64,000 nucleotides of DNA from NCBI RefSeq assembly GCF_016632335.1, contig NZ_JAEPBG010000002.1, positions 434,001 to 498,000 of the forward strand. Direction: 5' to 3'. Both the position numbers and the translations under genes were made by a program. This stretch comes from Noviherbaspirillum pedocola. GTDB taxonomy: Bacteria; Pseudomonadota; Gammaproteobacteria; Burkholderiales; Burkholderiaceae_D. Below the pieces are notes generated by a model. The model did no database searches. It saw only the letters and a list, made by a program, of their open reading frames with translations, and was not told where the DNA came from. Shown piece after piece: positions 1-64,000 of this stretch (position 1 is the stretch's first letter; every line of letters starts with the position of its first letter).

Positions 1-462
1 GAGAAAACGCATCAGATAGCCGGTGTAGTCCTCCAGACGAAACGCGCCGCAGGCCAGCGGCACGGCGCGCGCATCATGCCAGTCGGTCAGATACACATCG
101 TGGTCGGGCAGCATCGTCAGCACGGTTTCACGCAACTGGCTGGCATAGTGGCCCGACATCGGCGCGACGATCAGCAGCGGCGGCTGCGGCGGGCCGGCCG
201 GCTTGCGAAAATGCAGCAGCGTGCAGAAGGGCTGCGTGTCGACGCCGCATTCCTCCACGCCGAGGTCGCGGCCATCAGCAAGACGCACTCGGTCGATGCG
301 GAAGTCGGGCCGGCGGCGCAGCGCATGGGGAAACAGCAGGCCGAGCGCTCCGGCCAGCCGCGCAAGCGCGGCGGCATCCGGCAGTCCGTGCGCCGCGACG
401 ACTCCCGGTGGCGACGGACGCTGTGGTCCATGTCCGGCATCGGCATCCATGATGAGTTGCAT
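1..462 (-). CDS. phaZ: Intracellular polyhydroxyalkanoate depolymerase, N-terminal part (runs off window)
   Basis: The leftward frame reads without a stop from an ATG at 462 to the window edge, giving 154 codons. Residues around 100-150 contain PMSGHYASQLRETVLTML followed by DHDVYLTDWHDARAVPL, a signature of cytoplasmic PHB depolymerases, which release 3-hydroxybutyrate units from storage granules. The catalytic serine (lipase box) would lie beyond the left edge and cannot be checked. The start is uncertain. ATGs at 462 and 450 are both in frame and neither has a strong ribosome binding site. Genes for the same storage polymer occur elsewhere in the window (bktB at 29348, bdhA at 36465). The family call is firm; the N-terminus is not. 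Confidence 0.8.
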   Translation of the reverse strand, partial: MQLIMDADAGHGPQRPSPPGVVAAHGLPDAAALARLAGALGLLFPHALRRRPDFRIDRVRLADGRDLGVEECGVDTQPFCTLLHFRKPAGPPQPPLLIVAPMSGHYASQLRETVLTMLPDHDVYLTDWHDARAVPLACGAFRLEDYTGYLMRFL

Positions 463-727
463 CGAATGATGTTCAAGCGAAAAACGAACACTCTTTCATG
501 GTGAGATGCGCGGCACAAGCTTGCGCGCGATCGTTTCGCAGCGGTTTGGCCGATGCTTGATCTGCATCAGACAGCACGGCGATAGTGCGCTGCGGGAGCA
601 GGGATGGACGCTCGCCACACCACGACACGTCATCGGCATGGCGGGACGGCAATGCTACGCTCGCCGTGGGTGACAGGAAGGGACGCCCAAGCGTCCACGG
701 CTCCAGGCAGTGCAGCGATTCTCGCGC

Positions 728-1375
728 CTACAGTGCCGGCACCAGGCGGCGCACGCTTTCGGCGATCTCGTCCAGCGTGGCCAGCGTGCGGACAAAGCGT
801 TGGCGCTCGCGCCGGCCGCGACGTTCCAGGTCCATGCCGAAAGGGTCCAGCCCGAGCAGGCGTATGCCTGGCTGTTGCAGCCCGGCCAGTTCCTGCAGCA
901 GAGCGGCTTCCTCGGCCAGCGACAGCGCCGGTGCCGTCGGCCATTCGGTGCCGTCCAGCCATCCCATCTGGCCAAAGCCCGCGATGTAGCGCGCGCGTTT
1001 GGGCGTGAACAGGTAGAAATCGAAATCGGCGAGCGCGAGATAGGTCTCCGCGTCGGGCTGGTAACGCAGATAGCGCTGCACCAGCGCTGGCTCGGCGGCA
1101 ATGCGCTGCACGTCGCCAGTCAGCGTCAGGCGGGTTGCTTGTGCCACCGGCTGCACGTCATTGGTGATCAACAGGCTGGCGCGCGCATCGGCGGCGAGAT
1201 TCTTCGCATGCTCGGCCAGGCGGCTGGCGAGAAACACTGGCCGATGGCCCGCGTCCGGCATGAAAGGCAGTGCAGTGGCGAAGGGATAGCCGGGCGCATC
1301 CAGCGCGTGCGTGGCCAAGGCCGCGGACGGTGCGGAATGCAGCAAATGAATGACTTGGTCGGGGGCGATCTTCAT
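728..1375 (-). CDS. hugZ: HugZ-family FMN-binding split-barrel protein
   Basis: This 215-aa protein has the pyridoxamine 5'-phosphate oxidase-like split-barrel fold of the HugZ group. The visible pattern is an N-terminal helix (APDQVIHLLHSAPSAALATHA), then GYPFATALPFMPD, LAEHAKNLAADARASLLI, and a C-terminal FDFYLFTPKRARYIAGFGQM segment where HugZ proteins bind haem. Characterised HugZ proteins degrade haem or help use it as an iron source. The substrate here is inferred from family only. The start at 1375 is preferred over an upstream methionine at 1465 because homologous sequence begins at MKIAPDQV. It appears to be transcribed alone. No haem-uptake genes lie nearby. Confidence 0.75.
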   Translation of the reverse strand: MKIAPDQVIHLLHSAPSAALATHALDAPGYPFATALPFMPDAGHRPVFLASRLAEHAKNLAADARASLLITNDVQPVAQATRLTLTGDVQRIAAEPALVQRYLRYQPDAETYLALADFDFYLFTPKRARYIAGFGQMGWLDGTEWPTAPALSLAEEAALLQELAGLQQPGIRLLGLDPFGMDLERRGRRERQRFVRTLATLDEIAESVRRLVPAL

Positions 1376-1669
1376 GAGTGACGAAAGAGGTTCGGTGAAC
1401 AATTGATGAGTCTGAAAGCCATCATTGTGACGGCATTTGCTGATGTGCCGCAGCGCATTGTGCAAGCGCGTTGAGTACCGATATCGTTACCGATTGGTCG
1501 ATAAAAAGGCATCAAAGTTCGATTGATGTCACTGATTGACACCTTGCGCACATGGCCAGCAATCCACTCTCTGCCCGTGTCATCACCGCTGTGCCACCGC
1601 TTATTGTCGCGGGTTACCGTCGGCCCGTGGGCATTCGAGCCCGGCTGTCTTTTCATCGAACGAGGCACC

Positions 1670-4600
1670 ATGTCTTTTCCCAGCTCCACCAGTAATCTGC
1701 CCCCCACATCCACCAACACTCCGCCCTCCACGCCGCATGCGCGCGGCGTCCATCCTTATCCGCACGTCCCGGCAGCCAATCAAGCCCTGCCCAGTGTGAC
1801 TGTTTTCTCTGACGACAGCCGCGGCTTCGGCCTGTTGAACGATGCAAGCCAGGACAAAGATCTCTCGCCAGAGGCATGTTCCCGTGCCATCGAGGCGCTG
1901 AGCGACTGCGTGGAATTGCTGAACCGCTCCAGCCAGCCCGACCTTGCGCAAGACATTGCGCTTTTCACGCGCATCAAGGTGACGCAAGCCGAAATCGAGG
2001 CCGCCTTGTTGATGGATGCGGACGCGCTGGCGCTGTGGAGGTTGCGCGAGGCGCTGCAGCGCTTCCTGCCGCGGCTGGCAAGGGACTTTGCCGAACCGGA
2101 TGCCCGCGATGCCCACGGCGTGGACTTGATGAAGTTTCTCGAGCAGGAAGATGTACGCACGCTGTGCCATGGCCTGTCCGTGTGCGCCAGCCCCTCGGCC
2201 GGCATGCTGTTCGACCCGGATGCGCGGAAGTTCTTGCGCCCCGCGCTGCAGCAGATCACCGACAGGCTGCTCGAGCGCGCCGTGGAGATCGGCTTTCCGG
2301 AAGAGGTCAGCGCGAATGGCACAACGCTGGACATCCTGAACTGGGTCAGTCGCGCGCTCAAGCACAACATGATCAAGGCAAGCGATGCCATCCGCACGGC
2401 GTTTGCGCTGGCACTGCCGCTGCTGAAAGCCTGGATAGGCGAGAGCAGAACCGATTCTGCTTCGTCATCGAAGGCGCCGTATCTGAGATCCCATCAGCTG
2501 GCCAAGTGTGCGGTGCAGATTGACACAATGCTCAATTTCAGTCTGATCGAACTCGACGACGAGCATCGCCGGACGCTTGCGGAGTGCGTGATTGCGCTGT
2601 GCGAGGCGAGGATCCGAACGTATCTGACGAAGCGGCCGAGCGACAGCGTGACCATCACCAGCATCGGCAACCTTGGCCAAGGACTTGCTCGAAGCCGGCA
2701 TTCTGAATCCTGCCGAGCCGAAGCACCTGGAAGCGCTGGCCGGCGCCACGGAGATGATGAGCTGCATACCGCGCATAGACCTGCTGTCAGGCGACTGCCG
2801 CACGCTGTCGAACGCGTGCAATTTTCTGCGCGTGGTGGAGGAACATGGCGTGCCGGGCATGCCTGGCTTTGCGCGGTACCTGAGGCAATGGAATGCGAGC
2901 TGCAACGGCTTCATCGATACGCTGGCGTCGCAGGCATTCGCGAGAGCATGGCCAAGCGCACAGGCGGCGTCGAACCTGATCAGCTTTGTCAAATGCCGGT
3001 GCAAGGTCTTGCAGAAGCAAGGCGCGGACAATGAACAGTTCGACCTGGTGCGTAGCGCGGCGCAACGCCTGGGGCAGCGTATCGTCGAACTCGGCGGCAA
3101 ATCTTTCGATACCAGGGAGGCGATAGGGGGCTGTTGTCGGGGCTGGCGTATCTGCTGGAAGCGCGGGTAATGGCGGACACGCAGAAGCTGCGCGCTGTGA
3201 TTGCGCAAGTGATGAAGCAGCTGGGCAGCGCGGGGAAGAAGTTCAAGGATGAAGAGTCGCGGCGCACGCTGCTGCCGGCGCTGCTGCGCCTGGAAGCGAT
3301 CACGCTGGACGAAGCGCAGCCGGTGCTGGCGCGGCTGCTGGGGACAGCGGCATCGAGCTCGGGAAGGTACACGCTGCAGGACCTGCAGCGGGCAAGCCGG
3401 GCGCTGGGGGTGGAGGACGAGCCGGTTGCGGCATTGGCGCAGGGGTCATCGGCGCCGACCTCGACCGCATCGAGTGCATCGCTTTCATCGACCTCGTCGA
3501 CCTCACTGCTAGTGCCCTCGGAAGCGACTGTCACGCCGGCGCCGCGCCCGGGCTATACGCGCATCGTCGAAGCGCCCGTATCGTCGGGCATGACAGGCAG
3601 GCCTGTACCGAGTACCTCGCGCAAGATGAACAGCGACTGGCAGCAAGCGCAGAAAACCATCAAGCCCGGCCGGCCCGCGCCGGTCCTGAGCAGTGCGCCG
3701 GTTGTGGTCACTGCAGCGCAAGAAGAAACGTCAGCGGCAAGCCAGGGAAAATCGGCTGCCACGACGAGCTCAAACGCCACGTGGAATACGAAGAACACGG
3801 CGACACAGGGTGCCACGCCATTTGCTACCGCATCGGGCGCAAGCGCGTCACCGCAGGATATGGGCAAGGGCAAGCCCGGGCAGGCGCAAGCCTCGCCGGC
3901 CGGCAACGATGGCGGGCAGAAGAACCGCAAGGATGACACAGGCGCGTCCAAAAAAACGAAGGGCAAGGCAAACGTCAAAGCGGCGACGCCGAAGCAGCAG
4001 TGGTTTGCGCTGATCAAGGATGCAGGCGCGTTGCAGGACTTGAAGCGGCTGGCAACCGACCCCGCGGTGCTCAATGCGCGGGACGGAGCAGGCAAGCAGC
4101 AGCGCGGCGGGCTGTTTCATGCGCTGGTTGCCGGAAGGAGTGACGTGGTGGCATGGCTGATGGCGCCGGAGACGGGATATCGACTGGAGCAAAAGGTCGG
4201 CCCGCTGCTGAACGCGGTATGCGAAGTCATAGACCTGGTGGGCGACGCGCAGCTGCAGGCGATTGCCTGCTTCATTGATAGTCTGAATACGACGGCGAGC
4301 GCCGAGCTCAGCACGTTCTTCAAGGAGCGCCCCGCCTTGATTGCCGGTGTGCAGAATCTGCTGAAAAAAAGGGGCTGGTCGCCGCCGGACCGGCGCAAGC
4401 GGATGCGGCATCAAACGGTGGCATAAAGGGCAAGGCCAGGAAGGCGCCTCCCAGCGAAAAGCTGCATCAAGCAGACAGGCGCGGCGACACCGCGCTGGTT
4501 TCCGCTTGCAAAAATGGACGCCTCGATGTGGTACAGCGGCTGTTGAAGGAAGGGGCGCGGGTAAATCAGGTCGATGCAGACCACGGCACTGCACTGATAG

Positions 4601-4818
4601 TCGCTTGCCAAAACGGTCATCTCGCCATCGTGCAGGCGCTGCTGCGCTCGGGGGCGCAGGTGGATAAGGTGAATGCGCATGGCACCAACGCGTTGATAAT
4701 CGCTGCCCGAGAGGGCCATGCCGACATCGTGCGAGCGCTACACCAGGCGCTAAAGCAAGCGCGGGCAACGCCGAGCCAGGCGAATGTAGAGGCGCCGCAA
4801 TCTCCTTCCGGGGAATGA
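1670..4818 (+). pseudogene. Ankyrin-repeat effector-like gene interrupted by three frameshifts
   Basis: One continuous protein of about 1040 aa can be followed across three reading frames. The start at 1670 (MSFPSSTSNLPP) follows a GAGG site. The first segment runs to about 2672 and has a Ser/Thr/Pro-rich N-terminus and a helical region. An extra base near 2670-2673 shifts reading to IGN-LAKDLLEAGILNP. At the G5 run 3126-3130 it shifts back to LLSGLAYLLEARVM, leading into a Ser/Ala/Thr/Lys linker (about 3400-3990). At the A7 run 4373-4379 a third shift opens the C-terminus, which carries ankyrin repeats such as DTALVSACKNGRLDVVQRLL and HGTALIVACQNGHLAIVQALL. A disordered N-terminus, helical body and ankyrin tail suggest a secreted or host-directed protein, but no secretion signal is proven. 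It is either a decayed gene or a sequence with run-length errors. Confidence 0.7.
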
Positions 4819-4910
4819 CAAGATCGTAGCGGATGAGCTTATTGCCGTGCTCGAGCGTCCTCGACTTTTCGACTCACGCTACGTGGTTTCCTAAGACTCC
4901 TGCCTTGAGC

Positions 4911-5345
4911 TCAGGACCGGTCCGGCTCGGACGGCGTGGAAATCTCGGACAGCGTGCGGTCGACCTCGGCCGAGTGCTTGGTCGCAAGGTCCCCGAGCGC
5001 GACGATGCCGATCAGCTTGCCGGTGCTGCGGTCCATCACCGGCATGCGCCTGATCTGCGCATCGCGCATGATGTCCATCACCTCATTGACTTCCTGGTCG
5101 GCAAAGCAATAGTGCATGCTTGCGCTCATCACCTCCTCGACCCGGGTCGAGCCAGGCGCCTTGCCCACGGATGTGGCGCGCACCGTGATGTCGCGGTCCG
5201 TGACCAGGCCGACCAGGCGGTCGCCCTCGCATACCGGGATCGAACCGACGTTGCGTTCATTCATGATGCGCGCGGCTTCCTGGATGCTGGCGCCGGGCGC
5301 GATCGTGGTCACGTCCGGGGTCATGATGTCCGAGATGTGTTGCAT
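4911..5345 (-). CDS. Two-CBS-domain protein
   Basis: This 144-aa protein consists almost entirely of a tandem CBS pair. The first domain (about residues 8-62) contains DIMTPDVTTIAPGASIQEAARIM and RLVGLVTDRDITVR. The second (about 72-128) contains EEVMSASMHYCFADQEVNEVMDIM and LIGIVALGDLA. CBS pairs bind adenosine nucleotides and usually regulate a partner protein. No catalytic domain is fused here, so the partner is unknown. It ends a leftward group with the methyltransferase upstream, 35 bp away. The start ATG at 5345 follows an AAAGGAAA purine-rich site. Confidence 0.9.
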   Translation of the reverse strand: MQHISDIMTPDVTTIAPGASIQEAARIMNERNVGSIPVCEGDRLVGLVTDRDITVRATSVGKAPGSTRVEEVMSASMHYCFADQEVNEVMDIMRDAQIRRMPVMDRSTGKLIGIVALGDLATKHSAEVDRTLSEISTPSEPDRS

Positions 5346-5380
5346 GCTGTTTTCCTTTCAGGGGGTGAGCGGTGCTCGGA

Positions 5381-5977
5381 TCAGGCGAAACGCAGTCGTA
5401 GCGCGCGTATCTTCCAGCGCACGCCGCGCTGCGGGTTTTCGACGATGTCTTCATCGACGACGCTAGAGCGCGCAAGCAGCGCTTGCCAAATGTCTTCGTG
5501 ATGCTCGCCATACATCGAGACGATCAGCAGCGCGTTTGCAGTCATGTTCCCGGCCGCGCATTTGTCGACGATGGCCAGCGGATCAGCAAAGCAGTACAGG
5601 GTTTCATTGAACACGACCGCATCGTAGCGGCCGGGCAGGCCTTGCGCGGCATAGTCGCACTGCGCGAAATGCGCGTCGGGATGGCGCGCCGCGGCTTGTT
5701 CCACGGCGCTCTGCGCCAGGTCGATACCCTTGTAGCGTGATGGCACGATGCCGACTTCGCGCCGCAGGTAGTCGAGCAGGATTCCCGTGCCGCAGCCGAT
5801 GTCGAGCAGCGCACCGTGCGGAACATGGCGCTGGCAGAAGCGTGCGATCGCCAGGTAATGGCCGGCTTCATCGGCGCCAGCAAGGTAATCCCAGGCGCCG
5901 CTGGCGTATTGGTTTTCCCAGACATCGCGCTCGGCCGGCGCGCCTTTCGGGCGGGTGGTGTTCGGTTCATTGCGCAT
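5381..5977 (-). CDS. Class I SAM-dependent methyltransferase
   Basis: This 198-aa protein carries the class I methyltransferase motif I LLDIGCGTGILLDYL at about residues 57-71. Motif II-like YKGIDLAQSAVEQA follows, then FAQCDYAAQGLPGRYDAVVFNETLYC, which corresponds to the acidic motif and motif IV. The substrate cannot be told from the sequence. It lies between a CBS protein and a glycosyltransferase/PIG-L pair, all leftward. This resembles clusters that modify a sugar or glycoconjugate, so methylation of a cell-surface or small-molecule glycan is a reasonable inference. A 136-bp gap separates it from the upstream glycosyltransferase, so cotranscription is possible but not certain. Confidence 0.85.
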   Translation of the reverse strand: MRNEPNTTRPKGAPAERDVWENQYASGAWDYLAGADEAGHYLAIARFCQRHVPHGALLDIGCGTGILLDYLRREVGIVPSRYKGIDLAQSAVEQAAARHPDAHFAQCDYAAQGLPGRYDAVVFNETLYCFADPLAIVDKCAAGNMTANALLIVSMYGEHHEDIWQALLARSSVVDEDIVENPQRGVRWKIRALRLRFA

Positions 5978-6113
5978 CGCATTTCCGGACAGTGGCTATG
6001 GGCAGTGGACAAGCGCCATGGCTATCGGGTTCGCGCAAAGGCCAGGGCAGGCGATACGCCGCAAAGTCGTGGTGCGGCATGACATCGGAAGCATGTGGCG
6101 GAAAGATCCGGAA

Positions 6114-6983
6114 TCAGTGATGCAGCCGCCGGAACCAGTACGCCGCCTCGCCCGGAATTACCCGACGCCGCTTCAGCACCCAAGGCAATTCGCGCAGCGC
6201 GCCGCCGAGCGCCGGCAGCAGCACCGGCCGCGTGCTCGGCAGGCGCAGAATGCGCCGCGTCTCGGCCAGCGCGGTGCGCCATGGCAGGCGCATCCACGCC
6301 ACCCACAGCGCGTTGCGGGCGAGATAGTGATTGCGCTTGACGCGGTCGCGCACCGGCGAAGGATGATGATGCACCCGCAACTGCGGCGCATACACGACGC
6401 ACCATCCGGCCGCGATCAGGTCCAGCGTCAGCAGCGCTTCTTCGCAGCCGATGAAAAACTTCGGCTCATAGCCGCCGGCATCGATGAAGGCGGCGCGACG
6501 CATCACCGAAGCGCCGGCCATGAAGCCGAGCAGGGCGCGTCCCGGCAAGCCGTCCGAAGGCAGCGGACTTCGCGCCATCACCATGCAGGCCGGGTCCTCG
6601 CGCTCTTCCGGGCCAACCAGGATGCATGCCGACAGCACCGCGATGCGCGCATGCGCCTCCAGCAAGGCCACTGCCCGCGGCAGCGAGCCCGGCGACCACC
6701 AGGTGTCGTCGTCACAGAAAGCGATATAGGGTGTGCGCGCCTGACGCACGCCGGCATTGCGCGCCGCAGCGCCGATGTTTTGCGCCAGCCGGATCAGCGC
6801 GACTTCGGGGAAGGCATCACGCACCATCGCATCGGTGCCGTCGATGGAGGCATTGTCGACAACGATCAGCGCCGGCCGCTCGGGCAGCGCCAGCATGCGC
6901 TCCAGGGTGCGGCGCAGCTCGACCGCGCGGTTGAAGGTCAGGATGATGACCGTGAGCCGGCTCGACAATGACGTCGGCATCAT
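6114..6983 (-). CDS. Family 2 glycosyltransferase
   Basis: This 289-aa protein has a GT-A fold family 2 pattern: LTVIILTFNRAVELRRTL at the N-terminus, then VVDNASIDGTDAMV, NIGAAARNAGVRQA and the metal/nucleotide-binding acidic cluster FCDDDTWWSPG at about residues 83-93. The later EPKFFIGCEEALLTLDL segment is where the catalytic acid is expected. It transfers an activated sugar to an unknown acceptor and shows no membrane segments. The start at 6983 overlaps the stop of the upstream PIG-L gene by four bases (ATGA), which indicates translational coupling and supports joint action on one glycan or glycolipid. Confidence 0.87.
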   Translation of the reverse strand: MMPTSLSSRLTVIILTFNRAVELRRTLERMLALPERPALIVVDNASIDGTDAMVRDAFPEVALIRLAQNIGAAARNAGVRQARTPYIAFCDDDTWWSPGSLPRAVALLEAHARIAVLSACILVGPEEREDPACMVMARSPLPSDGLPGRALLGFMAGASVMRRAAFIDAGGYEPKFFIGCEEALLTLDLIAAGWCVVYAPQLRVHHHPSPVRDRVKRNHYLARNALWVAWMRLPWRTALAETRRILRLPSTRPVLLPALGGALRELPWVLKRRRVIPGEAAYWFRRLHH

Positions 6984-7684
6984 GTCCCCTGCGCGGGCAG
7001 GTCTTCCAGGCGCCAGAAGCATTCCGGCGCGAAGGCGTCGGCATGACCATCGCGCAGCCTGGCCGCTAGTGCGCGCAACTGGCTGGCATAACAAGCGATC
7101 GCTGCTTCCTTGACGGGTGCGGCATCCGCATCGGGCCGGCTCGGCAGCGGCGTGGCTTGCACACCGATATCGATGAGGCGCGCCAGACGCCGCTGCAGGA
7201 AACCGGCGATGCGTCGGTAATGCGCCTCTTCATACATGCGCCAATCAAGCTCGGGCAAGCGCTTCCTGACGAGCAGCGCGGCTTCATGCGCGATCACATG
7301 GTCCGAGTGAAACAGGCCCGCTGGCAGAAGAACGGTGTTCGGCGCGAACTCGCGCACCGCGTCTTCCAGCGCGGCTGCCACCGCATCGGCCGTCGGCGTG
7401 TCGCCGTATTGGCTGTCGAGGAAGTCGAGCTGCATCGGCTTGGCCGCAAGAATCTTCAATGCCGCGACATCCTCGGCGCGCCGCGCAAGCATTGCTGCTC
7501 CAGCGCTGGCAAAGCCTGAACGCGCGTCCCAATCGGTTTGCATCGCGGTATCGCGCGGCGTGCCGGCGAAGATGGTTACCACCGCCGCGCGCGGCGCACG
7601 CCATATCGCTCCGGCGCAGGAGAGCGCCGCATCGTCGAGATGGGGCGAAATCACAAGCAGGTCTTGCTCGGGATGTTCAGGCAT
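6980..7684 (-). CDS. PIG-L family zinc-dependent N-deacetylase
   Basis: This 234-aa protein has the two zinc-binding motifs of the PIG-L/LmbE family: SPHLDDAALSCAG at about residues 13-25 and the later HSDH at about 127-130. Members remove N-acetyl groups from N-acetylglucosamine-type sugars in glycolipids, mycothiol-type thiols or antibiotics. The gene is translationally coupled to the glycosyltransferase at 6114-6983, so a deacetylated sugar may be the donor product or acceptor. It is the first gene of the leftward group. The true substrate is unknown. Confidence 0.88.
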   Translation of the reverse strand: MPEHPEQDLLVISPHLDDAALSCAGAIWRAPRAAVVTIFAGTPRDTAMQTDWDARSGFASAGAAMLARRAEDVAALKILAAKPMQLDFLDSQYGDTPTADAVAAALEDAVREFAPNTVLLPAGLFHSDHVIAHEAALLVRKRLPELDWRMYEEAHYRRIAGFLQRRLARLIDIGVQATPLPSRPDADAAPVKEAAIACYASQLRALAARLRDGHADAFAPECFWRLEDLPAQGT

Positions 7685-7810
7685 GGACTCTCATGGAATT
7701 CGCTGACGGGGAGGGAAGCGCCACCCGCACGCGGCGGGCGAAGCGCAGGCATCACATGGCATCTCGCCTGCGGCCGCATGCGCAGAGACGCCTGCGGCCG
7801 CACCGTCGGC

Positions 7811-9433
7811 TTACTTGGCGCCGGCGGTTTCGCCGATCTCGGCGTCTTGCGCCGTTGCTGTCGAGGTTTCGGCACGGCCATCGGTATAGGTCGCGGCATT
7901 GCGCAGTTGTCCCGGCGCCGGCTTGCCCTGCAGCGGCGGCAAAGCCTTGGCCCGTTCGAGATCGATGCCGGCGATCTCGGCCACACGGCGGCCATAGTCG
8001 GGATCGCAATGCCACAGGTGCCAGACCATGCGCAGCTGGATAGGCTCCGGACATTGCTTCAGGTCGCCGCCGACGTTGGCCACCAGTTCGTCGCGCTCCC
8101 ACTCCTCGAAAGTGCGATAGCGTTCGCCAGCCTGGCGGTAGTCATCCTGGGTGCGCGAAGTCTGGTAACGGCCGAGATGGCCTTCCACATACTGGTGATA
8201 TTCCTTCGCGGGCTTCTCGGCTTCGCGCAGGCCGCCCAGGCTGCTGGGCTCGTAATTGATGTGCCTGTTGCCGGCATCGGCGTCGACGTAATACGCCATC
8301 TGGCCATCGCGCTGATTGGTCATGGCGCGCGCCTTGTCCTGCGGCGCATTGATCGGCAGTTGCAGATAGTTGGGGCCGACGCGGTAGCGCTGCGTATCCG
8401 AATACGACAGGGTGCGGCCCTGCAGCATCTTGTCGTCCGAGAAGTCAACGCCTTCCACCAGCACGCCGGTACCGAAGGCGGACTGCTCGGTCTCGGCGAA
8501 GACATTCTCCGGATTGCGGTCCAGCACCATGCGGCCCACTGGCAGCAGTGGAAATTTGTCCTCAGGCCAGCGCTTGGTGTCGTCCAGCGGATCGAAGTCG
8601 AGTTCCGGATGGTCATCGTCGCTCATGATCTGCACGCAGAACTCCCATTCCGGAAAGTCGCCGCGCTCGATCGCTTCATACAGGTCCTTGGTCGCGTGGC
8701 CGACATCGCCGGCCTGGATCTCGGCAGCCTGCGCCGCGGTCAGATTGCGCACCCCCTGTTTCGGCTGCCAGTGGAACTTCACCAGGTGCGCCACGCCCTG
8801 GTCATTGACCAGCTTGTAGGTGTTCACGCCGGCGCCTTCCATCTCGCGGTAATTCGCCGGTATGCCCCAGGGGCTCTTGACCCAGGTCACCATGTGCAGG
8901 GCTTCCGGCGTCTGCGACACGAAGTCATAGAAGCGCCACGGTTCCTGGCGGTTCGTCACCGGGTCCGGCTTGAAGGCATGGATCATGTCGGGAAACTTGA
9001 TCGCATCGCGGATGAAGAAGATCTTCAGGTTATTGCCGACCAGGTCCCAGTTGCCATCCACGGTCTTGAGCTTGACCGCGAAGCCGCGCGGATCGCGCGC
9101 GGTCTCGGGCGAATCCTTGCCGCCGATCACGGTGGAAAAGCGCACGAACACGGGCGTGCGCACGCCGGTCTCGTTCAGCACCCGCGCGCAGGTATATTTC
9201 GATGCCGGCTCATTGCCGATCCGGCCGTAGGCTTCGAAATAGCCATGCGCGCCCGTGCCACGCGCATGCACCACGCGCTCGGGAATGCGCTCGCGGTCGA
9301 AGTGGGTGATCTTTTCGATGAACTGGTAATTCTCCAGCGTGGCCGGGCCGCGCTCGCCGACGCTGCGCATGGCCTGGTTGTCTCGCACCGGATGGCCCTG
9401 GCGCGTGGTCAGGGTGGATTTTTCATTGCTCAT
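7811..9433 (-). CDS. Monofunctional haem catalase
   Basis: This 540-aa haem catalase breaks hydrogen peroxide into water and oxygen. The distal histidine lies in [15 protein letters not shown], the distal asparagine in [15 protein letters not shown], and the proximal tyrosine in [17 protein letters not shown]. The catalase core is followed by an immune-responsive-type C-terminal segment ([22 protein letters not shown]) and a short Ala/Thr tail. The length sits slightly above the usual 480-510 aa of small-subunit catalases and well below the 750-aa large-subunit class, so the flavodoxin-like C-terminal domain is absent. It has no signal peptide, so it is cytosolic. The start at 9433 follows a GAGGTTTCC site. 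Confidence 0.95.
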
Positions 9434-9626
9434 GGAAACCTCGCTTGCATGGGGTATTGAGGAAGCTCAGATTTCGATGGGACTGTTCCGGATTGGTTCA
9501 TATGTGGCAATGCTGCTGATGCGCGCCAGGGGTACGATCCGCTCAAATCGGCGTTTTCGAAGGCCCGTTACTGCAGAGTGCGCGTGCTAGCATCGCCGCT
9601 GCTTAACGTTTCAAGGGAGGATAAGC

Positions 9627-9821
9627 ATGGCAACAATACGTGTGGCGCCTAACGAAGTGCAGGTCGACGACATCATCTATACCTTCGAAAGTTCGGGCGT
9701 GGCCGATGAATTCGAAGCCTGTGTGGCCACCGTCGATGTCGGGCATTGCGAGACGCAGTGCGTTCCGGTTGGCAAGCGCGATGCGGGAATGCCGCCGGTT
9801 GCCGAGTTTCCGGTGGATTGA
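9627..9821 (+). CDS. 64-aa conserved-looking hypothetical protein
   Basis: This short ORF begins seven bases after a near-perfect ribosome binding site (AAGGGAGG). The product has an acidic, soluble composition and no signal peptide or membrane segment. It contains two cysteines in HCETQC and a third nearby (EACVATVDVGHC), a spacing that could bind a metal or form a disulfide. It lies alone, divergent from catalase and followed directly by a GTAGGG palindrome. I do not recognise a family. The strong site and sensible composition make it more likely real than a chance ORF. Confidence 0.6.
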   Translation: MATIRVAPNEVQVDDIIYTFESSGVADEFEACVATVDVGHCETQCVPVGKRDAGMPPVAEFPVD

Positions 9822-9855
9822 GTCGGCGCAGGAAATATTCCGTTTCGCCGCGTCG

Positions 9856-9916
9856 CGTAGGGCCTGCTCCGCCCACGCGTCTTTTCGATGGCCGCGTGGG
9901 CGGAGCAGGCCCTACG
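9856..9916. repeat. GTAGGG palindrome, B...B' form
   Basis: Perfect 24-bp inverted arms (9856-9879 and 9893-9916) flank a 13-base loop. Each arm begins CGTAGGGCCTGCTCC and ends GCCCACGCG. It belongs to the same family as the elements at 12260, 17697 and 29219, but both arms are of the B type (GGCCTGCTCC core). It lies between the 64-aa gene and the end of the RecD-like helicase gene. Confidence 0.9.
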
Positions 9917-9952
9917 AAGAGCGATCCTTCCCCGACACTTTCCCCTGTCCAG

Positions 9953-12202
9953 CTATCGATACCCCCGAGCCGTCATCTTGCGCATATTGCCCAGCGTGCG
10001 CTCGATCAGCAGCGCATTGCGCTGCGGCGCGGGCCTTGCGCACAGCGCATGAATAAGCGGCGCTTCACCCAACACGGTGAGCCGCTCCCGTGCACGTGAA
10101 AACGCGGTGTACAGCATGCCGCGATGCACGAAGGCCGGCGAGCCGCCGGTCAGCACCACGATCACTTCCCGGTATTCCGAACCCTGGGCCGCATGCACGG
10201 TGAGCGCATAGGCCAGCGCCAGCGCTTCCAGCGCGCCGCCGGGGAAATGGATGCGGCGGCCATCATCGAGCAGCAGCTCGAGGTAGAGCACATTGCGGCC
10301 GGCGGTGTCGCAGGCATAGTCTTCGATACGGCCGGTATCGCCATTCACCACGCTGCCCCCAGTTTCGCTTTCTGCCGCCGCGCCGTCATCGCTGCCCAGC
10401 GCCAGGTTCCTGCGGATCAGTACCCGGTCACCCACGCGTAGCGCGGTGCCCGGAATACGCCTGCCATGCGGATTGATGCGCTGACGCAGCACCTCGTTCA
10501 GATAGGTCGTGTTCCAGCCCGGCATATGGATGTCGCCCTTGCGGCGCGGCATCAGGAGCGCAATGCGCTCCAGGCCGCAGCGCTCGGCCGCATCCAGATA
10601 GGCATCAATCACCGGCGCAAGCCCCACCTCACCGGGTGGCGGCAGGCCGCGCACGAAATGCACACCGGGCAGATCGCGGCAGGCGATGTCGCCGTCGCGT
10701 GTCTGGCGCACCAGTTCCAGGATGCCGCCATCGTTGCGATGCGCACGATGCAATTGATGATGGTCGCCCGGCAGCTTCAACAGACTCTGCAGCACGTCGC
10801 CCGGCCCGACCGAGGGTAGCTGGCCGGTATCGCCGAGCAGGATCAGGTGGCAGTCGGCCGGCAGCGCATCGAACAGCGCGCGCGCCAGCGACAGGTCCAG
10901 CATCGAGCTTTCATCGACCACTACGATGTCGGCAACCAGCGAGCGCTGCCGCTCCGCCGCGCCCGCTTCCATCACGCCCAGCAGGCTGTGCAGCGTGCAG
11001 GCATTGCGGCCGTGGCGCGCCACCCGCGTGGCCAGCACTTTCGCAGCCTTGCCGGTCGGCGCGCAGAACAGGATGGTGCGATCGCGCGCGACATGGGCCA
11101 GCACTTCCATCAGCGCGGTCTTGCCGCAGCCGGGGCCAGCGGTGATGGTGTGCAGCGTATGGGTGGACGTGAGCACGCCGAGGATGGCAGCGCGCTGTTC
11201 GGAGTCGAGCGTGAAGCCCGCGCCCATGCCGGCTTCGGCGGCATCGATCTCGGCGCCGAGCTCGATGCCGGTGACGGATGAGATTGGCGCGGCAATGCCC
11301 AGCGCGCGGCGCGCGAGATGGCGCGCCAGCAACACTTCGGCATGGTAGAGATGGCGCGGATAGTAACGCTCATCTTCCAGCACTAGCGGCTCGCCGGCTT
11401 CCAGCGCCGCGGCAATGGCCGCCTCCGGCGCCACCGCGCCATCCCAGGCGGCAATGCGTTGCGCGAGCATGGCGCCATCAAGAAAGCTGTGGCCGCTGCG
11501 CTCGCAACCGTCGGCAAGCACAAACGCGGCCAGCGCCGCCAGGCGATTGCGTGCGTCGCGTGCCAGCCCCAGGCATTCGAGCGCGACACGGTCAGCCGCC
11601 GGGAAGTTGTAGCCTTCGACCTGGCGTATCGGCGCATAGGGATCGGCAGCGAAAAACGTCCATGCCTGACGCACCGGCTCCGTCTCGCCGGCCAACGGCA
11701 GCAGCCACTCGGCCAGGCGGCGCAACACCGCGGCGCCGATGCCGGCGTTGCCGATGCGGCCGGAGAGTTCGCGGCATATCAGGGACGCGGTGTCCTGCGT
11801 ATCAAGCGCCTTGATCTTGCGCCGGGTGACGACGGAAAAGTCGAGCGAGGCCGGCCGTTCGACCAGGATCTTGCGCAATGCGTCGAGCCGCTCGCCGTAA
11901 TGCTCGACCAGTTTCTTCGCGGTGGCTTCGCCGCAGCCGCGGTAGTTGGCCATCAGGTGCGCGACCAGCGCGTCGGTGGAAGAGGGCAGATCGATGGCCG
12001 CCGACGCCACCGCGATCTGACGGCCGTAGCGAGGATGCTCGAGGATCTGTCCTTCGAAGCGATAGCGGTTGCCCGCCGCCAGCGTGGCCAGCGCTTCGCC
12101 GACGCAGGTCAGCCGGCGCCCATCGTCCAGGCGCATGCTGCCGCGGCCCCATTTCTGGTTGTAGACGGAGAGGGAGGAGAGGACGCCGGAGATCTGGGTC
12201 AT
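9953..12202 (-). CDS. recD2: RecD2-like SF1B DNA helicase
   Basis: This 749-aa protein has an N-terminal region with a helix-hairpin-helix-like stretch (NYRGCGEATAKKLVEHYG, about residues 86-103). The helicase core has Walker A GPGCGKT at 356-362, Walker B VVVDESSML at about 427-435 and a C-terminal UvrD-like TVHAAQGSEYREVIVVL segment with a final SRARERLTVLGE motif. RecD2 helicases unwind DNA 5' to 3' independently of RecBC and act in repair. It lies 173 bp downstream of ssb in the same direction, with a GTAGGG palindrome between, and may be part of the same recombination block. The length is typical of RecD2 rather than RecD (about 600 aa). Confidence 0.85.
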   Translation of the reverse strand: MTQISGVLSSLSVYNQKWGRGSMRLDDGRRLTCVGEALATLAAGNRYRFEGQILEHPRYGRQIAVASAAIDLPSSTDALVAHLMANYRGCGEATAKKLVEHYGERLDALRKILVERPASLDFSVVTRRKIKALDTQDTASLICRELSGRIGNAGIGAAVLRRLAEWLLPLAGETEPVRQAWTFFAADPYAPIRQVEGYNFPAADRVALECLGLARDARNRLAALAAFVLADGCERSGHSFLDGAMLAQRIAAWDGAVAPEAAIAAALEAGEPLVLEDERYYPRHLYHAEVLLARHLARRALGIAAPISSVTGIELGAEIDAAEAGMGAGFTLDSEQRAAILGVLTSTHTLHTITAGPGCGKTALMEVLAHVARDRTILFCAPTGKAAKVLATRVARHGRNACTLHSLLGVMEAGAAERQRSLVADIVVVDESSMLDLSLARALFDALPADCHLILLGDTGQLPSVGPGDVLQSLLKLPGDHHQLHRAHRNDGGILELVRQTRDGDIACRDLPGVHFVRGLPPPGEVGLAPVIDAYLDAAERCGLERIALLMPRRKGDIHMPGWNTTYLNEVLRQRINPHGRRIPGTALRVGDRVLIRRNLALGSDDGAAAESETGGSVVNGDTGRIEDYACDTAGRNVLYLELLLDDGRRIHFPGGALEALALAYALTVHAAQGSEYREVIVVLTGGSPAFVHRGMLYTAFSRARERLTVLGEAPLIHALCARPAPQRNALLIERTLGNMRKMTARGYR

Positions 12203-12259
12203 GAGGGAGCGAGGTGCGGGAGATTACGGCGGAAAGGATTATCCGCAGGCGGCTTTTCT

Positions 12260-12328
12260 GTAGGGTGGGCGCAGCCCACGCGGTGATCGAACGGGATCGA
12301 ACAAGCGCGTGGGCGGAGCAGGCCCTAC
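12260..12328. repeat. GTAGGG palindrome, A...B' hybrid form
   Basis: The left arm is type A (GTAGGGTGGGC...GCCCACGCG) and the right arm is the complement of type B (CGCGTGGGCGG...GGCCCTAC), with a 23-base loop. The outer six bases and the inner CCCACGCG pair, while the arm centres differ. It sits between the starts and ends of two leftward genes, recD2-like and ssb. Confidence 0.88.
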
Positions 12329-12375
12329 GGCTGTGCTGCGGCCATCACGACGGCCGCAGCACGAGCGATGCCGCA

Positions 12376-12834
12376 TCAGAACGGAATCGCGTCATCCTCG
12401 AACTCGAACTCCGCCGGCTGCGGGCGAGCGCTCTTGCGCGTGATGGCGCTGCTCTGTTCCGCTTCGGGCTTGTGCTCCGGCGCGTCCTCGGCATGGCTGT
12501 TGCGTCCGCCAAGCATGCGCAGGTCGTCGGCGATGATCTCGACCACGTAGCGTTCGACATCATCCTTGCCGGTCCACTTGCGCGTCTGCAGACGGCCTTC
12601 GACATACACCAGCGAACCTTTCTTCAGGTACTGGCCCGCGATCTCCGCCAGCTTGCGGTACAGCACCACGCGATGCCACTCGGTGGCTTCGCGCTTTTCG
12701 CCGGTGGCCTTGTCTTTCCAGGTCTCGGTGGTTGCCAGCGTGAAGTGGGCGACCGCGTCGCCGTTGGCGGTGGAGCGGGTCTCCGGATCACGTCCCAGGT
12801 AGCCGATCAGGGTGACTTTGTTCAGGGTGCTCAT
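12376..12834 (-). CDS. ssb: Single-stranded DNA-binding protein
   Basis: This 152-aa protein has an OB fold starting [21 protein letters not shown], continuing through the conserved [15 protein letters not shown] and [14 protein letters not shown]. It ends in a short linker and the acidic tip DDAIPF that recruits repair partners. It coats single-stranded DNA during replication and recombination. Its place downstream of Gp157 and a RecA-fold phage ATPase suggests it serves this cassette and may be a second SSB beside the housekeeping copy, which would normally lie near uvrA. The 77-bp gap to the upstream gene contains no obvious terminator. Confidence 0.93.
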
Positions 12835-12911
12835 GGCTTACTCCCAAGGGTGGTTAAAAACGTTGAAGCAGGGTTGTCGTGCCGTGCAGTGCGTCTCAGT
12901 GCCTCGGCGCC

Positions 12912-13418
12912 TCAGTGAATCTCCAGCCGCGTGCGCTGTTCAGCATGCGCGCCCGGCACCGCATTGCCGGCGCGGATCGCGGCCGCGATCGCGCGCTTGT
13001 CCGGCGTCGGTTTCGGCGCTTCGTGCCGGACCAGGAACTCATCCGGCAGCGCATCCTCGGCATCGATCACCACCTGCGGCGGATTGCGCCGCAGGGCCAG
13101 CGAAAACAGCGCGGTGGTGACGCGCTCGCGCTGCGCGGTCTGCATCAGGTCGGCGATCAGTTCGCGGCCGCGCTCGGCCGCTCGCGTCAGCGCTTCATGA
13201 CGCTGCTGCAGACTGGCGATGGTTTCCTCCACGCCGCGCGCGGCGCTTTCGACATTGCGCACCATCTTCGCCAGATTCTCGAGGCGCTCGTCCAGCGGGC
13301 CGGCGATGGACTCGAGCGTGTCGGCGATCAATTGCGGATCGTCATGGCGCTCGGCCAGCACCTCGGCCAGCTGGCGGTATTGCGCCGCCAGCTCGAAGGC
13401 TTCGAAGACCGGGTTCAT
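12912..13418 (-). CDS. Siphovirus Gp157-family protein
   Basis: This 168-aa protein is mostly coiled-coil in its N-terminal two thirds (LIADTLESIAGPLDERLENL, then RGVEETIASLQQRHEALTRA). It ends in the diagnostic Gp157 segment LFSLALRRNPPQVVIDAEDALPDEF, followed by APKPTPDKRAIAAAIRAGN. Gp157 proteins occur in phage recombination modules beside ATPases and SSBs. Their biochemical role is not settled. The start overlaps the stop of the upstream ATPase by four bases (ATGA), so the two are translationally coupled. Confidence 0.88.
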   Translation of the reverse strand: MNPVFEAFELAAQYRQLAEVLAERHDDPQLIADTLESIAGPLDERLENLAKMVRNVESAARGVEETIASLQQRHEALTRAAERGRELIADLMQTAQRERVTTALFSLALRRNPPQVVIDAEDALPDEFLVRHEAPKPTPDKRAIAAAIRAGNAVPGAHAEQRTRLEIH

Positions 13419-14437
13419 GCTGCAATGCCCACCGGTTCATGCTGGGCTTCGAGCCAGGCCTTGCGCTCGTTCTTCAGCGCGGTCAGCTCAGCCAGGGCCT
13501 CGTTGTCCGACAGCGCGGTCGCGGCGCGATAGCCCAGCGAGAAGGCCTTGAACAGCTCATCCAGCGTGTTGGCGTTCGAGATGGCATTGCATGCCTCGAC
13601 GCGCTGCTCTTCGCTCATGGCGCGCTTGACCGGCGCATCCACGCCCGAGTCGAGCCAGGCCAGCAGCTGGTGGCCAGTCTCCATGTCCGGCTTGAAGATG
13701 GTGCCGTCGAACAGCCGGGTGCGGTCCTTGCCGGCGAAGGCCATGTGATGCACATCGAGCTCAAAGAAGGTGGTGAACTCGTATTCGATGCCATCGCGCA
13801 TCACCGGCGCCAGGCCGACTTTCCTCACCACGCTCTTGCCGGTGCGGTCATCCTTTTCCTGCACGTACTCGGTCTTGGCACGCATCGTCGCGATGATGTG
13901 GCAGCGGCTTTGCAGCAGCGCTTCCACCAGTGCATTGTGCTCGGGTGTGACCTGGCGCCATGCCTGCCAGCTGTTGCCCGACTTATCGGCAATCTTGCCC
14001 TGACGGTCCAGCGAGCCGCCTTCGCCGGTCCACGCATGCGACAGGCTGTCGATGATGATGGTCTGCACGCCGGCATCCTCGAGCGCATGGATCGCCTCGA
14101 TGTAGCGCGCCGGCGAATACGGCGGCGTCAATTGCAGCACGTCGTAGCCTTCCGGCAGCAGGTCGGCGTACAGATCGCCGCTGCCGTGCTCGGTATCGAT
14201 CATGCCGATGCGTCCGCCCAGGCCGCCGGCGATCAGGAGCGCGGAGTAGGTCTTGCCGCTGCCAGCGGGGCCCGACATGCCAAGGCGGAGCTTGGCGCGG
14301 CGTTTCGTGGCGCGATGAATTTCAAATCCAGCCATGACTTTTTTCCTTTCCTTGTTTTCGTATTCGAACTCGTGTTGCCGGCCTGCCTCTTCGAACCACT
14401 GCATGCCGCCGTCGTCCCAACCTGCCTGCTCACTCAT
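13415..14437 (-). CDS. Phage-type RecA-fold ATPase (Sak4-like recombinase)
   Basis: This 340-aa protein has Walker A GPAGSGKT at about residues 56-63, an acidic IDTEHGSGDLYADLL strand, and Walker B TIIIDSLSHAW. This is the pattern of single-domain phage RecA/Rad51-like recombinases (Sak4 group), which work with a cognate SSB. It is longer than the shortest Sak4 proteins by a C-terminal helical extension (VKRAMSEEQRVEACNAI onward). The start is uncertain. An ATG at 14470 overlaps the upstream stop (TGATG), the ATG at 14437 has an AAAGGA site, and the ATG at 14335 has a purine-rich site and begins at the conserved MAGFEIHRATKRR. Neighbours Gp157 and SSB support a recombination role. Confidence 0.8.
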   Translation of the reverse strand: MSEQAGWDDGGMQWFEEAGRQHEFEYENKERKKVMAGFEIHRATKRRAKLRLGMSGPAGSGKTYSALLIAGGLGGRIGMIDTEHGSGDLYADLLPEGYDVLQLTPPYSPARYIEAIHALEDAGVQTIIIDSLSHAWTGEGGSLDRQGKIADKSGNSWQAWRQVTPEHNALVEALLQSRCHIIATMRAKTEYVQEKDDRTGKSVVRKVGLAPVMRDGIEYEFTTFFELDVHHMAFAGKDRTRLFDGTIFKPDMETGHQLLAWLDSGVDAPVKRAMSEEQRVEACNAISNANTLDELFKAFSLGYRAATALSDNEALAELTALKNERKAWLEAQHEPVGIAA

Positions 14438-14469
14438 CGTCGATTCCTTTTGCACCCTGTTCGGTTGCA

Positions 14470-15114
14470 TCAATGCAGATTGCGTGGCGCTGGCTGTGCC
14501 GGCGCGCCCACCACCCGCGACAGGTCGCCCGGCGGCAGCAGGCTTTCCACCTGCGCGGCGCTCAGGCGCCCCTTCTTCACCGCGTCAGTGAGCGCGCGCT
14601 CGCGGTCTTTCATGTCGCGGCCCAGCGACGGCATCCAGCGCACCGGATCGCGCCGCACGCGCGCCGCCTGCACCGCGCGCGCATAGTGCTCGGCGAACAC
14701 GCGGCGGGCGCCGGCGTTATCGCCGGACTCCAGCAGCGGCAGCGCCATGCCCCAGGCCTGCGCCATGTCTTCGGTCCACACCGTCGAAGCCGCCTCGTCC
14801 AACGGCAACAGGCTCCAGGCTTCATCGACATCCGGACGGCCGTCGGCGATGCGCACGATGATGTCGCCCACCTTGAGCCGGCCCTGCACCTCCATGCGGC
14901 AGCGCGACAGCGCCGTCATGATCGCGTTCTCATCGAACTCGGCGAGGTCGCCGGCGAGGATGCGCGCGGCCGCGATCGACAGCGACTGGCCGCAGATTTC
15001 CGAAGTCACCCGGATCGCATCCACCAGCGCCGGCGGCACGGTGTCGCTGTTGGCAGCCAGCTCGAAGTCGCTCGCATCGACCGGTTGCGGAAAATGAACT
15101 CTCAGCTTTTTCAT
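14470..15114 (-). CDS. Phage-associated protein of unknown function
   Basis: This 214-aa protein starts at ATG 15114 (MKKLRVHFPQPVDASDFELA) behind an AGCTGGAG site. The body is helical, with AARILAGDLAEFDENAIMTALSRCRMEVQGRL and AWSLLPLDEAASTVWTEDMA segments and a basic C-terminal region ending in SLLPPGDL. It resembles proteins seen in phage replication and recombination regions, but I cannot assign a function. It is the first gene of the leftward cassette downstream of the candidate SOS promoter at 15458-15507. Its stop overlaps a possible start of the ATPase, consistent with an operon. Confidence 0.65.
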   Translation of the reverse strand: MKKLRVHFPQPVDASDFELAANSDTVPPALVDAIRVTSEICGQSLSIAAARILAGDLAEFDENAIMTALSRCRMEVQGRLKVGDIIVRIADGRPDVDEAWSLLPLDEAASTVWTEDMAQAWGMALPLLESGDNAGARRVFAEHYARAVQAARVRRDPVRWMPSLGRDMKDRERALTDAVKKGRLSAAQVESLLPPGDLSRVVGAPAQPAPRNLH

Positions 15115-15457
15115 AAGACTCCAGCTTTGGCTGTCAATAGAGGAAACAGAATGCGGACCCACTGGCCCATGGCGCTTGTCGAAGAGGAAGACGCCGGAAA
15201 TGTTTGTCAATGCGCTCCGGTGAAAACACCGCCGCTGCGCCATGCCTATGCCCGGGATCCGAGCTTGTTCATAAGATCAAAGTGACGAAATCGTCGCGAG
15301 AAGTGAGAAAGGCGCGTCAGGAACCTAGCGCTTGCATCTTCGGTTCAGGGAATACTTCAGTCGGGCGCGGTGCCCGACTTAACCAATGTATTGGAATTAA
15401 TTCCAGCAGGCATTTGCCATCCGTCTTGGGCCAGAAACAGCGCCATGTTGCGCCGAA

Positions 15458-15477
15458 CACTGTATGTAAACACAGTA
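15458..15477 (-). promoter_or_regulatory. LexA-type SOS box
   Basis: The leftward strand reads TACTG-N10-CAGTG (CTG-N10-CAG core; plus strand CACTG-N10-CAGTA), close to the Escherichia coli LexA consensus TACTG-N10-CAGTA. It begins one base downstream of a candidate -10 element, so a bound repressor would cover the transcription start. The first gene downstream is the phage-type cassette at 15114. Confidence 0.65.
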
Positions 15478-15478
15478 C

Positions 15479-15507
15479 ATAGTAGCTGGAAAAGCGAGCA
15501 TTTGCAA
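15479..15507 (-). promoter_or_regulatory. Candidate sigma70 promoter of the recombination cassette
   Basis: On the leftward strand, TTGCAA (15507-15502) and TACTAT (15484-15479) are separated by exactly 17 bases, each matching four of six consensus positions. Transcription would begin near 15472, inside the SOS-like box, leaving a leader of about 355 bases before the first start codon. Correct spacing next to the box is the main support. Confidence 0.5.
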
Positions 15508-15998
15508 CACAAATCCGCTGGTTTAATTTGAAAATAAAGTTGCTTAAACGAAGCTGCTTCACGTTGGCTTAATGGCATCCAAGTCACTGTTTGAAAACAA
15601 TAATTCTGTTGTGAAAAGAAGGTTCCGGCACTCGTCTCAGATGGTGGGTAAGCCCGATTTTTCAAGGGTTTTTGCATGCTTTTCAGTTAATCGGGCTTCT
15701 GATTAAGCGAAGCTCCACTGTTTCGTGAAAATGCCCCTGTCGGCAGCATGATCCGCTGCGGCAGCGTAAGGGAAGAAGCGGGGCAGGCACCTTCCCGATG
15801 CAGGTGCAAACCGGCACCGGCCGGCCTTGTCGGAACTGGCGCCCGAGCTACCTTATCGACGCGTGCCACGCCCGGCGACCAGCGCCGCGCCGCGTTTGCT
15901 TTGCGTGCTGCGCCGTCGGCGTTGGCCGCGCATTTGACCGGGCGCAGCGCTAGCCCCTACCATGCGCGCTCCCATAATCAATTCAAAAAGGAAATTCC

Positions 15999-17723
15999 AT
16001 GGAGGAACGCGGGGAAGGTGGCGCCATGGGCGCTGGCGCAAGGGAGATCCTGCATCGTATGGCGGCCTGGTGCGCCGTTGCTGCGGCGGCAGCGCTGACT
16101 GCGTGCGCTGGGCCGGGCACTAGCGCCTGTGGCAATGGCGATGTGGTTTGCACCGGCTCAGGCGCGGTGCGCGGCATGGCCGATGGCGACACGATCGCCT
16201 TCAAGGGCATCCCGTATGCGCAGCCGCCGGTGGGCAGCCTGCGCTGGCGCGCGCCGCAGCCGGTGCAGCCCTGGCAGGGCGTGCGTGACGGCAGCCGCTT
16301 CGGGCCGGTCTGCCCGCAATGGGATGGCCGGGCCGTCATCGGTAGCGAAGACTGCCTCACGCTCAACATCTGGCGGCCGAAGGAGATGCCGCGCCAGCCG
16401 CTGCCGGTAATGGTCTTCCTGACCGGTGGCGGCAACCATGCGTTTTCCGGCCAGGGCTCGCCCGGCTTTGGCGGCGTGAACTACAACGGCAAGCTGGCGG
16501 CACCGCAGGGCGTCATTCACGTGAGCTTCAACAACCGGCTCGGCGCGCTCGGCTTTCTGGCGCATCCGGCGCTGGACGCCGAAAACCCGGAACATGTCTC
16601 CGGTAATTACGGCAGCCTCGACCAGATCGCGATGCTGCGCTGGCTGCAGCAGAACATCGCTGCATTCGGCGGCGATCCGAAGCGCATCATGTTGTTCGGC
16701 ACCTCGGCCGGCGGCGGCAATATCTGCGCGCTGATGACCGCGCCCGCAGCGCGTGGCCTGTTCCAGGCGGCGGCCATGGAAAGCAGCGTGCCCACCGGCT
16801 GCGAACTGCAGACACTGGCCGACGCCGAAAACGGCACCGGGGCGCTGCTTTCGCAAAAGCTCGGCTGCGGCCCGAATGCGGATGCGGCCTGCCTGCGAGG
16901 CAAGAGTCCGCAGGACATCGTCGCCGCGCTGCCGGGCAGCTTCGGCGTGCAGCCGCGCCAGCACGGCCCGAACATGGATGGCCAGGTATTCCCGCAGCAG
17001 CCGATCGCGGCGATACGCAAGGGCGAGCATGCCCACATGCCGGTCATCATCGGCAACGCCACCGAGGAAACCATGCAATGGGCCGCGGGGCTCGGACCGG
17101 CGAAGGACGCAGCCAGCTATGAAGCCGCGCTGACCAGGGCTTTCGGCGCGAACGAAGCGGCGCGGGTGCGCGAGCAGTATCCGATGGCTGCCTATGCCTC
17201 GCCGCACATGGCGCTGGTGCGCGCGACCACCGACGCCTATTTCACCTGCCAGAGCCGGCGCGTGGCGGCTGCGCTTGCGACTTCGCAGTCGCAAGCGGTA
17301 TACCGCTACCTGTTCGACCATGCGCTGGAAAATGATGCCGAGCTCAAGGCCCAGGGCGCGATCCATACCGTTGAGCATGCGTTTCTCTTTCCATGGGAAG
17401 GCAGCTACCGGCCCACCGCGACCGACCTCGCCATACAGCAGCGCATGGTGGCGGACTGGACCGGCCTGGCGAAGACGGGCGCACCGGGCGCTGCCTGGAG
17501 CGCGACTTCGCCGCGCGATCCGGCGTATCTCTACATAGGCTCGCGCATCGAGATGCGGCATGAGGATTCGGCGCATTGCGCGTTCTGGGACACCGTGCGG
17601 CTGCCGTGGCCGCATAGTGAGCCAAGGGATGGACGGGCCGCGGTCGGCCCGTTGCCGCCTTGCTGGAATCATAGGGGCAGTTCGATTTGCAGTCGTGTAG
17701 GGTGGGCACAGCCCACGCGGTGA
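15999..17723 (+). CDS. Exported type-B carboxylesterase with a repeat-derived C-terminus
   Basis: This 574-aa type-B carboxylesterase starts behind AAAAGGAAATT; an ATG at 16026 is an alternative. The N-terminus has a hydrophobic segment ending AAALTACAG, consistent with a lipoprotein or exported protein. The core has the oxyanion-region GGGNHAFSG and the nucleophile elbow FGTSAGGGN (Ser in GTSAG). The acid and His follow the family order, with the His probably in HTVEHAFLFPW. It hydrolyses carboxylic esters; the substrate is unknown. The last eight residues before the stop (VGWAQPTR) are encoded by the GTAGGG palindrome at 17697, whose sequence also supplies the stop codon. This suggests insertion over the original 3' end. 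Confidence 0.88.
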   Translation: MEERGEGGAMGAGAREILHRMAAWCAVAAAAALTACAGPGTSACGNGDVVCTGSGAVRGMADGDTIAFKGIPYAQPPVGSLRWRAPQPVQPWQGVRDGSRFGPVCPQWDGRAVIGSEDCLTLNIWRPKEMPRQPLPVMVFLTGGGNHAFSGQGSPGFGGVNYNGKLAAPQGVIHVSFNNRLGALGFLAHPALDAENPEHVSGNYGSLDQIAMLRWLQQNIAAFGGDPKRIMLFGTSAGGGNICALMTAPAARGLFQAAAMESSVPTGCELQTLADAENGTGALLSQKLGCGPNADAACLRGKSPQDIVAALPGSFGVQPRQHGPNMDGQVFPQQPIAAIRKGEHAHMPVIIGNATEETMQWAAGLGPAKDAASYEAALTRAFGANEAARVREQYPMAAYASPHMALVRATTDAYFTCQSRRVAAALATSQSQAVYRYLFDHALENDAELKAQGAIHTVEHAFLFPWEGSYRPTATDLAIQQRMVADWTGLAKTGAPGAAWSATSPRDPAYLYIGSRIEMRHEDSAHCAFWDTVRLPWPHSEPRDGRAAVGPLPPCWNHRGSSICSRVGWAQPTR

Positions 17724-17755
17724 TTGGCGTGCCGCGTGGGCGGAGCAGGCCCTAC
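17697..17755. repeat. GTAGGG palindrome, A...B' hybrid form, overlapping the esterase 3' end
   Basis: The left arm is type A (GTAGGGTGGGC...GCCCACGCG), the right arm the complement of type B, and the loop is 13 bases. The left arm is translated in the esterase frame as VGWAQPTR and then stops at TGA. The remainder is noncoding, before the antiporter gene. Confidence 0.9.
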
Positions 17756-17907
17756 GAACTACGAACGGAAGATGCGGCGATTCCTCGCACGCGAAAACGA
17801 TCCGGCCGTTTTTTCCTTGCGCATCGCTCTCGCTGCGGCCTAACCGGAACTGCCGCGTTGCACTATCGTCCTACCCCTGTCTTCCACCTTTTTCGCCAGG
17901 ACCGAGC

Positions 17908-19599
17908 ATGACCCACGACATCAATCTGATCACCACGATCGCCGCGGCGCTTGGCTTTGGTCTGGCCTTTGGCCTCATCGCCGTGCGCCTGCGCCTGCCA
18001 GCGCTGGTCGGCTATCTCGCCGCCGGCATCCTTATTGGGCCAGCCACGCCGGGCTTCGTCGCCGATGTGCAGTTGTCGAGCCAGCTCGCGGAAATCGGCG
18101 TGATGCTGCTGATGTTCGGCGTGGGCTTGCATTTCTCGCTGGACGATCTGATGCAAGTGCGGCGCATCGCCTTGCCCGGCGCGCTGATGCAGATCGCCGC
18201 GGCCACCGCGATGGGCATCGGCCTGGCGCAGTGGTGGGGCTGGAGCTTCGGCGCCGGGCTGGTGTTTGGTTTGGCGCTATCAGTAGCCAGCACCGTGGTG
18301 CTGCTGCGGGCATTGGAAGACCTGCATGTGCTCGACAGCATCAACGGCCGCATCGCGGTCGGCTGGCTGGTCGTGGAGGACCTGGTCATGGTGCTGGTGC
18401 TGGTGATGCTGCCGGCCTTGTCCGGCGCGCTCGGCGGCACGCAGTCGGGCGACGACACGCCACTGTGGCAGACGCTGGCGGCAACGCTGGGTCGCGTCGC
18501 CGCGTTCGTCGCCTTCATGCTGATCGTGGGCAGAAAGCTGTTTCCGTGGCTGCTGTGGCGGGTAGCGAAGACCGAATCGCGCGAGCTGTTCACGCTGTGC
18601 GTGATTGCCGCGGCGGTCGGCATCGCCTATGCCGCCTCGCATGTGTTCGGCGTGTCGTTCGCGCTGGGCGCCTTCTTCGCCGGCATGGTGCTGCGCGAGT
18701 CGGCGCTGTCACACCGCGCAGCCGAGGAATCGCTGCCGCTGCGCGACGCGTTCTCGGTGCTGTTCTTCGTGTCGGTGGGCATGCTGTTCGATCCGCGTGT
18801 GCTGATCGAGCATCCATGGCAGGTGCTGGCCGTGGTCGTGGTGATCGTGTTCGGCAAATCGCTGGCTGCCTTTGCGCTGGTGCGCCTGTTGCGCTATCCG
18901 CTGCATACCGCGTTGATGGTATCGGCGAGCCTGGCGCAGATTGGCGAGTTCTCATTCATCCTGGCCGGGCTGGGCATGTCGCTGGGCTTGTTGCCGGCCA
19001 CGGGACAAAGCCTGATCCTGGCCGGCGCGATCCTGTCGATTGCGCTCAATCCGGCGATGTTCAAGCTGGCCGCGCTGGCCGAGCGCCGCGATGCCACGTC
19101 GTCGTCGCCGCCGCCGCGCTACCCTGACCCACTGGCCGAGCTGCCGATGACGGTGCCGCAGGAGCGGCTGAACCGGCACGTGGTGCTGGTTGGTTATGGC
19201 CGCGTCGGCAAGCGCATCGCGGCCGAGCTGGAAGAGCGCGGCATTGCCTATGTCGTGGTTGAGCAGAACCGCGAGCGGGTCGAGCGCCAGCGCGCGCGCG
19301 GCCTGGCTGCGGTGGCCGGCGACGCGGCCGAGCCCGGTGTGCTGATCCAGGCCCACATTGCCCGCGCGGCGATGCTGGTGGTGGCCGCGCCTGACGCTTT
19401 CGATGTGCGCAGGATGATTGCGACAGCGCGCGCACTCAATCCGCAGATACGCAGCGCGGTGCGCAGCCACAGCGATGCCGAAGCCGAGCTGCTGCGCGAG
19501 GAAAGCGCAGACCGGGTCTTCGTCGCGGAACGGGAATTGGCCGACAGCATGGCGCGGCATGTGCTGGAGCAGATGGCGGGTGGTGTGCAGGCAGCCTGA
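17908..19599 (+). CDS. ybaL: Monovalent cation:proton antiporter, YbaL/KefB family
   Basis: This 563-aa inner-membrane protein has about twelve hydrophobic segments in residues 5-395 with the CPA2 features GYLAAGILIGP, ALSVASTVVLLRALED and FSVLFFVSVGMLFDP. A cytosolic NAD-binding TrkA-N domain follows at about 425-545 (HVVLVGYGRVGKRIAAELEERGI). It exchanges potassium or sodium for protons. The C-terminal domain shows redox or nucleotide control typical of Kef and YbaL proteins. A separate TrkA-C domain is absent. The gene stands alone, and no ancillary KefF/KefG-type gene is adjacent. Confidence 0.92.
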   Translation: MTHDINLITTIAAALGFGLAFGLIAVRLRLPALVGYLAAGILIGPATPGFVADVQLSSQLAEIGVMLLMFGVGLHFSLDDLMQVRRIALPGALMQIAAATAMGIGLAQWWGWSFGAGLVFGLALSVASTVVLLRALEDLHVLDSINGRIAVGWLVVEDLVMVLVLVMLPALSGALGGTQSGDDTPLWQTLAATLGRVAAFVAFMLIVGRKLFPWLLWRVAKTESRELFTLCVIAAAVGIAYAASHVFGVSFALGAFFAGMVLRESALSHRAAEESLPLRDAFSVLFFVSVGMLFDPRVLIEHPWQVLAVVVVIVFGKSLAAFALVRLLRYPLHTALMVSASLAQIGEFSFILAGLGMSLGLLPATGQSLILAGAILSIALNPAMFKLAALAERRDATSSSPPPRYPDPLAELPMTVPQERLNRHVVLVGYGRVGKRIAAELEERGIAYVVVEQNRERVERQRARGLAAVAGDAAEPGVLIQAHIARAAMLVVAAPDAFDVRRMIATARALNPQIRSAVRSHSDAEAELLREESADRVFVAERELADSMARHVLEQMAGGVQAA

Positions 19600-19773
19600 G
19601 ACGAAAGTCCGAATGCGCGTGCAGCAGTGGGTGACAGCTTGCTTGCATGGCTGCCGGAATTCGCGGCGAAAACCTCATCGTTTCGTTTTGTACATCGAAC
19701 GGCACTGCAGGCAAATGAACTTTGTCTGCGGCCGTCCTATTCATGGCGTTTTTGACCCGAACCAAGGGATGCC

Positions 19774-22289
19774 ATGACGCCAATCTCTCCTGCCAAGCAC
19801 AATGGGACCGGACCAAGAGCGCCAACGCTGCCATTGGGAGGATCCGATCCTCATACACAAAAGTCTGGCATCGCGCCCCAGGACACAGCGGGTGGCGAGC
19901 CGCCAATGCAAACCGCACGTTCGCCGCAGATGAAGAGCGGACGTGAAGAGACCGAGGAATCTGCGCGAGACCAGCCACCGGCAAAACGCCCGCGCCTGGA
20001 CGAGGCGCCAGCATTTACAACCGGCCAATCGCAAGCGGGCGCCCCGATGCCCACGAGCCAGGAAGTCGACCACGGCGAAGCTACGAATCGGGACACGGAC
20101 GAACCATCAAGCGACATGGATACATCGGATGCGGAGCCATTGCCGCCCGACTGCGTCGTGGAATCGTATGTGGTCGAGACGGTGGACCTGACGCAACGGG
20201 AATTTCTCGCGTGCATGCAGGCGGCAAGCTGGGGCGATGCGCAGGCGCAATGTCGCCTGGCTCGGATGTATTACGAAGGCGAGGTGTGCAGGAAGACCCA
20301 TGTCAAGCGCTGGACTGGTACCGGCAGGCCGCAAACGCGGGCAACATCCAGGCGCAACAGACGCTGGGCTGCATGAGCCTGGAAGGTTTGGATAGGGAGG
20401 CGGATCCTTCCAAGGCGATCGAATGGTTCCGCTCGGCTGTGGATAGCGAATGGGCGCGAGCGCAGTTTGGTTTTGGCGTCACCACATCATTGTTGAAGCG
20501 TAGCACGCAGCGACTTCAGGGGAGGTGGGAACAGCTCATCAAAGGGCAAAGAGCAGCCGGCGGCCCCAACGATGCTTTCTTCCTGTATATGACTGCCTGC
20601 AACTATCACAACGGTTTCGTAACCGAGCAGCAAATTGATAAGGCCATCGAGTTCTATCGCAGGGCAGCGCAAGGCGGCCACGTTGAAGCGTGTCACGCTC
20701 TGGCGCAGTTGTATGCTAACGGTTGGTGCGTGAAGAAAGACACGCGCGAATCGCTGCATTGGTATTGCATGGCCGCTCGCTGTATCGAGCAGCAGGGGCA
20801 ACCCCTATCAGACGCACAACCGACGTCCGTGTTGGATGCCATCGATGAGCCCGACCTTCAGCAAGACCTTGCCTGGTGCCGCGAAGCGGCGCAACGCGGA
20901 AACGCCGATGCGCAGGTTTGCCTGGCCCTTGCGTACAAGAATGGTACGGGTGTCGAAAAGAGTATGGAGCAGGCATATCACTTCGCTTCACAGGCCGTGC
21001 AGCAGGGGCATGCGTTCGGCCAGTACCTGCTGGGCATGTTTTATCGGTCCGGCTTTGGCGTGGAGAAGGACGAGAAGCTGGGTGAGGAATGGATGCTCAA
21101 GGCGGCGCAACAGCGCTGCTCTCAGGCCGAGGTCGAGCTTGCAAGGATATGGATGCAGACTGCTTGGGAGGGAAAACGTGGTTCCCAAGGCCAGCAGGAA
21201 ATTACTGAAACGGCGCGCGAGGCTTTTGATATGGTTCGCCGCGCTGCTTTGACATGCCACGCCGGTGCAAAAAAAATGGTTGCGGCTTGCTACGAGCACG
21301 GTATCGGCATTTCGGAAGACAAAGCTGCTGGCCGCTTCTGGCTTGCCGAGGCCGCCAAGTACGGAGACGCGCATGCACAGTATCGGGTCGGCGCCCTATG
21401 CGAGAAGGGAGATGGTACCGAGGTCAATATGCGCCAGGCACTTGACTGGTACAGGAAGGCCGCAGCCAATGGTAACTCGCAGGCGCAATGTGCCTTGGGA
21501 CGGCTGTACCTGAACGGCAACGGCGTTGTCAGGGACATCCCGGCCGCTTTTGAGTTCTTCAAATCCGCCGAACAGCGCGGCAGCAGGCACGCGGCGGAGC
21601 AGCTCGGGCGACTGTACCGAAGCGGCGATCTCGGCACGCCGGACCATAAGCAATCCATGCACTGGCTGCTGGAAAGCCGCAAGGAGCCGGCGCACACTCT
21701 GGATCAGACTCCAGTAGACGCGAAGAAGGCGCCGAAGGTGTTGAACCTGAGTTCCCTGGAGCTGCAGGCGGCGCAGATTCGTTATCTTCCCGAGGAAATC
21801 GGCACTGAACACTCCTGGAGCGTGCTGGATCTGTCCAACAACGCTTTCGATGACGAAGCTGCAGGTGATATCGCCCGGCTCATCCGGCGCGATCAGCATC
21901 TAAGCGAAATACGGCTGTCACGCACTCGGCTCGGCGCCGCCGGGCTGGAAGAAATCGCGCAAGCAATGCACAACAACATCAGCCTGCTGGAAGTGACGCT
22001 CGACCATCACGTGGAGGAAGCACAAGCGTCGCAAGCCAAGCGCATCAACGAAGAACGCGCGCGCAATGCGCGTATCGGCGAACTGCGTTCGCGATGGAAC
22101 AAGCCCGAGCTGGAAGGCGCATCAGCTACCGTGCCGACCGACGTGGTACATCCCCTTGGCGACGCGCTGATCTTGCAGGACCAGAAGTTTGGCTCGACGG
22201 CGGTCACAGCCGAGGCAACTCGTCTGCGCCTGGCCATGCTGCTGCTGAGCCTGAAGGAGCGGAAGGTGGCGCAGCCGTGGGAACAGTAA
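19774..22289 (+). pseudogene. Sel1-repeat and leucine-rich-repeat protein, one frameshift
   Basis: The first segment starts MTPISPAKHNGTG at 19774 and has a Ser/Pro/Glu-rich, low-complexity N-terminus of about 140 aa. It then enters a Sel1 repeat, QAQCRLARMYYEGE. The frame is lost at the GG pair near 20283: one more base gives GEGVQEDPCQALDWYRQAA, which continues in the next frame to 22289. That second segment has roughly nine more Sel1 units (for example GNADAQVCLALAYKNGTGVEK and NSQAQCALGRLYLNGNGVV). RNase-inhibitor-like leucine-rich repeats follow (SWSVLDLSNNAFDDEAAGDIA, LSEIRLSRTRLGAAGLEEIA). The full reading would be about 837 aa. The layout is effector-like but no secretion signal can be shown. 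It is either a recent pseudogene or a single-base sequence error. Confidence 0.72.
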
Positions 22290-22547
22290 GCGGCCATACG
22301 TGCAGAAAAACGGCGATGCGCGATCGTCTGTCTTCCGAGGCGAAGCCGAGTCTGACGGCGACTATGGCATGCAACCGCGCTGGCGTCGCATCAGCGCTTC
22401 TTGCGCAGCCGTAAGCCGCATTGTCGCCGCCGGAACCACACCTGCGCCTGCCCGTCTGACAGATTTTGATCAGCGGACGGCGCTTCAGAGACCATCGAGT
22501 CGAAGCCCTCCGCATGCGCTGCGCCCGCACGGGCAAGGAGATTGCAG

Positions 22548-23795
22548 ATGGCTGAAACACCGCAAGACCGTTCTCTCGCCGCAGGCCTGGAACAGCATCG
22601 CTCGCCGGGCACCGCCATGGTCACCGGCCTGTTCCGCGACCGCGCCAGCGCCGAGCGCGCCTGGGAAGCCGCTTCCCGCCGCGGCTATGACCGCGAGCAT
22701 GTGAATGTCGTGATGTCGGACGCAACGCGCAAGCGCCATTTTTCCGGCGACGATGCGGTGCAGACCGAGCTCGGCAGCAAGGCGGCCGAAGGCGCCGGCA
22801 TCGGCGCGGGCATAGGCGGCACCCTGGGCGCGATCGCCGGCGTGGTGGCGGCAGTGGGCACCAGCATCGCGCTACCCGGACTTGGCCTCGTGATCGCCGG
22901 GCCGCTGGCTGCGGGCCTGGCCGGCGCTGGCGCTGGCGGCGTCACCGGCGGTCTGCTGGGCGCGTTGATCGGCGCCGGCATTCCGGAAGAACGGGTCAAG
23001 CATTATGAGCAGGGCATCCACGAGGGCGGCATCCTGATGGGCGTTGCGCCGCGATCGGAAGAGGATGCGCGCGAGCTGGAGCGCAGCTGGCGCGACAGCA
23101 ATGGCGAGCATGTGCTTGGCACGGGCTTGGGGGCGGGCGGCGGTGCTGTCGGTGGCGCTGTCATCGGCGCGCCCGCAGGGCCGCTCGGCATGGCGGCGGG
23201 CGCGGCGATCGGCGCGGTCGCCGGCGGCATGGCCGGGAAGGCGACGGCGGAAACCGCGTCGCAGTCACAGGCCGCTCCTGCTGCGGCCACGCCAGCTGCG
23301 GCCGAGGCCGACGAGACCCGCACCCGCCATACCGAGCAAACCATCGCTACCGGCGTTGCCACCACGATGGGCGCGCTGGTCGGCGCGGCCCTGGGCGGGC
23401 CTCCGGGCATGGCCGCGGGCGCGGCCATCGGTGGCCTGGCTGGCGCCGGCGCGGCGATGGGCAAGGGTCAGGACGCTGTGGCGCATCCTGTTGCCGATGC
23501 ACCTTCGGCGTCGTCTCCCGGCATGCCCATGCATTACGGCGAAGAAGAGGCCTATTGGCGCCGTGCCTTCGATGGCGAGCCGTATCGCCTCGGCGAATAC
23601 CGCTATGAGGACTATGCGCCGGCCTACCACCTCGGCTACACCACCTTCGGACGCTATGGCACCCGCTTCGAGGAAGCCGAATCGCGGCTGGCCGGCGAGT
23701 GGGATGTTGCGCGCGGCGCCTCTCGCCTGAGCTGGCAGCAGGCACTGCCTGCGGTGCGCGCGGCCTGGGACAAGCTCGGCGGCAGACGGGCCTGA
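22548..23795 (+). CDS. Glycine-zipper general stress protein (YflT-like)
   Basis: This 415-aa protein starts at ATG 22548 behind AAGGAG. The first 70 aa (GTAMVTGLFRDRASAERAWEAASRRGY, then VNVVMSD) match the general-stress YflT domain. The middle has three long Gly/Ala zipper stretches (GAGIGAGIGGTLGAIAGVVA, GLGAGGGAVGGAVIGAPAG, and GALVGAALGGPPGMAAGAAI) that could pack as membrane helices. The C-terminal 90 aa are rich in Tyr, Glu and Arg (YRYEDYAPAYHLGYTTF). The function is unknown beyond an expected stress role. A strong hairpin follows the stop at 23806. Confidence 0.75.
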   Translation: MAETPQDRSLAAGLEQHRSPGTAMVTGLFRDRASAERAWEAASRRGYDREHVNVVMSDATRKRHFSGDDAVQTELGSKAAEGAGIGAGIGGTLGAIAGVVAAVGTSIALPGLGLVIAGPLAAGLAGAGAGGVTGGLLGALIGAGIPEERVKHYEQGIHEGGILMGVAPRSEEDARELERSWRDSNGEHVLGTGLGAGGGAVGGAVIGAPAGPLGMAAGAAIGAVAGGMAGKATAETASQSQAAPAAATPAAAEADETRTRHTEQTIATGVATTMGALVGAALGGPPGMAAGAAIGGLAGAGAAMGKGQDAVAHPVADAPSASSPGMPMHYGEEEAYWRRAFDGEPYRLGEYRYEDYAPAYHLGYTTFGRYGTRFEEAESRLAGEWDVARGASRLSWQQALPAVRAAWDKLGGRRA

Positions 23796-23805
23796 ATGGC
23801 GGTGT

Positions 23806-23837
23806 GGGCGTCAAGGCCGTGGGCGGCCTTGACGCCC
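23806..23837 (+). terminator. Hairpin after the stress-protein gene
   Basis: A perfect 14-bp stem (23806-23819 with 23824-23837) closes a TGGG loop, 10 bases after the stop codon. There is no U tract, so it may stabilise the mRNA 3' end instead of acting as an intrinsic terminator. Confidence 0.55.
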
Positions 23838-24006
23838 GCATCGCCTTCACCCGCTGCAGCGCTTGCGTACCACCACGGGCGAAAGAATCATTCCTTGCTT
23901 GCGCATAACTGAGCGCATGCAGACAAGCGCGACAATGCCAGCGGCGCTGCGCTGCGCGATGCACGCGGCCCGGGACGTCCATCCTCCGCTTCCGGCTGTC
24001 ATCACG

Positions 24007-25521
24007 ATGAACAAGAACAATTCATGCAGGGACAGTCGCGCGTCCCGGCCCCAGGCCTGGCTTGCCGCTTTCATGCTGGCCGCAAGCGTCCAGGTTCATG
24101 CCGAAGACAGCGTCTCGCTCGGCAGCATGCTGCTGTCGGAAAGAGCGCTGGCGCAGGCGACCGAGCGCGGCGAAGTGCTTGGCAGACGCGCGCCGGCTGC
24201 GCAAGCCGATGCGTCGGATACATCCGATGACCAAGCCTACAAGGCTTATCTGCCTGCAGCTCTGGAAATACTCGGCTTTCAGTTGCTGCTCAACCGTATC
24301 GACTACGCCTTCATCGGGCCGGCTTCGGACTACGACGTCAGCCTGCACTCGATACGCAAGAACCTGCACAGCAGCTGGCAGGTGGACCACGATCCCTTCG
24401 AAGTCAACCAGCTCGGCCATCCGTACCAGGGGTCGATCTACTACGGCATCGCGCGCAGCAACGGCCTGAACTTCTGGGAGTCCTTCGGCTATGCCTTCGC
24501 CGGCAGCGCGATCTGGGAAATCGCCGGCGAAACCACGCCGCCTTCGCGCAACGATCAGATCACCACGAGCATCGGCGGCAGCTTTCTCGGCGAATCGCTG
24601 TACCGCATGTCGAATCTGGTGCTGCAAAACGGCTACGGTCTGCCACCCGTATGGCGCGAGCTGGCGACCGCGGTACTGTCGCCGCCGGTGGCCTTCAATC
24701 GCCACTTCCGCCCGGCCAAGGGCTCGGACATCTTTGCCAGCAACGACCCGGCGCTGTACGCGCGACTGCGCATCGGCGTGGACGCTGTGCAGAACAATAC
24801 GCCCGGTTCTTCGCTTTCACCGAAGCGCAACGACGTTGCCGCCGATTTCCGGCTCGACTACGGCTTGCCGGGCAAGCCCGGCTATCAATATCGCCGCCCG
24901 TTCGACTATTTCAGCTTTGCCCTGCGCGTGACGAATGTGCGCGGCATTGAAAGCCTGTCCACGCGCGGTCTGCTGCTCGGGAAGGATTTTGACGCGGGTG
25001 AACGCCTGCGCGGCATCTGGGGGCTTTACGGCAGTTACGATTTCCTTTCGCCACAGCTGTTCCAGGTTGCCAGTACCGGGCTGTCGCTTGGCAGCAATGC
25101 GCAATGGTGGCTCAGCGACAGCATTGCGCTCCTGGCTCATGCGTCGGCCGGTATCGGTTACACCTCGACCGGCACAGTGCGCAGCGCCTCCAATGAGGAA
25201 TACCACTATGGTTTTGCTCCGCAGGCGGCGCTGTCGTTGCGGCTCATCGTCAATAACCGGTTCTCCGTCGATGTGAATGCGCGCGAATTCTTTGACGGCA
25301 AACTCACCATCCCGGAAGCCGGTGGCACCGACCGGGTGCTGCGCGGCTCGGCGGCGCTGACCTGGCGCATCCATCGCAACCACGCGCTCGCGCTGGAATA
25401 CATCACTTCGCGCCGCAAATATGCTTTTCCCGACAGCGAAGCGCAGAAGCAGCGGGAAGACAGCATTGGCGTGTATTACACTTGGCAACCGGCGGACGGG
25501 TTTGGCGCGGTGCGCTGGTGA
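24007..25521 (+). CDS. DUF3943 outer-membrane protein
   Basis: This 504-aa protein starts MNKNNSCRDSRASRP and has a signal peptide ending around SVQVHAED. The region QGSIYYGIARSNGLNFWESFGYAFAGSA and its continuation through GGSFLGESLYRMSNL is the DUF3943 signature. After that the sequence alternates hydrophobic and polar residues in strands up to the C-terminus (YTWQPADGFGAVRW), as expected for an outer-membrane barrel. The upstream in-frame methionine at 23863 is rejected because it would precede the signal peptide by 48 residues. No substrate is known. It may be cotranscribed with the stress-protein gene. Confidence 0.82.
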   Translation: MNKNNSCRDSRASRPQAWLAAFMLAASVQVHAEDSVSLGSMLLSERALAQATERGEVLGRRAPAAQADASDTSDDQAYKAYLPAALEILGFQLLLNRIDYAFIGPASDYDVSLHSIRKNLHSSWQVDHDPFEVNQLGHPYQGSIYYGIARSNGLNFWESFGYAFAGSAIWEIAGETTPPSRNDQITTSIGGSFLGESLYRMSNLVLQNGYGLPPVWRELATAVLSPPVAFNRHFRPAKGSDIFASNDPALYARLRIGVDAVQNNTPGSSLSPKRNDVAADFRLDYGLPGKPGYQYRRPFDYFSFALRVTNVRGIESLSTRGLLLGKDFDAGERLRGIWGLYGSYDFLSPQLFQVASTGLSLGSNAQWWLSDSIALLAHASAGIGYTSTGTVRSASNEEYHYGFAPQAALSLRLIVNNRFSVDVNAREFFDGKLTIPEAGGTDRVLRGSAALTWRIHRNHALALEYITSRRKYAFPDSEAQKQREDSIGVYYTWQPADGFGAVRW

Positions 25522-25629
25522 ACTGAAGCGAATAGGCTCCAGGTCACGGCGAAATGATTGCAAACAGGAAATCTCTTGTGGGATACTGCTACAACTATTA
25601 AAACAATTACATCCCCGAAGACAATCACC

Positions 25630-26853
25630 ATGGCGTTCAGACTGGACCCGGCGACGCTGATGTTCGCCACTGCGATGCTGGCGTTTCTGTCGAGTGGCTT
25701 TTCCTTCCTCTTCGCCAATGGCACGCCGGGCAGGCAGCGCGAGGGTGTCGAGTGGGGGCGGGCGATGCTGGCCCTGGGCGGTGCATGCATGCTGTGGTTC
25801 CTTCATCCCATGGCATCGATGCTGTTCACCTTCTTCTTTGCCAACGCGCTCGCTGTGCTGGCCGGAGTATTCGTCACACGCGCCTTTCTGCGTCTGGTTG
25901 AGCGGCCGTCTTCGCGCGCGGCCAGCATCGGCCTTGCGGCGCTGGGTATGTCGGGCATCATCGCCACCTATGATTTCGGCGCACCGCGTCTAGCCACGGT
26001 ATTGAGCATCGCGCTTTGCCACCTGGCGATGGTGGCGATTTGCATGCGGCGGCTGATGCAGGGTCGGAACAAGCTGCCGCTCTCGTATTGCCGGGTCATG
26101 CTCGCAGTGCTGTTCCTGCTTGGCGTCACCATCGTCTGGCGCCTGTGGGTGGCGCTGTTCGGGGCCGGCGCGCTGGCGGTCTCGCCATTCGCTTCCACCG
26201 ATGCGGTGCTCGCCACGATCGCGGCCTGCTGCCTGTTGATCGTTGCCGGCAGCTTCGGTTTCTTCGGCATGCTCAGCGACCGACAGCAGCAACTGCTGCT
26301 GGAGATGGCGCGTCGCGATGCGCTCACCGGTCTGTACAACCGCGGCGCGTTTTTCGAATTGGCGCAGCAGTCGCTGGAGAAGCCCGGCGCATCCTGCGCG
26401 CTGCTGATGATCGATCTCGATCATTTCAAGACCATCAACGATACCCATGGACATGCCGCCGGCGACGCGGTGATACGGCATGCGGCGCGCCTGGTGCAGC
26501 AGCACATACGGGTTCAAGATATCGCCGGACGTTACGGTGGCGAGGAGCTGTGCGTATTCCTGCCCGGCTGCGGCGCGGATGCCGCGCGCGACATCGCCGC
26601 ACGCATCCATGCCGAGATCGCCAGGCAATCGGTGCGTCTGACTACCGGCGGCAATATCAGTTACACCGTATCGCTCGGCTATGTAGCGCAGGAAGCGAGG
26701 GCCACACAGGCAGAGGAGCGCGCGCCAACGCTCGCTGAGCTGCTTGGTTGGGCCGATGCGGCGCTGTATCAGGCCAAGCGGCTCGGCCGCAATCGCATTC
26801 ATGCGGCGTCGACCGCCGAGCGCGGGCTGGCGTTCTGCCTGGCCGGACAGTGA
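25630..26853 (+). CDS. Membrane diguanylate cyclase
   Basis: This 407-aa protein has about six hydrophobic segments in residues 8-215. A GGDEF domain follows, starting at RRDALTGLYNRGAFFELA. The active-site loop is GGEEL (in AGRYGGEELCVFLP), and an RVQD sequence five residues before it matches the inhibitory I-site, which predicts product inhibition by c-di-GMP. It makes c-di-GMP from two GTP. The membrane part is an unassigned sensory region. The ATG at 25630 is preferred to an upstream methionine at 25558 because the hydrophobic run begins there. It converges on btuF, with a hairpin at 26861 between. Confidence 0.92.
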   Translation: MAFRLDPATLMFATAMLAFLSSGFSFLFANGTPGRQREGVEWGRAMLALGGACMLWFLHPMASMLFTFFFANALAVLAGVFVTRAFLRLVERPSSRAASIGLAALGMSGIIATYDFGAPRLATVLSIALCHLAMVAICMRRLMQGRNKLPLSYCRVMLAVLFLLGVTIVWRLWVALFGAGALAVSPFASTDAVLATIAACCLLIVAGSFGFFGMLSDRQQQLLLEMARRDALTGLYNRGAFFELAQQSLEKPGASCALLMIDLDHFKTINDTHGHAAGDAVIRHAARLVQQHIRVQDIAGRYGGEELCVFLPGCGADAARDIAARIHAEIARQSVRLTTGGNISYTVSLGYVAQEARATQAEERAPTLAELLGWADAALYQAKRLGRNRIHAASTAERGLAFCLAGQ

Positions 26854-26860
26854 TGGATGT

Positions 26861-26899
26861 CGTTCAGCAGCGCGCAGCATGCTCCGCAGCTGCTGAACG
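26861..26899. terminator. Inverted repeat between convergent genes
   Basis: CGTTCAGCAGC (26861-26871) pairs with GCTGCTGAACG (26889-26899) across a 17-base loop, eight bases after the cyclase stop. No T run follows on either strand. Confidence 0.4.
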
Positions 26900-26995
26900 C
26901 TGACTGCATGGAAGCGACCACGTGCCGTGCAGCGTGCTTAAACGCTGGTTGATCTCGACGCGTTGCGCTCGTTATCCGCGTCGTCGCAATACGCG

Positions 26996-27889
26996 CTAAC
27001 GCTTGCCCATCGCATGCCGCCGCGCTTCATCGAAGCGCGCGCACAGCTGCGCAACGCCATCGATCATGCGCGGTCCGGCGCGATTGAGCAGGATGCCATC
27101 CACTGTCAGCAGATTGCCGAAGCGCACCGCGCGCATGCCGGGATAGGCGCGCCACATCGCCAGCGCGCCATCCGGCGCATCCGGCCCGGCGCTGCCGATG
27201 ATCACGTCCGGATCGGCCGCCAGCACCGCTTCGATGCCGACCGCCGGCGCCGCCGCTCTTTCGCTGGCGAAGATGTTCTCGCCGCCGCATAACCGTATCG
27301 CATCGCTGACGATGTGCGCGCCGCCCAGCGTGTACAGCGGCTTGTTCCACACCTGGTAGAACACCCGCAAGCTGCGGCGCTCGCCATCATGGTCTGCGAG
27401 CGCGGCCAGCCGCGCGCGCAGCGCCGCGGCTGCCGCATTGGCGCTGGCATCGACGCCGGCGAGATGACCGAGACGCCCGATGCTGTCCGGGATATCGTCG
27501 AGCCGGCGCGGATCGTTGAAGTACAAGGGAATGCCGAGCCGGCGCAATTGTTCCACCTGGCGTTCCGGGCTGCCGTGGCTCCACACCACCACCAGATCCG
27601 GGCGCAGCGCCACGATGCGTTCCAGGTCCAGCTGCAGCGCATCGCTGACGCGCGGTATCGCCCTGGCTGCTTCGGGATAATCGCTGTAGGCGACGGCGCC
27701 GACGATCTGCGGGCCTGCGCCCGCGGCAAACAGCAGCTCGGTCACATGCGGCGCCATCGAGATGATGCGCTTCGCGGGTTGCGGCAGCGTGATGGTATGA
27801 CCCGCGTCGTCGCGTGCGCTGACAGCGGCGCAGGCTGGAAGCGTGAGCATTGCGCACAGCAGTGCGGCGAGGACGTGGCGCATCTTCAT
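26996..27889 (-). CDS. btuF: Periplasmic cobalamin-binding protein
   Basis: This 297-aa protein has an N-terminal signal peptide (HVLAALLCAMLTLPACAA, cleavage near AVSA). The type III periplasmic binding fold includes AKRIISMAPHVTELLFAAG, AYSDYPEAARAIPRV and LDLERIVALRPDLVVVW. It binds vitamin B12 in the periplasm and delivers it to a BtuCD importer. BtuCD is not visible here. The gene overlaps the upstream cobB by four bases (ATGA), so B12 capture and corrin-ring amidation are coupled. No cobalamin riboswitch is recognisable upstream of cobB. Confidence 0.88.
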   Translation of the reverse strand: MKMRHVLAALLCAMLTLPACAAVSARDDAGHTITLPQPAKRIISMAPHVTELLFAAGAGPQIVGAVAYSDYPEAARAIPRVSDALQLDLERIVALRPDLVVVWSHGSPERQVEQLRRLGIPLYFNDPRRLDDIPDSIGRLGHLAGVDASANAAAAALRARLAALADHDGERRSLRVFYQVWNKPLYTLGGAHIVSDAIRLCGGENIFASERAAAPAVGIEAVLAADPDVIIGSAGPDAPDGALAMWRAYPGMRAVRFGNLLTVDGILLNRAGPRMIDGVAQLCARFDEARRHAMGKR

Positions 27890-29178
27890 ACGCTTTGCCT
27901 TGCGCCGAACAGCGCCGCGGCAGCCGGCGGGCAGGAAGGAAACCAGGCATGGAAATACGAGGCTGCCAGCGTGCCGACCCGGTACAGCGCCGCGCCCGGC
28001 ACGCCGGAAGGATGGGCAAGGGTGTGCGTGGCTGGCTCAAGCGCGGTTTCCAGGCGCGAGTAATGAAACGCATGGCCGCGCAGCTGGCCCTGCGGCAAGG
28101 GCAATGCCTGGGGGCCGAGCCCGCCCAGACGCGCTTGCATCATCGCTTCGCCCGGCAGCAGGCCTGCCATGGGCCAGCGTTGCGCCGCATGGTCGACGAT
28201 GGCATCAGCCAGCGCCATCATGCCTCCGCATTCGGCCCAGATCGGCAGGCCGCGCGCATGGAAGTCGCGCACCGATGCCTGCCATCGCGTGGCAGCGGCC
28301 AGCGTTGCGCCATGCAGCTCGGGATAGCCGCCGGGCAGATACAGCGCATCGGCATGCGCCGGCACGGCTTCATTGGCCAGCGGTGAGAACGGGCACAGCG
28401 TCGCGCCGAGCGCGCGCAGGCAATCGAGGTTGTCCGGATAGAGAAAGCAGAATGCGGCATCCTGCGCGACCGCGATGGTTTTGCCGCGCAACGAGGGCGC
28501 CGGCGCCGTCGTGGCCGCGGCTTCGATGCGCACCTCGGGCAGCGCCTGCCAGATCGACGCATCGAGCGACAGATCTTGCGCAAGACGCTCGAGCCGGGCA
28601 TCGAGATCGGGCAATTCCGTGGCGGGGACGAGGCCCAGATGCCGTTCGGGCAGCGCCGCGTCCTGCGCGGTCAGGCTGCCCAGGAGCGGGATGTCGCGCA
28701 GCGATGCTGCCACCATGGCCGCATGCGCCGGGCCCGCGACGCGATTGGCGATAACGCCGGCCAGCCGCACCGGGCCGTAATCGCGCAAGCCCATAGCCAG
28801 CGCGCCGGCGGTTTGCGCGAGCGCTGAGGCATCGATGACCGCGATCACCGGCACATGGAAAGCCCGCGCCAGGTCCGCGGATGAAGGAGAACCATCATAG
28901 AGACCCATCACGCCTTCGATCAGCACGATGTCGGCATCACTTGCCGCATCGGCCAGCGCGCGGCGGCATGCGGCTTCGCCATTGATCCACAGATCGAGAT
29001 TGGACACCGGCGCGCCGCTGGCAACTTGCAGCAGCATCGGATCGAGGAAGTCGGCGCCAGTCTTGAACACGCGCACGCGCTTGCCTTCATTGCGCCAGCG
29101 CCGCGCCAGGGCAGCTACGACCGTGGTCTTGCCCTGGCCGGAAGCGGCGGCGGAAATCAGCGCGATGCGGGAAGGCAT
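27886..29178 (-). CDS. cobB: Cobyrinate a,c-diamide synthase
   Basis: This 430-aa protein has an N-terminal P-loop ATPase (ISAAASGQGKTTVVAALAR) and IEGVMGLYDG. A C-terminal class I glutamine amidotransferase-like domain has the nucleophile in WAECGGMMALADA and a family motif GHAFHYSR. It amidates the a and c side chains of (hydrogeno)cobyrinate with glutamine and ATP in the corrin pathway. It heads a two-gene leftward operon with btuF. The rest of the pathway is outside the window. Start ATG at 29178. Confidence 0.93.
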   Translation of the reverse strand: MPSRIALISAAASGQGKTTVVAALARRWRNEGKRVRVFKTGADFLDPMLLQVASGAPVSNLDLWINGEAACRRALADAASDADIVLIEGVMGLYDGSPSSADLARAFHVPVIAVIDASALAQTAGALAMGLRDYGPVRLAGVIANRVAGPAHAAMVAASLRDIPLLGSLTAQDAALPERHLGLVPATELPDLDARLERLAQDLSLDASIWQALPEVRIEAAATTAPAPSLRGKTIAVAQDAAFCFLYPDNLDCLRALGATLCPFSPLANEAVPAHADALYLPGGYPELHGATLAAATRWQASVRDFHARGLPIWAECGGMMALADAIVDHAAQRWPMAGLLPGEAMMQARLGGLGPQALPLPQGQLRGHAFHYSRLETALEPATHTLAHPSGVPGAALYRVGTLAASYFHAWFPSCPPAAAALFGARQSV

Positions 29179-29218
29179 GGAGGGACGTGGTGGATGCGAA
29201 GAGCGCGATTATAAACAC

Positions 29219-29302
29219 GTAGGGTGGGCGCAGCCCACGCGTTGCTCGCGATCCGGACATTCGACCTTGATCGTAAAAACGCGTGGGCTGTGCCCACCCT
29301 AC
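29219..29302. repeat. GTAGGG palindrome, A...A' form
   Basis: Two type A arms (GTAGGGTGGGC...GCCCACGCG and its complement ending GCCCACCCTAC) flank a 38-base loop between cobB and bktB. Each A arm is also a small hairpin by itself (GTGGGC/GCCCAC). Confidence 0.9.
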
Positions 29303-29347
29303 GCAATGCAAGGCGGCACGCGAGACTTTTCGTCCCGCGCAACAGCC

Positions 29348-30535
<1,188 letters not shown>

Positions 30536-30991
30536 TCTTCATCTCCTCTGCGCTGTTGCGCCATGGCTTACATGCGTTAGGGGAAGACAGGGCTTCCCCG
30601 TGTCCGATGCTGCTTTCCGCGCGGAATAGTACGATCGTTTGCTTTCCGCGCAGGCGGCCATTGTGCACTGCATCGCAAGCGGATGCCAGAGCGTATTTTT
30701 ACGTGGGGAAGGGGAAGCGGATGCGGTGCGGCAAATGCGCCCGCAGGCCAAGGGATGCGTAGGTTGGGCTGACGAAGGAAGCCCAACATGCTCACGGGCT
30801 GCGGGCGCTTGATGTTGGGCTTTCGGCCCAACCTACGAAGAAGCCCGACGGGAGTTTGCGCGGTATCGAGCTTTATGTTGGGCCTGGCAGCCCAACCTAC
30901 CGAAGGAAGCCCTACAGAAGTCCGCACGGGATCGAACTTCATGTTGGGCTTGGCAGCCCAACCTACGCATTTTCCAGGCGGATGCGCCGTC
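30536..30991. other. 456-bp intergenic region dominated by GTTGGGC repeats
   Basis: No gene is supported. The right half is filled by the GTAGGTTGGGC repeat array at 30759-30967. The left part contains the bktB start signals and no other recognised site. Confidence 0.7.
30759..30967. repeat. Array of GTAGGTTGGGC hairpins with about 65-bp units
   Basis: Four hairpin cores are present. The first is GTAGGTTGGGCT/AAGCCCAAC (30759-30787). Then come GTTGGGC-loop-GCCCAAC cores near 30814-30832, 30876-30896 and 30943-30963, each followed by CTAC. The last two units repeat with a period of about 65 bp, sharing GAAG-AAGCCC, an ATCGA and ATGTTGGGC. It is a sequence subfamily distinct from the GTAGGGTGGGC elements. 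Confidence 0.85.
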
Positions 30992-32068
30992 TCAAATCGC
31001 CGCGGCGATCGCCTGGCCGACTTCGGTGGTATTGGCCGTGCCGCCCAGGTCCGGCGTTCTGAGGCCGGAAGTCAGCGACTTTTCGATGGCCGCAAGAATT
31101 GCGTCATGCGCCGCAGTGTAGTTGGCGTCGCCCCGGCCGAGGAAGTCGAGCATCATCGCGCCGGACCAGATCATCGCGATCGGGTTGGCAATGTTCTTGC
31201 CGTAGATGTCCGGCGCGGAACCATGCACCGGCTCGAACAGCGACGGGAACTTGCGCTCCGGATTCAGGTTCGCCGAAGGCGCGATGCCGATGGTGCCGGT
31301 GCAGGCCGGGCCGAGGTCGGACAGGATGTCGCCGAACAGATTCGATGCCACCACCACGTCGAAGCGCTCGGGGCTCATCACGAAGCGGGCGCACAGGATA
31401 TCGATGTGGTACTTGTCCCAGCTCACGTCAGCGTAGGACTTCGCCACTTCTTCGACGCGCTCGTCCCAGTAAGGCATCGTGATCGAGATGCCGTTGGACT
31501 TGGTGGCCGAGGTCAGATGCTTCTTCGGACGCTTCTGCGCAAGCTCGAAGGCATACTTCAGCACGCGGTCGGTGCCATGGCGGCTGAACAGCGATTGCTG
31601 CACCGCGAATTCGCGTTCGGTGCCGGCGAACATGCGGCCGCCCACCGATGAATATTCGCCTTCGGTGTTTTCGCGCACCACGTAGAAATCGATGTCGCCG
31701 GGCTTCTTGTTGGCCAGTGGGCAGGGCACGCCGGGCATCAGGCGCACCGGGCGCAGGTTCACGTATTCATCGAAGTCGCGGCGGAACTTGATCAGCGAGC
31801 CCCACAGCGACACATGGTCGGGCACCGTCGCCGGCCAGCCCACCGCGCCGAAGTAGATGGCCTCGAAGCCGTTCAGTTGCTCGAACCAGTCGTCCGGCAT
31901 CATCTGGCCGTGCTGCGCGTAGTAATCGCAGTTGGCCCATTCGAAGGTAGTGAACTCGAGATTGATCTGAAATTTGCGCGCTGCTGCCTGCACCGCGCGC
32001 AAGCCTTCGGGCATGACTTCCTTGCCGATGCCGTCGCCGGCGATAACCGCGATTCTGTGTGTCTTCAT
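30992..32068 (-). CDS. dmlA: Tartrate/D-malate dehydrogenase (decarboxylating)
   Basis: This 358-aa beta-decarboxylating dehydrogenase begins THRIAVIAGDGIGKEVMPEG, has the substrate-binding LRPVRLMPG region, VVRENTEGEYSSVGG and the metal/NAD site VVVASNLFGDILSDLGP, and ends with HGSAPDIYGKNIANP. These match the tartrate dehydrogenase/D-malate dehydrogenase subgroup of the isocitrate/isopropylmalate family. It oxidises D-malate or tartrate using NAD. It is divergent from a LysR gene, the same arrangement as Escherichia coli dmlA/dmlR. The 136-bp intergenic region holds an inverted repeat at 32165. Confidence 0.85.
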   Translation of the reverse strand: MKTHRIAVIAGDGIGKEVMPEGLRAVQAAARKFQINLEFTTFEWANCDYYAQHGQMMPDDWFEQLNGFEAIYFGAVGWPATVPDHVSLWGSLIKFRRDFDEYVNLRPVRLMPGVPCPLANKKPGDIDFYVVRENTEGEYSSVGGRMFAGTEREFAVQQSLFSRHGTDRVLKYAFELAQKRPKKHLTSATKSNGISITMPYWDERVEEVAKSYADVSWDKYHIDILCARFVMSPERFDVVVASNLFGDILSDLGPACTGTIGIAPSANLNPERKFPSLFEPVHGSAPDIYGKNIANPIAMIWSGAMMLDFLGRGDANYTAAHDAILAAIEKSLTSGLRTPDLGGTANTTEVGQAIAAAI

Positions 32069-32164
32069 GAGTCGATAGCCTGTTGGAGTTGGGCAGGAGC
32101 ATTGCCTGCGAACGGTGCGAGCCGATGGCTTTCACAGCGCGTCACTATAGGCCAAACCGTTCCA

Positions 32165-32187
32165 TTTACAATACCGAAAATTGTGAA
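32165..32187. promoter_or_regulatory. Inverted repeat in the dmlA/lysR divergent region
   Basis: TTTACAAT and ATTGTGAA are separated by seven bases (one mismatch), the size and symmetry of a LysR-family binding site. It lies 18 bp upstream of the regulator start and 97 bp from the dehydrogenase start, so one site could control both. Confidence 0.5.
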
Positions 32188-32204
32188 TCGACCATGCACG
32201 CTCC

Positions 32205-33101
32205 GTGAACGACAGTCTCTCCAATGCCGACCTGCGCGTCTTCGTGCTCGTGGCCCGCAAGTCGAGCTTTGCCGGCGCCGCCCGCGAACTCGGCATGTCG
32301 GCCGCCTACATCAGCAAGCGCATCAACACCCTTGAAGCCGATCTTGGCGTCAAGCTGCTGCACCGTACCAGCCGCCGCGTCGTGATCACCGAAGAAGGCG
32401 AGCGCGTCTACGCCTGGGCGCAGACCATCCTCGACAATATCGACCGGCTTTACGACGATGTGTCTTCCTCGCAGCGCACGCCCAGCGGCGCGCTGCGCAT
32501 CTGCAGCAGTTTCGGCTTTGGCCGCAAGCGGGTGGCGCCGGTGATTGCCGAGCTGGCGCAGGCGTATCCGGCGCTGCAGTTGCGCTTTGAAGTCTTCGAC
32601 AGGCTCATCGACATCGACAGCGAAGGCTTTGATCTCGACATTCGCGTCGGCGACGAGATCGCCTCGCACCTGATCGCCAGGCCACTCTTTTCCAACCATC
32701 GTGTGCTGTGCGCGGCGCCGCAGTATCTCGAGCGCCGCGGCATGCCGCGCAGCGTGCAGGAACTGGCCAACCACGATTGCCTGGTCATCCGTGAACGCGA
32801 CCATCCTTTCGGCGTATGGCGGCTGCGCAGCAATGCCGGCGAGGAAACGGTGAAGGTGACCGGCCCGCTGTCGTCCAACAATGGCGAGATCGTGCTGCAG
32901 TGGGCGCTGCAGGGCGGGGGCATCGTGCTGCGCTCGATGTGGGATGCCGGGCCGCGCATCGAGCGCGGCGAGCTGGTCGTCGTGCTGCCGGAATACCGGC
33001 AGGATGCCAATGTGTGGGCTGTCTATCCGCCGCGGCTGATGCGCTCGGCGAAGATACGCACCTGCGTGGACTTCCTGCGGCAAGGCTTGCAGCCGCGCTA
33101 A
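32205..33101 (+). CDS. dmlR: LysR-family regulator (DmlR-like)
   Basis: This 298-aa regulator uses a GTG start at 32205, because the upstream ATG at 32194 runs into a stop after four codons. The N-terminal helix-turn-helix is LRVFVLVARKSSFAGAARELGMSA followed by KRINTLEADLGVKLLHRTSRRV. The effector-binding domain begins at GALRICSSFGFGRKRVAPVI. Divergence from the tartrate/D-malate dehydrogenase gene, as in dmlR/dmlA, suggests it activates that gene when a hydroxy-dicarboxylic acid is present. It has no other obvious targets nearby. Confidence 0.88.
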   Translation: MNDSLSNADLRVFVLVARKSSFAGAARELGMSAAYISKRINTLEADLGVKLLHRTSRRVVITEEGERVYAWAQTILDNIDRLYDDVSSSQRTPSGALRICSSFGFGRKRVAPVIAELAQAYPALQLRFEVFDRLIDIDSEGFDLDIRVGDEIASHLIARPLFSNHRVLCAAPQYLERRGMPRSVQELANHDCLVIRERDHPFGVWRLRSNAGEETVKVTGPLSSNNGEIVLQWALQGGGIVLRSMWDAGPRIERGELVVVLPEYRQDANVWAVYPPRLMRSAKIRTCVDFLRQGLQPR

Positions 33102-33327
33102 TGCTCATCGTTGCGGTGAGTTTCGTATCGACATTGCCGCGCCCACCGGCCATGCGCTGGTCGGGACCAATCACTCGCGGCAAGCAGGCGGCAAGCAGGC
33201 GGCATGCTTCGGAACAAACCCTGCGTTGAACTCGCCCAGCCTCGCGCTTCTAAGCCATACCGGCAGCATCGTTTGCAGCGGCATGCCTGGTGTTTCCATC
33301 CTTTACAACCCGCATGGAGAGGTCGTG

Positions 33328-33750
33328 ATGAACAAGCTATTGATAACCCTGCTGATGGCTGCAGTCGGCGCAGCAGGCAGCGCTTACGCGCAATCCTCGC
33401 CCGGTGGCGCCTCGGGAAGCTCGGGTGGTTCGAGCTCGATGAGCAGCGGCGATTCGGGCACGAGCGGCTCGACAGGAAGTGGCGACATGCACGGCAAGTC
33501 GTCGAAGTCGCATCGCCGCATGCCAGGCAACGATGCGAGCAACAGTTCCTCCGGCGGCTCATCGAGCAGCATGTCGGGCAGCGGCGGCGCAGGCGGATCC
33601 TCCAGCGGCATGTCGGGCGGCGGCATGTCGGGCGGCACTTCGGGAGGCACTTCAGGCGGATCATCAAGTGACATGGGCAGCGGCGCCGGCTCTTCGGGCG
33701 GCATGTCTGGCGGCGGCACCTCGGGAACATCCGGCGGCACGAGCCACTGA
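33328..33750 (+). CDS. Secreted Ser/Gly/Met-rich low-complexity protein
   Basis: This 140-aa protein starts at ATG 33328 and has a signal peptide MNKLLITLLMAAVGAAGSAYA ending at AYAQ. The mature part is almost entirely Ser, Gly, Met and Thr, with repeated GGMSGG and GGTSGG units, and a single basic patch HGKSSKSHRRMPGN. No enzyme motif is visible. It would be extracellular, periplasmic or surface-bound and intrinsically disordered. Such sequences occur in surface or metal-binding proteins, but the methionines here are too regularly placed among glycines to claim a metal role. Confidence 0.6.
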   Translation: MNKLLITLLMAAVGAAGSAYAQSSPGGASGSSGGSSSMSSGDSGTSGSTGSGDMHGKSSKSHRRMPGNDASNSSSGGSSSSMSGSGGAGGSSSGMSGGGMSGGTSGGTSGGSSSDMGSGAGSSGGMSGGGTSGTSGGTSH

Positions 33751-34148
33751 GCAGCGCATCCGAGCCTTCCTGGCAGCGCCCGAGCCGATGATGGTGCTCG
33801 CCACCTATCCGCGCAAGCCTGCCTGTCGGACCCCGCCATTTCGGCCGGTCAGGGCGGGCTCATGACTACGGGCGGCTGCCGTTGAGCCGCCTGCCTGAGC
33901 GGTTCGAAAAGGCATGCTGATGTGCGTGAGCCTGAGATGCGCGCATCGCCAGCCCCGGCCGGCGGCGTTACGCGCGGCTTGACGCCGTCGCCGGCATGGC
34001 AAAAATTTCGGTCTTTACAAGACTTTGCATGACTTTACGCGTGGCACCTGATATTTTTCGTCCCGCTTGCCGATAATCCACGCGCCCTCCGGCGTCGTAT
34101 TGGCACAATCCAAGCCCGACTGACTTCCCAATTCACGGTGACATTGCT
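33751..34148. other. 398-bp intergenic region, no gene seen
   Basis: No convincing ORF is visible. The right third, before the beta-propeller gene, has direct GACTTT repeats (CTTTACAAGACTTTGCATGA) and is AT-richer than its surroundings, which may be promoter DNA. No precise -35/-10 pair can be fixed. Confidence 0.6.
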
Positions 34149-35378
34149 ATGCGTTCCTCTCTGATTTCCTGCCTCGCGGCCGCGGCTGTACTCGCTGGCT
34201 GCGGCGGCAGTACCGACAATTCCGCCAGCGGTCTGCGTTGGCTGCCTCCGACGAAACTGGTCACCAATATCGTGAACGGCACCGATTTCCGTTTCGGCAC
34301 CGGCGCTGTATTGGGCAACCGTTACTACCTCGCCGACCGCAACAATGCCGCGATCGATGTGTTCGATACGGCGACCAGCAATCTGCTATCCCAGATCAAG
34401 GGTTCGGGCGCGAATGCGTTCACGGGCCTGCGATCCACCAGCGGCGCGCCGGACGACACGATTTCGGGACCGAGTGGCGTTTATGCAGTAGGCAATCTGC
34501 TGTATGTAGGCGACGTCAATTCGGTGAAAATCGTCGATCCGGCCAGCCAGCAAGTCGTCAAGACGATACCGGTCGGCGCGCAGGGCAAGCGCGCGAACAA
34601 GGCTTGCGTAGACACGGCGCACAATCTGTTCGTCATCGCGACTCCCGAAGCGGCCACGCCTTATCTGACGATGATCGATACGACCACCCAGGTGGTGGTG
34701 GGCACGATCAGCTTTACCGATGCGAGCGGCGCGCGTTCCGCCGGACTGGGAGCCTGCCAGTTTGACGCGGCCGCGGACACGCTCTATGTCAACAATGCCG
34801 GCACCACCGCCAATCCGCATGGCGAGCTCGTCGCCCTGCCTGGCGCCTCCCTGCGCGCGATTCCGAGCGGCGGCACCGTGAATTACACCGATCTCGCCGG
34901 CCTGCGCGCCTATGCATTGGGCAACTGCGACCCGACCGGCCTGGCGCTTGGTCCGAGCAATCGCGTTGCCGTCGGCTGCCGTGAAACGACGAGTGGCGCA
35001 TCGCTGCTGGTGCAGATCCTGGACCGTACGAATGGCAATCTGATTGCCTCGGTGAACGCCGGCGGCGGCGGCGACATCGTGTACGACGCTGCCACCAACC
35101 GCTACTACAACGCGGCGGGCCGCTGGACTTCGGGCGGCACCGCGGCGACAAGCGGTGTCTGCAGCTCCTCCTCGACGTGTAATCCGATGCTGGCCGTCAT
35201 CGATGCCAACACCCATGCCATCGTGGCGACGCTGCAGACCGGGAACAGTGCGCATTCGGTAACCGTGGATCCGGTCACCGCGAAGGCTTTCGTGCCCGTG
35301 TCCTCGGGCGTTGCGCCGCAAGGCTGCGGCAACTGCGCGAACGCGACGCCGGGGCTGCTGAGCTTTGCCCTGAAGTAA
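34149..35378 (+). CDS. Lipoprotein with beta-propeller repeats
   Basis: This 409-aa protein has a lipoprotein signal with lipobox LAGC (Cys at about residue 18). The mature part is made of repeated strands such as RYYLADRNNAAIDVFDTATSNL, YVGDVNSVKIVDPASQQVVKTIPVG and MLAVIDANTHAIVATLQTGN, resembling YncE/NHL-type beta-propellers. Such proteins usually bind other macromolecules or ligands on the cell surface or in the periplasm. The ligand is unknown. The spaced Cys pairs (VCSSSSTC and CGNC) may form disulfides. The start at 34149 gives a well-formed signal peptide. It appears to be transcribed alone. Confidence 0.8.
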   Translation: MRSSLISCLAAAAVLAGCGGSTDNSASGLRWLPPTKLVTNIVNGTDFRFGTGAVLGNRYYLADRNNAAIDVFDTATSNLLSQIKGSGANAFTGLRSTSGAPDDTISGPSGVYAVGNLLYVGDVNSVKIVDPASQQVVKTIPVGAQGKRANKACVDTAHNLFVIATPEAATPYLTMIDTTTQVVVGTISFTDASGARSAGLGACQFDAAADTLYVNNAGTTANPHGELVALPGASLRAIPSGGTVNYTDLAGLRAYALGNCDPTGLALGPSNRVAVGCRETTSGASLLVQILDRTNGNLIASVNAGGGGDIVYDAATNRYYNAAGRWTSGGTAATSGVCSSSSTCNPMLAVIDANTHAIVATLQTGNSAHSVTVDPVTAKAFVPVSSGVAPQGCGNCANATPGLLSFALK

Positions 35379-35490
35379 TCGCAGCAAGCCATGTCTGCGT
35401 CACGATGCGGCGGTGCCGGCTCTTCCTCGGCCGGCACCACTGCATTGCAAGCGCGCAGACATCATCGATCAGGCCCTGTTGCAGGCGATC

Positions 35491-35853
35491 TCATGCCGGA
35501 CCTTGGGACGACGCGGCATACCAATCCGCGTAGGGCGTATTGGTGACGAGTCGGCGGTTGAAGTCCGGAGCGCCATCGGTCCACCACACCGGTCCGCGTT
35601 CTCCCAGCGAGCGCTTCGTTTCATCCACGGTGGCGCGCGCTCGCCGCTCGGCTTCGCCATCGCCAGCCTTCTTCGCCGCGGCTATCCTTCTGCGCGCATC
35701 CATCAGCCGATCAACCAGTTGTTGCCTGATCTCCGGATCAAGCGCGGGATCGCTCATGCGCCAGAGACGGCCCGCTACAACGAAGTAACGTCCGTCCGGT
35801 GTCACCGGATGAGGAGGCACAGGCGGTCTGAGCTTGCCGTGCTTGATGGACAT
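35491..35853 (-). CDS. Small basic protein of unknown function, near DUF3140
   Basis: This 120-aa protein begins MSIKHGKLRPPVPPHPVTPDGRY, with RLWRMSDPALDPEIRQQLVDRLMDARRRIA, then a charged helical segment and a C-terminal WWTDGAPDFNRRL. It contains no membrane segment. I do not know its function. The ATG at 35853 is chosen for a compact start; an ATG at 35895 overlapping the DUF3140 stop is an alternative, and neither has a clear ribosome binding site. It probably shares a transcript with the DUF3140 gene. Confidence 0.6.
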   Translation of the reverse strand: MSIKHGKLRPPVPPHPVTPDGRYFVVAGRLWRMSDPALDPEIRQQLVDRLMDARRRIAAAKKAGDGEAERRARATVDETKRSLGERGPVWWTDGAPDFNRRLVTNTPYADWYAASSQGPA

Positions 35854-35875
35854 GAGGCTGCGAGCTGCCGGGACA

Positions 35876-36232
35876 TCAGGACTTCTGCGGGTCATGTCCC
35901 CAATTCATGAGCGAATAGCGCCAATCGCTCGTTGCCGGATCGCTCTTGGTCGGCCCTTGCGCCAGATGGCGATGGATATAGCCGATGACCTTGCGCATGT
36001 GCGCGAGGTCATCCTCGCTCAACTCCCTGTTGGGACGATGCAGCAGCTCGACAATGCGCCGACCTGAGTGGTGGCCAACCGATTCCGCATCGCCATGCTT
36101 TTGTCCCACGCGCCTGGAATCATCGCTGGCCAGCCATTTTTCGAGTTCGGCGGCGCTCATGTTGACGCACTCCCTGAAATCATGAATGGTCTGGCGACGC
36201 AGATCGTCGCTGTCTTCTGTCTTGCTGCTCAT
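35876..36232 (-). CDS. DUF3140 domain protein
   Basis: This 118-aa protein starts at ATG 36232, chosen over the ATG at 36238 because GGAG lies six bases upstream of 36232 but directly abuts 36238. It contains the DUF3140 pattern VGQKHGDAESVGHHSGRRIVELL followed by LSEDDLAHMRKVIGYIHRHLAQ and ends WRYSLMNWGHDP. The family has been annotated as DNA-binding from structure predictions, but no role is shown. It forms a two-gene unit with the 120-aa protein downstream. Confidence 0.83.
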   Translation of the reverse strand: MSSKTEDSDDLRRQTIHDFRECVNMSAAELEKWLASDDSRRVGQKHGDAESVGHHSGRRIVELLHRPNRELSEDDLAHMRKVIGYIHRHLAQGPTKSDPATSDWRYSLMNWGHDPQKS

Positions 36233-36464
36233 GTTCATCTCCGCTCGATGGTTACGAAGCCTGTCATTGGCATTGGACAGGTTTTGGCGGAAACGTTTCC
36301 AGGAATTCGCACCGGACATTTGCGCTTGCCGCGCTCATGCGGGAAACCGCAACGTAAGACATGCACGCAGAGCCCTGCGAATGACGGTTCCTTCGCAGCC
36401 GTGACTGCCTGCGTGCTTGTGCCCATGCCGCCACTGTCATGAAATGGCGGCTAATCAATGGCCT

Positions 36465-37247
36465 CTACTGCATGAACCAGCCATGGCTGACCACCAGCGA
36501 TTGCCCGGTCAGCGCATTCGAGCCAAAGGCGGCAAACATCAGCGCGATTTCGGCGACGTCTTCCATGGTGGTGAACTCGCCATCCACGGTTTCCTTCAGC
36601 ATCAGCTTCTTCACGACGTCTTCCTCGCTGATGCCCAGTTCCCTGGCTTGCTCGGGAATCTGCTTTTCCACCAGCGGCGTGCGCACGAAGCCCGGGCAAA
36701 TCACATTGGCGCGTATGCCGTGCGGCGCGCCTTCCTTTGCCGCCGTCTTGGCCAGCCCGATCAGGCCATGCTTGGCGGTGACATAGGCAGACTTGAGCAT
36801 CGAAGCTTCCTTGGAATGCACCGAGCCGATGTACAGAATGCTGCCGCCTCTTCCCGAGGCCTTCATGTGCGGCCAGCAGGCGCGGGTGGTAAGGAAAGCC
36901 CCATCCAGATGAATAGCCAGCATCCTTTTCCAGTCCGCAAAGGGAAAAGCTTCGATCGGATGAATGATCTGGATGCCCGCATTGCTCACCAGCACATCGA
37001 CCCCGCCCCAGGCAGCGACGACTTCATCGACCGCGGCCTGCACCTGCTCCTCGTCGCCGACATCCATGCCGACCGCCATGGCCTTGCCATCGCCTCTTTT
37101 GATTTCATCGGCCGCGGCTTGCGCGGCTTCCCGGTTCAGGTCGGCAACGACGACCCGGCCGCCTGCGCCGGCATAGCGCGACGCGATCGCCTTGCCGATG
37201 CCGCTGGCCGCGCCCGTAATGAGGCAGATCCTGTCTTGCAGCTTCAT
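36465..37247 (-). CDS. bdhA: 3-Hydroxybutyrate dehydrogenase
   Basis: This 260-aa short-chain dehydrogenase has the NAD-binding GAASGIGKAIA at about residues 12-22 and the catalytic Ser/Tyr/Lys in IGSVHSKEAS and SAYVTAKHGL (YxxxK). It ends in the VSHGWFMQ segment found in PHB-pathway 3-hydroxybutyrate dehydrogenases. It converts 3-hydroxybutyrate released by PhaZ into acetoacetate with NAD. It starts behind AAGGAG and is divergent from a DUF3300 gene, separated by 267 bp. It fits with bktB and phaZ in storage-polymer turnover. Confidence 0.9.
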   Translation of the reverse strand: MKLQDRICLITGAASGIGKAIASRYAGAGGRVVVADLNREAAQAAADEIKRGDGKAMAVGMDVGDEEQVQAAVDEVVAAWGGVDVLVSNAGIQIIHPIEAFPFADWKRMLAIHLDGAFLTTRACWPHMKASGRGGSILYIGSVHSKEASMLKSAYVTAKHGLIGLAKTAAKEGAPHGIRANVICPGFVRTPLVEKQIPEQARELGISEEDVVKKLMLKETVDGEFTTMEDVAEIALMFAAFGSNALTGQSLVVSHGWFMQ

Positions 37248-37514
37248 GGTGAACTCCTTGTTTGCTGAAAAAAGTCAGCCTGACCGGTGGCTTCGAAATG
37301 AGGATAGAGTGCCTGCCGCGAAAGGGATATGCGCCCTTGGCCCGATCCGCCTGCCTGCTGCCGCATCGCATTCCTGAAGAGGCCATGGCCGGCGGACGCA
37401 GCATTGGACCAAGGTCCCATCGCAGCGGCGCTGTGCGCGGCATAACATGGCGCGCATCGTGGCGGTGTTACGGCTTTTGCGGCACCGCATCTCTGTCGGA
37501 AATGAAAACATTCG

Positions 37515-38792
37515 ATGAACATCCAGAGGCTTATTGCCGTCAGCCTGCTGCCGCTTGCCCTGGCGCTTGCGCCACTCTGGTCGATGGCGCAGGCATCGCC
37601 GCAGGTAAGCGCCGCGCGCGCGAGCTTCTCGCCGCAGGAGATCGAAGCCTTGCTCGCGCCGATTGCGCTCTACCCGGATGCCTTGCTCGTGGGAGTGCTG
37701 ATGGCCTCGACGTATCCGCTGGAAGTCGTGCAGGCCGAACGCTGGGTGAAGGCCAATCCTGGCCTGAAGGACAAGGCGCTCGAAGACGCGCTGCAGCCCT
37801 TGCCCTGGGATCCCGCGGTCAAGTCGCTCGCTGCCTTCCCTCAGGTGCTGCAGATGATGAGCGAGCAGATCGACTGGACCCAGAAACTGGGGGACGCGTT
37901 CCTCGCGCAGGAAAAGGAAGTGCTGGCTGCGGCGCAGCGACTGCGCAAGCGCGCAATGGACCAGGGCCAGCTTGTCAGCTCCAGCGAGCAGCTGGTCAAA
38001 ACCGAGTCTGCCGCCGGTCAGACCGTGGTTCGCATCGAGCCGGCCAATCCGGAGGTAGTGTACGTGCCCACCTATAACCCGACCACGGTCTATGGCGGCT
38101 GGCCGTATCCCGCCTATCCGCCTTATGCGTACTACCCACCCGGCTATACCGCGGGCGCGATGTTCTTCGGCTTTGCCGCTGGCGCCATCGTCGGCAGCGC
38201 CTTGTGGGGCAACTGCGACTGGCATGGCGGCAGCGTCAACATCAACACCCAGCGCTACAACAGCTTCAACCGCAGCAATGTGCAGAACCGGACCTGGTCG
38301 CACAACGCCGCCCATCGCGGCGCGGTGCCGTATCGCAGCCAGCAGGTGGCGCAACGTTACGGCCGCACGCAGCCGCCCAGCGCCGCCGCGCGCGACCAGC
38401 GCTATCGCGGCCGCACGGACACGGCTCCAGGCGGGACACAGAGGCGCAACGCCGGCGGAGTTGGCGGTGTTGGCGGCGCGGGTGGCATAGGCGGCGTCGG
38501 TGGCGTCGGCAGCCCCGGTGGCGTCGGTGGACCTGGCGGCGTCGGTGGGCGCGGCAACGCCGTAGCAGGCGCTGACAGGCGCAGCGGCAGCAGCGCTGGC
38601 GGCAACTTCAGCAGCGGCATGCACAATGCCTCAGCTTTCGATACCAGGCGCGGCACGCAGACGCGCGATTACAGCAGCCGTGGCGCGTCGAGCCTGAACA
38701 GCGCGCGCGCCTCAGGCAACTTCGGCGGCTCACGCGCTGCCGGGAGCGGCGGTGGATTCGGAGGTGGCCGCGGCGGCGGCGGCCGGCGCTGA
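37515..38792 (+). CDS. DUF3300 exported protein with Gly-rich tail
   Basis: This 425-aa protein has a signal peptide cleaved near SMAQASP. The DUF3300 core spans about residues 35-160 (EIEALLAPIALYPDALLVGVLMASTYPLEVV, then LPWDPAVKSLAAFPQVLQMM). A hydrophobic segment at about 220-235 (FFGFAAGAIVGSALWG) and a long Gly-rich, Arg-spotted C-terminus follow (GVGGVGGAGGIGGVGGVG, then RGGGGRR). It sits in or at the cell envelope. The next gene, DUF2950, starts 32 bp downstream, suggesting a two-gene operon. Confidence 0.85.
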   Translation: MNIQRLIAVSLLPLALALAPLWSMAQASPQVSAARASFSPQEIEALLAPIALYPDALLVGVLMASTYPLEVVQAERWVKANPGLKDKALEDALQPLPWDPAVKSLAAFPQVLQMMSEQIDWTQKLGDAFLAQEKEVLAAAQRLRKRAMDQGQLVSSSEQLVKTESAAGQTVVRIEPANPEVVYVPTYNPTTVYGGWPYPAYPPYAYYPPGYTAGAMFFGFAAGAIVGSALWGNCDWHGGSVNINTQRYNSFNRSNVQNRTWSHNAAHRGAVPYRSQQVAQRYGRTQPPSAAARDQRYRGRTDTAPGGTQRRNAGGVGGVGGAGGIGGVGGVGSPGGVGGPGGVGGRGNAVAGADRRSGSSAGGNFSSGMHNASAFDTRRGTQTRDYSSRGASSLNSARASGNFGGSRAAGSGGGFGGGRGGGGRR

Positions 38793-38824
38793 TAGCGCGT
38801 TGGATAGGTAAGGAGGAGAACGCA

Positions 38825-39766
38825 ATGGACGCCAGGCGTGGCAGCGACAACGCAAAACGCAAAGGCTGGCGGGGAATCGTAGCCCTCTGCGCATGCATCG
38901 CGCTGCTCGCGCATGCCGTCGATGCGCAGCGCAACTTCGCTTCGCCGCAGGAAGCGGCGCAGGCCTTGATCAAGGTGGCGAAGGCGAATGACCGCGATGC
39001 CGTGCTCTCGATATTGGGCCCGGATGCCGCAGAGTGGATGTCTTCCGGCGATGAAACCGCTGACCGCCAGGCTGTCGCACGCTTTGTCGCCCACTATGAG
39101 ACGCAGCATGCCATCGAGCTTCACGAGGGCAGTGCTGACCTGGTGATCGGCAGCGAGCGTTTTCCCTTCGCCTTTCCGCTGGTGCGCGAGCAGGGGCGCT
39201 GGCGCTTCGATACCGCTGCGGGCAAGGAGGAAATGCTCAGGCGGCGCATCGGCGAAAACGAGTTGAGCACGATCCGGGTGTTGCGTGCGATCGTCGCGGC
39301 GCAGCAGGAGTACGCGGCAGAAGACCGCAATGGGGACGGACTGCGGGCCTATGCGCAGAAATTCGCGAGCAGCCCGGGGCGGCACGACGGACTCTATTGG
39401 CCAACGCAGCCTGGCGATACGCCGAGCCCGCTTGGCGAGCTGGTAGCGCAGGCGAGCAGCGAAGGATACGAGCGCAAGGGTGAAGGGCCATCGCCTTATC
39501 ACGGCTATTTCTATCGCATGCTGCAAGGGCAGGGCAGCCATGCCGTTTCCGGCGCCTACGACTACGCGGTGAAAGGCAGAGCGATTGGCGGCTTCGCCGT
39601 CATTGCCTATCCGGCGCGCTATGGCAATTCGGGAATCATGAGTTTCATCGTCAACCAGGACGGCAAGATCTACCAGGCCGACCTCGGTCCGGAAACGCAG
39701 GAACGGGCACTGCAAACGCAGCGCTTCGATCCCGGTCCCGGATGGTTGGAAACCCATGTGCGCTGA
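38825..39766 (+). CDS. DUF2950 exported protein
   Basis: This 313-aa protein has a signal peptide with hydrophobic core IVALCACIALLAHAVDAQ. The DUF2950 pattern is visible in FASPQEAAQALIKVAKANDRDAVLSIL, then YEAADRNGDG-like YAAEDRNGDGLRAYAQKF, and a C-terminal YDYAVKGRAIGGFAVIAYPARYGNSGIMSF. An acidic DRNGDG loop resembles a calcium-binding EF-hand-like motif. It starts behind AGGAGG, 32 bp after DUF3300. Function unknown. Confidence 0.87.
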   Translation: MDARRGSDNAKRKGWRGIVALCACIALLAHAVDAQRNFASPQEAAQALIKVAKANDRDAVLSILGPDAAEWMSSGDETADRQAVARFVAHYETQHAIELHEGSADLVIGSERFPFAFPLVREQGRWRFDTAAGKEEMLRRRIGENELSTIRVLRAIVAAQQEYAAEDRNGDGLRAYAQKFASSPGRHDGLYWPTQPGDTPSPLGELVAQASSEGYERKGEGPSPYHGYFYRMLQGQGSHAVSGAYDYAVKGRAIGGFAVIAYPARYGNSGIMSFIVNQDGKIYQADLGPETQERALQTQRFDPGPGWLETHVR

Positions 39767-39778
39767 GGCGGGTTTTTT
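39750..39778 (+). terminator. Candidate terminator overlapping the DUF2950 stop
   Basis: AAACCC (39750-39755) and GGGTTT (39770-39775) can pair across a 14-base loop that contains the stop codon, followed by a six-T run (39773-39778). Confidence 0.55.
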
Positions 39779-40322
39779 GCATTACCGGTCCGGTAGCGGC
39801 GTGGTGCGGATCGCCGGATCGCAAAGTTCCGAAGCTGGATGGCCAGCGCAGTCGCGTCTGTCGTTCGAATGGATTGGCAAGGTGCTTGAGCCATACATGC
39901 GTTATTGGCGCGGCCGGATTAAAGGGATTACCGGCCCCCGACATGCTGGTGAGGAGATAGGCGATTTCGCTCCATTAACTGAGCATTGCATTTCGGTTCT
40001 GAAATGGTTTGACAAAATATGGCTGCCTTGGAAACGCCATGAATTCATACCGCAGAGCTCTTGATATTCGCTAAATACCTTCGGATTTCGAGTAGGAGAA
40101 TATGTATTCGAATCGACATCTTATTGCACTGGCTTCTCAATGAAAGAAATATACGAGGCTAATGTGTATTGGTAATGGTTTCCTGCGGCAATGCTATTGG
40201 ATATATCGAGCGATCATATATAGCGCGCTCCTTCGCTCCATTTGCGTCGCATTTCAAGTTCAACCTGTGCATCAAACGATAAAGCAGCGATTTCCACTTA
40301 TATCAATAGAGGGGTATGCGGC
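39767..40322. other. 556-bp AT-richer intergenic region, no gene seen
   Basis: No ORF here has a plausible start or coding composition. The sequence is AT-richer than its neighbours, which may reflect promoter DNA of the barrel gene at 40323 or recently acquired DNA. No precise promoter could be fixed. Confidence 0.6.
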
Positions 40323-40961
40323 ATGAAAAATCGCAATCTGGTTTTCGTTATGGCAGCACTGGCCGCTACAGCAGTCGCAGCGCCAGCGACAGCGCAATCG
40401 CCAGGCTTCAGGCCTGGTTTCTACATTGGGGCCGGTCTTGGTCAATCCCGTATTAGCGGCGATCAGTCTGGCAGTGTAAGAGGTGTTCCCTATAGCACCA
40501 CGGGATTTGACGACAGCGAAACCACCGGGCAGATAAATGGCGGTTATCAATTCACGGAAGTGTGGGGCGTCGAACTGCAATACACCGACCTTGGCAGCCG
40601 CAGCGGTACGGTGACATCGCGCGGCACTACGGTGAGAACGCCGGATATCAAAGCGTATCAATGGGGTATCTCCGGTACGGGCACTTACATGTTCGCCCCT
40701 ACCTGGTTCCTGCGCGGCAAACTCGGCGTTTCAAGCAATCATATCGACAACACCGATGTCAATGTTCGCGGAACTACGTTCGAAATCGGTGGCAGCGACA
40801 AAACCGACGTGCTGGCGGGTCTCGCTATCGGCCATAAATGGACTGAAAATTTCTCGTCGCGGCTGGAATATGAATATTTCGGTAAATTCGAAGGGAGAAA
40901 TGGAAATAGCTCAAATGGCTCGATCAGCAATATAGGATTGCGCATGCAGTATAAGTTCTGA
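40323..40961 (+). CDS. Outer-membrane beta-barrel protein (OmpA/OmpW-like)
   Basis: This 212-aa protein has a signal peptide MKNRNLVFVMAALAATAVAA, cleaved near ATAQ. The mature part is an eight-strand barrel type: alternating patterns such as GFYIGAGLGQSRI, GQINGGYQFTEVWGVELQYT, KAYQWGISGTGTYMF and the C-terminal strand NIGLRMQYKF ending in Phe, as required for Bam-dependent assembly. The start follows a GAGGGG site. No ligand can be assigned. Confidence 0.87.
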   Translation: MKNRNLVFVMAALAATAVAAPATAQSPGFRPGFYIGAGLGQSRISGDQSGSVRGVPYSTTGFDDSETTGQINGGYQFTEVWGVELQYTDLGSRSGTVTSRGTTVRTPDIKAYQWGISGTGTYMFAPTWFLRGKLGVSSNHIDNTDVNVRGTTFEIGGSDKTDVLAGLAIGHKWTENFSSRLEYEYFGKFEGRNGNSSNGSISNIGLRMQYKF

Positions 40962-40980
40962 TCCGCTGTTTATGACTGAC

Positions 40981-40996
40981 AGGGCTATTGAGCCCT
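40981..40996 (+). terminator. Weak hairpin after the barrel gene
   Basis: AGGGCT (40981-40986) pairs with AGCCCT (40991-40996) around ATTG, 19 bases after the stop, followed by a C-rich, T-poor stretch, so termination is uncertain. Confidence 0.35.
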
Positions 40997-41256
40997 CACG
41001 CTTTCACACAGTCTCGGCCATAACCGAATGTTCGAATGCTGATAAGGTCTATTAAATGTCCTCGCAATCGGACGTACAGCAAACATCCGGCGCGGCCGCT
41101 CGGAAGATCGGAAGGAATTCCTGTCGTCCCTCATGTTGGACTGAAGTCCAATAGTCGAAGTGTGCTTCAGGGGGCAAGCTGATTAATTTCCCAGACGCGG
41201 GGCTTTAATGCAGTTTCCGCCCGCCTTGCTCCATTCAAGAGTCGCGGCATGCAACC

Positions 41257-41781
41257 ATGGACGCACAGCGATACTACGAAAAGGAACAATTGCGCAGCGG
41301 TCAGGAGGTGGTCATCAGGGCAGCGCATCCCGATGATATGGAACGTCTTGTCGAGGCATTTGGGAAACTGGAAGCCAACTCCATTTACATGCGCTTTTTT
41401 GGTCCAAAAAAGGAAATCACTGCTGCAGAACTCCAGCGCTTCAGGGATACCGATTTTGAAACCTGCGTCAGGCTACTCTGCACCATCATTCGAGATGGGC
41501 GGGAAATTGCGATCGCGTCCGGACTCTATGTCCGGGTGGCGCAAGATGCTGCTGAGGTGGCGATGATTGTGGAAGAAGATTACCAAAGGCAAGGTATCTC
41601 AAGCTGCCTGCTGAGCCATCTTGGAAAAATCGCGCGTGCCAAGGGAATCAGGAAATTCACTGCCGAAGTCCTTCCTCATAATTCCGCCATGCTCGGCGTG
41701 TTTCGGCGTTGTGGATGGCCAATGAAGGCGCGTACATCCGAAGGGACGGTCCATATAACACTTGTCCTCGAACCTGGATAA
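41257..41781 (+). CDS. GNAT-family N-acetyltransferase
   Basis: This 174-aa protein has an N-terminal strand-helix unit VIRAAHPDDMERLVEAFGKL and the acetyl-CoA motif A region MIVEEDYQRQGISSCLLSHLGKIARAKGI. A motif B-like segment follows: FTAEVLPHNSAMLGVFRRCGW. It transfers acetyl groups from acetyl-CoA to an amine, possibly a protein. GNAT domains of this size often act on lysines of acetyl-CoA synthetases or on small molecules; the target here is unknown. It converges on the liv transporter genes. Confidence 0.85.
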   Translation: MDAQRYYEKEQLRSGQEVVIRAAHPDDMERLVEAFGKLEANSIYMRFFGPKKEITAAELQRFRDTDFETCVRLLCTIIRDGREIAIASGLYVRVAQDAAEVAMIVEEDYQRQGISSCLLSHLGKIARAKGIRKFTAEVLPHNSAMLGVFRRCGWPMKARTSEGTVHITLVLEPG

Positions 41782-41831
41782 GTCCGAACGGTCTCCTGTG
41801 ATTCGCCAAGCGCCTGCTTTCCTGACCTTTC

Positions 41832-42878
41832 TCAATCCGGTCGTGCTGCATCGGTAGCAGCGAGTACCTGGCCTGCGGCAGCGCGAATTTCCGTATTCTG
41901 CTGCCCACCTTTCCGCAGAAGAGCGGTGGAACGCGCCATGATCTCTCCAACGATGCCGCGCCGGAATGCCAGCACGCACACGATGAAGATAAAGCCGGTA
42001 ACGATGGTGACGGAATCGCCCAGCGTGTTGAACCAATCGATTTTCGTCAGCCCGGCGAGGAAGCTGCCCAGATCGCCAAGCTTGTTTTCCAACGACACGA
42101 TCAGGATCGCGCCAACGATCGGCCCCACTACGGTGCCCAGCCCGCCGACCAGCGTCATCAGCACCACCAGGCCCGACATCGCCCAGTGCGCATCGGTCAG
42201 GGTCTCGAAACCGAGTACCACCGACTTCGTCGAACCCGCCAGCCCGGACATCGCCGCAGACAGTACAAAGGCCAGCAGCTTGTACTTGTCTACGTCGTAA
42301 CCCAGCGAAATCGCGCGCGGCTCGTTTTCCTTTACCGCCTTGAGCACTTGCCCGAATGGCGAATGAATGATACGCACGATCATCGCAAACGCCGCCACCA
42401 GCTGGACCAGCACGAAGAAGTACATCGTGATGTCGTTCTCCAGATTGATGAAGCCGAACAGCCTGCCGCGCGGTATGCCCTGCAATCCATCTTCCCCACC
42501 GGTGAACGGCGCCTGCAGAAACACGAAATACAGCATCTGCGCCAGCGCCAGCGTAATCATCGTGAAGTAGATGCCCTGGCGCCGGATCGCCAGCAAGCCC
42601 ATCACATAACCGATGGCCGCAGCGAAGGCGGTACCGAGCAAAATGCCGACTTCCACCGGCAAGCCCATGTCGCGCAGCAGATAGCCGGTGAGATAGCCGG
42701 CGCCACCGAGAAACGCGGCGTGGCCGAAGGACAAGAGACCCGTGTAACCGATGAGCAAATTGAAGGCGCAGGCGAACAGCGAAAAGCACAGCACCTTCAT
42801 CAGGAATACCGGGTACAGGAAAAAGGGCGCAACGATCGCCGCGATCAGCGCGATGCCATAGCCGACTTGCTTGTTCAT
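41832..42878 (-). CDS. livM: Branched-chain amino acid ABC transporter, permease LivM
   Basis: This 348-aa inner-membrane permease has about ten hydrophobic segments and the LivM/LivH permease motif region (LKAVKENEPRAISLGYDVDKYK). The ATG at 42878 is chosen over the adjacent GTG at 42881, because the GGAG site sits seven bases before the ATG. It ends the leftward operon livG-livF-livH-livM. Together with LivH it forms the membrane channel for branched-chain amino acids or related compounds. Confidence 0.9.
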   Translation of the reverse strand: MNKQVGYGIALIAAIVAPFFLYPVFLMKVLCFSLFACAFNLLIGYTGLLSFGHAAFLGGAGYLTGYLLRDMGLPVEVGILLGTAFAAAIGYVMGLLAIRRQGIYFTMITLALAQMLYFVFLQAPFTGGEDGLQGIPRGRLFGFINLENDITMYFFVLVQLVAAFAMIVRIIHSPFGQVLKAVKENEPRAISLGYDVDKYKLLAFVLSAAMSGLAGSTKSVVLGFETLTDAHWAMSGLVVLMTLVGGLGTVVGPIVGAILIVSLENKLGDLGSFLAGLTKIDWFNTLGDSVTIVTGFIFIVCVLAFRRGIVGEIMARSTALLRKGGQQNTEIRAAAGQVLAATDAARPD

Positions 42879-42891
42879 CACAAAACTCCGA

Positions 42892-43776
42892 TCACTTTTC
42901 TTTGCCGAACAGGCCGGCGGGACGGAACATCAGCACGATTGCCATGATGATGAAGACCACGGTTGCCGACAGCTGCGGATAAAACACGCGGGTAAATCCC
43001 TCAATGATGCCGAGCCCGAGACCGGTCAGGATGGAACCCATGATCGAACCCATGCCGCCGATGACGACCACGGCAAAGACGGTGATGATCAGGTTCGACC
43101 CCATCAGCGGCGACACCTGGATCACCGGCGCGGCCAGCACGCCGGCGAACGCGGCAAGCGCCACGCCGAAGCCGTAGGTCAGCGTCACCATCAGCGGCAC
43201 ATTCACGCCAAAGGCTTCCACCATCTTCGGGTTCTCGGTTCCGGCGCGCAGATAGGCGCCCAGCTTGGTTTTCTCGATCACGAACCAGGTGACGAAGCAC
43301 ACGGCAAGCGAGGCGACCACGACCCATGCACGGTAGTTCGGCAGGATCATGAAACCGAGATTGGTGGCGCCGCCCAAGCCGTCCGGCACCGAATACGGCT
43401 GCCCCGAGACACCGTAGAAGGAACGGAACAGGCCTTCAAGCATCAGCGTGATGCCGAAGGTCAGCAGCAGCCCGTACAGGTGATCCAGTTTGTACAACCA
43501 GCGCAGCATCGTTTTTTCGATCACGATGCCAAAGATGCCGACCAGGACGGGCGCCAGGATCAACATCACCCAGTAATTGATGCCGAAATAGTTCAGACCC
43601 ATCCATGCGATGAATGCGCCCATCATGTACAGGGCGCCATGCGCGAAGTTGATGACGTTGAGCAGGCCGAAGATCACCGCCAGGCCCAGCGAGAGCATTG
43701 CATAGAATGATCCATTGACCAGGCCGAGCAACAGCTGGCTCAACAGCGCCTGCAGCGGTATGCCGAAAATTTCCAT
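42892..43776 (-). CDS. livH: Branched-chain amino acid ABC transporter, permease LivH
   Basis: This 294-aa permease has eight or so hydrophobic segments, with FALGVVFGLLNVINFAHGAL-like sequence (GLAVIFGLLNVINFAHGALY), the EAA-type loop RAGTENPKMVEAFGVNVPL, and IGGMGSIMGSILTGLGLGII. It pairs with LivM, and the two starts and ends lie 13 bp apart. The substrate is set by the LivK-type binding protein at 46757-47983. Confidence 0.93.
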   Translation of the reverse strand: MEIFGIPLQALLSQLLLGLVNGSFYAMLSLGLAVIFGLLNVINFAHGALYMMGAFIAWMGLNYFGINYWVMLILAPVLVGIFGIVIEKTMLRWLYKLDHLYGLLLTFGITLMLEGLFRSFYGVSGQPYSVPDGLGGATNLGFMILPNYRAWVVVASLAVCFVTWFVIEKTKLGAYLRAGTENPKMVEAFGVNVPLMVTLTYGFGVALAAFAGVLAAPVIQVSPLMGSNLIITVFAVVVIGGMGSIMGSILTGLGLGIIEGFTRVFYPQLSATVVFIIMAIVLMFRPAGLFGKEK

Positions 43777-43893
43777 TGCGCTTCACATGCCCTGACGGCT
43801 CTGCAAGCGCGGACTTGCGATCACTGTTGTTGCCTTGAGATCCACTGTCTTCTCCTTTGATGAATGGTTTGATGCCATCTTCTGTGCGCTGCG

Positions 43894-44601
43894 TCAGACC
43901 CCGAGCAATTCGTTCAATACCGGCATCTTGGCTTGCAACTGCGATGCAGCGAAGGTTTCCACGATCTCCCCGTGCTCCACCACATAAAACCGGTCCGCCA
44001 GCGGCGCGGCGAAACGGAAATTCTGTTCCACCATCACGATGGTGTAGCCCTTCTCCTTCAGCGTGGTGATCATGCGCGCCAGCGTCTGCACGATCACCGG
44101 CGCCAGGCCTTCGGAAATCTCGTCGAGCAGCAGCAAGCGCGCGCCGGTGCGCAGGATGCGCGCCACCGCCAGCATCTGCTGCTCGCCACCGGACAGGCGT
44201 GTGCCCTGGCTGTGGCGCCGCTCAGCCAGATTCGGAAACATTTCGTAGATTTCCTCGATCGACATGCCGCGATCGGTCTTGGACACCATCGGCGGCAGCA
44301 TCAGGTTTTCCTCCGTCGACAGCGAAGAAAAGATGCCGCGCTCTTCCGGGCAGTAACCCAGGCCGAGATGGGCGACCTTGTACGTGGGCAGGCCAATCGA
44401 CTCGCGGCCGTTGATCTTGATCGACCCGCGACGTGCACCGGTCAAGCCCATGATCGCGCGCAGCGTCGTGGTGCGGCCAGCGCCATTTCGGCCCAGGAGC
44501 GTCACGACTTCGCCCTTGTCGACCGAAAAGCTGAGGCCATGCAGGATGTGCGACTCGCCGTACCAAGCGTGCAAGTCAGCGACTTCTAGCGCTTTTTCCA
44601 T
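43894..44601 (-). CDS. livF: Branched-chain amino acid ABC transporter, ATPase LivF
   Basis: This 235-aa ATPase has Walker A GRNGAGRTTTL (a Gly-Arg variant of the usual GKTT), the Q-loop GLGYCPEERGIF, the signature LSGGEQQMLAVARIL, and Walker B LLLDEISEGL followed by the H-loop YTIVMVEQN. Replacement of the invariant Lys by Arg in GAGRTTT is unusual. It lies directly downstream of livG (40 bp) and upstream of livH (118 bp). Confidence 0.93.
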   Translation of the reverse strand: MEKALEVADLHAWYGESHILHGLSFSVDKGEVVTLLGRNGAGRTTTLRAIMGLTGARRGSIKINGRESIGLPTYKVAHLGLGYCPEERGIFSSLSTEENLMLPPMVSKTDRGMSIEEIYEMFPNLAERRHSQGTRLSGGEQQMLAVARILRTGARLLLLDEISEGLAPVIVQTLARMITTLKEKGYTIVMVEQNFRFAAPLADRFYVVEHGEIVETFAASQLQAKMPVLNELLGV

Positions 44602-44640
44602 ATCGATTCCAAAGGCGGCGAGCGGCCGCCAGGCTGTTGA

Positions 44641-45411
44641 TCAATGCGCGCCTTCGAGCACGCCGCTGCTGGTGCCCATGTAGGCTTCCATGACCTGCGG
44701 ATTGGCCGACACCTCCGCATAGGTGCCTTCGGCCAGCATGGCGCCGCGCTGCAGCACCGAGATGCGATCGCAGATGCCGGACACCACGTTCATGTTGTGT
44801 TCCACCATCAGGATCGTGCGGCCGGCCGATACCCGCTTGATCAGCTCGGTGACGCGGGACACGTCTTCGTGACCCATGCCCTGGGTCGGCTCGTCGAGCA
44901 GCATCAGCTCGGGCTCCATGCCCAGCGTGGTGGCAATCTCCAGCGCGCGCTTGCGGCCGTACGGCAGATCGACGGTCATCGTGTCGGCGAAGCTTTCCAG
45001 GTCCACCTGCGTGAGCAGTTCCATGGCGCGGTCGTTCAGGCGCGCCAGGCTACGTTCGCTCTTCCAGAAATGAAACGAGGTGCCGAGCGCACGCTGCAGG
45101 CCGATGCGTACGTTTTCCATCACGGTCATGTGCGGAAAGACGGCGGAAATCTGGAAGGAGCGGATGATGCCCTGACGGGAAATCTGTGCCGGCTTGGCCG
45201 CAGTAATATCGCGGTTGTTGAACAGGATTTGTCCCGCCGTGGGAACGAGGAATTTGGTAAGGAGATTGAAGCAGGTGGTTTTGCCGGCGCCGTTCGGGCC
45301 GATCAGGGCATGGATATGACCGCGTTGCACACGCAGGTTGACGTCATTGACGGCGGTGAAACCCTTGAACTCTTTCGTCAAGTGCTTCGTCTCCAATATC
45401 GTGTCGCTCAT
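44641..45411 (-). CDS. livG: Branched-chain amino acid ABC transporter, ATPase LivG
   Basis: This 256-aa ATPase has an intact Walker A GPNGAGKTTCFN, signature-region sequence LPYGRKRALEIATTL and Walker B LMLLDEPTQGMGHED, plus the LivG-type ETKHLTKEFKGFTAVNDV N-terminus. The ATG at 45411 follows GGAGAAG. It is the first gene of the leftward liv operon. Coupling to LivF gives the paired ATPase that powers the permease. Confidence 0.94.
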   Translation of the reverse strand: MSDTILETKHLTKEFKGFTAVNDVNLRVQRGHIHALIGPNGAGKTTCFNLLTKFLVPTAGQILFNNRDITAAKPAQISRQGIIRSFQISAVFPHMTVMENVRIGLQRALGTSFHFWKSERSLARLNDRAMELLTQVDLESFADTMTVDLPYGRKRALEIATTLGMEPELMLLDEPTQGMGHEDVSRVTELIKRVSAGRTILMVEHNMNVVSGICDRISVLQRGAMLAEGTYAEVSANPQVMEAYMGTSSGVLEGAH

Positions 45412-45761
45412 GATCTTCTCCGCCGATCCTTGTAGGCGGACCGATCCGTTATGTCTCCGGGGCTTCATGCAGCCATAAGGCCGCATGAGCGATGCGGATC
45501 ATTGTAGAAGCGGATCGTGGGCGCCCAACTGTCTTTCGCGGCCAATCGAATGGCGAATCGAGCCATACGTCCCGTTCACGCGCCTCATGCCGCATGATTA
45601 CGCGCACGCCGCTAGGAGCAGGCGCAGCAGAGCGCTATGATAGGGCTTGCATTTCGCCAACAGTCGCAGAGCCCCATCGGCAAACAGCATGTACATGCGC
45701 TGCGTATTCATGAGTTTCTATACGGCTGAACAATAACGAATCAAACGGGACAAGAACCGCC
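45412..45761. other. 350-bp divergent intergenic region, no gene seen
   Basis: It contains the start regions of livG (leftward) and the PAS-GGDEF gene (rightward). No recognised operator or convincing promoter pair was found. Confidence 0.6.
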
Positions 45762-46730
45762 ATGCATTCCATCGACCAGGCTTGCGGCGCATCCGAAGCG
45801 GAAAAATATCGACGGATCTTTCATGCGACGCCGGATTACGCAACGTTTTCAACGCTGGAGACGGGCATCTATCTCGACGTCAATCCGGGTTTCGAAAGGA
45901 TGACGGGATACCGGCGCGATGAAGTCATCGGTCGCAGCTCCTCGGACATCGACCTCTGGGTGGATCCGGTCGACAGAAATTCCGCGGTAGCGCGCCTGCG
46001 CGAACAGGGCAGCCTGTTCATCACCACGCGCATGCGCATGAAGGATGGCGGTGTGTTGCTGGTCGAGGCGTCGCTTGCTGCCTTCGATGCCAATGGCGAG
46101 GAGCTGCTGATCGCCGTGGTGCGCGATATCACGGCGCGCGACGCGCTGGAGCGCGAGCTCGTCGGACACCGCCGCCACCTCGAGCGGCTCGTGGCGCAAC
46201 GCACTGCCGAGCTCGAAGAGGCGATGCGCAGGCTGGAGGAATTGACCGTTACCGATGAGCTGACCGGCGCAGGAAACCGCAGGGCTTTCACGCGGCGGCT
46301 GCGCGCACGCTGCGCCGAGTCCGACCGGACCGGTATGCCCTTCTGCATGGCGGTGCTCGATCTGGATCACTTCAAGGCAGTCAACGATCGATACGGGCAT
46401 GCGGTCGGCGACCAGGCCATCCAGGTGTTTGCCTCATTGGCGCTGCGTGAAATGCGGGCAGTGGATTATCTGGCCCGCTATGGTGGCGACGAATTCGTGC
46501 TGCTGCTGCAGGACGCCACGAGCGAGCAGGCCATTCAACCCGTTGAGCGCATCTGCCGCGCGGTCGCGCATTATCCATGGGCACGCATCGCGCCGGGCAT
46601 GGAGCTGACTGCGTCAATCGGGGTGACTGCTTACCGAAGGGAGGAGGGTGACGACGCCGTGTTCCGCCGCGCCGACCACGCGCTCTACGAAGCGAAGCGG
46701 CGCGGAAGGAACCAGGCGCTCATTGCATGA
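45762..46730 (+). CDS. PAS-GGDEF diguanylate cyclase
   Basis: This 322-aa cytosolic protein has an N-terminal PAS domain (FHATPDYATFSTLETGIYLDV..GFERMTGYRRDEVIG, about residues 20-130), a coiled linker (LERLVAQRTAELEEAMRRLEEL) and a GGDEF domain beginning at VTDELTGAGNRRAF. The active loop is canonical GGDEF (LARYGGDEFVLLLQ), and RAVD five residues before it is the inhibitory I-site, so it makes c-di-GMP and is likely product-inhibited. It sits between livG and livK but is transcribed the other way. Its last codons and stop lie in the 17-bp hairpin at 46707. Confidence 0.93.
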   Translation: MHSIDQACGASEAEKYRRIFHATPDYATFSTLETGIYLDVNPGFERMTGYRRDEVIGRSSSDIDLWVDPVDRNSAVARLREQGSLFITTRMRMKDGGVLLVEASLAAFDANGEELLIAVVRDITARDALERELVGHRRHLERLVAQRTAELEEAMRRLEELTVTDELTGAGNRRAFTRRLRARCAESDRTGMPFCMAVLDLDHFKAVNDRYGHAVGDQAIQVFASLALREMRAVDYLARYGGDEFVLLLQDATSEQAIQPVERICRAVAHYPWARIAPGMELTASIGVTAYRREEGDDAVFRRADHALYEAKRRGRNQALIA

Positions 46731-46743
46731 GCGCCTGGTTCCT
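46707..46743. terminator. 17-bp perfect hairpin spanning the cyclase stop codon
   Basis: AGGAACCAGGCGCTCAT (46707-46723) is followed by TGC and its exact complement (46727-46743). The cyclase stop TGA (46728-46730) lies in the right arm. It separates converging genes (cyclase and livK), but neither strand has a following T run. Confidence 0.6.
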
Positions 46744-46756
46744 CAAGAGGGATGCC

Positions 46757-47983
46757 TTATTTCTTCACAAGCGGGCAGGTGCTCTGTGACAGCGGCTGGA
46801 AGGCCTGGTCGCCGGGAATGACTGCCTTGATGTTGTAGTAGTCCCAGGGTCCCTTCGACTCCGACGGCTTCTTGATCTGTACCAGGTACATGTCGTGGAC
46901 CATGCGTCCATCAGCCCGGATCCTGCCGTTCTTCGCAAAGAAGTCATTCACCGGCATTTCCCGCATCTTCGCCATCACAGCGCCGGCTTCATCCGTGCCG
47001 GCGGCCTGCACCGCCTTCAGGTAGTGGATGGTGGACGAGTACACGCCGGCATGGATCATGTTGGGCATCTTGCGATTGTGCATTTTGGCGTAGAAGCGCT
47101 TGGACCAGGCGCGCGTCTCATCGTTGTAGTCCCAGTAGAACGCATCGGTGGCATACAGTCCCTGGGCTGTCTCCAAACCGACGCTATGCACATCGTTGAT
47201 GGTCAGCAGCAGCGCCGCCAGGCTCTGCTTGCCGGACTTGGTAATGCCGAACTCGCGCGCCGCCTTGATCGCGTTGTCGGTGTCGCCGCCGGCATTGGCC
47301 AGCGCGATCACCTTCGCGCCCGATGTCTGCGCGCTCAGCAGAAAGGAAGAGAAGTCGGATGCATTGAGCGGATGGCGCGATGCGCCGAGCACCTTGCCGC
47401 CGTTGGCCTTCACCACGTTGCCCGCATCTTTCTCAAGCGACTGGCCGAAGGCGTAATCGGCGGTCAGGAAGTACCACGAGTCGCCGCCCTGCTTCACGAC
47501 GGCATTGGCGGTGCCATTGGCCAGCGCATAGGTATCCCAGGAATACAGGATGCTGTTGGGCGTGCAGTTTTCATTGGTGAGCTTGCTTGATCCGGCGCCA
47601 TTGACGATGGCGATGCGGTTCTTCTTGTGCGCGACGTCGACCACGGCTAGCGCGGTGCTGGACGTGACGAGATCCGTGATCATGTCGACCTTCTGGGCAT
47701 CGAACCATTCGCGCGCGCGGGCGGCGGCGATGTCGGACTTGTTCTGGTGATCCGAGGAGATGACTTCGATCGGTTTGCCGAGCACCTTGCCGCCGAAGTC
47801 TTCGACCGCCATTTTCGCTGCGGTCACCGAGCCTTCGCCGCTGAGGTCGGAATACAGTCCCGACATGTCGGTGAGCACGCCGATCTTCACGACATCGTCG
47901 GAAATCTTGCCCTGTTGTGCCGCGGCGGGCAGGGCGGGCACGAGCGCGGCGATGGCGGCGAGCGCGATGGTTTTCAGCTTCAT
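46757..47983 (-). CDS. livK: Branched-chain amino acid ABC transporter, periplasmic binding protein
   Basis: This 408-aa protein has a signal peptide MKLKTIALAAIAALVPALPAA and the Leu/Ile/Val binding-protein fold: KIGVLTDMSGLYSDLSGEGSV, DHQNKSDIAAARAREWFDA and DSWYFLTADYAFGQSL. Several residues in the expected ligand pocket cannot be verified by eye. It delivers substrate to the LivHM permease. It converges on the PAS-GGDEF gene and is 126 bp downstream of an esterase gene, which may share its promoter. Binding proteins of this size also carry aromatic acids or amides, so branched-chain amino acids are the default rather than proven substrate. Confidence 0.88.
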   Translation of the reverse strand: MKLKTIALAAIAALVPALPAAAQQGKISDDVVKIGVLTDMSGLYSDLSGEGSVTAAKMAVEDFGGKVLGKPIEVISSDHQNKSDIAAARAREWFDAQKVDMITDLVTSSTALAVVDVAHKKNRIAIVNGAGSSKLTNENCTPNSILYSWDTYALANGTANAVVKQGGDSWYFLTADYAFGQSLEKDAGNVVKANGGKVLGASRHPLNASDFSSFLLSAQTSGAKVIALANAGGDTDNAIKAAREFGITKSGKQSLAALLLTINDVHSVGLETAQGLYATDAFYWDYNDETRAWSKRFYAKMHNRKMPNMIHAGVYSSTIHYLKAVQAAGTDEAGAVMAKMREMPVNDFFAKNGRIRADGRMVHDMYLVQIKKPSESKGPWDYYNIKAVIPGDQAFQPLSQSTCPLVKK

Positions 47984-48109
47984 GGATGGGTTCCTCTTGA
48001 TGGTAAGGCAGGGATGCGGCGGTCCTGCGCGGCGCCGGCTCTCGCCAGTCACCGCGGCCAGGATGCCGTCGGATGGATGGCGCCCCGCAATCGGGGGCGC
48101 CGGGAAGAA

Positions 48110-49825
48110 TTACTGCGTGCTGATCTGACGCTTGGTCGGCGTCGCATCGAAGATCAGCTTGCGCGGCCAGGGTTGCCACGGCACGCCCAGCGTCGCGTTG
48201 TTCGGATCGCCATTCTTTGCGAAGGCCGCGATCGAGGCCATCATCGCATCGGACAATTCGAGGCGGCCGGGCTGATTGGCGCTGCTGTTCATCACATTCG
48301 AGAACAGCGAAGGGCCGAAGGTACGGAAGATGAAGGGCAGGTCGAAGGCATGCGCAGCACCGTACACCACGTTCCAGGGAGCGGGCTCCTGGGCCCAGTT
48401 GAACTGGTAGTACCAGATATTGGACTGCTGGCTCTTGAGCGCATTGAGCACATTGTCGCGGCTGGCGCCGAAGAAGTTCGTGGTGAAGAAGGCTGCGGTC
48501 GCGTTGTAACCGGTGGCCGCTGTGTCCGGCGGCAGATATGACGGGTCGATCAGGTCAGACAGGGCGACCGCCGGCGGGGCATCCGGTCGGTAATTCATCA
48601 TCAGCGCGAAACGGTCGGCATCCGAGATGATGAATCCCGGCTTGTGCCCGGGCAGCAGGCCGAATAGCGATTGAAACAGTTTTCCCTCTTCCGCCGTATT
48701 GCTGGCCAATACCGGGATCCTGCGGTAATTGCCGGCCGAGATCGCCGCGACCGGGTCGGTCGGCAGCACTGCGCCATCGGGAATCGGGCCCGAGCTGTTG
48801 AGCCCCTTGCTCAGCACGGTGGTGAGTATCGTCTTCGCATCCTTGGAACGCAGGTAATCAGCGATCTGCGCATTGCCTTGCGTGGCCGCATAGGCCTGCG
48901 CCGATGCGGTGTCGGTGGCCTTGCCGTCGGCAATCAGCAGGTTGTAGAGCAGCGCATTGCCTTGTGCGGCATACGTCGATGCGGGGTTCAGCGTCGGCAG
49001 TGTTCCGGATGGCAGTTCCGAGGCGAGTGAGATGCCGCCGGATAGCGGCGCGGCTCGGTGCATCAGGCCTGTGGTCAATGGAGAGGTCAGCAGTGCCCAT
49101 GTGTTGATGGCACCCGCAGACTGGCCCATGACAGTCACGTTGTTCTTGTCACCACCAAAGCCCGCGATGTTCGACTGGATGAATTTGAGCGCCTGCACAT
49201 TGTCGAGCAGCGCGAAGTTGCCCGAATCCGCAATCGGGTCGGTGCCGTTCTTGAGCTGGGCGAGATTGAGGAAGCCGAACACGCCGACCCGGTAGTTCGC
49301 CGTCACCACGACCGCATTCGCCGTACGGGCCAGGTTGGCGCCGTCATACATCGGGTCTGCGGTGTAGCCGGAGATATTGCTGCCGCCATACAGGAACAGG
49401 ATGACCGGCAGGCCGCTTGTGTCGGAAGCGGGCCGCCAGACATTCAGCGTCAGGCAGTCTTCGCTGCCAACCGGCGTGTTGAGCGTGGTGCCGATGCTCG
49501 CGTCATAGGTATTGTTCAGCCCGGGGCCGTAGACGCGGCCGTTCTGGATGCAGGCGTTGCCGAACTTGCTTGTTGCCAGCGGCTGGCTCCACGCATCGGG
49601 CTCCGCCGGGGGCTTCCAGCGCAGCGAGCCGACCGGCGGCTTGGCGAAGGGGATGCCCTTCCAGTAATAGGTGCCGGATACGCTTGCGTCATTGACGCCG
49701 ACGATGGGGCCGTAGCTTGTCGTGCGCCCTTCGGGGGCATTATCGGCGTCGTTGCCGCCGCAGCCCGCGAGCAGGATTGCGGCGAGCGCCATGGCGCCAA
49801 GCCCGGTCAGATGGCGATGCTTCAT
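48110..49825 (-). CDS. Type-B carboxylesterase lipoprotein
   Basis: This 571-aa type-B carboxylesterase starts at ATG 49825 behind GGAGGAG. It has a lipoprotein signal with LAGC (Cys near residue 21), then GIPFAKPPVGSLRWKPP and SEDCLTLNVWRP. The nucleophile elbow is VMGQSAGAIN (Ser in GQSAG). It anchors to the outer membrane or periplasmic face and hydrolyses esters of unknown structure. It resembles the other exported type-B esterase at 15999-17723 and lies directly upstream of livK, suggesting that an esterified substrate is released and then imported. Confidence 0.9.
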   Translation of the reverse strand: MKHRHLTGLGAMALAAILLAGCGGNDADNAPEGRTTSYGPIVGVNDASVSGTYYWKGIPFAKPPVGSLRWKPPAEPDAWSQPLATSKFGNACIQNGRVYGPGLNNTYDASIGTTLNTPVGSEDCLTLNVWRPASDTSGLPVILFLYGGSNISGYTADPMYDGANLARTANAVVVTANYRVGVFGFLNLAQLKNGTDPIADSGNFALLDNVQALKFIQSNIAGFGGDKNNVTVMGQSAGAINTWALLTSPLTTGLMHRAAPLSGGISLASELPSGTLPTLNPASTYAAQGNALLYNLLIADGKATDTASAQAYAATQGNAQIADYLRSKDAKTILTTVLSKGLNSSGPIPDGAVLPTDPVAAISAGNYRRIPVLASNTAEEGKLFQSLFGLLPGHKPGFIISDADRFALMMNYRPDAPPAVALSDLIDPSYLPPDTAATGYNATAAFFTTNFFGASRDNVLNALKSQQSNIWYYQFNWAQEPAPWNVVYGAAHAFDLPFIFRTFGPSLFSNVMNSSANQPGRLELSDAMMASIAAFAKNGDPNNATLGVPWQPWPRKLIFDATPTKRQISTQ

Positions 49826-49995
49826 TGCTGTCTCCTCCGATGTGATCAGATGTGTGGTCGGGCAAATGCCCGACCTTGTGTTTTGCTCCACTCTAATCAA
49901 TGCGGATCATGGCGACAGTTGCGCAAGGGGCCAAAGTGCTGGCGTGCCGAGACAAAATGCGCGGCCCGGCAACGCAGGCCCACGATGGCTCGCGC

Positions 49996-51558
49996 TCAAT
50001 CCAGCGTGAAAGCCTCCACTTTGTGCAGCAGGCTGCGGGACTGCTCCTGCATGCTCAGCGAAGCGGCTGCGGCCTGTTCCACCAGGGCGGCATTCTGCTG
50101 TGTCGATTGCTCCATTGCGCTGATGGCTTCATTGACGTCGGCAATGCCCTGCGCCTGCTCCCCGGAAGCACCTGCAATGTCCGAGACCAGTTCGCTGACC
50201 CGCGTGACGCTGGCGAGGATTTCTTCCATCGTCCTGCCGGCATCGCCAACGAGGCGGCTGCCCGCCCGTACCTGTGCGACCGAGCTTCCGATCAACTCCC
50301 TGATTTCCGTGGCAGCCGCGGATGAGCGCTGCGCCAGTTGCCTCACTTCGGCGGCGACCACCGCGAAGCCGCGGCCCTGTTCGCCTGCACGGGCCGCTTC
50401 CACCGCGGCATTGAGCGCAAGGATATTGGTCTGGAAGGCGATGCCATTGATGACGCCGATGATGTCGGCGATGCGATCGGAGCTGGAGCGTATCGCTTCC
50501 ATCGTCGCGATGACATCCCTGACGACAGCGCCGCCATCACTGGCGACCATGTGTGCCTGCTGCGCAAGCTCGCGCGCATTCCCGGAGTTGCCGGAGTTGC
50601 GGTTCACGGCCGCGGTCAGCTCCTCCATCGTCGATGCAGTCGCTTCCAGGCTGGAGGACTGCTTTTCGGTACGCACGGAGAGATCGCTGTTGCCCTGCGC
50701 GATTTCCCGGCTCGCGGCATCGATGGAGGATGCGGAATCGCGGACTTCTCCAAGCAGCTGGCGCAACTCGCCGATCATTGCCTGCAGCTGAGACAGCAGG
50801 CTGCCGCGGTCGCCGCGTTTGAGCGCGATGCGCGCGGTGAGGTCACCCGAAGCGACCTGGCGCATCACTGCTGCCGCATAGGCGGGCTCGCCGCCGAGCT
50901 GCGCGACGATGCTGCGCGCGATCAGGGTCGCGGCCGTTCCGATCGCGCAGAGCACAGCCACCGCGATCAGGATGTCAATGCGCGCGGCCGACCAGAATGC
51001 CGCATCCACGTCGTCGACATAGACCCCGGTGCCCAGCATCCATTTCCACGCGGGGAAATAACGTATGAACGCGATTTTGGGCGCGAAGGCGGTCTGCCCG
51101 GGGCGCGGAAAGGTGTAATCAATGAAGCCGCTGCCCTGCGATACCGCGAGGTGGATCATCTCCTGCAACATCAGCTTGCCGCTGGCATCGGAAAGGTCCT
51201 TGTAAGGCTTTCCCTCGGTCTCGGGAGCGGGAGGCAGCATCACCCGCACATAGTCAGTGTCGTAGATGAAGATGTAATTCGATCCTTCATAGCGCAGTTG
51301 GCGCAGGCTGTCGACGGCGAGCTTTTTGGCCTGCGCTTCGGTGAGCTTGCCGTCGAGCTGCTGCTTGTGTGCGGCGGCGAGAATGCTGCTTGCACCATCG
51401 ACCAGGCTCTGCACCTTGGCGCGCCGTTCAGCCATCATCTCTGTGCGCAGCTTGATCAGGGACATGGTTGTGACGGCGGCAAAACCGATCAGCACAAGCA
51501 TCGTCAGCAGCAGCAGGCGCCGGCCCACGCTGGCGCGCACGGAAAATCTCTTGAACAT
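49996..51558 (-). CDS. Methyl-accepting chemotaxis protein with a Cache-type sensor
   Basis: This 520-aa chemoreceptor has a first membrane segment ([19 protein letters not shown]), a periplasmic Cache-type domain (about residues 40-190, including [21 protein letters not shown] and [13 protein letters not shown]), and a second membrane segment (about 193-215). A HAMP region follows, then the cytoplasmic signalling hairpin with the tip sequence [33 protein letters not shown]. It relays ligand binding to CheA and so to flagella. The ligand cannot be told, though such Cache domains often bind carboxylic or amino acids, like the nearby transporter's likely substrates. Confidence 0.92.
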
Positions 51559-51786
51559 CTTTCACCCTTCAGATTGCGGGCCCGAAAGCCCAATGGACGC
51601 GAGAAAGTCCGCGCGCCGCGCGGTGGCCGTCTCCATGGTTTTATTTATCGTCGGCTGCTGCCGTAATGTTTCAAATAGGAAATTTAATCCGTATGCCGAT
51701 CGGCGTCACTTGCGCGGCGAGCCAAAATGCATGGCTTGGCAAGCCAGGCGGCGATATGCGCCGCCCGGCTGTGCCGCGGCGAGCTA

Positions 51787-53571
51787 CTACCAGGCGCTGT
51801 CCGGGAAATGGAGCGCAAACGATGCGCCGGACATGATAGAGGCGGCCAGTCCCGGGATGCGGGAGAGCGCATGCTCGGCGAAATAGCCGGCTGACATGGC
51901 GCTGGCATCGGGCAGCGTGCCCGCGTCCGCGAGCGTCGTCGCAGCCAGCAGACGTCGCGCATGCATCCAGCCACCGCACAGCAAGCCCCAGCATTCGAGA
52001 TACGGCACCGCGCCGGCATACACCGCGCGCGCATCGGTAGCCTGGGTTTCGCGCATCCAGAGCAGCGCCGCGCGCAAGGCCGCGCACGATTGCGCCAGCG
52101 CCGCACGCAGACTGGCTGCCGCGCGGCCGTCAACCGCTTCGAGCCTGCGCGCGTCCGTTTCGATGGCATCGAGCAGCGCCGCCGCCGTCGCGCCGTCATC
52201 GCGCAAGGTCTTGCGGCCGACCAGGTCGTTGGCCTGGATCGCGGTCGTGCCTTCATAGATGGTCAGGATGCGGGCGTCGCGCAGATACTGCGCCGCGCCG
52301 GTTTCTTCGATGAAGCCCATGCCGCCGAAGACCTGCAGCGCATCGCTGGTGATGTGCTGCGCATTCTCGGTGAACCAGCCTTTCACGATGGGAACGAGGA
52401 ATTCCATGCGGCGCTGCGCTGCGTCGCGTTCGCCCGCGTCGTTGTCCGGCGCATGGGCGATGTCCTTTTGCATCGCGACGTAGACGGCCAGCGCGCGCAT
52501 CGCATCGATATGGCTGCGCATGCCGAGCAGCATGCGTCGCACATCGGGATGGCGCAGGATGGACGTTCCCTGGCTGCCGTCTTCGCCGAGCGCTTTGCCC
52601 TGAACGCGCTCGCGCGCGTAGGCCAGGGCATGCTGGTAGGCCCGTTCCGAGATTGCCAGTCCCTGCAGCCCGACCGCGAAGCGGGCTTCGTTCATCATGA
52701 TGAACATGGTTTCCAGGCCGCGGTTCTCTTCGCCGACGAGATAACCGATTGCGCCTTCGTGCTCGCCGAACAGCATCACCGCGGTCGGACTGCCATGGAT
52801 GCCAAGCTTGTGCTCGATTGAAGCGCAGCGCACATCGTTGCGGGCACCGAGTCTGCCATCCGTACCAACCAGGAACTTCGGCACCACGAACAGCGAGATG
52901 CCCTTGACGCCGGCGGGCGCGTCCGGCGTGCGGGCCAGCACCAGGTGGATGATGTTCTCGGCCATGTCATGCTCGCCGTAGGTAATGAAGATCTTCTGGC
53001 CATGGATGCGATAGCTGCCGTCGGCTTGCGCAAGCGCCCGCGTTTTTACCGCGGCCAGATCGGACCCTGCCTGCGGCTCGGTCAGGTTCATGGTGCCGGT
53101 CCAGGCGCCGGACACCAGCTTCTCGAGGTAGGTCGCCTTCAGCGTATCGCTTGCCGCCGTGAGCAGGGCTTCGGCCGCGCCATTGGTCAGCATCGGGCAC
53201 AGCGCGAAACTGATGCTGGCCGCATGCCACATTTCATCGACGACCGCGGATATCGCCATCGGCAAACCCTGGCCGCCATATTCCTCCGGAAAGCGCAGCG
53301 CACTCCAGCCGCCTTCGCGGAAGGCGCGCCAGGCATCGGCGAAACCCGGCGCGGTGCTGACTTCGCCGTCCTTCCAGCGGGCGCCGTGCACATCGCCGGC
53401 ACGGTTGATTGGGTCGATCCGGTCGCTGGCGAGCCTGCCGGCTTCCTCGGCGATCGCCAGCGCCGTGTCCAGGTCCAGGCTGGCGCCGGTGGCGCGCGAG
53501 TGCGCATCGATGTCGAACACATGCTGCAGCAGGAAGCGGATATCGCTTAGGGGAGGGCGGTATTGGCTCAT
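51787..53571 (-). CDS. Acyl-CoA dehydrogenase
   Basis: This 594-aa protein starts at MSQYRPPLSDIRFLLQHV (ATG 53571). It has the acyl-CoA dehydrogenase core (GTMNLTEPQAGSDLAAVKTRA and KIFITYGEHDMAENIIH) and the late FAD/active-site segment YEGTTAIQANDLVGRKTL. The extra C-terminal length fits the larger DmdC/FadE-like group rather than the 380-aa short-chain enzymes. It oxidises acyl-CoA to the 2-enoyl form. It is divergent from an acyl-CoA ligase gene, which would supply its substrate. Confidence 0.9.
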   Translation of the reverse strand: MSQYRPPLSDIRFLLQHVFDIDAHSRATGASLDLDTALAIAEEAGRLASDRIDPINRAGDVHGARWKDGEVSTAPGFADAWRAFREGGWSALRFPEEYGGQGLPMAISAVVDEMWHAASISFALCPMLTNGAAEALLTAASDTLKATYLEKLVSGAWTGTMNLTEPQAGSDLAAVKTRALAQADGSYRIHGQKIFITYGEHDMAENIIHLVLARTPDAPAGVKGISLFVVPKFLVGTDGRLGARNDVRCASIEHKLGIHGSPTAVMLFGEHEGAIGYLVGEENRGLETMFIMMNEARFAVGLQGLAISERAYQHALAYARERVQGKALGEDGSQGTSILRHPDVRRMLLGMRSHIDAMRALAVYVAMQKDIAHAPDNDAGERDAAQRRMEFLVPIVKGWFTENAQHITSDALQVFGGMGFIEETGAAQYLRDARILTIYEGTTAIQANDLVGRKTLRDDGATAAALLDAIETDARRLEAVDGRAAASLRAALAQSCAALRAALLWMRETQATDARAVYAGAVPYLECWGLLCGGWMHARRLLAATTLADAGTLPDASAMSAGYFAEHALSRIPGLAASIMSGASFALHFPDSAW

Positions 53572-53831
53572 GGACGGTCTCCGTGGAATGGCGGTTGATG
53601 GAATGCATGGCTGGATCCGGCCGGCGCAATGCGCGCATGGCGGACTGTCGGCGCATTGTAGGTAGCGCGGATGCGCTTGTGAGCCGCTGCCGTGCATTCT
53701 GTCCCGCCAAGCCATCAAATTGGCTCGCCATGTCAGTGAGCGGCAAAGGCCGGCGCGTTACATTGCGGCCAAAGCGCGGCGCTCCCGTGGGCAGCGCGCG
53801 CGACATTCAAAGAGGAATCAAGGAGAAGACC

Positions 53832-55484
53832 ATGCCGCAACTCGCAATGAGCCCGCTGATGGGACAAATGATGGACCAGCCGCTGCTGGTATCGAGCATC
53901 ATCCGGCATGCAGACCGGCATTTCGGTGATATCGAGATCGTGTCCCGCCGCGTCGAAGGAGACATCCACCGCTACACCTATGCCGAGTGCCATGCGCGCG
54001 CGCGCAGGATGGCCAATGCCCTGAAGGCGCAAGGCGTACAGATGGGCGAGCGCGTGGCCACGCTGGCCTGGAACGGCTACCGCCACCTCGAGCTGTACTA
54101 CGCGATCTCGGGTTCGGGCGCGGTGCTGCATACGGTGAATCCGCGCCTGCATCCGGACCAGGTCGCCTATATCGTGAACCATGCGGAAGACCAGCTGCTG
54201 TTCTTTGATCTGAGCTTCCTGCCTCTGGTGACGCAGATTGCGCCGCGCTGCAAGACCGTGCGCGCCTTCGTGCTGATGTGCGATCGAGCAGCGATGCCGG
54301 CGCAGACGGGCATCGCGAACCTGCTGTGCTACGAAGACCTGATCGACGCCAACGACGACAACTATGACTGGCCCGAGTTTGATGAGCGCTCCGCCTGCTC
54401 GCTGTGCTACACCTCGGGCACGACCGGCGACCCGAAGGGCGTGCTGTATTCCCATCGCTCCACGCTGTTGCACTCCTATGCAAGCGCGCTGCCCGACGCG
54501 CTCGGCGTGTCGGGACGGGATGCGGTATTGCCGGTAGTGCCGATGTTCCATGTGAACGCCTGGGGCCTGCCGTATTCGGCGCCGCTGGTCGGCGCAAAAC
54601 TGGTGTTCCCGGGCCCGGCGTTCGATGGCCGCTCGCTCTATGAATTGATGGAAGCCGAGAAGGTGACGTTTTCCGCCGGCGTGCCCACGGTCTGGCGCAG
54701 CCTGCTCAACCATGTCAACGAGCACGGTCTCATCTTCACCAGTTTCGAACGCGCCATCGTCGGCGGCGCCGCTTGTCCGCCCGCGATGATCGAGGCGTTC
54801 CGCGACAGATACAAGATCGAGGTGGTGCATGCATGGGGCATGACCGAGATGTCGCCGCTAGGCACGACGGGCACGCTGCAGCGCCGCCATTTTGCGCTGT
54901 CGCCGGAGGAACAGATGGCGGTGCTGGTCAAGCAGGGGCATGCGCCTTTCGGCGTGGACATGAAGGTCGTGGATGACGCGGGCGAGGAACTGCCCTGGGA
55001 CGGCAAGTCACCGGGACGCCTTCTGGTAAAGGGGCCATGGGTCATCGACAGCTATTTCAAGGGCGAGGGCGGAAACGTGCTCGAGGATGGCTGGTTCCCG
55101 ACCGGCGACGTGGCCACCATCGATGCCGACGGCTACATGCAGATCACCGACCGCAGCAAGGATGTGATCAAGTCCGGCGGCGAATGGATAGGCTCGATCG
55201 ACATCGAGAACATCGCGATGGCGCATCCGGCAGTGGAGCAGGCGGCCTGCATCGGCGTTTTTCATCCGAAGTGGGACGAGCGGCCGCTGCTGGTCGTGGT
55301 GCCGCGCCGCGACCAGCAGATCGACAAGGTCGAGCTGCTGCGCTTCTATGAAGGCAAGATCGCCAAATGGTGGACGCCCGACGATGTGGCGGTGGTGGAT
55401 GCGCTGCCGCTCGGCGCCACCGGCAAGGTCCTGAAGAACGAGATACGCGCGCAGTTCCGGGACTATCGCCTGCCGACGGCCTGA
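53832..55484 (+). CDS. AMP-forming acyl-CoA synthetase
   Basis: This 550-aa adenylate-forming enzyme has the P-loop [19 protein letters not shown], the acyl-AMP motif [22 protein letters not shown] and a C-terminal [12 protein letters not shown] with the catalytic Lys. It activates fatty or other carboxylic acids to CoA thioesters with ATP; the chain length cannot be read. It starts at ATG 53832 behind AAGGAG and is divergent from the acyl-CoA dehydrogenase, suggesting shared regulation across 260 bp. Confidence 0.92.
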
Positions 55485-55488
55485 GGTC

Positions 55489-55519
55489 GGCATGCCTGCC
55501 GCGGCGCGGCAGGCATGCC
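55489..55519. terminator. 14-bp perfect hairpin between convergent genes
   Basis: GGCATGCCTGCCGC (55489-55502) and its exact complement (55506-55519) flank GGC, four bases after the ligase stop and 25 bp before the end of the tannase gene. No T run follows. Confidence 0.5.
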
Positions 55520-55543
55520 ATCAGCGCGTGGCGCGAGTCTGCG

Positions 55544-57232
55544 CTAATGCAGATACTCCGATGCCGGCATCGGGTTGTTGCCGCCGGGCGCATCGGCGCA
55601 GACGAAGTTCGCGGCATCGTTCACATCGCCGCTGCCGGAATACTTCGCTACCTTCGGATACGGGCACAGCGGCCGGCTCATCTGCACGCCGAGCGCCGGT
55701 TGGTCCTGCACATACTTGGTGGCGATGATCCTTTGCGGCGGCACGCCGGCCTCGACCCATCGCTGCAGCGCGGTGAAGGCGTCATGATCGGCATCGTTCG
55801 AAGGCGGCGGCGGCGCGACGGCCTGGCCGCTGAAGAGATTGCCGAAGGCGTTCGGCCCGGGACCATAGGCGCAGTGGTACATGCCCGGCACCATGAACAG
55901 GCGGAAGAAGTTCTGCGTTTTCTGCAGCTGCACCTGCGCGCTGCCGTTCTGGGTCTGCATCGCGCGCAGGTAGTAGTCGATCGAATCCTGCGGCGTGATC
56001 AGCGGATCGGCCCAGCCGTGATAGGCGAGCAGCTTGCCGCCGGCGCTGTTGAAGCCGGACAGGTCGGCATTGTTCGCGTTCAGCATCGGGGCGAGCAACT
56101 GGTCGACCTGGGCCAGGTTCTGGTCGAAGTCGAAGCCTTGCCACAGCCAGGTCGGGCCGAATGTCCACTTGAACAGCGAGTCGAATGGTGGCTCGGGGTT
56201 GGCCTCGATGCCGAACCAGCCGAACTGGCTGTCGCTTTCGCCGCCCTTGACCGAACCGGGGAAGATCAGGTGCCCGGTAACCGGGTCATGCGCGCCGGCA
56301 TAGATCTTCCGCGCCGCTACGATCTGGTCCGGTCCGAGGCAGCTCGTGCCGATGCCGGGCACGCCGCAGGCCAGCGCGGCCGGATCCCAGTCGCAGGAGC
56401 GCGGGTCGGTGAGGAAGGAGTCCGTCGCGAGGCCGCCGCTTTTCACCGCGCAGGCTTGCACTACCGCATTCGTAATCGCCTGCACCTGGTCGCTGGTGAA
56501 CAGGCTCGTCGGCGTCGCATGCATCGCCGCGTAATTCCAGAGTGCAGCGGTATGCACATGGGTGCGGTTCGCCGCCGGGTCGCCGGACAGAATGCCGTTG
56601 TAATCCGATGGATAGCGCTGGGCCGTCACCATCGCCTGCTGGCCGCCGGTCGAGCAGCCGTTGAAATAGGAGTACTGCGGACCCTGGTCATAGTAGGACG
56701 CCATCAGCTGCTTCGAGATGGTCGTCATGAGGTGGGTCGCGCGGCTGCCGAAGTCGGTCCATTTCTCGGGGTGGCCGATCAGGGCATCGCCATCGTTATT
56801 GGTCGATGGCGCGGTGCCGAGGTCGGTGGTGGCGACCGAGAAACCCTGCTTCAGTCCCGCAATCATCGCCGGCACGCCGAGCGCGACCGTGCCCGCATAG
56901 CCGCCATTGCCCACGCCTTCGAAGCGTCCGTTCCAGGAAGCGGAGGGCATCCACAGCTCGATGTTGATCAGGGAGTCCGGCGTTGGCGTAGCGGTGACGC
57001 CGACGCGGCAGAATGCCGGCACGTCGGCGTAGGTATTGCCGTCGGGCGCCGTGAATGCGGGGCCGGGTACTGCGATGGACCAGGCGACGCGCGCGCCGTC
57101 GATCGCGATCGCTGTCATCCCGTCGCAGGGCGTGGCCGCATGCGCCGCGGACAGGGATGCCGCGCCACATGCCGCAAGCAAGGCATGCCGGATGAAGCGC
57201 CGCTTGCGCGGGGAAGAACGAAACGCTGTCAT
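55544..57232 (-). CDS. Tannase/feruloyl esterase family protein
   Basis: This 562-aa protein starts MTAFRSSPRKRRFIRHALLAACGAASLSAAHAA, an Arg-rich signal peptide with a twin Arg-like RKRRF and a clear hydrophobic core. The family hallmark CS-D-HC arrangement is present: GCSTGGQQAM (Ser nucleophile), the Asp in HGWADPLITP and the His in MYHCAYG. It hydrolyses galloyl, feruloyl or other plant phenolic esters outside the cytoplasm. The nearest gene upstream is an AraC regulator on the other strand, 376 bp away, which may control it. Confidence 0.88.
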   Translation of the reverse strand: MTAFRSSPRKRRFIRHALLAACGAASLSAAHAATPCDGMTAIAIDGARVAWSIAVPGPAFTAPDGNTYADVPAFCRVGVTATPTPDSLINIELWMPSASWNGRFEGVGNGGYAGTVALGVPAMIAGLKQGFSVATTDLGTAPSTNNDGDALIGHPEKWTDFGSRATHLMTTISKQLMASYYDQGPQYSYFNGCSTGGQQAMVTAQRYPSDYNGILSGDPAANRTHVHTAALWNYAAMHATPTSLFTSDQVQAITNAVVQACAVKSGGLATDSFLTDPRSCDWDPAALACGVPGIGTSCLGPDQIVAARKIYAGAHDPVTGHLIFPGSVKGGESDSQFGWFGIEANPEPPFDSLFKWTFGPTWLWQGFDFDQNLAQVDQLLAPMLNANNADLSGFNSAGGKLLAYHGWADPLITPQDSIDYYLRAMQTQNGSAQVQLQKTQNFFRLFMVPGMYHCAYGPGPNAFGNLFSGQAVAPPPPSNDADHDAFTALQRWVEAGVPPQRIIATKYVQDQPALGVQMSRPLCPYPKVAKYSGSGDVNDAANFVCADAPGGNNPMPASEYLH

Positions 57233-57608
57233 GGAATCTCCTCCTTTGATCTGCTGCGTGGTGTGGACGCTTGCCGATGGCCGAGATGCCGCGCCGCAAG
57301 GGGCAAGCGCATGGTTTCCATTCTTCCCGGGAAGAGACGCGATTCAATGGCTTTCGCGGCCAAGCCGCTGGCTTTGCGGGACAACGCGAATCGGATTTGT
57401 CCGGAATCGCCTCCTTCGGCGCGGGTTGCGCGACCGTGCCGGAGGATGTTGTTGAAGAAACCGCGTGCAGCTTGTATAAGGGCAGCACGGCTGCAAAGGC
57501 CGAAAAGCGTATCCGGGCTCCATCGTGCGGGACCCGGACGCCACCTATAAGCATGGAGACAGCCGGAGTTCCCGCAGGGGCATCCGGTGGACTGGAAGGG
57601 CGGGAAGC
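57233..57608. other. 376-bp divergent intergenic region, no gene seen
   Basis: It holds the putative promoters of the tannase-like gene and the AraC gene. No convincing operator repeat was found. Confidence 0.6.
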
Positions 57609-58625
57609 ATGGAAGGCGTACGGACCGTTGGTCACGCATGGATGAAAGGCATCGTCGAGCTGTTCGAGGCGGTCGGCCTGGATGTGGCGGCGCTGTTCGC
57701 GCAGGCCGGGCTGGACATGACCCAGCTCACGGTGCGCGAGGCGCGCTTTGCTCCCCAAAAGATCAGCGCGCTGTGGGAATTGGCGGTGGAGCGCTCGGGC
57801 AATCCCTGTCTTGGGCTGGCAATGCCGGAGCTGGTGCATCCGGCCAGTTTCGACATGGTGGTCCATGTCATGATGACCAGCCTGAATCTGCTCAACGCGA
57901 TCGAGCGCCTGTTGCGCTATATCCGCATCGTCAGTGATGCGGCGGATATCCGGCTGCAGGAGGAAGCCGATGGCTATGGGCTATCGATCGTGCTCGATGG
58001 CGGCGGCCAGCCGGTGCCGCGTGCCCGCGTGGAATACGTGGTCGTCACCATCTTCAACATCCTGCGCTGGTTGAGTGGACGCAGGTTGCGTCCGCTGTCC
58101 GTGGATTTTCCCTATCCGGCGCCCGCCGACCTGGAACCCTACCGTCAGGCATTCGGCGCTCCGCTGAATTTCGATGCGCAGGTGCATCAGCTCCATTTCG
58201 CCCGGGCGGACCTCGCTGCACCGCTTCCCATGGCCAACCCCGAACTGGCTGCCCTGCACGACCGGGTTGCCGGCGAATATCTGACGCGGCTGGACCGGGC
58301 AAAGACTTCGGCTCGCGTGCGGGAGCTGGTCATCCCGCGCCTCCCGGATGGAGACCCGCTGCGTGCCGATATCGCGCGCCAGCTATGCCTGAGCGAGCGC
58401 ACTCTGCAACGCAGGCTGCAGGAAGAGGGCACTTCGTTCAATGAACTGGTGGACCAGATTCGGTGCGAACTCGCAAAGCAATACCTGAGTGAGCGCAGGC
58501 TCACCATGGCGCAGGCGGCATATCTGCTCGGCTTTTCGGATCAAAGTACCTTTTTCCGCGCGTGCAAGCGCTGGTTTGATACCTCTCCTGGAGAGTATCG
58601 GCAAAGGGCCGGGACCTGTATTTAG
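57609..58625 (+). CDS. AraC-family transcription regulator
   Basis: This 338-aa regulator starts at ATG 57609 behind GGAAGGGCGGG. The N-terminal 200 aa form an unrecognised ligand domain of the type found in ArgR/OruR-like AraC proteins (LFEAVGLDVAALFAQAGLD). The C-terminal AraC helix-turn-helix pair is clear: DIARQLCLSERTLQRRLQEEGTSFNELVDQIR and AAYLLGFSDQSTFFRACKRWFDTSPGEYR. It likely activates the divergent tannase-family gene in response to an unknown small ligand. Confidence 0.88.
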   Translation: MEGVRTVGHAWMKGIVELFEAVGLDVAALFAQAGLDMTQLTVREARFAPQKISALWELAVERSGNPCLGLAMPELVHPASFDMVVHVMMTSLNLLNAIERLLRYIRIVSDAADIRLQEEADGYGLSIVLDGGGQPVPRARVEYVVVTIFNILRWLSGRRLRPLSVDFPYPAPADLEPYRQAFGAPLNFDAQVHQLHFARADLAAPLPMANPELAALHDRVAGEYLTRLDRAKTSARVRELVIPRLPDGDPLRADIARQLCLSERTLQRRLQEEGTSFNELVDQIRCELAKQYLSERRLTMAQAAYLLGFSDQSTFFRACKRWFDTSPGEYRQRAGTCI

Positions 58626-58919
58626 CGATGCCGTTCCAGGAAGTGTGCCTGCGGGAAAGCGCCTCTGGCCGTTCAGATCATCGAAACGCCAGTGACGAAT
58701 TATCCAGAGGCCAGTGTTTCATGCATGAATGCGTTATGCCTGCGCCGCCAGTTTGTGTAGCGATGCAAGCAATTGCTCGCGGACTTTTTCAACGCAATCG
58801 GCCGACGGCGGGCGCTTGAGCGACTTTGGCGAATGAAAAATAGCTTCACACCGGCAAATGGCGCGAAACAGCCAGCATCGCCGGAGTCATTCTCATCGAT
58901 AGACCGTTTGCGTTCCTTT

Positions 58920-59843
58920 TTATTGTGCATCCATATCCCGGAGCAGACTTTCCGGCGAAGCGATCACCTGTTGCCGCAGCCACTTCTGTGCCGAATCATT
59001 GTCGGCCCGCGGATGCCATCCCATCTGCACGGAAAAGGATCCAAGTTCGCACGGCGGCGCCACCAGGCTTATCGCCTCACCCGTAGCGCGTGCGAGGCGC
59101 GCCGGGACCGTACAAATCATGTCGGTCCGTGCCACCAGTGAAGGGGCGAGAAGAAAGCTGTTCAGCGATGCAACGACCCGCCGCTTGCGCCCCATCTGCG
59201 CGAGCGCTTCGTCGACAGCACCACGGAAGCCGCCTCCGGACGGCGAAACCAGGATGTGCTCCAGCTGGCAAAATGCATCCAGGTCGAGCGGCCGCTTGCT
59301 GTATGGATGATCCCGCCGTAAGAGGCAGAGGAAGCTTTCCTCGTAAAGCATGCGTGCTTTCACAGACGGCGGTAGGCTCTGCCGCGTTCCCAGCACCAGG
59401 TCCAGTTCGCCGCTCGCCAGCTTTTCTCCTACGGCCTCTCTGTCCGCGGAAAAGAGTGCCAGCCTGATGCCCGGCGCGTACAAGCGGATTTTCGTGATCA
59501 GGGGCACGCAGACCGCGGCATGGATCGAGTCGGTCGCCGCGATGCGGAAGGTATTGGTTGCCATCGCCGGGTCGAAGGCCTGCTGACCGGTGACGAGCCG
59601 ATTCACCGAAGCGAGCAATTCACGCAATGCATCCTGCATCTCGATGGCCCGCAGCGTCGGCGTCATGCCGCGCGCAGCCGGGACGAGAAGAGGATCGTCG
59701 AACAGCTCGCGCAGTTGTCGCAGCTGCGCCGACAATGCCGGCTGTGACATCGACAGTCGGCGTGCTGCACGGGTGACATTTTTCTCGGCAAGCAGCATGT
59801 CCAGCGATACGAGCAGGTTCAGGTCGATACGATGCAGGTCCAC
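58920..59843 (-). CDS. LysR-family transcription regulator
   Basis: This 307-aa regulator starts MDLHRIDLNLLVSLDMLLAEKNVTRAARRLSMSQPALSAQL, the NodD-like LysR helix-turn-helix pattern, and has a NTFRIAATDSIHAAVC effector domain. It is divergent from the SDR/quinone-reductase pair, and the short 102-bp region between holds a candidate binding site at 59880. It is expected to control that pair. Confidence 0.89.
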   Translation of the reverse strand: MDLHRIDLNLLVSLDMLLAEKNVTRAARRLSMSQPALSAQLRQLRELFDDPLLVPAARGMTPTLRAIEMQDALRELLASVNRLVTGQQAFDPAMATNTFRIAATDSIHAAVCVPLITKIRLYAPGIRLALFSADREAVGEKLASGELDLVLGTRQSLPPSVKARMLYEESFLCLLRRDHPYSKRPLDLDAFCQLEHILVSPSGGGFRGAVDEALAQMGRKRRVVASLNSFLLAPSLVARTDMICTVPARLARATGEAISLVAPPCELGSFSVQMGWHPRADNDSAQKWLRQQVIASPESLLRDMDAQ

Positions 59844-59879
59844 AGCAATCCAAAATCAATATACGTGGAATAAGGATAA

Positions 59880-59896
59880 TCCATTTGTTCAATGGA
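59880..59896. promoter_or_regulatory. Candidate LysR binding site
   Basis: TCCATT and AATGGA flank TGTTC in the 102-bp gap between divergent LysR and SDR genes. A smaller GGAT-A-ATCC dyad overlaps its left side (59874-59882). Confidence 0.45.
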
Positions 59897-59945
59897 ATAC
59901 GCATCGCTACAGTGAAGCGACTCACTCAACCACATGGAGAACAGC

Positions 59946-60668
59946 ATGTCGCTCGCACAACAACGCATCCTCATCATCGGCGGATCCAATGGCATGGGGC
60001 TTGCCGCAGCACGTCAGCTTGCCGCAATGCAGGCGGAAGTCCTCATCGTCGGCAGGTCACAGGAAAAGCTGGACAAGGCGCTGTCCGGCATTGAGGGCCG
60101 CGCATCCGGGTATGTCGCTGACTTCACTGATGCGGAGGCATTGAACGCATTGTTCCAGCGCATCGGTTACATCGATCACCTGGTGCTGGCCGCCTCGGCC
60201 AATGCCGCCTGGGGGCCGTTCTCTTCGATCACGACCTCCATGCTGCGATCCGCGCTGGAAGGGAAGCTGCTTGGATACTGGCAGGCCCTGCAAGCTGCGC
60301 TACCGCATCTGCGTCGCGACGGCTCGGTCGTGATGCTGTCCGGCGCGGCTTCCCGCACCGCGATGCCAGGCACAGCGGGTCTGTCGGCAGTGAATGGCGC
60401 CATCACGCAGATGGCGCAAACCCTGGCCAGGGAACTGGCGCCGTTGCGCGTGAATGTGGTCTCGCCCGGACTTGTCGATACGCCGGCCTACGATGCGTTG
60501 CCCGCCGATGCCAAGGCCGGCATGTTCGCTGGCGCCGCCAAGTCTTTGCCCGTAGGCCGCACGGGCACATCCGAAGACATTGCGCAGGCGATCGTCTATC
60601 TGCTCGCCAATGGCTTTACAACGGGCGCGGTCCTGGACGTCGATGGTGGCGCCCGGATGGCACTTTGA
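59946..60668 (+). CDS. Short-chain dehydrogenase-like protein lacking YxxxK
   Basis: This 240-aa Rossmann protein starts at ATG 59946, preferred over the ATG at 59934 because its GGAG site lies six bases upstream. The NAD(P)-binding GGSNGMGLAAARQL is present (residues 13-26). The catalytic Tyr-x-x-x-Lys expected around residue 140-160 is replaced by GLSAVNGAITQM, so it may be inactive, use other residues, or belong to the noncanonical SDR group. It is followed 22 bp later by a flavodoxin-type quinone reductase and divergent from a LysR gene. Confidence 0.78.
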   Translation: MSLAQQRILIIGGSNGMGLAAARQLAAMQAEVLIVGRSQEKLDKALSGIEGRASGYVADFTDAEALNALFQRIGYIDHLVLAASANAAWGPFSSITTSMLRSALEGKLLGYWQALQAALPHLRRDGSVVMLSGAASRTAMPGTAGLSAVNGAITQMAQTLARELAPLRVNVVSPGLVDTPAYDALPADAKAGMFAGAAKSLPVGRTGTSEDIAQAIVYLLANGFTTGAVLDVDGGARMAL

Positions 60669-60690
60669 TGGAGATGGAGAACAACAATCC

Positions 60691-61359
60691 ATGAACATAC
60701 TGATTGTGTTCGCGCACCCGGAACCGAAGAGCTTCAACGGCGCATTGTTCAACATTGCAGTCCGGGCGCTGGAGGAAGCGGGCCATACGGTTGCCACCAG
60801 CGACTTGTATCGCATGGGCTTCGATCCGGTCTCGGACCGTCACAATTTCACATCGGTCAAGGATGCAGACTATCTGAAGCTGCAGGTCGAGGAGACCCAT
60901 GCAACGGAATGCGAGGGCTTCGCGCCGCAGATCGAGAACGAACTGCGCAAGCTGGAAGCATGCGATCTGCTCATATTGCAGTTCCCGATGTGGTGGTTCG
61001 GCATGCCCGCAATACTCAAGGGCTGGGTCGATCGCGTCATGGCCATGGGCCGCACCTATGGCTATGGCGCGATCTATGACACCGGCAAATTCCGGGGCAA
61101 GCGGGCGATGCTGTCGCTGACCACCGGAGGGCCGGAAGCGTCGTATCTGGAGGATGGTTTCAATGGTGATATCGCGGCCATTTTGCGCCCCATCCATCGC
61201 GGCATCCTGAGTTTCCTCGGATTCGACGTGCTTGCGCCGCAAATCCATTTCGGTCCGGTCCGGGCAAGCGAGGAAAGCCGCGAGCGTTGGCTTTCCAGCT
61301 ATGCGCGCCGCCTGAGGGAAATCGGCAACGAAGCGCCCATCGAAGTCGGGCGATATTGA
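60691..61359 (+). CDS. NAD(P)H quinone oxidoreductase, flavodoxin fold
   Basis: This 222-aa protein has FMN-binding MNILIVFAHPEPKSFNGALF at the N-terminus, then ACDLLILQFPMWWFGMPAILKGWVDRVM and LTTGGPEASYL, the features of NQO1/MdaB-like two-electron quinone reductases. It reduces quinones or other electrophiles with NAD(P)H. It lies 22 bp after the SDR gene, so both are likely induced together by the divergent LysR regulator in response to a quinone-like or electrophilic compound. Confidence 0.85.
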   Translation: MNILIVFAHPEPKSFNGALFNIAVRALEEAGHTVATSDLYRMGFDPVSDRHNFTSVKDADYLKLQVEETHATECEGFAPQIENELRKLEACDLLILQFPMWWFGMPAILKGWVDRVMAMGRTYGYGAIYDTGKFRGKRAMLSLTTGGPEASYLEDGFNGDIAAILRPIHRGILSFLGFDVLAPQIHFGPVRASEESRERWLSSYARRLREIGNEAPIEVGRY

Positions 61360-61423
61360 TCGTCACGCGCTTTTACGTCTGTTGACGCCTCGCTAACCGG
61401 GTCGATTGCGGGATCCGAACCTG

Positions 61424-61464
61424 AAAAAACGGAAAGGCCAATCCGAAGATTGGCCTTTCCGTTT
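61424..61464 (-). terminator. Intrinsic terminator of tRNA-Pro
   Basis: On the leftward strand, a 17-bp stem (61464-61448 with 61443-61427) closes a CUUCGG tetraloop and is followed by a six-base T run (61429-61424), the classic intrinsic terminator form. It ends the tRNA transcript at 61477, and its rightward reading could also stop the quinone-reductase transcript. Confidence 0.85.
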
Positions 61465-61476
61465 CGATTCTCTTGG

Positions 61477-61550
61477 TCGGGGCGGGGAGATTCGAACTCC
61501 CGACCCCTTGCACCCCATGCAAGTACGCTACCAGGCTGCGCTACGCCCCG
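61477..61550 (-). tRNA. tRNA-Pro (anticodon GGG)
   Basis: The leftward strand folds as a standard 74-base tRNA without an encoded CCA. The acceptor arms are CGGGGCG and CGCCCCG, the anticodon stem CTTGC/GCAAG, and the loop ATGGGGT gives anticodon GGG for proline codons CCC and CCU. The T arm contains TTCGAAT. A strong CUUCGG hairpin terminator lies 12 bases downstream. Confidence 0.97.
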
Positions 61551-61628
61551 ACGAGCCAGCGATTATAGCAGAGGCTTATCGCTTCGCGTATCCTTGCGGC
61601 ATGCAAATTCCTTATTTTTTCCAAGACC

Positions 61629-62759
61629 ATGCCTATCCGAATCAGCCATCAATTCGATAGCGGCGCGATTGACCTTGTTCGTGCCGAACATCCCGCCGAT
61701 ATTGAGCTGCGCCTGCGCAGCGATAATGCGGCCGATTTCTCTCAATGGTTCCATTTCAGATTGCAGGGTGCGCGCAATCAGCAGTGCACGATGCGCATCG
61801 TGAACGCCGGTGGGAGCAGCTATCCCGACGGATGGCGCGGCTATCAGGCCGTGGCGAGTTATGACCGCGAACACTGGTTTCGCGTACCCACCAGCTTTGA
61901 TGGCCAGACACTGACCATTGCACACCTGCCCGAGCGCGATAGCGTCTATTACGCTTATTTCGAGCCGTATTCCTGGGAGCGGCATCTGGCACTGCTGGGT
62001 CGTGCAGAGCGCAGCGACCTGGTCCGCATCGAAGATCTTGGCGCGACCGTGGATGGGCGCGATATGAACCTGGTGGTCGTCGGCAACCCAGACGCCGCAA
62101 GGAAAATCTGGGTCATCGCGCGTCAGCATCCAGGCGAGACCATGGCCGAATGGTTTGTCGAAGGCATGCTCGAGGCTTTGCTCGACGCCGCGAATCCGCA
62201 TGCGCGCAAGCTGCTGCAGCGGGCAGTCTTCTATATCGTCCCAAACATGAATCCCGATGGCTCGATACGTGGCAATCTGCGCACCAATGCCGTCGGCGCC
62301 AATCTGAATCGTGAGTGGATGGCGCCTTCGCTGGAAAGCAGCCCCGAGGTCTTTCATGTACGTCGGCGCTTGCACGAAACCGGCTGCGATCTGTTCCTCG
62401 ACGTGCATGGCGATGAGGGCTTGCCCTATGTGTTCGTGGCCGGCAGTGAGATGCTGGAAGGCTTCACCGAGCAACAGCGTGTTGAGCAGCAGGCTTTCGT
62501 CGATGCATTCAAGACCGCCAGTCCGGATTTCCAGGATGAGCACGGCTACCCGAGCGGCAAATATCGCGAAGAGATACTGAAGCTCGCGTCGAAGTATGTC
62601 GGCCACCATTTCAAGTGCGTGTCCCTGACGCTGGAGATGCCGTTCAAGGACAATGCGCAGCTGCCGGCGCCGGATGTCGGTTGGGATGGCAGGCGCAGTG
62701 CGCGGCTTGGCGCTGCGGCGCTGCAGGCAATGTGGGAGGCGGTGAAGGGAAAGGACTGA
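61629..62759 (+). CDS. M14-type cytosolic carboxypeptidase
   Basis: This 376-aa M14 protein resembles the cytosolic carboxypeptidase (AGBL/CCP-like) group. It has an N-terminal beta domain of about 125 aa. The zinc ligands are His and Glu in [11 protein letters not shown] and His in [12 protein letters not shown]. The substrate-binding NREW occurs in [10 protein letters not shown], and the catalytic Glu in [10 protein letters not shown]. It likely removes C-terminal residues from peptides or proteins inside the cell. A good hairpin terminator follows at 62771. Confidence 0.9.
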
Positions 62760-62770
62760 TGCGACCGGAA

Positions 62771-62802
62771 GCGCCGCATCGTGCTGATGCGGCGCGCTTT
62801 TC
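62771..62802 (+). terminator. Intrinsic terminator after the M14 carboxypeptidase
   Basis: GCGCCGCATC (62771-62780) pairs with GATGCGGCGC (62786-62795) around GTGCT, followed by GCTTTTC. It begins 11 bases after the stop. Confidence 0.7.
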
Positions 62803-62887
62803 GAGTCAACGCTGCGCTGATGCCGCAGGGCCCTGTGGCATCAACAACATCAGTGCCAACGACGATGCGCTTGCCGCCGGCAGAGCC

Positions 62888-64000
62888 TCAATGCAGATGC
62901 CCGGACATCTGCTCCGCGTCTTCCGGCATCTCCGCATGCACCAGTTCCGCTTCGCGGTCGCAGAACAGCGGAGCGCCGCAATCCTCGCAGAATTCCATTT
63001 CGAAGCGCTCGTGATGACGCACGATATCGGCAACGCCATTGGCGCGCAGGGCAAGCACCACCTGCGCAATCGGCGGCGCGCCTTCCAGTTCGGCGAACTG
63101 CGTTGGCAATGGGGCGCTGGCCAGCAACGTCACCGAGTCATCGCTGTCTTCTTCCTGGCCATACAGCGGCCACACGATGCCATAGATCACTTCGGGCTGA
63201 CCTTGCAGCGTGAAGCTGATCCGGTATTCATCGATGCGGCCTTCGCCGCCTTCCTCGCCGAACGCGCCAATGATGGCGGCCAATCCGTTCGGTTCCACCG
63301 ACAGCACATGCGTGAGGTAATGCACCGCGGCATGTACCGACATCGGCCGGATCGCGCGATCCGCTTCGCGGCAAGCCACGTAGTAGGCCTCGGGCATCAT
63401 CAGCTCGACGCCGCAACCCGGCAACAGGCGCTCGATCGTTGGCTGCGCCTGGGCGCGCAACTGCTCCATCGTCGACTGGCGCAGCGCGACGATATCGAAC
63501 GGCATCTCGGCCTGTTGCCAGCGAAACAGCGGGCCGCCTTCCGGCGCAACCACCGTGGCCAGCAGATAACGGGTATCCGCCAGAAAGGGCGCAGTTTCGG
63601 GAAGATGCGCGATCGGCTTGATGACCGGGCCGCCCAGCGCGGCGCGGCCGATACGCTGTGTTAATGCATAGGTTTCCGCATGGGTGCGCGGCAACTGATC
63701 GATCGAATACAGCGTGGGCGCGATCGCGATGCGAGCCTCATCCGCCAGCAGATGTCCATGCATCTGTGCAGCCAGGGTGATCAGCACGTCGCCGCCGATG
63801 TTGCCGGAGGCAATAGCGAAACGGGTCCAGGCCAGGATGGGGAAGGCGATCAGCAGGCCATCGTAACGCTTGCCGTCTTCTTCAATGACGCAGCTCGAGC
63901 TTATCGCTTCGACTGCTTCCATCAAGGTGTCATAAGCCGGGGGATCGGTGTTGAACAGCTTGTCCAGCGCGCTGTCCAGGGTGTTCTGATGATCGTTGCG
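62888..64000 (-). CDS. DUF2863 protein, truncated by the window edge
   Basis: The frame runs leftward from the right edge to a stop at 62888, giving 370 visible residues. The methionine at 63925 is internal: coding sequence continues upstream of it (ALDKLFNTDPPAYDTL) to the edge, so the true start is outside. Sequence features such as GLLIAFPILAWTRFAIASG and the C-terminal FCEDCGAPLFCDREAELV (a possible zinc ribbon) fit the DUF2863 family common in Burkholderiales. Its function is unknown. Confidence 0.82.
   Translation of the reverse strand, partial: RNDHQNTLDSALDKLFNTDPPAYDTLMEAVEAISSSCVIEEDGKRYDGLLIAFPILAWTRFAIASGNIGGDVLITLAAQMHGHLLADEARIAIAPTLYSIDQLPRTHAETYALTQRIGRAALGGPVIKPIAHLPETAPFLADTRYLLATVVAPEGGPLFRWQQAEMPFDIVALRQSTMEQLRAQAQPTIERLLPGCGVELMMPEAYYVACREADRAIRPMSVHAAVHYLTHVLSVEPNGLAAIIGAFGEEGGEGRIDEYRISFTLQGQPEVIYGIVWPLYGQEEDSDDSVTLLASAPLPTQFAELEGAPPIAQVVLALRANGVADIVRHHERFEMEFCEDCGAPLFCDREAELVHAEMPEDAEQMSGHLH

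Follow-up and report, generated by a model that had tools for sequence, protein, structure and literature searches.

A four-gene cassette on the minus strand of the window, the 64,000-nucleotide stretch of Noviherbaspirillum pedocola DNA analyzed here, is best explained as a set of temperate-phage early genes that probably became a chromosomal, LexA-controlled cassette for annealing or restart. Its sequence is best read as a module for annealing that DNA damage would induce, with a possible link to helicase loading in replication restart. If this is true, phage recombination and replication genes have been made into a lasting bacterial DNA damage tool, and regulation of the cassette has passed from the phage to the SOS system of the host.

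In the direction of transcription, the cassette encodes a phrog_6028 protein (214 aa, positions 14470-15114; PHROG E=3.8e-49), an AAA_24/RecA-core, Sak4-like ATPase (340 aa, 13415-14437; Pfam AAA_24, 1.3e-23), a Gp157 family protein (168 aa, 12912-13418; PF05565, E=1.9e-38) and a single-stranded DNA-binding protein, SSB (152 aa, 12376-12834; PF00436, E=1.3e-39). A gene for a RecD2-like helicase follows on the same strand, and the profile matches agree with this five-gene reading, as given in an earlier note on this DNA. Its description of the genes as mostly translation coupled was too strong, as there is a single overlap, between the ATPase and Gp157 genes (ATGA), and the remaining gaps measure 32, 77 and 173 nt. 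The Gp157 protein also matched phrog_253 (3.1e-41), whose PHROG description is Mu Gam-like end protection. The SSB gene is one of three in its genome, and the C-terminal tip of the protein, DDAIPF, has the IPF ending found in 15/15 relatives read.

The best PHROG match of the ATPase was phrog_1366 (2.4e-89), for which no function is given, whereas the Sak4 family, phrog_124, matched at 1.4e-8. We therefore call the protein Sak4-like rather than filing it as Sak4. Its structural model (pLDDT 72, pTM 0.58) gave 62 PDB matches at E<=0.001 with TM scores of about 0.3, and RecA or Rad51 accounted for 46 of the best 50 of these 62, indicating that the modeled protein has a RecA core fold. According to a report on phage HK620 (PMC5928155), Sak4 of that phage anneals strands without strand exchange, and the last six residues of its SSB are required for Sak4 binding. 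The strand exchange activity proposed earlier as one option for the cassette is for this reason less likely than stated. The two systems are alike in pairing a RecA-core ATPase, a likely annealase, with an SSB of its own, and the C-terminal tip of the cassette SSB would recruit the ATPase as in HK620. The window cassette differs in being chromosomal and behind a LexA box, in its phrog_1366 ATPase with a weaker phrog_124 match and in adding an N-terminal DDGGxQW extension, a linkage to Gp157 and a protein of replication position.

The ATPase was present in 22/22 loci (the window and 21 named loci), together with the phrog_6028 protein in 19, SSB in 18, Gp157 in 17, a phage-type repressor in 15 and RecD2 in 6; locus L033 ends inside the ATPase gene, and its later genes lie outside the view of these counts. 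Gp157 and SSB genes are absent beside some of these cassettes. We found the cassette in 4/4 genomes of the window's own genus, in 9/15 of one further genus (near full length, plus one fragment, L077/G172) and in 5/6 of another. In a sample of the family, 30/245 genomes matched, three of them (G051, G078 and G143) with distant or prophage-like copies. The order sample gave 3/399 matches, and the only one outside the family (1/399) groups with a viral row. The distribution is patchy. In the ATPase tree, the 22 cassette rows and L037, L040, L042 and L075 formed one clade (support 100/99) containing 0/85 viral rows, and the DDGGxQW extension occurred in 21/22 cassette rows and in L037, L040 and L042, compared with 0/85 viral rows. 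In the pairs computed, dN/dS was 0.02-0.32 for ATPase, Gp157, SSB and RecD2; the phrog_6028 protein evolved fastest in pairs with the window (0.43-0.51). Most cassette genes are under purifying selection.

It might be argued that the genes are passive leftovers of a decayed prophage, with a box that once served SOS regulation of the phage itself. All four proteins do have phage homologues, one copy in another genus (L077) is decayed, and the gene order on one viral contig, L172, is almost that of the cassette, with an ERF annealase. We nevertheless regard this reading as quite improbable, given the single bacterial clade without viral rows, the purifying selection, and the order phrog_6028-ATPase-Gp157-SSB, which none of 163 viral loci showed. 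Looking up to 1.8 kb upstream of the ATPase gene, we found an exact LexA box in 12/18 cassette loci versus 3/80 viral loci. As the earlier note had said, integrase and structural genes are missing nearby: none was among the best 25 of 33 PHROG families for 46 window open reading frames (ORFs), nor among the best 25 families per list for 118 flank ORFs of 12 relatives, in which terminase and capsid genes did not appear either. A Pfam scan of ten window proteins and ten flank proteins of relatives likewise gave no integrase or structural gene, and the locus does not classify as a functional prophage.

Domestication of the cassette is instead well supported by these sequence comparisons. In related Oxalobacteraceae chromosomes, it sits among ordinary, metabolic genes rather than only in intact prophages, which the earlier note had named as the finding that would speak against its proposal; it belongs to one bacterial clade, and the box is conserved in most loci. 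The suggested comparison of flanking genes had a mixed outcome. Both flanks are common to L038, L041, L073 and L074, and likewise to L034 and L071, whereas none is shared in the six pairs of the four own-genus genomes over the compared stretches, RecD2 aside. The unshared flanks fit mobility or rearrangement as well. It may be that the cassette moves as a unit, as a small mobile element whose own recombination genes serve transfer or integration by annealing. The clearest case is the pair L024 and L072, which are 92.8% identical over a match of 3.7 kb that stops at the SSB stop codon, with different flanks on either side; flanks also differ in the other own-genus pairs. However, no 10-mer, direct or inverted, was common to the 300-nt stretches at both junctions of this pair, and a clean empty site for L024 was not obtained in G003, where the left neighbor region is present and the right side differs. 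The families listed included no integrase or transposase, both flanks are shared in other loci, and the only match beyond the family groups with a viral row. We consider such an element unlikely, and retention of the cassette by descent remains our preferred reading.

As to its source, a phage may have supplied the layout, since L172 has a similar order with a different annealase. On this contig, phrog_6028, ERF annealase, Gp157, SSB and NinB genes follow each other in this order on one strand, which suggests that they also function together in phages. The L172 block has the same families in the same order as the cassette, and its ERF protein and the cassette ATPase share a C-terminal segment some 45 residues long (49% with the L029 protein, 38% with that of the window). 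It differs in that an ERF-type annealase replaces the RecA-core ATPase, in belonging to a viral contig and in having two small ORFs and other genes interspersed. We also considered that the operon had joined two phage arms that always lie on opposite strands, and rejected this: among nine viral contigs that combine a phrog_6028 gene with one or more of Sak4, Gp157 and SSB, the genes lie on opposite strands in eight and on the same strand in L172. Plasmid pALVIN01 carries a Sak4-type ATPase, Gp157 and SSB in the same order as the cassette but has no annotated phrog_6028 gene. Our literature search, which covered few subscription journals, returned nothing pairing Sak4 with Gp157, and no such cassette was described among the matches listed.

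A predicted LexA (SOS) box, TACTGTGTTTACATACAGTG, lies at positions 15458-15477 on the minus strand and matches TACTGT-N8-ACAGTR exactly. The promoter hexamers, directed toward the cassette (minus strand, 15479-15507), are TTGCAA (15507-15502) and TACTAT (15484-15479), separated by 17 nt and located one base upstream of the box, all as first reported. The exact pattern occurs in five places in the whole genome (7.24 Mb), the window box included. Sites with at most one mismatch precede imuA, umuDC-like genes and recA, and lexA itself has an exact CTGT-N8-ACAG box upstream, so that the window box resembles the sites of known SOS genes in its own genome. In a reversed-pattern control, which covers the LexA pattern at up to two mismatches, the control matched more often (218 and 233 times) than the pattern did (113 and 101 times), and for this reason only sites with no or one mismatch were used.

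The box is conserved across the cassette loci. The 1 kb upstream of the first gene contains an exact core box in 15/22 loci, compared with 0.155 expected, and there was none in the other 406 kb of these loci. Four further loci have 7/8 core bases at the homologous place, and three of the 22 have none; in the full-cassette loci L028, L029 and L039, no good LexA box was found. The window hexamers are weak (8/12 consensus score) and absent from the list of a consensus promoter scan, so that alone they prove nothing. Nevertheless, TTGN3-N17-TANNAT directly precedes the box, toward the cassette, in 15/21 box-bearing rows, and away from it in 0/21. With a conserved box overlapping the promoter, the cassette has, at the sequence level, the features of a predicted SOS regulon member. 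The imuA-imuB-dnaE2 genes form a mutagenesis cassette for lesion bypass. Both it and the window cassette are accessory sets of several genes in one genome that LexA is predicted to control, imuA lying behind a LexA box, but the former serves lesion bypass, whereas the window cassette encodes phage-type recombination and replication proteins.

The box is palindromic and might instead serve the carboxylesterase gene on its other side (15999-17720), whose start is 522 bp away, leaving the cassette constitutive or otherwise controlled; the cassette start is 343 nt away in the opposite direction. This appears highly improbable. The genes on the other side vary between most species, whereas box and cassette stay together, the orientation of the hexamers favors the cassette, and less than about 100 nt separate the box from the ATPase gene downstream of it in L075, a basal locus. 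With the box controlling the cassette, read-through must be assumed, because the first gene starts 343 nt past the box and an antisense gene lies between them in most relatives.

In the window, this leader (15115-15457, minus strand) lacks the cassette-specific repressor gene of most relatives. In 20/31 rows it holds this gene, antisense to the cassette; a remnant was found in one row and no gene in 10. All 13 members compared (13/13) matched phrog_12107, a transcriptional repressor family, and phrog_5736, and we count the repressor as phage type by these repressor-family matches; the two members scanned against Pfam had no family at the curated cut-off. The window's own genome had no match to the gene, and 27/245 family genomes did. 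A search for viral relatives with back-translated patterns gave one weak locus only, L256. The motif TACC-N5-GGTA lies beside the promoter, exact, in 6/22 rows (L024, L072, L031, L034, L071 and L043) and is absent from L026, L027, L028 and L032, all of which bear the repressor gene. It is only a lead as a candidate operator. Of the 22 rows with a phrog_6028 gene, an open repressor gene is present in 19 and a LexA box, exact or near, also in 19; both occur in 16 rows, and no row lacks both. The relatives thus appear to show the shift of control half-way, which makes the order of events testable.

The phrog_6028 protein of the window had no Pfam match at E<=1 and no NCBIfam match at E<=0.1. A PDB sequence search with its profile gave two matches (best E, 0.46), and its AlphaFold model (pLDDT 74.5, pTM 0.51) gave no Foldseek match at E<=0.001 among either PDB or viral structures. 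Most viral homologues lie directly behind a replication initiator, which is the position of lambda P, and often overlap it by a few bases; the upstream neighbor was phrog_11527 in 60/62 cases and an O-like initiation family in 30/62. The position behind an O-type initiator is a feature of the viral homologues only, the cassette itself having no initiator, and in this it differs from lambda O-P. Membership in the lambda P family (PF06992) was rejected, as a lambda P control matched at 6.4e-62 and the cassette protein did not match. The Gp157 and phrog_6028 families are both poorly known, and the cassette offers a natural setting for asking what they do.

According to one report, lambda P kills the host cell, probably via DnaB (PMC3640518). 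A lambda P-like phrog_6028 protein might tie up the DnaB helicase and stop chromosome replication during SOS as a damage-induced brake, while ATPase and SSB protect or anneal exposed strands. The lambda P position of the viral homologues agrees with this, and toxicity would account for the finding that none of the 22 cassettes with the gene is without both a repressor gene and a LexA-like box. With neither a Pfam lambda P match nor a fold match, however, we give the brake little credence. Somewhat more plausible, though still doubtful, is a damage-induced, origin-free replication restart machine, in which the host kept the helicase-loading partner of the phage without its origin-binding initiator, in one operon with the annealing ATPase, SSB and Gp157, and annealed or invaded strands mark the loading site in place of a phage origin. 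If true, the cell would have, under LexA, another route of recombination-dependent replication that does not need RecA.

Returning to the annealing module that we favor, its early phage genes would have entered an ancestor of the Noviherbaspirillum/Herminiimonas/Paucimonas group and been inherited since then, with some losses. LexA would repress the cassette, and, to judge from the box, DNA damage would lead through RecA filaments and LexA self-cleavage to transcription of the operon. SSB would then coat single-stranded DNA, its IPF tip recruiting the Sak4-like ATPase, which, by analogy with HK620 Sak4, would anneal SSB-coated strands. Gp157 might protect ends or act as a cofactor, as its PHROG description hints, and the phrog_6028 protein, given the gene position of its viral relatives, probably interacts with replication proteins of the host. 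In this way, replication could restart from annealing or recombination intermediates. In most relatives, the phage-type repressor encoded inside the cassette would add a second layer of control; by comparison with them, the window cassette seems to have lost it and to be controlled by LexA only.

The RecD2-like helicase (749 aa, 9953-12202, minus strand; 343 bits against the TIGR01448 cut-off of 500) is an optional neighbor of the cassette, which its gene adjoins in 7/31 rows. The 173-nt gap before this gene contains a REP-like palindrome (12259-12329, no strand assigned), and the gene probably forms its own transcription unit. Related copies of the palindrome lie at 9852-9918 and 17692-17758.

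The cassette reads from its sequence as a likely accessory SOS cassette of phage recombination and replication genes, its control being inferred from the LexA box; the finding of the earlier note is real and extends beyond what its author could see. All genes lie on the minus strand. The first, beginning at 15114, encodes the phrog_6028 protein (214 aa) and is followed within 15114-12376 by genes for an AAA_24/RecA-core ATPase (340 aa), a Gp157 protein (168 aa) and, ending at 12376, an SSB (152 aa). The single overlap is between the ATPase and Gp157 genes (ATGA); gaps of 32, 77 and 173 nt separate the other neighbouring genes. Downstream of the SSB gene lies that of a RecD2-like helicase (12202-9953, minus strand). 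It adjoins the cassette in 7 of 31 loci compared and, in the window, is set off from the SSB gene by 173 nt and a REP-like palindrome; we regard it as a common neighbour rather than a cassette part. Copies of this palindrome (CGTAGGGCCTGCTCCGCCCACGCG and its complement) were found at 9852-9918, 12259-12329 and 17692-17758, two of them bracketing the RecD2 gene.

Upstream of the cassette, the described arrangement of TTGCAA (15507-15502), 17 nt, TACTAT (15484-15479) and the box TACTGTGTTTACATACAGTG (15477-15458) was confirmed. The hexamers score 8/12 and are absent from the list of the consensus promoter scan. The box stands out: exact TACTGT-N8-ACAGTR occurs at five places in the 7.24-Mb genome, the window box included. 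Sites with at most one mismatch also precede imuA, umuDC-like genes and recA, named by reading of translations, and lexA (TIGR00498 match) carries an exact CTGT-N8-ACAG box. With up to two mismatches, a reversed-pattern control gave more matches in this genome than the pattern itself, and two-mismatch sites were therefore left unused.

In the relatives, exact CTGT-N8-ACAG was present within 1 kb upstream of the phrog_6028 gene at 15 of 22 loci, versus 0.155 expected from shuffles, and nowhere in the remaining 406 kb of the same loci. L033, L035, L041 and L074 have a near box (7 of 8 core bases) in the homologous place; L028, L029 and L039 have no LexA box worth the name. Among the 21 loci with an exact or near box, TTGN3-N17-TANNAT stands directly before it pointing towards the cassette in 15 and away from it in none. 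An exact box within 1.8 kb upstream of the ATPase gene was found at 12 of 18 cassette loci versus 3 of 80 viral loci, 70 of which contain the full 1.8-kb stretch. LexA would repress the cassette, and the SOS response would induce it.

An ATPase scan of named genomes, whose query of six short peptides from the window protein is biased towards close relatives, returned 21 loci with titles of Oxalobacteraceae genera or unplaced Burkholderiales/Burkholderiaceae MAGs. Together with the window these 22 loci hold the ATPase in 22, phrog_6028 in 19, SSB in 18, Gp157 in 17, the repressor discussed below in 15 and RecD2 in 6. Whole-genome searches found the ATPase in 4/4 genomes of the genus and 30/245 of a family sample, three of these 30 (G051, G078, G143) having distant or prophage-like copies. 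Two further genera gave 10/15 (one a fragment) and 5/6, and an order sample 3/399; one of these three genomes lies outside the family, and its copy groups with a viral sequence.

The cassette recurs outside prophages, among ordinary genes. The genes that Pfam and PHROG searches identified in 118 flanking ORFs of 12 relatives and 46 window ORFs were ordinary ones, metabolic genes among them. The families listed for those ORFs (25 of 71, 25 of 33 and 25 of 132) included no terminase, capsid or integrase, and one flanking ORF matched a nicking-at-origin family. L038, L041, L073 and L074 have both flanks in common, as do L034 and L071, and some other pairs share one flank. Within the genus, four genomes were compared pairwise (six pairs), and in the stretches compared no pair shared anything beyond the cassette and RecD2 except matches below 100 nt.

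In a tree of 115 ATPases, 22 cassette sequences, those of the reduced loci L037, L040 and L042 and the basal L075 formed one group (support 100/99) containing none of 85 viral sequences, several of which are long-branched, with doubtful joins among them according to a program warning. L076 and the Oxalobacter copies (L044, L079) fall within the viral sequences and probably belong to prophages. Cassette ATPases have an extended N-terminus, whose DDGGxQW motif occurs in 21/22 of them and in L037, L040 and L042, and in 0/85 viral ATPases (84 with an upstream stop inside the locus). In nine pairs, dN/dS was 0.02-0.32 for the ATPase, Gp157, SSB and RecD2, 0.02-0.11 for the repressor (usable pairs) and 0.06-0.51 for the phrog_6028 protein, highest in both window pairs. 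The cassette is one bacterial clade, kept by selection.

Some members are reduced. L037 and L040 retain just the ATPase and SSB genes: the repressor, phrog_6028 and Gp157 genes were not found there, nor was a clear LexA box. L077 (G172) is decayed to ATPase and SSB pieces, with neither repressor nor first gene found; it retains an exact LexA box and has one flank in common with L026. In L075 (G010), a 141-aa ORF without a Pfam match (8779-9201, minus strand) occupies the usual place of the phrog_6028 gene, and a box and dyad stand directly before the ATPase gene.

Most relatives have, on the strand opposite the cassette, a further gene that separates the box from the first cassette gene; it encodes about 125-165 aa and is present in 20 of 31 loci, each time with an open frame. 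L030 retains a remnant, and 10 loci, among them the window and L025, lack the gene, to which the window's own genome has no match. All 13 members scanned matched phage repressor families. In the family sample, 27/245 genomes matched the repressor at a cut-off of 1e-10. Of the 22 that passed 2e-49 as well, only G061 and G214 have no ATPase match; the gene is thus nearly cassette-specific. In G214 it lies at 279-674 of its contig. As the promoter beside the box points to the cassette, transcription set off by DNA damage would cross the repressor gene in antisense on its way to the first cassette gene. A dyad, TACC-N5-GGTA, lies beside the promoter, exact in 6 of 22 loci and with one mismatch in further loci; in some, similar dyads also occupy the interval from the repressor gene to the first gene. 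It is absent from the repressor-less window, L025 and L030, but also from the repressor-bearing L026, L027, L028 and L032. Every one of the 22 loci that carry the first gene has an open repressor gene or an exact or near box: each of these occurs in 19 loci, and the two together in 16. The repressor would be a second switch in most relatives and is absent from the window.

Phage kin bear on the origin of the layout. Phage LESphi3 has a phrog_6028 homologue directly behind replication initiation protein O, and a Synechococcus phage record names its homologue 'replication protein P'. The best 80 of 92 viral phrog_6028 loci gave 62 distinct upstream neighbours (five loci had none, the rest were duplicates). 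Of these neighbours, 60 matched phrog_11527, for which no function is stated, and 30 matched a family of O-like initiation proteins. Nine viral contigs combine phrog_6028 with at least one of Sak4-like ATPase, Gp157 and SSB in one locus, spans of 8-10 kb letting wider-spaced pairs escape. On eight, the genes lie on opposite strands, like the two arms of a lambda-like phage, with the ATPase, where present, 5-6 kb off. The ninth, L172 (IMGVR_UViG_3300047272_000198, 383-5190), carries on one strand phrog_6028, two small ORFs, an ERF annealase (PF04404, 5.9e-24), Gp157 (1.8e-47), SSB and NinB. Its ERF and the cassette ATPases have a C-terminal piece in common, with 49% identity over 45 residues to L029 (single-comparison E 1e-7) and 38% over 50 residues to the window ATPase. 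Given this order and likeness, the cassette may have inherited its layout whole from an L172-like phage whose annealase was different, or its genes may have been brought together afterwards. None of 163 viral loci showed the four genes in exactly the cassette's order.

We count the box, operon, conservation, clade, RecA-type ATPase fold and SSB tips as established. The fold comes from a structural model with 62 Foldseek matches at E<=0.001, RecA or Rad51 accounting for 46 of 50 among the matches listed. According to a study of HK620 Sak4 (PMC5928155), annealing by that protein is ATP-dependent and stimulated by its own SSB via the last six residues, and strands are not exchanged; by analogy, the cassette SSB would direct annealing by the ATPase. 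From its gene position, the phrog_6028 protein may contact the host replication machinery. Production of lambda P is described in PMC3640518 as lethal to the host, probably via DnaB, which would explain the control kept over such a gene. The phrog_6028 protein itself failed the lambda P profile test, and its model had no fold matches.

Further sites in the window's own genome (G000) deserve mention. Another SSB (L092, C56:123689; 196 aa) shares 70% identity with the cassette SSB across 114 residues and adjoins an ORF with a primase-like zinc finger, by reading of its translation. A LexA-like box at C23:28985-29004 (L009) shortly precedes an unknown 103-aa ORF, a possible further SOS gene. Two others (L005, C38:8245; L013, C67:114380) are followed by the same sequence, GAATGCGCC.GCGGTGCGCT, which suggests a dispersed repeat carrying a LexA-like box. 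An exact box at C7:53477-53496 (L001) lies near an ORF whose translation reads as tyrosine-recombinase-like.
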